This document shows positions 1 through 14,599 of a DNA stretch of 14,599 nt, one piece after another; position 1 is the first letter of the stretch; the number at the start of each line of letters is the position of its first letter. Where the stretch lies: assembly GCF_946482535.1 (NCBI RefSeq), contig NZ_CAMLRU010000057.1:1-14599 (forward strand), read 5' to 3'. The position numbers and the translations under genes were made by a program. The stretch is from an uncultured Flavobacterium sp. Lineage in GTDB: Bacteria; Bacteroidota; Bacteroidia; Flavobacteriales; Flavobacteriaceae. Under the pieces are notes generated by a model. It did not search any database. It was given only the letters and a program-made list of their open reading frames with translations, and was not told the origin of the DNA.

Positions 1-577
1 CACCTCTGACATCAGCATCGATACAATCGCCAATCATGATAGCGTTTTCTTTATTGGCTTTAGCCAAAGATAAGGCAAATTCAAATATGTTCCGATGGGG
101 TTTTTTAACGCCCGCCATTTCTGAATTGGTGACCGTTTTAAAGTAGTTTGACAAACCCGAATTACTGATTTTTTTATATTGCACTTCGGCAAAACCATTG
201 GTAATAATGTGCAAATTATACTTCGGGAACAAATAATCCAAAACTTCGATAGCGCCTTCAAACAGCTGATTGTTTTCGGGTAAAAAAGCGATATAATCAT
301 GGGCAATTTGATCAATAGCCTCATCCGAAATAGGATAGTTCAAGGCATCAAATGATTGTTTCAACCGCTGGTAACGCAACTCTTCATGGGTTATTTTATC
401 CACTTGATACAACTTCCAACAAGCTTGGTTGATAGGTGCATAAACCTCTATAAATGCTGTTGTGCTGAGTGTTGGGTGTTGCGCTTTAAATATTTTGTCA
501 AAAGCCAAAACCGAATTACGGTCGAAATCCCAAAGCGTGTGGTCTAAATCAAAAAAAATATCGGTGATGTTGTTCAT
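1..577 (-). CDS. yjjG: YjjG-family HAD noncanonical pyrimidine nucleotidase (partial, C-terminus missing)
   Basis: Reading the minus strand from ATG 577-575 gives 192 residues open to the window edge. The family is usually about 225-235 aa, so roughly the last 40 residues are missing. All four HAD motifs are visible: motif I FFDLDHTL (nucleophile D10, acid D12), motif II IITNG (T126), motif III lysine in VKKP (K158/K159), and motif IV IGDCIDAD (D184, D189). The stretch ITNGFAEVQ followed by GLSNYF and KKPHRNIFEFAL is typical of the YjjG group (TIGR02254). Characterised members dephosphorylate (d)UMP, dTMP and non-canonical pyrimidine nucleotides in the cytoplasm, a house-cleaning role. The start lies one base after the radC stop (TAA-A-ATG), so the two genes are almost certainly co-transcribed and possibly translationally coupled. 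Family assignment is firm; the exact substrate is inferred. Confidence 0.88.
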   Translation of the reverse strand, partial: MNNITDIFFDLDHTLWDFDRNSVLAFDKIFKAQHPTLSTTAFIEVYAPINQACWKLYQVDKITHEELRYQRLKQSFDALNYPISDEAIDQIAHDYIAFLPENNQLFEGAIEVLDYLFPKYNLHIITNGFAEVQYKKISNSGLSNYFKTVTNSEMAGVKKPHRNIFEFALSLAKANKENAIMIGDCIDADVRG

Positions 578-578
578 T

Positions 579-1268
579 TTAAAAGATGCCTTCGTCTTGA
601 AAGCTTAAATAACCGTTTTCGGTGATGATAATATGATCGAGCACTTTGATATCAAGTTGCTCTCCGGCAAATTTAAGCTTTTTAGTAATTTCTTTGTCGG
701 CTTCACTGGCCAATAATTTACCGGAAGGGTGATTGTGTGATAAAATAATGGCCGTGGCATTGTTTTCCAAAGCCATTTTAAAAATTAAACGAACATCAAC
801 TACCGTTCCGGTGATGCCGCCTTTAGACAATTGGGCTTTATAAATTACTTTGTTGGAATTATTCAAAAACAACACCCAAAATTCTTCGTGAAGCAATTCT
901 CCAATGATGGGTTGCATCATCTCAAAAACCGCCTTACTAGAAGTTATTTTGTACAATTCAACAGTCTCTTCTGCCCTACGCCTTCTGCCTAATTCCAGAG
1001 CAGCAGTTATAGTGACTGCTTTGGCTTCCCCTATTCCTTTGAATGCTGTCAATTGTTTTAGAGACATTTTGCCTAAAGCATTTAAATTGTTATTCACACT
1101 CGACAAGATTCTTTGGCTCAATGCCACCGCACTTTCGTTTCTGCTACCGGAACCAATAAGAATAGCCACTAACTCGGCATCACTGAGCGCTGCTTTTCCT
1201 TTTAGGATTAGCTTTTCTCTCGGCTTATCGTCTTCAGCCCAATGCTTTATGGAGAAATTTTGTTCCAA
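579..1268 (-). CDS. radC: RadC family protein (UPF0758, JAB/MPN domain)
   Basis: This is a 229-aa, full-length RadC. Residues 1-100 form the N-terminal helical region with a helix-hairpin-helix-like segment FKGIGEAKA (76-84). Residues 105-229 form the JAB1/MPN-type domain, with the metal-binding pattern SHNHPSG (H178, H180) and D191, and a likely catalytic glutamate in HEEFW (E128/E129). Despite its name, the family has no proven role in DNA repair; metalloprotease or DNA-processing activity is only predicted from the fold. The start is unusual. The codon aligned with the normal family start (M-E-x-x-FSIK-x-WAEDDKPREKL) is TTG at 1268-1266. No ATG or GTG occurs between it and the upstream in-frame stop at 1307-1305. 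It is followed one base later by the HAD phosphatase gene and is divergent from the DUF1287 gene, 51 bp away. Confidence 0.93.
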   Translation of the reverse strand: MEQNFSIKHWAEDDKPREKLILKGKAALSDAELVAILIGSGSRNESAVALSQRILSSVNNNLNALGKMSLKQLTAFKGIGEAKAVTITAALELGRRRRAEETVELYKITSSKAVFEMMQPIIGELLHEEFWVLFLNNSNKVIYKAQLSKGGITGTVVDVRLIFKMALENNATAIILSHNHPSGKLLASEADKEITKKLKFAGEQLDIKVLDHIIITENGYLSFQDEGIF

Positions 1269-1319
1269 TATAAATACTAAAATGAAAGATTTATCGTTAG
1301 CTGTTTAAACCTTAAAAAT

Positions 1320-1928
1320 ATGAAAACTTTTTATTTTTCGCTAATTTTACTTACATTTTTAACTTGCGGACAAAAAAGTAATGATACTCTTGAGGCTGAA
1401 CCCCTTTCGTTTGAAGAGAAACTATCCAATGCGGCCATTGCAATTATTGACCCGACGGTAAAATACACCCCGGATTATGTTTCTATAAAATATCCTAACG
1501 GAGATGTACCTGCCAAAACGGGCGTTTGTACTGATGTTGTGATTCGGGCTTACCGTAAGTTGGGGATTGATTTACAGCAAGAAGTTCACGAAGATTTAAA
1601 AGCGAATTTCTCCAAATACCCCAACTTAAAAAAATGGGGCTTGAAAAAACCCGATACTAATATTGATCACAGAAGAGTGCCTAATTTAGAGGTTTTCTTT
1701 ACCCGAAAAGGGACAAAATTAGCGGTGACACAAAATGCAAAAGATTACAAAACCGGTGAAATCGTTACTTGGATGATTAATGGGAAATTACCACACATAG
1801 GCATCATCACTCACAAAAAATCACCGGAAGGCAATCCGATGATTGTGCATAATGTTGGTGGCGGACAAGTCATAGAAGATTGTTTGTTCAGCTATGAAAT
1901 TGTCGGGCATTTTAAATACGAAAAATGA
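1320..1928 (+). CDS. DUF1287 family exported protein, probable NlpC/P60-like hydrolase
   Basis: A 202-aa protein. Residues 1-15 form a short hydrophobic signal ending FLTC, so C16 could be lipidated, but the lipobox is atypical (F-L-T before Cys). The mature part matches DUF1287 (E. coli YijF-like): TGVCTDVVIRAYRKLGIDL (C70), DHRRVPNL (H117), GEIVTW (146-151), LPHIGI (H159) and IVHNVGGG (H177-N178). The arrangement, a Cys at the start of a helix followed by His residues on beta strands, is what one expects of the NlpC/P60 papain-like fold, so a peptidase or amidase acting on cell-wall peptide or another amide is a reasonable inference. No substrate can be read from the sequence. The ATG at 1320 is the only start that keeps the signal. 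The gene is divergent from radC and converges on mpl, so it is probably monocistronic. Confidence 0.82.
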   Translation: MKTFYFSLILLTFLTCGQKSNDTLEAEPLSFEEKLSNAAIAIIDPTVKYTPDYVSIKYPNGDVPAKTGVCTDVVIRAYRKLGIDLQQEVHEDLKANFSKYPNLKKWGLKKPDTNIDHRRVPNLEVFFTRKGTKLAVTQNAKDYKTGEIVTWMINGKLPHIGIITHKKSPEGNPMIVHNVGGGQVIEDCLFSYEIVGHFKYEK

Positions 1929-1942
1929 TTTGAAGATTGGTC

Positions 1943-1991
1943 AATTTGAAGATTTGAAAATGGAATATATTAATTTTCAAATCTCCAAATT
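1943..1991. terminator. AT-rich bidirectional hairpin between convergent genes
   Basis: Bases 1943-1961 pair with 1973-1991 in 18 of 19 positions (only A1949/C1985 fails), leaving an 11-base loop. The hairpin fills the 69-base gap between the stop of the DUF1287 gene (1928) and the stop of mpl (1998), so it can end transcription from both sides. Each arm is made of a repeated unit: TTTGAAGATT occurs at 1929-1938 and 1945-1954, 16 bases apart, and the complementary arm repeats ATTTTCAAAT with the same spacing. Similar TTTGAA/TTCAAA hairpins between genes are familiar from flavobacterial genomes; that comparison is from memory. Confidence 0.65.
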
Positions 1992-1997
1992 TTCAAA

Positions 1998-3353
1998 TTA
2001 ATTAATTAACCCTTTCACCTCATCAAAATTCAATCCGCCATAATTCCCCGAACTCATTAAAAGCAAGGCTGAATTATTCAAGTCATAGGAAAACAAAAAG
2101 TCTCTAAACTCTGTCGGATTAGTGTAAATAATCAAATCATCTCGCTTAAAAGATTGTGCAATTTGGTCGTAGGTTACTTCTTCCAATTGTTTAATTTTTA
2201 CGGCATCTGGAGAATAAAAAACCACAGCAACATCAGCTGCATCAAGTGCGCCTTCGTATTCTTTTAAGAATTCGGCATTCAAACTGCTGTAAGTATGCAA
2301 TTCTAAACAGGCGATAAGTTTTCTGTCCGGATATTGTGATTTAACGGCTTTGGTGGTTGCCGACACTTTACTGGGTGAATGGGCAAAATCTTTGTAAGCT
2401 ACTTTACCTTTGCCATCGGCTATTTTTTCCAGGCGTTTGCTGGCGCCTTTGAAACTGGCAATGGCTTCATAGAAATCAGCTTCATCTACACCCATGTTTT
2501 GGCAAATCCATTTAGCGCCTGCCAAATTATTGAGATTGTGTGCCCCAAAAACTTCAATCGGCATTGGTCCTTCTGGTGTGTCTAATAAAGTTACGCCATC
2601 TTTCACCGAATAACTTGGCGTTTGATAAGGCAATCTTCGGATGGTGTTGGTGGTTTCTTCTGCTACTTTTTTAACCGTTGCATCTTCTTCATTATAAACC
2701 AATATGCCGCCTTTGGTAATTTGGTTGACAAAAATTTCAAACTGTTCAACATAGTTTTCAAAAGTTGGAAACACATTAATATGATCCCAAGCAATACCCG
2801 AAAGCAAAGCTATATTAGGTTGGTACAAATGAAACTTCGGTCTTCGATCTATTGGTGACGACAAATATTCATCGCCTTCTAACACTATAAAATCATTGTC
2901 GTGCGTGAGATGCACCATGGTGTCAAAGCCTTCTAATTGGGCACCAACCATATAATCGACTTCTATATTGTGAAAATGCATCACGTGCAAAATCATAGAA
3001 GTGATGGTTGTTTTTCCGTGAGAACCACCAATGACTACTCGGGTTTTATTTTTGGATTGCTCATATAAAAATTCGGGATAAGAATAGATTTTAAGTCCGA
3101 GTTCTTGTGCTTTCAACAATTCCGGATTATCCGCTTTGGCATGCATTCCTAAGATGATGGCTTCAATATCGGCTGTAATCTTTTCGGGAAACCAACCCAT
3201 TTCATTGGGCAATAATCCTTTCTTTTCCAATCTTGATTTAGAAGGTTCAAAAATAGCATCATCGCTACCGGTTACTTGATATCCTTTATGGTGTAGTGCC
3301 AAAGCTAAATTGTGCATGGCTGCACCGCCAATGGCTATAAAATGTGTTCGCAT
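1998..3353 (-). CDS. mpl: Mpl-type muropeptide ligase (UDP-MurNAc:L-Ala-gamma-D-Glu-meso-DAP ligase)
   Basis: A 451-aa Mur-ligase family enzyme, full length. The N-terminal Rossmann-like domain starts HFIAIGGAAMHNLA (residues 4-17). The central ATPase domain has the P-loop GSHGKTT (110-116), LEGDEY (158-163) with the Mg-binding acid residues, and WDHINVFPTFENY (H191). The C-terminal domain follows HNLNN (272-276), with SKRLE (305-309), DFAHSP (322-327) and ELHTYSS (351-357). Mpl rejoins the recycled tripeptide L-Ala-gamma-D-Glu-meso-DAP to UDP-MurNAc in the cytoplasm, bypassing MurC, MurD and MurE. IGGAAMHNLA and the KDFAHSPSKV region favour Mpl over MurC, which usually begins with a GIGGxGMSxLA signature. 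It starts 2 bases after the stop of the TPR gene (TAA-TA-ATG), so the pair forms an operon. No adjacent gene supplies another recycling step. Confidence 0.88.
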   Translation of the reverse strand: MRTHFIAIGGAAMHNLALALHHKGYQVTGSDDAIFEPSKSRLEKKGLLPNEMGWFPEKITADIEAIILGMHAKADNPELLKAQELGLKIYSYPEFLYEQSKNKTRVVIGGSHGKTTITSMILHVMHFHNIEVDYMVGAQLEGFDTMVHLTHDNDFIVLEGDEYLSSPIDRRPKFHLYQPNIALLSGIAWDHINVFPTFENYVEQFEIFVNQITKGGILVYNEEDATVKKVAEETTNTIRRLPYQTPSYSVKDGVTLLDTPEGPMPIEVFGAHNLNNLAGAKWICQNMGVDEADFYEAIASFKGASKRLEKIADGKGKVAYKDFAHSPSKVSATTKAVKSQYPDRKLIACLELHTYSSLNAEFLKEYEGALDAADVAVVFYSPDAVKIKQLEEVTYDQIAQSFKRDDLIIYTNPTEFRDFLFSYDLNNSALLLMSSGNYGGLNFDEVKGLIN

Positions 3354-3355
3354 TA

Positions 3356-4051
3356 TTATTTATTTTTTTCTTGATAGGCTTGCATAATCAATTTGGCCTT
3401 CTCAGGTTGGTTCATTTTGTTTTTGTAAAGATTGGCTAATTTTTGATAAGTGGTCTTAGAACCTCCGACGGCTATGGCTCTTGCATAATTTCTTTCCGCT
3501 TCAATATATCTTTCAAAATATTCCGCTATTCGTCCTTTGGCCAAATACCCGTCGACCTGTGAAATTTTCGCCAATTCTCCGGCATATCGCTGTGCTTTTC
3601 GTTCACTTCCGCCAACAATTCCGGGTAATTCAAGGTATAATTCAATTAAAGCCCAACGCGCTTCAATATGATTAGCATTAAGCTGAATGGCTTTTTCAAA
3701 ACAAGCCTTGATATCATCAATCATTCCAAGGGCTTTGAATTTATTGGATTCTTTGGCTTTCATGCCAAGACATCCGCCGTATTTGTAGTGGTAATTAGCT
3801 TCAGACGGCTTGAGTTTTCTTAACTTATCATAATAAGTCATGGCTTTGTCCCACGATTTGTTGCTTCCTTCAATATCGCCTAAATATTCTATGGTTTTTA
3901 AATGATTGGGATTGTCTTTTAAACAATGTTCCAGTATTGGCTTTGCCAAATCGTATTTAGCTTGCAAAAACAACTTCTCTCCTTTTTCAAAATCAGATTG
4001 AGCGGAAATCAGCAGTGGAAATAAAAGCATGATTTTAAAAAAAAAACTCAT
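3356..4051 (-). CDS. Exported tetratricopeptide-repeat (TPR) protein
   Basis: A 231-aa protein starting at ATG 4051-4049. A TTG one codon upstream would add one residue and is less likely. Residues 1-18 (MSFFFKIMLLFPLLISAQ) form a signal peptide that probably cleaves near SAQ-S, placing the protein in the periplasm or on the outer face of a membrane. The rest is helical TPR-like repeats: about 19-52 (FEKGEKLFLQAKYDLAKPIL), 53-86 (YLGDIEGSNKSWDKAMTYYD), a longer pair around 88-140 (ACFEKAIQLNANHIEARWAL), and 165-210 (YIEAERNYARAIAV). TPR proteins are interaction scaffolds, and no enzymatic motif is present. It is the first gene of an operon with mpl, so a role near the cell envelope is suggested by position only. 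The second to fifth codons contain a run of nine T bases, a possible slippage site. Confidence 0.82.
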   Translation of the reverse strand: MSFFFKIMLLFPLLISAQSDFEKGEKLFLQAKYDLAKPILEHCLKDNPNHLKTIEYLGDIEGSNKSWDKAMTYYDKLRKLKPSEANYHYKYGGCLGMKAKESNKFKALGMIDDIKACFEKAIQLNANHIEARWALIELYLELPGIVGGSERKAQRYAGELAKISQVDGYLAKGRIAEYFERYIEAERNYARAIAVGGSKTTYQKLANLYKNKMNQPEKAKLIMQAYQEKNK

Positions 4052-4077
4052 CAAACTAACATTGGTTTAGTGAAAAA

Positions 4078-4085
4078 CAAATATA
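4078..4085 (-). promoter_or_regulatory. Candidate -7 box of the TPR-mpl operon
   Basis: On the minus strand these bases read TATATTTG, a perfect match to the Bacteroidota -7 consensus TAnnTTTG, 26 bases before the ATG at 4051. No TTTG or TTG was found at the usual -33 distance, so this rests on the -7 box alone. Confidence 0.4.
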
Positions 4086-4303
4086 GACAATTTATGCAAT
4101 TTTCGGCTATTGATACAAACTGATTTTTACCCTTAAAACAGCATAAATAATCATCTTTTTTTTACAACAATTATTGATTTATCAAGAAAAAATAATCTGT
4201 GAACGGTAAAAAACTATCGTTGAAATACATGTTTTTTTAAATCGTAAAATACTGCTAATAAGGCATTTACACATATGAAACTTGTTGAAAGGAGTATAAA
4301 AAC
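4086..4303. other. AT-rich intergenic stretch between divergent transcription units
   Basis: This is the upstream half of the 365-base gap between the TPR gene and the first large surface-protein gene. It is very AT-rich with several A and T runs and has no credible coding frame. One small imperfect hairpin is present: 4202-4208 pairs with 4215-4221 (six Watson-Crick pairs plus one G-T) around a 6-base loop. No counterpart was found at the same position upstream of the second surface-protein gene, so I assign it no function. Confidence 0.5.
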
Positions 4304-4337
4304 ACCTAAAAAGTTGCAGTTAATCGACTTTTGAGGT
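4304..4337 (+). promoter_or_regulatory. Inverted repeat upstream of surface-protein gene 1 (candidate operator)
   Basis: Arms ACCTAAAAAG (4304-4313) and CTTTTGAGGT (4328-4337) pair in 9 of 10 positions (A4308/G4333 fails); bases TTG/CGA just inside can extend the stem. The centre lies 99.5 bases before the ATG at 4420 and the repeat ends 40 bases before the -7 box. The same structure, at the same distance, precedes the second surface-protein gene (9647-9680). Three arm positions differ between the copies as complementary pairs. The position upstream of the core promoter suits a site for a dimeric activator; no terminator function is needed here because the upstream gene is divergent. Confidence 0.6.
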
Positions 4338-4422
4338 TATACAACTAAAAATAATACCATCTATAGACACCCACTCTAAATTTGTAGAAGTATTAACGGA
4401 GTTTAAAATTCATCGCCCTATG
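4319..4422 (+). repeat. Shared promoter/leader block, copy 1
   Basis: This 104-base block ending with the ATG aligns without gaps to 9662-9765. By hand count 87 of 104 bases match. The best conserved parts are TTATACAACTAA (4338-4349), TAAATTTGTA around the -7 box, and the last 24 bases before the ATG, which contain GAGTTTAAAATTCAT and GCCCT with only one change. Similarity largely fades after the start codon, so the conserved unit is regulatory rather than a recent whole-gene duplication. Confidence 0.8.
4377..4384 (+). promoter_or_regulatory. Candidate -7 box of surface-protein gene 1
   Basis: TAAATTTG matches the Bacteroidota -7 consensus TAnnTTTG exactly and sits 35 bases before the ATG, giving a short leader of about 30 bases. 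No TTTG is present near -33. A promoter without that element would be expected to need an activator, which fits the inverted repeat further upstream. Confidence 0.6.
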
Positions 4423-7400
4423 AAAAAAAACTACTTACAATCAGAGATTAATTTATTGCTAGAATTATTTTTATCGAAAAAATATATCCTACTTCTGGCA
4501 ACGCTTTTACTTTTGGTAAGCGAATCCTCATCTGCCCAAACAGCCGGGCCTAATAATTCCGGTAGTGGTACTTTTATTGCCGGAGCTAATTTAGATTGGA
4601 CAACACCCGGAAACATCACTAATACTTCCGATGCCAGTTATGCAACCGCTGTTTTTGCCATGGCCGGTAACACCGATAATCTTTTGGGAAAAAATTATGG
4701 TTTTACAATACCTAACAATGCCATTATTAATGGTATCGTATTAACCGTAAACAGAAGAACTAATGCAATCAATGGCGGAAGAATTACCCGAGACAATGTA
4801 GTAAGTTTGGTAAAAGGCGGTGTAGTAACCGGAAACAATAAAGCGGTAGCTACAGCTTACGGCACAACTTTTTCAGTTGCTACATACGGTTCATCAACCG
4901 ACACTTGGGGAACTACTTGGACACCTGCAGACATCAATGATGTTAATTTCGGCGCAGTAATTTCGGTTAACGCAAACAACAGCTTAACCGCTACTGTAGA
5001 TTACCTCAGAATTACCATTCATTATACAACTATTGGATTGTCAACCACAAACGCTTGTGAAGGCTCTAATGCTTCGGTAATAATTACCGGAAATTATATC
5101 GCCGGTAGCACCGCTGTTAGTTTTAACGGAACCTCGGCTTCTTTTGTTCAAAACAGCAATACTCAAGTGACTGCAACCTTACCAAACGGAGCAACTTCTG
5201 GAACCATTTCCCTGACTACTCCACAGGGAACCGCTACAAGTTCAGCTACCTTCATGCTAAATCCGCTTCCTGCATTGGATGTGATTACGGGAAATACCAG
5301 TGTATGTGCCGGAGCATCAACCACGCTTTCAAATACTACATTAGGGGGTAATTGGAGCTCTGCTTCTCCTTCCATAGCAACCATTAACAATTCCGGAATA
5401 GTAAGCGGTATTGCCGGCGGAAACACTATTATAACTTATACCTATACTGATGGCAATAGTTGTTCTAATTCGGCTACAACTTCGGTAACCGTTAATGCCG
5501 CACCTTTAGTTACTGCACCAAACAGCGTTTGTATGGGAAGCAGCATACAACTCTCTCCAAATACAGGAGGAAATTGGATAAGCAACAATACTAATATCGC
5601 TACTATAGACAACAGCGGATTGGTAACGGCTTTAGATTATGGCGATGTAACTTTTACTTTTACCGACAATACAACAACATGTTCTAATACCACAAATACT
5701 GTAGTAGTCCCACAGCCTATGGCCATTACAACACAACCGGCTGTAAGTCAAACTATTTGTGAAAACAATTTGGTTGCACTTTCGGTAATTGCTAGCGGAG
5801 ATAACTTGTCTTATCAATGGTTTAAGGGTGCTACTGCTCTTATCAACGGTGGAAATATTTCCGGTGTTACAACGCCAAATCTAAATTTTAATTTAATTAC
5901 TGCTGCCGATTCTGCTGCTGATTACCACTGCGTTATCAGTAATGGTTGTGATACCGATTTATCTTCTGATAATGCTGCCATAACAGTAAACGAGCAAAGT
6001 GTTGGAGGAACAGCTTCTATTTCTTTACCAAATGTAACGCCGGTGGTAAGAACAACTACTATTTGTCATTTTGGATCCGGAAGTATTTATTTAAGCGGTC
6101 ATATCGGAAGTGTTATTCGTTGGGAATCTACCACAAACGGTGGATTAACTTGGATACCCATTGCCAACACTACAGACACCTTAAACTACAATAACATAAC
6201 GCAAACTACTTTCTACAGAGCGGTAGTTCAAAATGGCGCTTCTTGTAATCTGGCTTACTCCTATGTAGCTTTAGTAGATGTTATACCCAATATCAGACCT
6301 ACTCCTGTTACTGCAACACCACAAACAATTTGTATCGGAGGTTCATCGGTATTATATTCTGAAAGCGGTTTTGCTACCAGTTCTTATATTGCAGAAGGCG
6401 GAACTTTTAGTAACGCGAATCCTGACAATTGGTTAGTTGACGGTTGTGGCAACTGTTTAAATGCCGGTGGTAGTAATACTACTGAGGGACCATTCAGATT
6501 GAGCGCCACTAACGGCGGAACTTATTCAGGGATTAATTATGCCTCAATGGGAAAATTTGCTATCGCCAACGGGAATTATAATTCTATCATGCAAACGCCA
6601 ATTTTTAACACCTATGGATTGACTACTGCAGAATTGAGTTTTAATCATGCCTTCAATTTACAAGCAGGAGCCTCAGTTTCTGTGGAATTATCATTGGATG
6701 GTGGCGCAACTTATACCGTAGTACTTGCTTCCTTTACAGGACCAAGCACCAGAAATCCATACAATGCTTTTCCTAACCAAACAATCGATTTAAGCAATTA
6801 TATTGGACAGCCTAATTTAAGAGTTCGCTTTGTATACAACGGAACAGTTAACAGTTCATGGGCTATTGACAATATTTTAATCCCTGAATCACCGGCCAAT
6901 TTGACAACGCAATGGATTGATTCTATAACCGGAGAAGTTATCAGTACCACAGCCACAGCTACAGTTAGCCCAACTGTAACTACAACTTATGCGGTAACTT
7001 CTTATTTAAATGGTTGCACCAGTTATGGCCCGGAAGGAACAACCTATATCACAGTGACTGTAAACGAGAGACCAACCGCCAATATTGGTCCGTCACAAAC
7101 CATCTGCTTAGGTAATCCAGCCACTTTTAGTGTTGCCCTAACCGGTTCGGCACCATGGAGCATCACTTACAGTAATGGCTCTACTACCACAACGGTTAAC
7201 AACATCAACACCAATCCGTATGTATTTAATGTTAATGGAATCACCACCAACAGAACTTTTACCATTACGGCTTTGAGTGATTCAAAATGTATTGCAAATT
7301 CAACAGACATAACCGGAGCAGCCGTTGTTACTGTTTTAAACGGAACACCCGGTTTGTGGACAGGTATGATTAGTAACGATTGGTTTGATTGTAAAAATTG

Positions 7401-9447
7401 GGCCGGTGGTATGCCTTCAGCGACTATCAATGCTCAAATTCCGGCGGGTGTTGTAAGAATGCCTGTTATTGATCCTTCAACCTCAAGTTTCGCAGCTTTA
7501 TACGGTAACATTGCCAGAGCTCAAGATGTGATTATTGCTAACACAGCTTCTTTAACAATGACTGCTAATTCAGATTTATATGTAAGCCGAGACTGGAAAA
7601 ACAGCGGAACATTTTTACCCGGAACAGGAACGGTAACTTTCAACAGCTCGACAGCAAATCAAATTCAAACCATTAACGCTGGAATCAATACCAACGAAAC
7701 ATTCTATAATTTAACCCTCAACAATTCAAACTCTGCCAAAGGAATCAGTTTGGTTAACGGTTTTGAGTTGACTGTAGAGAATAATTTATCATTACTAAGC
7801 GGTGATTTACGCTTAACAGGCGAAGCTCAGTTAGTACAAAACGGAACGACTGCCAATCCGTCAAGCGGAACCGGAAGACTATTAAAAGACCAACAAGGAA
7901 CCCAAAGCAGCTACCACTATAACTACTGGTCTTCTCCGGTTACGACTAATGGAATTAACTACAACGTTAGCAGTGTTTTAAGAGATGGTTCTGACTCAGC
8001 AACCAATCCTTTCAATCCAAGTGTGTTAAACTTTGGTGCCGATATAAATTTTGCGGATGGTGCTTTGACCTTTCCGGCAAAATTAAGTACCGGATGGATG
8101 TATAAATTTACCAGCCTAAGTTCATCTTATGCCGGATGGCAACACATTGGAGAAAACGGAACGGTGAATCCTGCGGAAGGTTTCACCATGAAAGGACCAA
8201 CAGGGACAGGATCGGCTTTTGCGGAGCAGAATTATGTTTTTGTCGGTAAACCAAATAATGGAACTATTGGAATAAACATTGGTTTAAATCAGTCTTATCT
8301 TGTTGGAAACCCTTATCCTTCTGCTCTGGATGCTGATGAATTCATCAAAGATAACATTAAAGACGGAGATGGTAGAGCAGCCAGTAACATCTTTAACGGT
8401 GCCTTGTATTTCTGGGATCATTTTGGCGGACAATCTCACATTCTGAATCAATATGTAGGAGGTTATGCAACTTATACTTTGATGGGTGGTGTTGTGGCTT
8501 TATCAAACGATCCTCTAACTGCTAACAACGGAAGCAGCGGTACAAAAACTCCTAAAAGACACATCGCTGTAGCACAAGGATTTTTCATCGGAACAGGCTC
8601 AAGCAGTGACTTGGGAACTAATAATCCTAATTTAAGCACACCGGTTACCGGAGGAACAATTACCTTCAAAAATAGCCAGCGCGCCTTTAAAACAGAGTCT
8701 GTTGCCAACTCCGTATTTTTCAGAAATCAAAGTGGCTCTCAAAATGTTGATACGGTAAACGATGACAGACAAAAAATCAGATTGATTTTCGAATCACCAA
8801 ACCAAACCTACAGACAAATTTTAGTAGGGGTTGATCAAAATGCCACCAACTCATTCGACATAGGTTATGACGCTCCAATGATTGAACAAAACCCGGATGA
8901 TTTATATTGGAATATCAACGACGGAAAATATACCATCCAAGCCGTTTCCAATTTCAATACTAATCAAATCATTCCAATCGGACTTAAAACGTCAATAGAA
9001 GGATTGAGCATTATAAAAATAGGCGGTTTAGAAAATATTGCCGAATCGACCGAGATTTACATCCATGACGGAGAAACCGGAATTGACTACAACATAAGAA
9101 ACAGTGATTTCACCATGGCATTACCTATCGGTGAATATAACAATAGATTTTCATTGCGTTTTTCAGGTCAATCCTTAGGAACTAACAATCCTATTGAAAC
9201 TAACCCGATTATTTATTTCACTAATAATGACAGCAGCTTGAATATATCAAATCAAAATTTAAATTTGAATTTAAAATCCGTAAGCCTTTTTAATTTGTTG
9301 GGACAATTAATTGCGACATACAATCTTGAAAACACTAATCAACAAAACATAAGAATTCCAATTTTGAACTTGGCAAATGGAACTTATATTGTAAAAGTTG
9401 CAACGGACACAACTAAAAATTTCAGCCAAAAAATTCTGAAAAATTAA
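4420..9447 (+). CDS. Giant T9SS-secreted multi-domain surface protein (adhesin-like)
   Basis: A 1675-aa secreted protein. Residues 1-40 form a signal peptide with a long n-region, a hydrophobic core (ILLLATLLLLV) and a likely cut near SSAQ. Domains, by eye: 41-205, a beta-sandwich found in many environmental secreted proteins; 206-283, IPT/TIG-like; 286-430, two Ig-like modules with Cys in SVC and the BIG_2-like pattern IATINNSGIVSG; 431-527 and 528-627, two more Ig-like modules; 628-885, an Ig-like module interrupted by a jelly-roll domain (about 648-823, ending WAIDNILI); 888-975, another Ig-like module; 976-1165, a repetitive beta region starting GLWTG and CKNW; YNYWSSP (1167-1173) and a beta-rich region; 1450-1585, a beta domain; and about 1600-1675, a type A T9SS sorting domain (LFNLLGQ, GTYIVKV, terminal KILKN). 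This predicts export by Sec, then T9SS, then attachment to the surface or release. No catalytic motif was recognised. Adhesion or matrix function is inferred. Confidence 0.87.
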   Translation: MKKNYLQSEINLLLELFLSKKYILLLATLLLLVSESSSAQTAGPNNSGSGTFIAGANLDWTTPGNITNTSDASYATAVFAMAGNTDNLLGKNYGFTIPNNAIINGIVLTVNRRTNAINGGRITRDNVVSLVKGGVVTGNNKAVATAYGTTFSVATYGSSTDTWGTTWTPADINDVNFGAVISVNANNSLTATVDYLRITIHYTTIGLSTTNACEGSNASVIITGNYIAGSTAVSFNGTSASFVQNSNTQVTATLPNGATSGTISLTTPQGTATSSATFMLNPLPALDVITGNTSVCAGASTTLSNTTLGGNWSSASPSIATINNSGIVSGIAGGNTIITYTYTDGNSCSNSATTSVTVNAAPLVTAPNSVCMGSSIQLSPNTGGNWISNNTNIATIDNSGLVTALDYGDVTFTFTDNTTTCSNTTNTVVVPQPMAITTQPAVSQTICENNLVALSVIASGDNLSYQWFKGATALINGGNISGVTTPNLNFNLITAADSAADYHCVISNGCDTDLSSDNAAITVNEQSVGGTASISLPNVTPVVRTTTICHFGSGSIYLSGHIGSVIRWESTTNGGLTWIPIANTTDTLNYNNITQTTFYRAVVQNGASCNLAYSYVALVDVIPNIRPTPVTATPQTICIGGSSVLYSESGFATSSYIAEGGTFSNANPDNWLVDGCGNCLNAGGSNTTEGPFRLSATNGGTYSGINYASMGKFAIANGNYNSIMQTPIFNTYGLTTAELSFNHAFNLQAGASVSVELSLDGGATYTVVLASFTGPSTRNPYNAFPNQTIDLSNYIGQPNLRVRFVYNGTVNSSWAIDNILIPESPANLTTQWIDSITGEVISTTATATVSPTVTTTYAVTSYLNGCTSYGPEGTTYITVTVNERPTANIGPSQTICLGNPATFSVALTGSAPWSITYSNGSTTTTVNNINTNPYVFNVNGITTNRTFTITALSDSKCIANSTDITGAAVVTVLNGTPGLWTGMISNDWFDCKNWAGGMPSATINAQIPAGVVRMPVIDPSTSSFAALYGNIARAQDVIIANTASLTMTANSDLYVSRDWKNSGTFLPGTGTVTFNSSTANQIQTINAGINTNETFYNLTLNNSNSAKGISLVNGFELTVENNLSLLSGDLRLTGEAQLVQNGTTANPSSGTGRLLKDQQGTQSSYHYNYWSSPVTTNGINYNVSSVLRDGSDSATNPFNPSVLNFGADINFADGALTFPAKLSTGWMYKFTSLSSSYAGWQHIGENGTVNPAEGFTMKGPTGTGSAFAEQNYVFVGKPNNGTIGINIGLNQSYLVGNPYPSALDADEFIKDNIKDGDGRAASNIFNGALYFWDHFGGQSHILNQYVGGYATYTLMGGVVALSNDPLTANNGSSGTKTPKRHIAVAQGFFIGTGSSSDLGTNNPNLSTPVTGGTITFKNSQRAFKTESVANSVFFRNQSGSQNVDTVNDDRQKIRLIFESPNQTYRQILVGVDQNATNSFDIGYDAPMIEQNPDDLYWNINDGKYTIQAVSNFNTNQIIPIGLKTSIEGLSIIKIGGLENIAESTEIYIHDGETGIDYNIRNSDFTMALPIGEYNNRFSLRFSGQSLGTNNPIETNPIIYFTNNDSSLNISNQNLNLNLKSVSLFNLLGQLIATYNLENTNQQNIRIPILNLANGTYIVKVATDTTKNFSQKILKN

Positions 9448-9479
9448 ACCTTATTTAAAATAAGAATATTACCAGAAAG

Positions 9480-9507
9480 GCGCTCAATTTAGAGCGCTTT
9501 TTCTTTT
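9480..9507 (+). terminator. Intrinsic terminator of surface-protein gene 1
   Basis: GCGCTC (9480-9485), loop AATTTA, then GAGCGC (9492-9497) form a perfect 6-bp GC-rich stem, followed by TTTTTCTTTT. It starts 33 bases after the stop at 9447. It separates the two large genes into independent transcription units, consistent with each having its own promoter block. Confidence 0.88.
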
Positions 9508-9646
9508 AAAATTATCTGTTCGTCAAACAAAAAAAGGGAATAAAAAGCATTCTTAAAATATCATTTTTACAAAAACACAAACCTCTGTTTTTAAAATACT
9601 TATACAGAAAAAACACTTACAAAACATACCGCAATTCTGTGATAAT
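9508..9646. other. AT-rich spacer between the two surface-protein genes
   Basis: No coding frame, RNA gene or clear structure is visible here. It is rich in A runs. Short stretches loosely resemble the region before the first gene's inverted repeat, but not well enough to align with confidence. Confidence 0.45.
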
Positions 9647-9680
9647 ACTCCAAAAAATGTCGTTAATCGATTTTTGGAGT
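9647..9680 (+). promoter_or_regulatory. Inverted repeat upstream of surface-protein gene 2 (candidate operator)
   Basis: Arms ACTCCAAAAA (9647-9656) and TTTTTGGAGT (9671-9680) are a perfect 10-bp inverted repeat with a 14-base centre. The centre is 99.5 bases before the ATG at 9763, the same as in the first gene. Relative to 4304-4337, the pairs C-G/T-A, T-A/C-G and G-C/A-T have changed on both sides together, and the mismatch in copy 1 is a C-G pair here. No T-run follows the right arm, and a better terminator already lies at 9480-9507, so a regulatory role is more likely than termination. Confidence 0.62.
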
Positions 9681-9765
9681 TATACAACTAAGAATTATAC
9701 AATCTATTGACCATCACTTTAAATTTGTATAAGCATCAGCTGAGTTTAAAATTCATAGCCCTATG
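9662..9765 (+). repeat. Shared promoter/leader block, copy 2
   Basis: Gap-free partner of 4319-4422 (87 of 104 bases identical by hand count), ending with the ATG at 9763-9765. The conserved parts are the same as in copy 1: the centre of the inverted repeat, TTATACAACTAA, the -7 region and the bases just before the start codon. Confidence 0.8.
9720..9727 (+). promoter_or_regulatory. Candidate -7 box of surface-protein gene 2
   Basis: TAAATTTG, identical to the -7 box of the first surface-protein gene and at the same distance (35 bases) from its ATG. No TTTG lies at the -33 position; a TTG at 9707-9709 is only 10 bases away and badly spaced. Confidence 0.6.
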
Positions 9766-12700
9766 GAAAATACTTACACTTTGAAGTCCGTCTCTTTTCT
9801 CAATATAAAAATTGTAACAACGTTACTATTGCTTCTTGCAATATCTTCTCTTAAAGCACAATCCCCTACTATTTTTACAACATCGGGTACATGGGTTTGT
9901 CCTCAAGGAGTAACCTCAATCCAAGTAGAAGCTTGGGGTGGCGGTGGCGGTGGCGGTGGCGCTGCGAATGGAACCGGATACAGAGGTGCCGGCGGCGGCG
10001 GCGGTGCTTATCAAAAAATAGTGTCTTTAGCCGTAACACCCGGACAAAGCTATACCGTAACCATTGGCAGTGGCGGAGTAGCAGGAACAATTAGTGCCAA
10101 CGGAGGCTCGGGCGGAAACACAACTTTTTCACAAGGCGCAACAACATTATTTACTGCAAATGGCGGGAGCGGTGGTCAAACACAAACTACAGCTACAGCA
10201 CCAACTGCCGGTATTGGAGGAATCGGCCTCTTTAATGGCGGAAATGGCTTTATTGGAACTACAACAACAGGCGGCGGTGGCGGTGGTAGCGCCGGATCAA
10301 CTTCAAACGGAACTACTGCAATCAATGCAACGGGTGGTGCTGCCGGAACCGGCGGAACCGGAACCGGTGGCGCTGGAGGAGCTTGTGGAGGCGGAGCCGG
10401 TGGCGAAGGTTGCCCGGGAGTCAATTATGGCGGCGGTGGCGGCGGTGGTAATAAAAATAAAGTTGGTGGTGCAGGTGCCGGAGGTTATATGAAAATTACT
10501 TTTACCTGTCCTTCTAACACCATAGCAGCGGCTGGTCCTGATCAATCATTATCTTGTGCAACATCAGCCACATTAGCCGGAAATACGCCGACTTTAGGAA
10601 CAGGAACATGGACAGTGGTGAGCGGAACAGCTACAATCACCTCTCCGAATTCACCCACTTCAACCGTTACGGGCTTAATCGTTGGGAGTTCTGCTACTTT
10701 ACGATGGACCATTGATAACGGGAGATGCGGAAGTACATTTGATGACGTTATAATCAGCACCCCAATTGGTATTGGTTGTTGGACTTATTGTACAGCCAAT
10801 GCTACCAATGTCTATGCAATTTCCTCTGTAAGTTTTAATACTATAAATAATGCTGTTGTCGGAACTACGGGTTATGAAAACTTCACTTCGCTTTCAACCA
10901 CATTAACCGCAGGATACACTTATACTATTTCGGTAAATGTAATTGGAGCCAATGGCAATCCTGCCTACACCAGTGTATGGTTTGATTGGAACAATAACGG
11001 TACATTTGATGTAGGAGAAGAATCTCAATTAGGCACTTACTCTACCGGAACATATGCTTTTACTACTTCCATAACTGTCCCACTTAATGCGGTTGTCGGC
11101 TCTACAAGAATGAGAGTAATAAACCGAATCCTAACCGGTTATCCACCGGCTTGTGGCACTATTACCTATGGCCAAATTGAGGATTACACGCTTAATATTG
11201 TAGCGCCTCCGGCTTGTACTACCCCAACAGCGCAACCCACAGCATTGGTTTTATCTCCAAGCGGAACGTCTTTAGCCGGAAGTTTTACAGCTGCATCACC
11301 GGCCCCAAATAATTACTTAGTAGTTATCAATACAACCGGAACAATTCCAACTCCAACCAATGGAGCTACTTATACAATAGGAAGCGCAATTACAGGCGGT
11401 ACCGTAGTTGATATCGACAGCAATACTAGTTTTGTCGCTAACGGGCTTACCGTTTCAACCGTCTACCACATTTTTGTTTTTTCGTATAATTCCATCTGCA
11501 CCGGCACACCATTATATCTGAGTACAAGTCCGCTAAGCGCCAGCACTACAACTTTGGCCACCAGTTATTGTATTCCGACAGGAAGTTTAGACTGTGCAAC
11601 CAATGGTGATTATATTGCCAATGTTACCTTTAACACTTTAAACAACAGCAGTATTTGCGCTCCCGGCGGTTATATTAATTATGCTGCTTCGGCAGGACAA
11701 ACAACAACTTTATTGAGAGGAAATACTTTTAATTTAAGCATTAGCACCGGACCGGGGAACAAAAAACATGGTGCTGCAGTTTGGATTGACTTTAACCAAA
11801 ACGGTTCATTTGCAGATGCCGGTGAATATTTTTTGATTGGAAATAACATCATCGCTAATTCAACCAATACCGTTGCTATTGCTATTCCGGCTGGCGCTAC
11901 TTTAGGCCAAACCCGTATGAGAATCAGATATGCCCAAAGAGTTACCATAACCTCCGCCATGAGTTGTACAATGACCGGTAGTTTCGGAGAAACGGAAGAT
12001 TACACTGTTACCATTGCCAACTCTGTAGTTTGCGTTGCACCAACCATACAGCCAACCGCCTTAATTTTAAGCCCAACCGGCACAACAATTTCAGGAAGTT
12101 TTACAGCTGCAGATCCGGCGCCCAACAATTATTTGGTAGTCATCAATACGACAGGAACTGTGCCAACTCCATCTAACGGAACAACTTATACGGTAGGCGG
12201 TGCAATTACCGGCGGAACTGTGGTTGACATAGATTCTAACACCACATTTACAGCGACTTCTTTAACCACGCTTACAACTTATTATTTCTTTGTTTTTGCT
12301 TATAATTCCATTTGTACCGGTGGGCCAACTTATAATTTAGTCAGTCCGTTAACCGGAAATGTGGCAACCATAACTTCAAACTACTGTACTCCATCAGTGA
12401 CGACAGGAAGAGAAGATGATGACTATCTTACTGAAGTTAGTTTCGTAGGAACCTTAAATGATGTTTCCAATTATTCAACCTATTCCTCAAGCCCTTCAGG
12501 CTATCAGGATTTTACAGGCTTGGCCAACTTATCTCGTCAGGCTCAAGGCGAAGGGGTGAATATCTCCGTACAGGCCTTGTATTCCTCATTCATGAAAGCT
12601 TGGGTTGACTGGAACAAAGACGGAACTTTTGACAACACTACTGAAATTGTATACAATTCCGGAACAATCTCAACGGGGTCAACTACGTTTGGATTTATCA

Positions 12701-14599
12701 TCCCTTCAGGTCAGGCTTTAGGAAATTATCGTCTCAGAATCCGAATCGATTTAAACGGCGGAATGGGCTCAACCACTTTTAACTCTTGCGGCAACCTTAA
12801 TAACGGAGGAGAAACAGAAGATTATTTATTTACCGTTGTGGCAAAATGTAATGCCATAATTACAGGAATAACAGAGGGAAGAACTTGTGGACCGGGTACA
12901 GTAGCTTTAGAAGCCACCAGCTCTGTAGTTGTACCGGCAGTCACAGAATTCAGATGGTACACAACACCTACCGGTTCAACATTAGCAGGAACTACCAGTA
13001 GCGGAAGTTGGACTACTCCATCCATCAATACAACCACTAATTATTATGTAACGGCCTATAACGGTTGCGAATCATTAACCAGAACCGAAATTTCGGCTAT
13101 TGTAAGCCCAATCCCTAACCTGACTTATTTCCCTCAAAACCCAATTTCTTGCGGAGAAAATGTTGGTGTTGAATTGTCTGCTACCGGAGATGTAGAAGAA
13201 GTCTATTTAATCAACGAGGAATTCAATTCAGGATTAGGCACTTTTACAAACACCAATATTACTTCGAGTGTTAGAGATGCCAATACACAATGGCAAAACA
13301 GAACCAGTACTTATATTCCAACTGCTATATCCGGAACCAATACTTGGTATCCGGCAATTTCTTCCGGTATTAACGGCGATGGATTTGCTATGGCTACTTC
13401 TGATTTTGCGGATGCATTTCCTTATGTTCAAAATCAAATCGCTTCCTCAGCGGTAAGTACGGTGAACTTTACCAGTCTCACCTTAAGCTTAAGAATGTTT
13501 TATTCCAGATATTTCATGGATGGTGCCTATCCTGCAGAAGAATATGTGACCATAGACGTTTCCACCAATAATGGAGTCAATTGGATTGAAATAAAGCGAT
13601 TCACTGAAGATGTCGGAATTGGAACTAAATTTCAAGATCTGACTTATGATTTATCCGCTTATGTAGGTGTAAGTCAGTTTAAGGTGAGAGTAAGATATTA
13701 CAACAACAACTGGTGTGACGGAATTGCCATAGATGATGTACAATTGTTCGGAAACCGTCCTAATGTCAATTTGAATTGGACCACTACAATACCAGCATTT
13801 ACCGATGTTGCTTGTACAATTCCTTACGACCCGTTAACCACGGCAGCGGTTATTTATGTACAGCCGACATTAGCTCAATTACAAGTGACTAGTTTTAATT
13901 TTACTGTGAATGCTGTTTTGGATAATGGTTGTGTAACTTCAAAAGTAATAACCGTAACCAACAATACTAAAATTTGGAACGGAACAGATTCCTATTGGGA
14001 TGATGACGAAAACTGGATGCCATTGGGTAAACCAACAGCCAGCAGCTGTATTGTAATTCCGGATACTTCCGTAGACCCTATAATTTCCGGCAGTAGTTAT
14101 GATGCCTTCGGAAAAAACATTACTGTTAAAACCGGTGCCAGCCTTATAATAGAGCCTGTAAATAACCTCACCATTACTGATGAAGTTACTGTAAAATCGG
14201 GTGCTGTATTTGACATTCAAAATAACGCCAGTTTGATACAAATCAATGATGCAGCTGTCAATTCCGGAAGTATTAAAATGACACGAACTACGCGTCCGAT
14301 GACTCGATGGGCTTACGTGTATTGGGGTTCTCCAATTGTTGAAGACGCTTACAGCCAAATTCCAACCGAGTTTGACTATAAATTTGTTTGGCAATCAGGT
14401 ACCTCAACAGGAACTTGGTTAGGTTTATCATCCGTTTCACCGGGAAGTGGTTTTATTGCCAGAGTTCGTGATATTGCTCCTTTCAGTACCGGAACAGGCA
14501 CCATCGATTTTGCTTTTAACGGAACACCGGGCAATGGTACCGTAAACGTGGCGGTTGACAGTTTTGATTCCAGTTCAATGGTAGCCGGAAATACGGTTT
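9763..14599 (+). CDS. Giant secreted surface protein with Gly-rich, GEVED and FnIII-like modules (partial, C-terminus missing)
   Basis: Reading from ATG 9763 stays open to the right edge: 1612 residues with no stop. Residues 1-33 are a signal peptide (core TTLLLLLAI, likely cut near KAQ). Domains, by eye: 34-250, a glycine-rich domain (entry SGTWVCPQGVTSIQVEAWG, close to the Gly_rich_2 type); 251-335, Ig-like; 337-480, 602-752 and 874-1027, three GEVED domains, each with an Asp/Asn loop such as FDWNNNGTFDVGEE (407-420) and an EDY end (QIEDY, GETEDY, GETEDY); 485-600 and 757-872, two FnIII-like modules; 1028-1110, Ig-like; about 1111-1400, an Ig-like module interrupted by a jelly-roll domain (about 1150-1330, ending IAIDDVQLFG); and from 1404 a region starting IWNG and ENW, with YVYWGSP at 1518-1524. 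The GEVED loops look calcium-binding. A T9SS sorting domain is expected past the edge but is not seen. Surface adhesion or filament function is inferred. Confidence 0.85.
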   Translation, partial: MENTYTLKSVSFLNIKIVTTLLLLLAISSLKAQSPTIFTTSGTWVCPQGVTSIQVEAWGGGGGGGGAANGTGYRGAGGGGGAYQKIVSLAVTPGQSYTVTIGSGGVAGTISANGGSGGNTTFSQGATTLFTANGGSGGQTQTTATAPTAGIGGIGLFNGGNGFIGTTTTGGGGGGSAGSTSNGTTAINATGGAAGTGGTGTGGAGGACGGGAGGEGCPGVNYGGGGGGGNKNKVGGAGAGGYMKITFTCPSNTIAAAGPDQSLSCATSATLAGNTPTLGTGTWTVVSGTATITSPNSPTSTVTGLIVGSSATLRWTIDNGRCGSTFDDVIISTPIGIGCWTYCTANATNVYAISSVSFNTINNAVVGTTGYENFTSLSTTLTAGYTYTISVNVIGANGNPAYTSVWFDWNNNGTFDVGEESQLGTYSTGTYAFTTSITVPLNAVVGSTRMRVINRILTGYPPACGTITYGQIEDYTLNIVAPPACTTPTAQPTALVLSPSGTSLAGSFTAASPAPNNYLVVINTTGTIPTPTNGATYTIGSAITGGTVVDIDSNTSFVANGLTVSTVYHIFVFSYNSICTGTPLYLSTSPLSASTTTLATSYCIPTGSLDCATNGDYIANVTFNTLNNSSICAPGGYINYAASAGQTTTLLRGNTFNLSISTGPGNKKHGAAVWIDFNQNGSFADAGEYFLIGNNIIANSTNTVAIAIPAGATLGQTRMRIRYAQRVTITSAMSCTMTGSFGETEDYTVTIANSVVCVAPTIQPTALILSPTGTTISGSFTAADPAPNNYLVVINTTGTVPTPSNGTTYTVGGAITGGTVVDIDSNTTFTATSLTTLTTYYFFVFAYNSICTGGPTYNLVSPLTGNVATITSNYCTPSVTTGREDDDYLTEVSFVGTLNDVSNYSTYSSSPSGYQDFTGLANLSRQAQGEGVNISVQALYSSFMKAWVDWNKDGTFDNTTEIVYNSGTISTGSTTFGFIIPSGQALGNYRLRIRIDLNGGMGSTTFNSCGNLNNGGETEDYLFTVVAKCNAIITGITEGRTCGPGTVALEATSSVVVPAVTEFRWYTTPTGSTLAGTTSSGSWTTPSINTTTNYYVTAYNGCESLTRTEISAIVSPIPNLTYFPQNPISCGENVGVELSATGDVEEVYLINEEFNSGLGTFTNTNITSSVRDANTQWQNRTSTYIPTAISGTNTWYPAISSGINGDGFAMATSDFADAFPYVQNQIASSAVSTVNFTSLTLSLRMFYSRYFMDGAYPAEEYVTIDVSTNNGVNWIEIKRFTEDVGIGTKFQDLTYDLSAYVGVSQFKVRVRYYNNNWCDGIAIDDVQLFGNRPNVNLNWTTTIPAFTDVACTIPYDPLTTAAVIYVQPTLAQLQVTSFNFTVNAVLDNGCVTSKVITVTNNTKIWNGTDSYWDDDENWMPLGKPTASSCIVIPDTSVDPIISGSSYDAFGKNITVKTGASLIIEPVNNLTITDEVTVKSGAVFDIQNNASLIQINDAAVNSGSIKMTRTTRPMTRWAYVYWGSPIVEDAYSQIPTEFDYKFVWQSGTSTGTWLGLSSVSPGSGFIARVRDIAPFSTGTGTIDFAFNGTPGNGTVNVAVDSFDSSSMVAGNTV
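9937..9960 (+). repeat. Perfect GGTGGC hexanucleotide repeat (4 copies) in the Gly-rich domain
   Basis: Four perfect tandem copies of GGTGGC encode eight consecutive glycines. A GGC run (9991-10005) follows nearby. Copy-number changes would add or remove Gly pairs without shifting the frame, so this could vary the protein's length but would not switch it off. The surrounding 9930-10480 is much more G+C-rich than the rest of the window because of Gly codons. Confidence 0.85.
11215..11571 (+). repeat. FnIII-like module repeat, copy 1 (inside surface-protein gene 2)
   Basis: Encodes residues 485-603, from Cys to Cys. It aligns with residues 757-875 without gaps; about 81 of 119 residues match by hand count. 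The best conserved stretch is PAPNNYLVVINTTGT, followed by AITGGTVVDIDSNT and YNSICTG. Confidence 0.85.
12031..12387 (+). repeat. FnIII-like module repeat, copy 2 (inside surface-protein gene 2)
   Basis: Encodes residues 757-875, exactly 272 residues (816 bases) after copy 1. Each copy is followed by a GEVED domain, so the duplicated unit is probably FnIII-GEVED. The GEVED halves have diverged much more than the FnIII halves. Confidence 0.85.

Follow-up and report, generated by a model that had tools for sequence, protein, structure and literature searches.

To our knowledge, little is known about the regulators of T9SS surface proteins in the Flavobacteriaceae. A close described system is that of YpdB, a LytTR regulator of E. 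coli which, in the excerpted text of its description, binds the direct repeat GGCATTTCAT-N11-GGCATTTCAT, the interval being 11 bp in the oligonucleotide listed (PMC4847170). The half-site described here, with the consensus TGCATTTCATCGAT, has 9 of 10 bases and a period of 21 bp in common with that site, and the YpdB operator of the yhjX promoter, as given in the same excerpt, likewise has a half-site GCATTTCAT and two direct repeats in the promoter region (PMC4847170). The systems differ in that YpdB belongs to another phylum, whereas the operator described here has a half-site extending to ...CATCGAT, has a degenerate second half, occurs in three spacing classes and precedes mostly exported-looking targets. 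For the promoter itself, the point of comparison is the promoter map of F. psychrophilum, the available part of which gives sigma-factor motifs SM1-6 and a sigma-A promoter, TAnnTTTG, with its box at -12 to -5; the -7 box of both leaders considered here fits TAnnTTTG, and the strings 'LytT' and 'TTTCATCG' are absent from the main text of that paper in its available part (PMC9723704). Within the partly accessible open-access literature on LytTR in Flavobacterium or Bacteroidetes, F. johnsoniae, F. psychrophilum and rpsF, no description of the operator was found, nor does the accessible part of PMC10197871 hold one, and the string GCATTTCATCGA occurs there only in papers unrelated by title.

The window, by which we mean the whole stretch of 14,599 nucleotides that was analysed, is from Flavobacterium or close kin, judging by its genes: its Mpl protein is 98% identical to the counterpart in Flavobacterium sp. 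J49, and four neighbouring genes have 66-90% DNA identity to the relatives compared. It carries two giant surface-protein genes, here called A and B, the first with a C-terminal sorting domain recognised by PF18962 (31.4 bits, cut-off 27) and TIGR04183 (30.1 bits, cut-off 23). The original prediction held that these genes share a gap-free leader of 104 bases while their N-terminal domains differ, and both parts were reproduced: 4319-4422 and 9662-9765 align without gaps with 87 of 104 positions identical, and gene A has Big_2 and Por_Secre_tail, whereas gene B has first Gly_rich_2 and then GEVED and Ig_7. The features of the locus are as follows.

4195..4228, minus strand: second operator-like direct repeat, in the opposite orientation, toward the divergent TPR gene (11/13 and 8/13, 21 bp apart)
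4315..4328, plus strand: operator half-site 1 of gene A, TGCAGTTAATCGAC, 11/14 to the consensus; conserved in nine other genomes
4335..4348, plus strand: weak second half-site of gene A, at +20 bp (6/14; not significant alone)
4377..4384, plus strand: -7 box of gene A, TAAATTTG, sigma-A type; TCGA anchor at 4324, a distance of 53 bp
4389..4419, plus strand: predicted 5'UTR of gene A, its start placed from the -12 to -5 box position in the available part of PMC9723704
4420..9447, plus strand: gene A, T9SS surface protein of 1675 aa (Big_2, Por_Secre_tail)
9490..9657, plus strand: upstream part of the gene B promoter region, related to the region upstream of A in some relatives, decayed; left limit uncertain
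9658..9671, plus strand: operator half-site 1 of gene B, TGTCGTTAATCGAT (10/14)
9678..9691, plus strand: weak second half-site of gene B, at +20 bp (6/14)
9720..9727, plus strand: -7 box of gene B, TAAATTTG; TCGA anchor at 9667, a distance of 53 bp
9732..9762, plus strand: predicted 5'UTR of gene B, of the same family as that of gene A
9763..14598, plus strand: gene B, surface protein continuing past the window end (Gly_rich_2, GEVED, Ig_7)

The minus-strand repeat at 4195-4228 has a like half-site in five of the eight relatives scanned, and no -7 box was recognised within the 110 bases listed.

The likeness of the two leaders extends to the left of 4319, with the operator starting at 4315 and 9658 and a weaker similarity further upstream. 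Both window copies align with the leaders of nine other genomes over 137 columns with no gaps, apart from a small compensated shift inside the UTR of F. sedimenticola, and because the same block recurs over this length a chance likeness of the two leaders is excluded. These alignments left out F. paronense, whose gene at A's place is without this leader. The -7 box claimed for both window copies was confirmed as TAAATTTG at 4377-4384 and 9720-9727, and it stands at -43 in both and in the eight other A leaders examined, as TAAATTTG in six of those eight and as TAATTTTG and TAATTTCG in one each; the leader at gene A's place in F. paronense has no sigma-A type box at -43. Since the box is expected at -12 to -5, the predicted starts fall at 4389 and 9732, giving 5'UTRs of 31 nt and placing the operator at about -74 to -41. 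Directly before both ATGs (4420 and 9763) stands GAGTTTAAAATTCATNGCCCT, and this end of the 5'UTR is nearly invariant across ten genomes, which suggests a role at the level of the RNA. The stretches 4389-4419 and 9732-9762 are presumably untranslated, yet it is their end that hardly varies.

Coding conservation of the 5'UTR was considered and rejected on reading the alignment. The 5'UTR is open in frame with the ATG in G152, where it reads EFKIHRPM, and in G167; no third position varies over the final 21 bases, and the only two positions that do vary are first codon positions, where the change alters the residue. It had been claimed that control rather than coding sequence is conserved, and this agrees with the presence of a sigma-A type -7 box within the conserved part; we consider it likely that the shared block is a regulated promoter and not a coding remnant. 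The window gave no Rfam match at gathering thresholds, and 9640-9770 had no match in a plasmid collection.

In relatives, the leader stands before the counterpart of gene A in J49, F. terrisoli, F. sedimenticola and six further genomes, and F. paronense has a different leader at this place. A sequence model of the leader found one strong copy (92-115 bits) in each of these nine genomes, always before gene A, with next-best matches of 36 bits or less, and the UTR pattern likewise occurred exactly once per genome and solely before gene A (reversed control 0). Among 398 sampled Flavobacterium genomes, in a survey that scored only eight candidates per genome under strict filters, the strong leader was present in eight, with one copy each and none with two; three further sampled genomes have a relative of the leader, at 31-32 bits, before other large MKKNF/MKKNY/MKHFY genes. 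The suggestion that a genome-wide set of surface genes carries the same leader was not borne out by these single copies, in nine of nine relatives and in 8 of 398 sampled genomes.

What does recur is a module inside the leader, made up of a sigma-A type -7 box and the half-site, which in most cases is partly repeated after 20-21 bp. The weaker matches to the leader model lie before other families of exported-looking proteins and have the same operator at the same box distance, the distance being partly imposed by the model. The free pattern TGCANTTCATCGATTTTT, allowing at most two mismatches, matched 76 times in five genomes and its reversed control 5 times, and a two-repeat pattern with at most three mismatches gave 62 matches in 43 of 199 family genomes against none for its reversal. 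Of the 76 half-site matches 58 are non-coding, the other 18, which lie within ATG-started frames of at least 120 aa, being set aside as coding. The predicted recovery of further copies by profile, as searched in relatives, therefore divides in two: it held for the operator, which stands before many exported-protein genes, and failed for the whole leader, which is single-copy. The proposed common control circuit fares in the same way, standing for the operator inside the leader and falling for the leader as a whole, to which the outcome of a local duplication applies.

The distance between operator and box falls into classes. With the strict box TAnnTTTG, the 58 sites gave offsets of 33-34 (4), 43-44 (8) and 53 (5), against a background of 0.05 per offset; with a looser box, TAnnTTn[GA], chosen after inspection of the second set, 41 thinned sites gave 33-34 (9), 43-44 (7) and 53 (5), and a second, whole-family set of 29 sites gave 33 (8), 43-44 (8) and 53 (1), about 0.2 being expected per offset in either case. 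The figure of about 0.2 was drawn from flanks that include coding sequence, and AT-rich spacers may in truth yield more such boxes by chance. Thinning dropped N-containing and near-identical sites, keeping 41 of the 58 for box spacing and 44 for the second unit, and the second set came from the loci of 30 of the 62 two-repeat matches. With the strict box, this second set had offsets of 32-33 (5), 44 (1) and 66 (1). No box at the three spacings was present at 20 of 41 and 12 of 29 thinned sites, offsets 24, 26 and 35 also reached 3 in one set or the other, and gene A counterparts make up three of the five thinned 53-bp sites, the class to which both window copies belong. Over 44 sites the second unit had a mean match of 5.8 and 5.55 of 14 at +20 and +21, against 3.1-4.9 at the other offsets from 16 to 33, and the repeat is nearly perfect at 21 bp in L199; in the window the first half-site matches at 11/14 and 10/14 and the second at 6/14 in both copies. 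The likeness of the half-site to itself at offset 9 exceeds the repeat at 20-21, also in coding control sites.

A rough secretion rule was positive for 29 of 41 genes downstream of the operator and for 418 of 1124 background genes, the sites counted including orthologues. The 41 come from the 58 non-coding sites, 17 having no downstream frame of 60 aa in range, and one of them (L156) is mostly masked and scored negative. Six of the 12 rule-negative genes have, by eye, a leader ending SQ or AQ; the others are enolase, ribosomal protein S6, a short MPRMIYDY protein without family (twice), the masked gene and one doubtful frame. The operator probably belongs to a wider regulon of mostly exported proteins in the Flavobacteriaceae. 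The short protein, beginning MPRMIYDYTK or MSRMLYDYTK, has the operator upstream at four loci (L142, L148, L152 and L169), with a box-like sequence 66 bp from it in L142 and L148 and no Pfam or NCBIfam match for the protein of L152. In four Flavobacterium genomes (L104, L105, L106 and L108) a glycosyltransferase gene is preceded by convergent operator-like pairs, the enzyme of L108 matching NCBIfam PelF at 168 bits (cut-off 100).

The position of gene B is occupied in J49, F. terrisoli, F. sedimenticola, G123 and G269 by a gene whose leader is a different one and carries a sigma-A type box of its own, TATATTTG or TAATTTTG, at -48/-49. An alternative-sigma (SM5) box was also tried for this other leader and dropped, since TAnnTTGY was present in three of seven and the sigma-A type box at -48/-49 in five. 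The coding DNA of gene B is 80% identical to J49 over 3.6 kb (from base 43) and 76% to F. terrisoli over 2.1 kb while the leaders differ, so that the coding region would have been kept and the promoter region exchanged; against G123, G269 and F. sedimenticola the later parts of the gene alone match (67-72%). The second gene of the locus has an N-terminal part that varies strongly between species (L115, L117, L119, L001, L002, L004 and L116), and it is absent after gene A in G167 (L116).

Because five relatives have a different leader at B's place and the leader is otherwise single-copy before A, the most likely history is that, in the lineage of the window, the promoter region of gene A was copied to gene B. 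Promoter capture or gene conversion between neighbouring genes is an ordinary event, with the upstream region replaced and the coding region kept, as would be the case here; what sets this locus apart is that the likely donor is the neighbour itself and that the junction lies at the start codon. We infer the direction and route of the copy as follows. The promoter is present before gene A in ten Flavobacterium genomes and hence would be old there; in the lineage of the window, gene B would have lost the native promoter still seen in relatives, and a copy of A's promoter region would have been inserted between the terminator of gene A and the ATG of gene B, probably by recombination via the similar start codons (ATGRAAAA..TAC), with both giant surface proteins coming under one signal as the outcome.

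The sequence upstream of the block bears on the age of the copy. The B intergenic region 9448-9640, aligned with the matching region of ten A leaders, scored above all 200 shuffles for three of the ten, G246 (78), F. terrisoli (72) and J49 (71), with 0/200 shuffles as high; the window's own A scored 55 (1/200 as high) and the other six did not stand out clearly, 5 to 52% of shuffles reaching their scores. As B's upstream part fits G246, F. terrisoli and J49 better than the window's own A, the copying probably took place some time ago, or else a sister lineage was the donor. A tree of the leaders has no well supported branch and leaves the B copy unplaced relative to A, G123 and G246 (p-AU about 0.39). 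Preservation of the block from operator to ATG, while the upstream part decayed, points to a function in both copies.

Other accounts of the shared block have to be weighed against this. It could be a plain remnant of local duplication, a leader copied without regulatory meaning and bound to decay, as a single strong full copy per genome in relatives would allow; but the upstream part has decayed while the operator-to-ATG block has not, the copy retains half-site 1, the 53-bp spacing and the box, and the operator is enriched genome-wide in relatives, and we regard such a remnant as unlikely. We give no more weight to an ancient leader borne by A and B alike in their ancestor, with B's replaced in other species: this would accommodate both a tree that does not favour pairing the B copy with the window's A as sisters over other placings and the greater closeness of B's upstream part to other genomes, yet it requires one early or several replacements to give five relatives one other B leader, and 0/398 sampled genomes have two strong copies. 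Conservation might also reflect an inverted repeat, at 4304-4337 and 9647-9680, acting as a hairpin or palindromic operator. The B copy has a perfect dyad of 10 nt, four pairs are changed on both sides (13/500 shuffles as high) and the covariation score was matched by 6/500 shuffles, but the five outer pairs fail to form in 4 to 9 of the 11 sequences, paired cells amount to 70.9% against 69.7% in shuffles, and the dyad, being located before the predicted start, would be absent from a transcript made by this promoter. The dyad at the left edge of the block was rejected, its outer pairs not being kept although two covariation measures beat most shuffles, and it is very improbable as an explanation. 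The best overall explanation, which we hold with reasonable confidence, is that a promoter with a LytTR-type operator of an exported-protein regulon was copied from A to B. B-type genes joined the operator by more than one route, to judge by those of G152 and G137, in which the operator lies inside leaders unlike that of gene A.

In mechanistic terms, the copied promoter would comprise an activator operator, a second, weaker half-site 20 bp on, the box 53 bp from TCGA and the 31-nt 5'UTR. A position of about -74 to -41 is that of an upstream activator, so activation rather than repression seems the likelier mode, and spacing steps of 10 bp would fit a protein that faces the polymerase on one side of the helix. 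A LytTR-type response regulator is the most likely protein to bind the operator, and the one encoded beside rpsF is the best candidate. Among the LytTR genes examined in five genomes (29 of 34 matches), the operator was upstream of only the five beside rpsF (5/29, at most four mismatches), and in all five genomes the lytTR-rpsF intergenic region has three repeats, which are conserved although the sequence that follows them diverges. The encoded protein has Response_reg and LytTR domains, as do BtsR/YpdB-type regulators (NCBIfam NF008677), and its best NCBIfam model is BtsR, but at 120 bits it is under the cut-off of 246 and is therefore not a BtsR. The repeats point toward rpsF in the five Flavobacterium genomes and mostly toward lytTR in others. 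Across the family, in a survey of the best-scoring 30 loci of the 168 genomes with a protein match, including one locus from G001 and one with only 14 nt upstream, a related repeat block lies in the same place, with a score reached by at most 5% of shuffles, which kept base content only, at 20 of 29 loci and not at the other nine. All 43 genomes with the two-repeat pattern have a match to the rpsF-adjacent LytTR protein (E at most 1e-40; one only 6e-45); in the full set of 199 the figure is 168, but many of those for which no match was listed are small.

That another regulator reads the operator, either a different LytTR protein or a member of another family using 21-bp direct repeats, is quite conceivable. 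Other LytTR genes are also conserved among the five genomes, and autoregulation of the rpsF-adjacent gene is circumstantial as an argument. Against this, the site lies upstream of the five rpsF-adjacent orthologues alone among the LytTR genes examined, and the related repeat block recurs at lytTR-rpsF in other family genomes too. The rpsF-adjacent regulator remains our best candidate.

Taken furthest, and rather tentatively, these comparisons could describe a circuit common to the Flavobacteriaceae, in which a highly conserved LytTR regulator beside rpsF would control much of the exported surface proteome, and itself, through phased operators 33, 43 or 53 bp from the -7 box. Such a circuit would tie renewal of the cell surface to ribosome production, and surface genes would join it by capturing the promoter of a neighbour. 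The window itself suggests that an existing circuit can gain a surface gene when one neighbour captures the promoter of another, and the operator-bearing promoter copy makes an unstudied control circuit testable. With an operator, a spacing rule and a candidate regulator, the regulation of T9SS surface proteins becomes open to a simple test.
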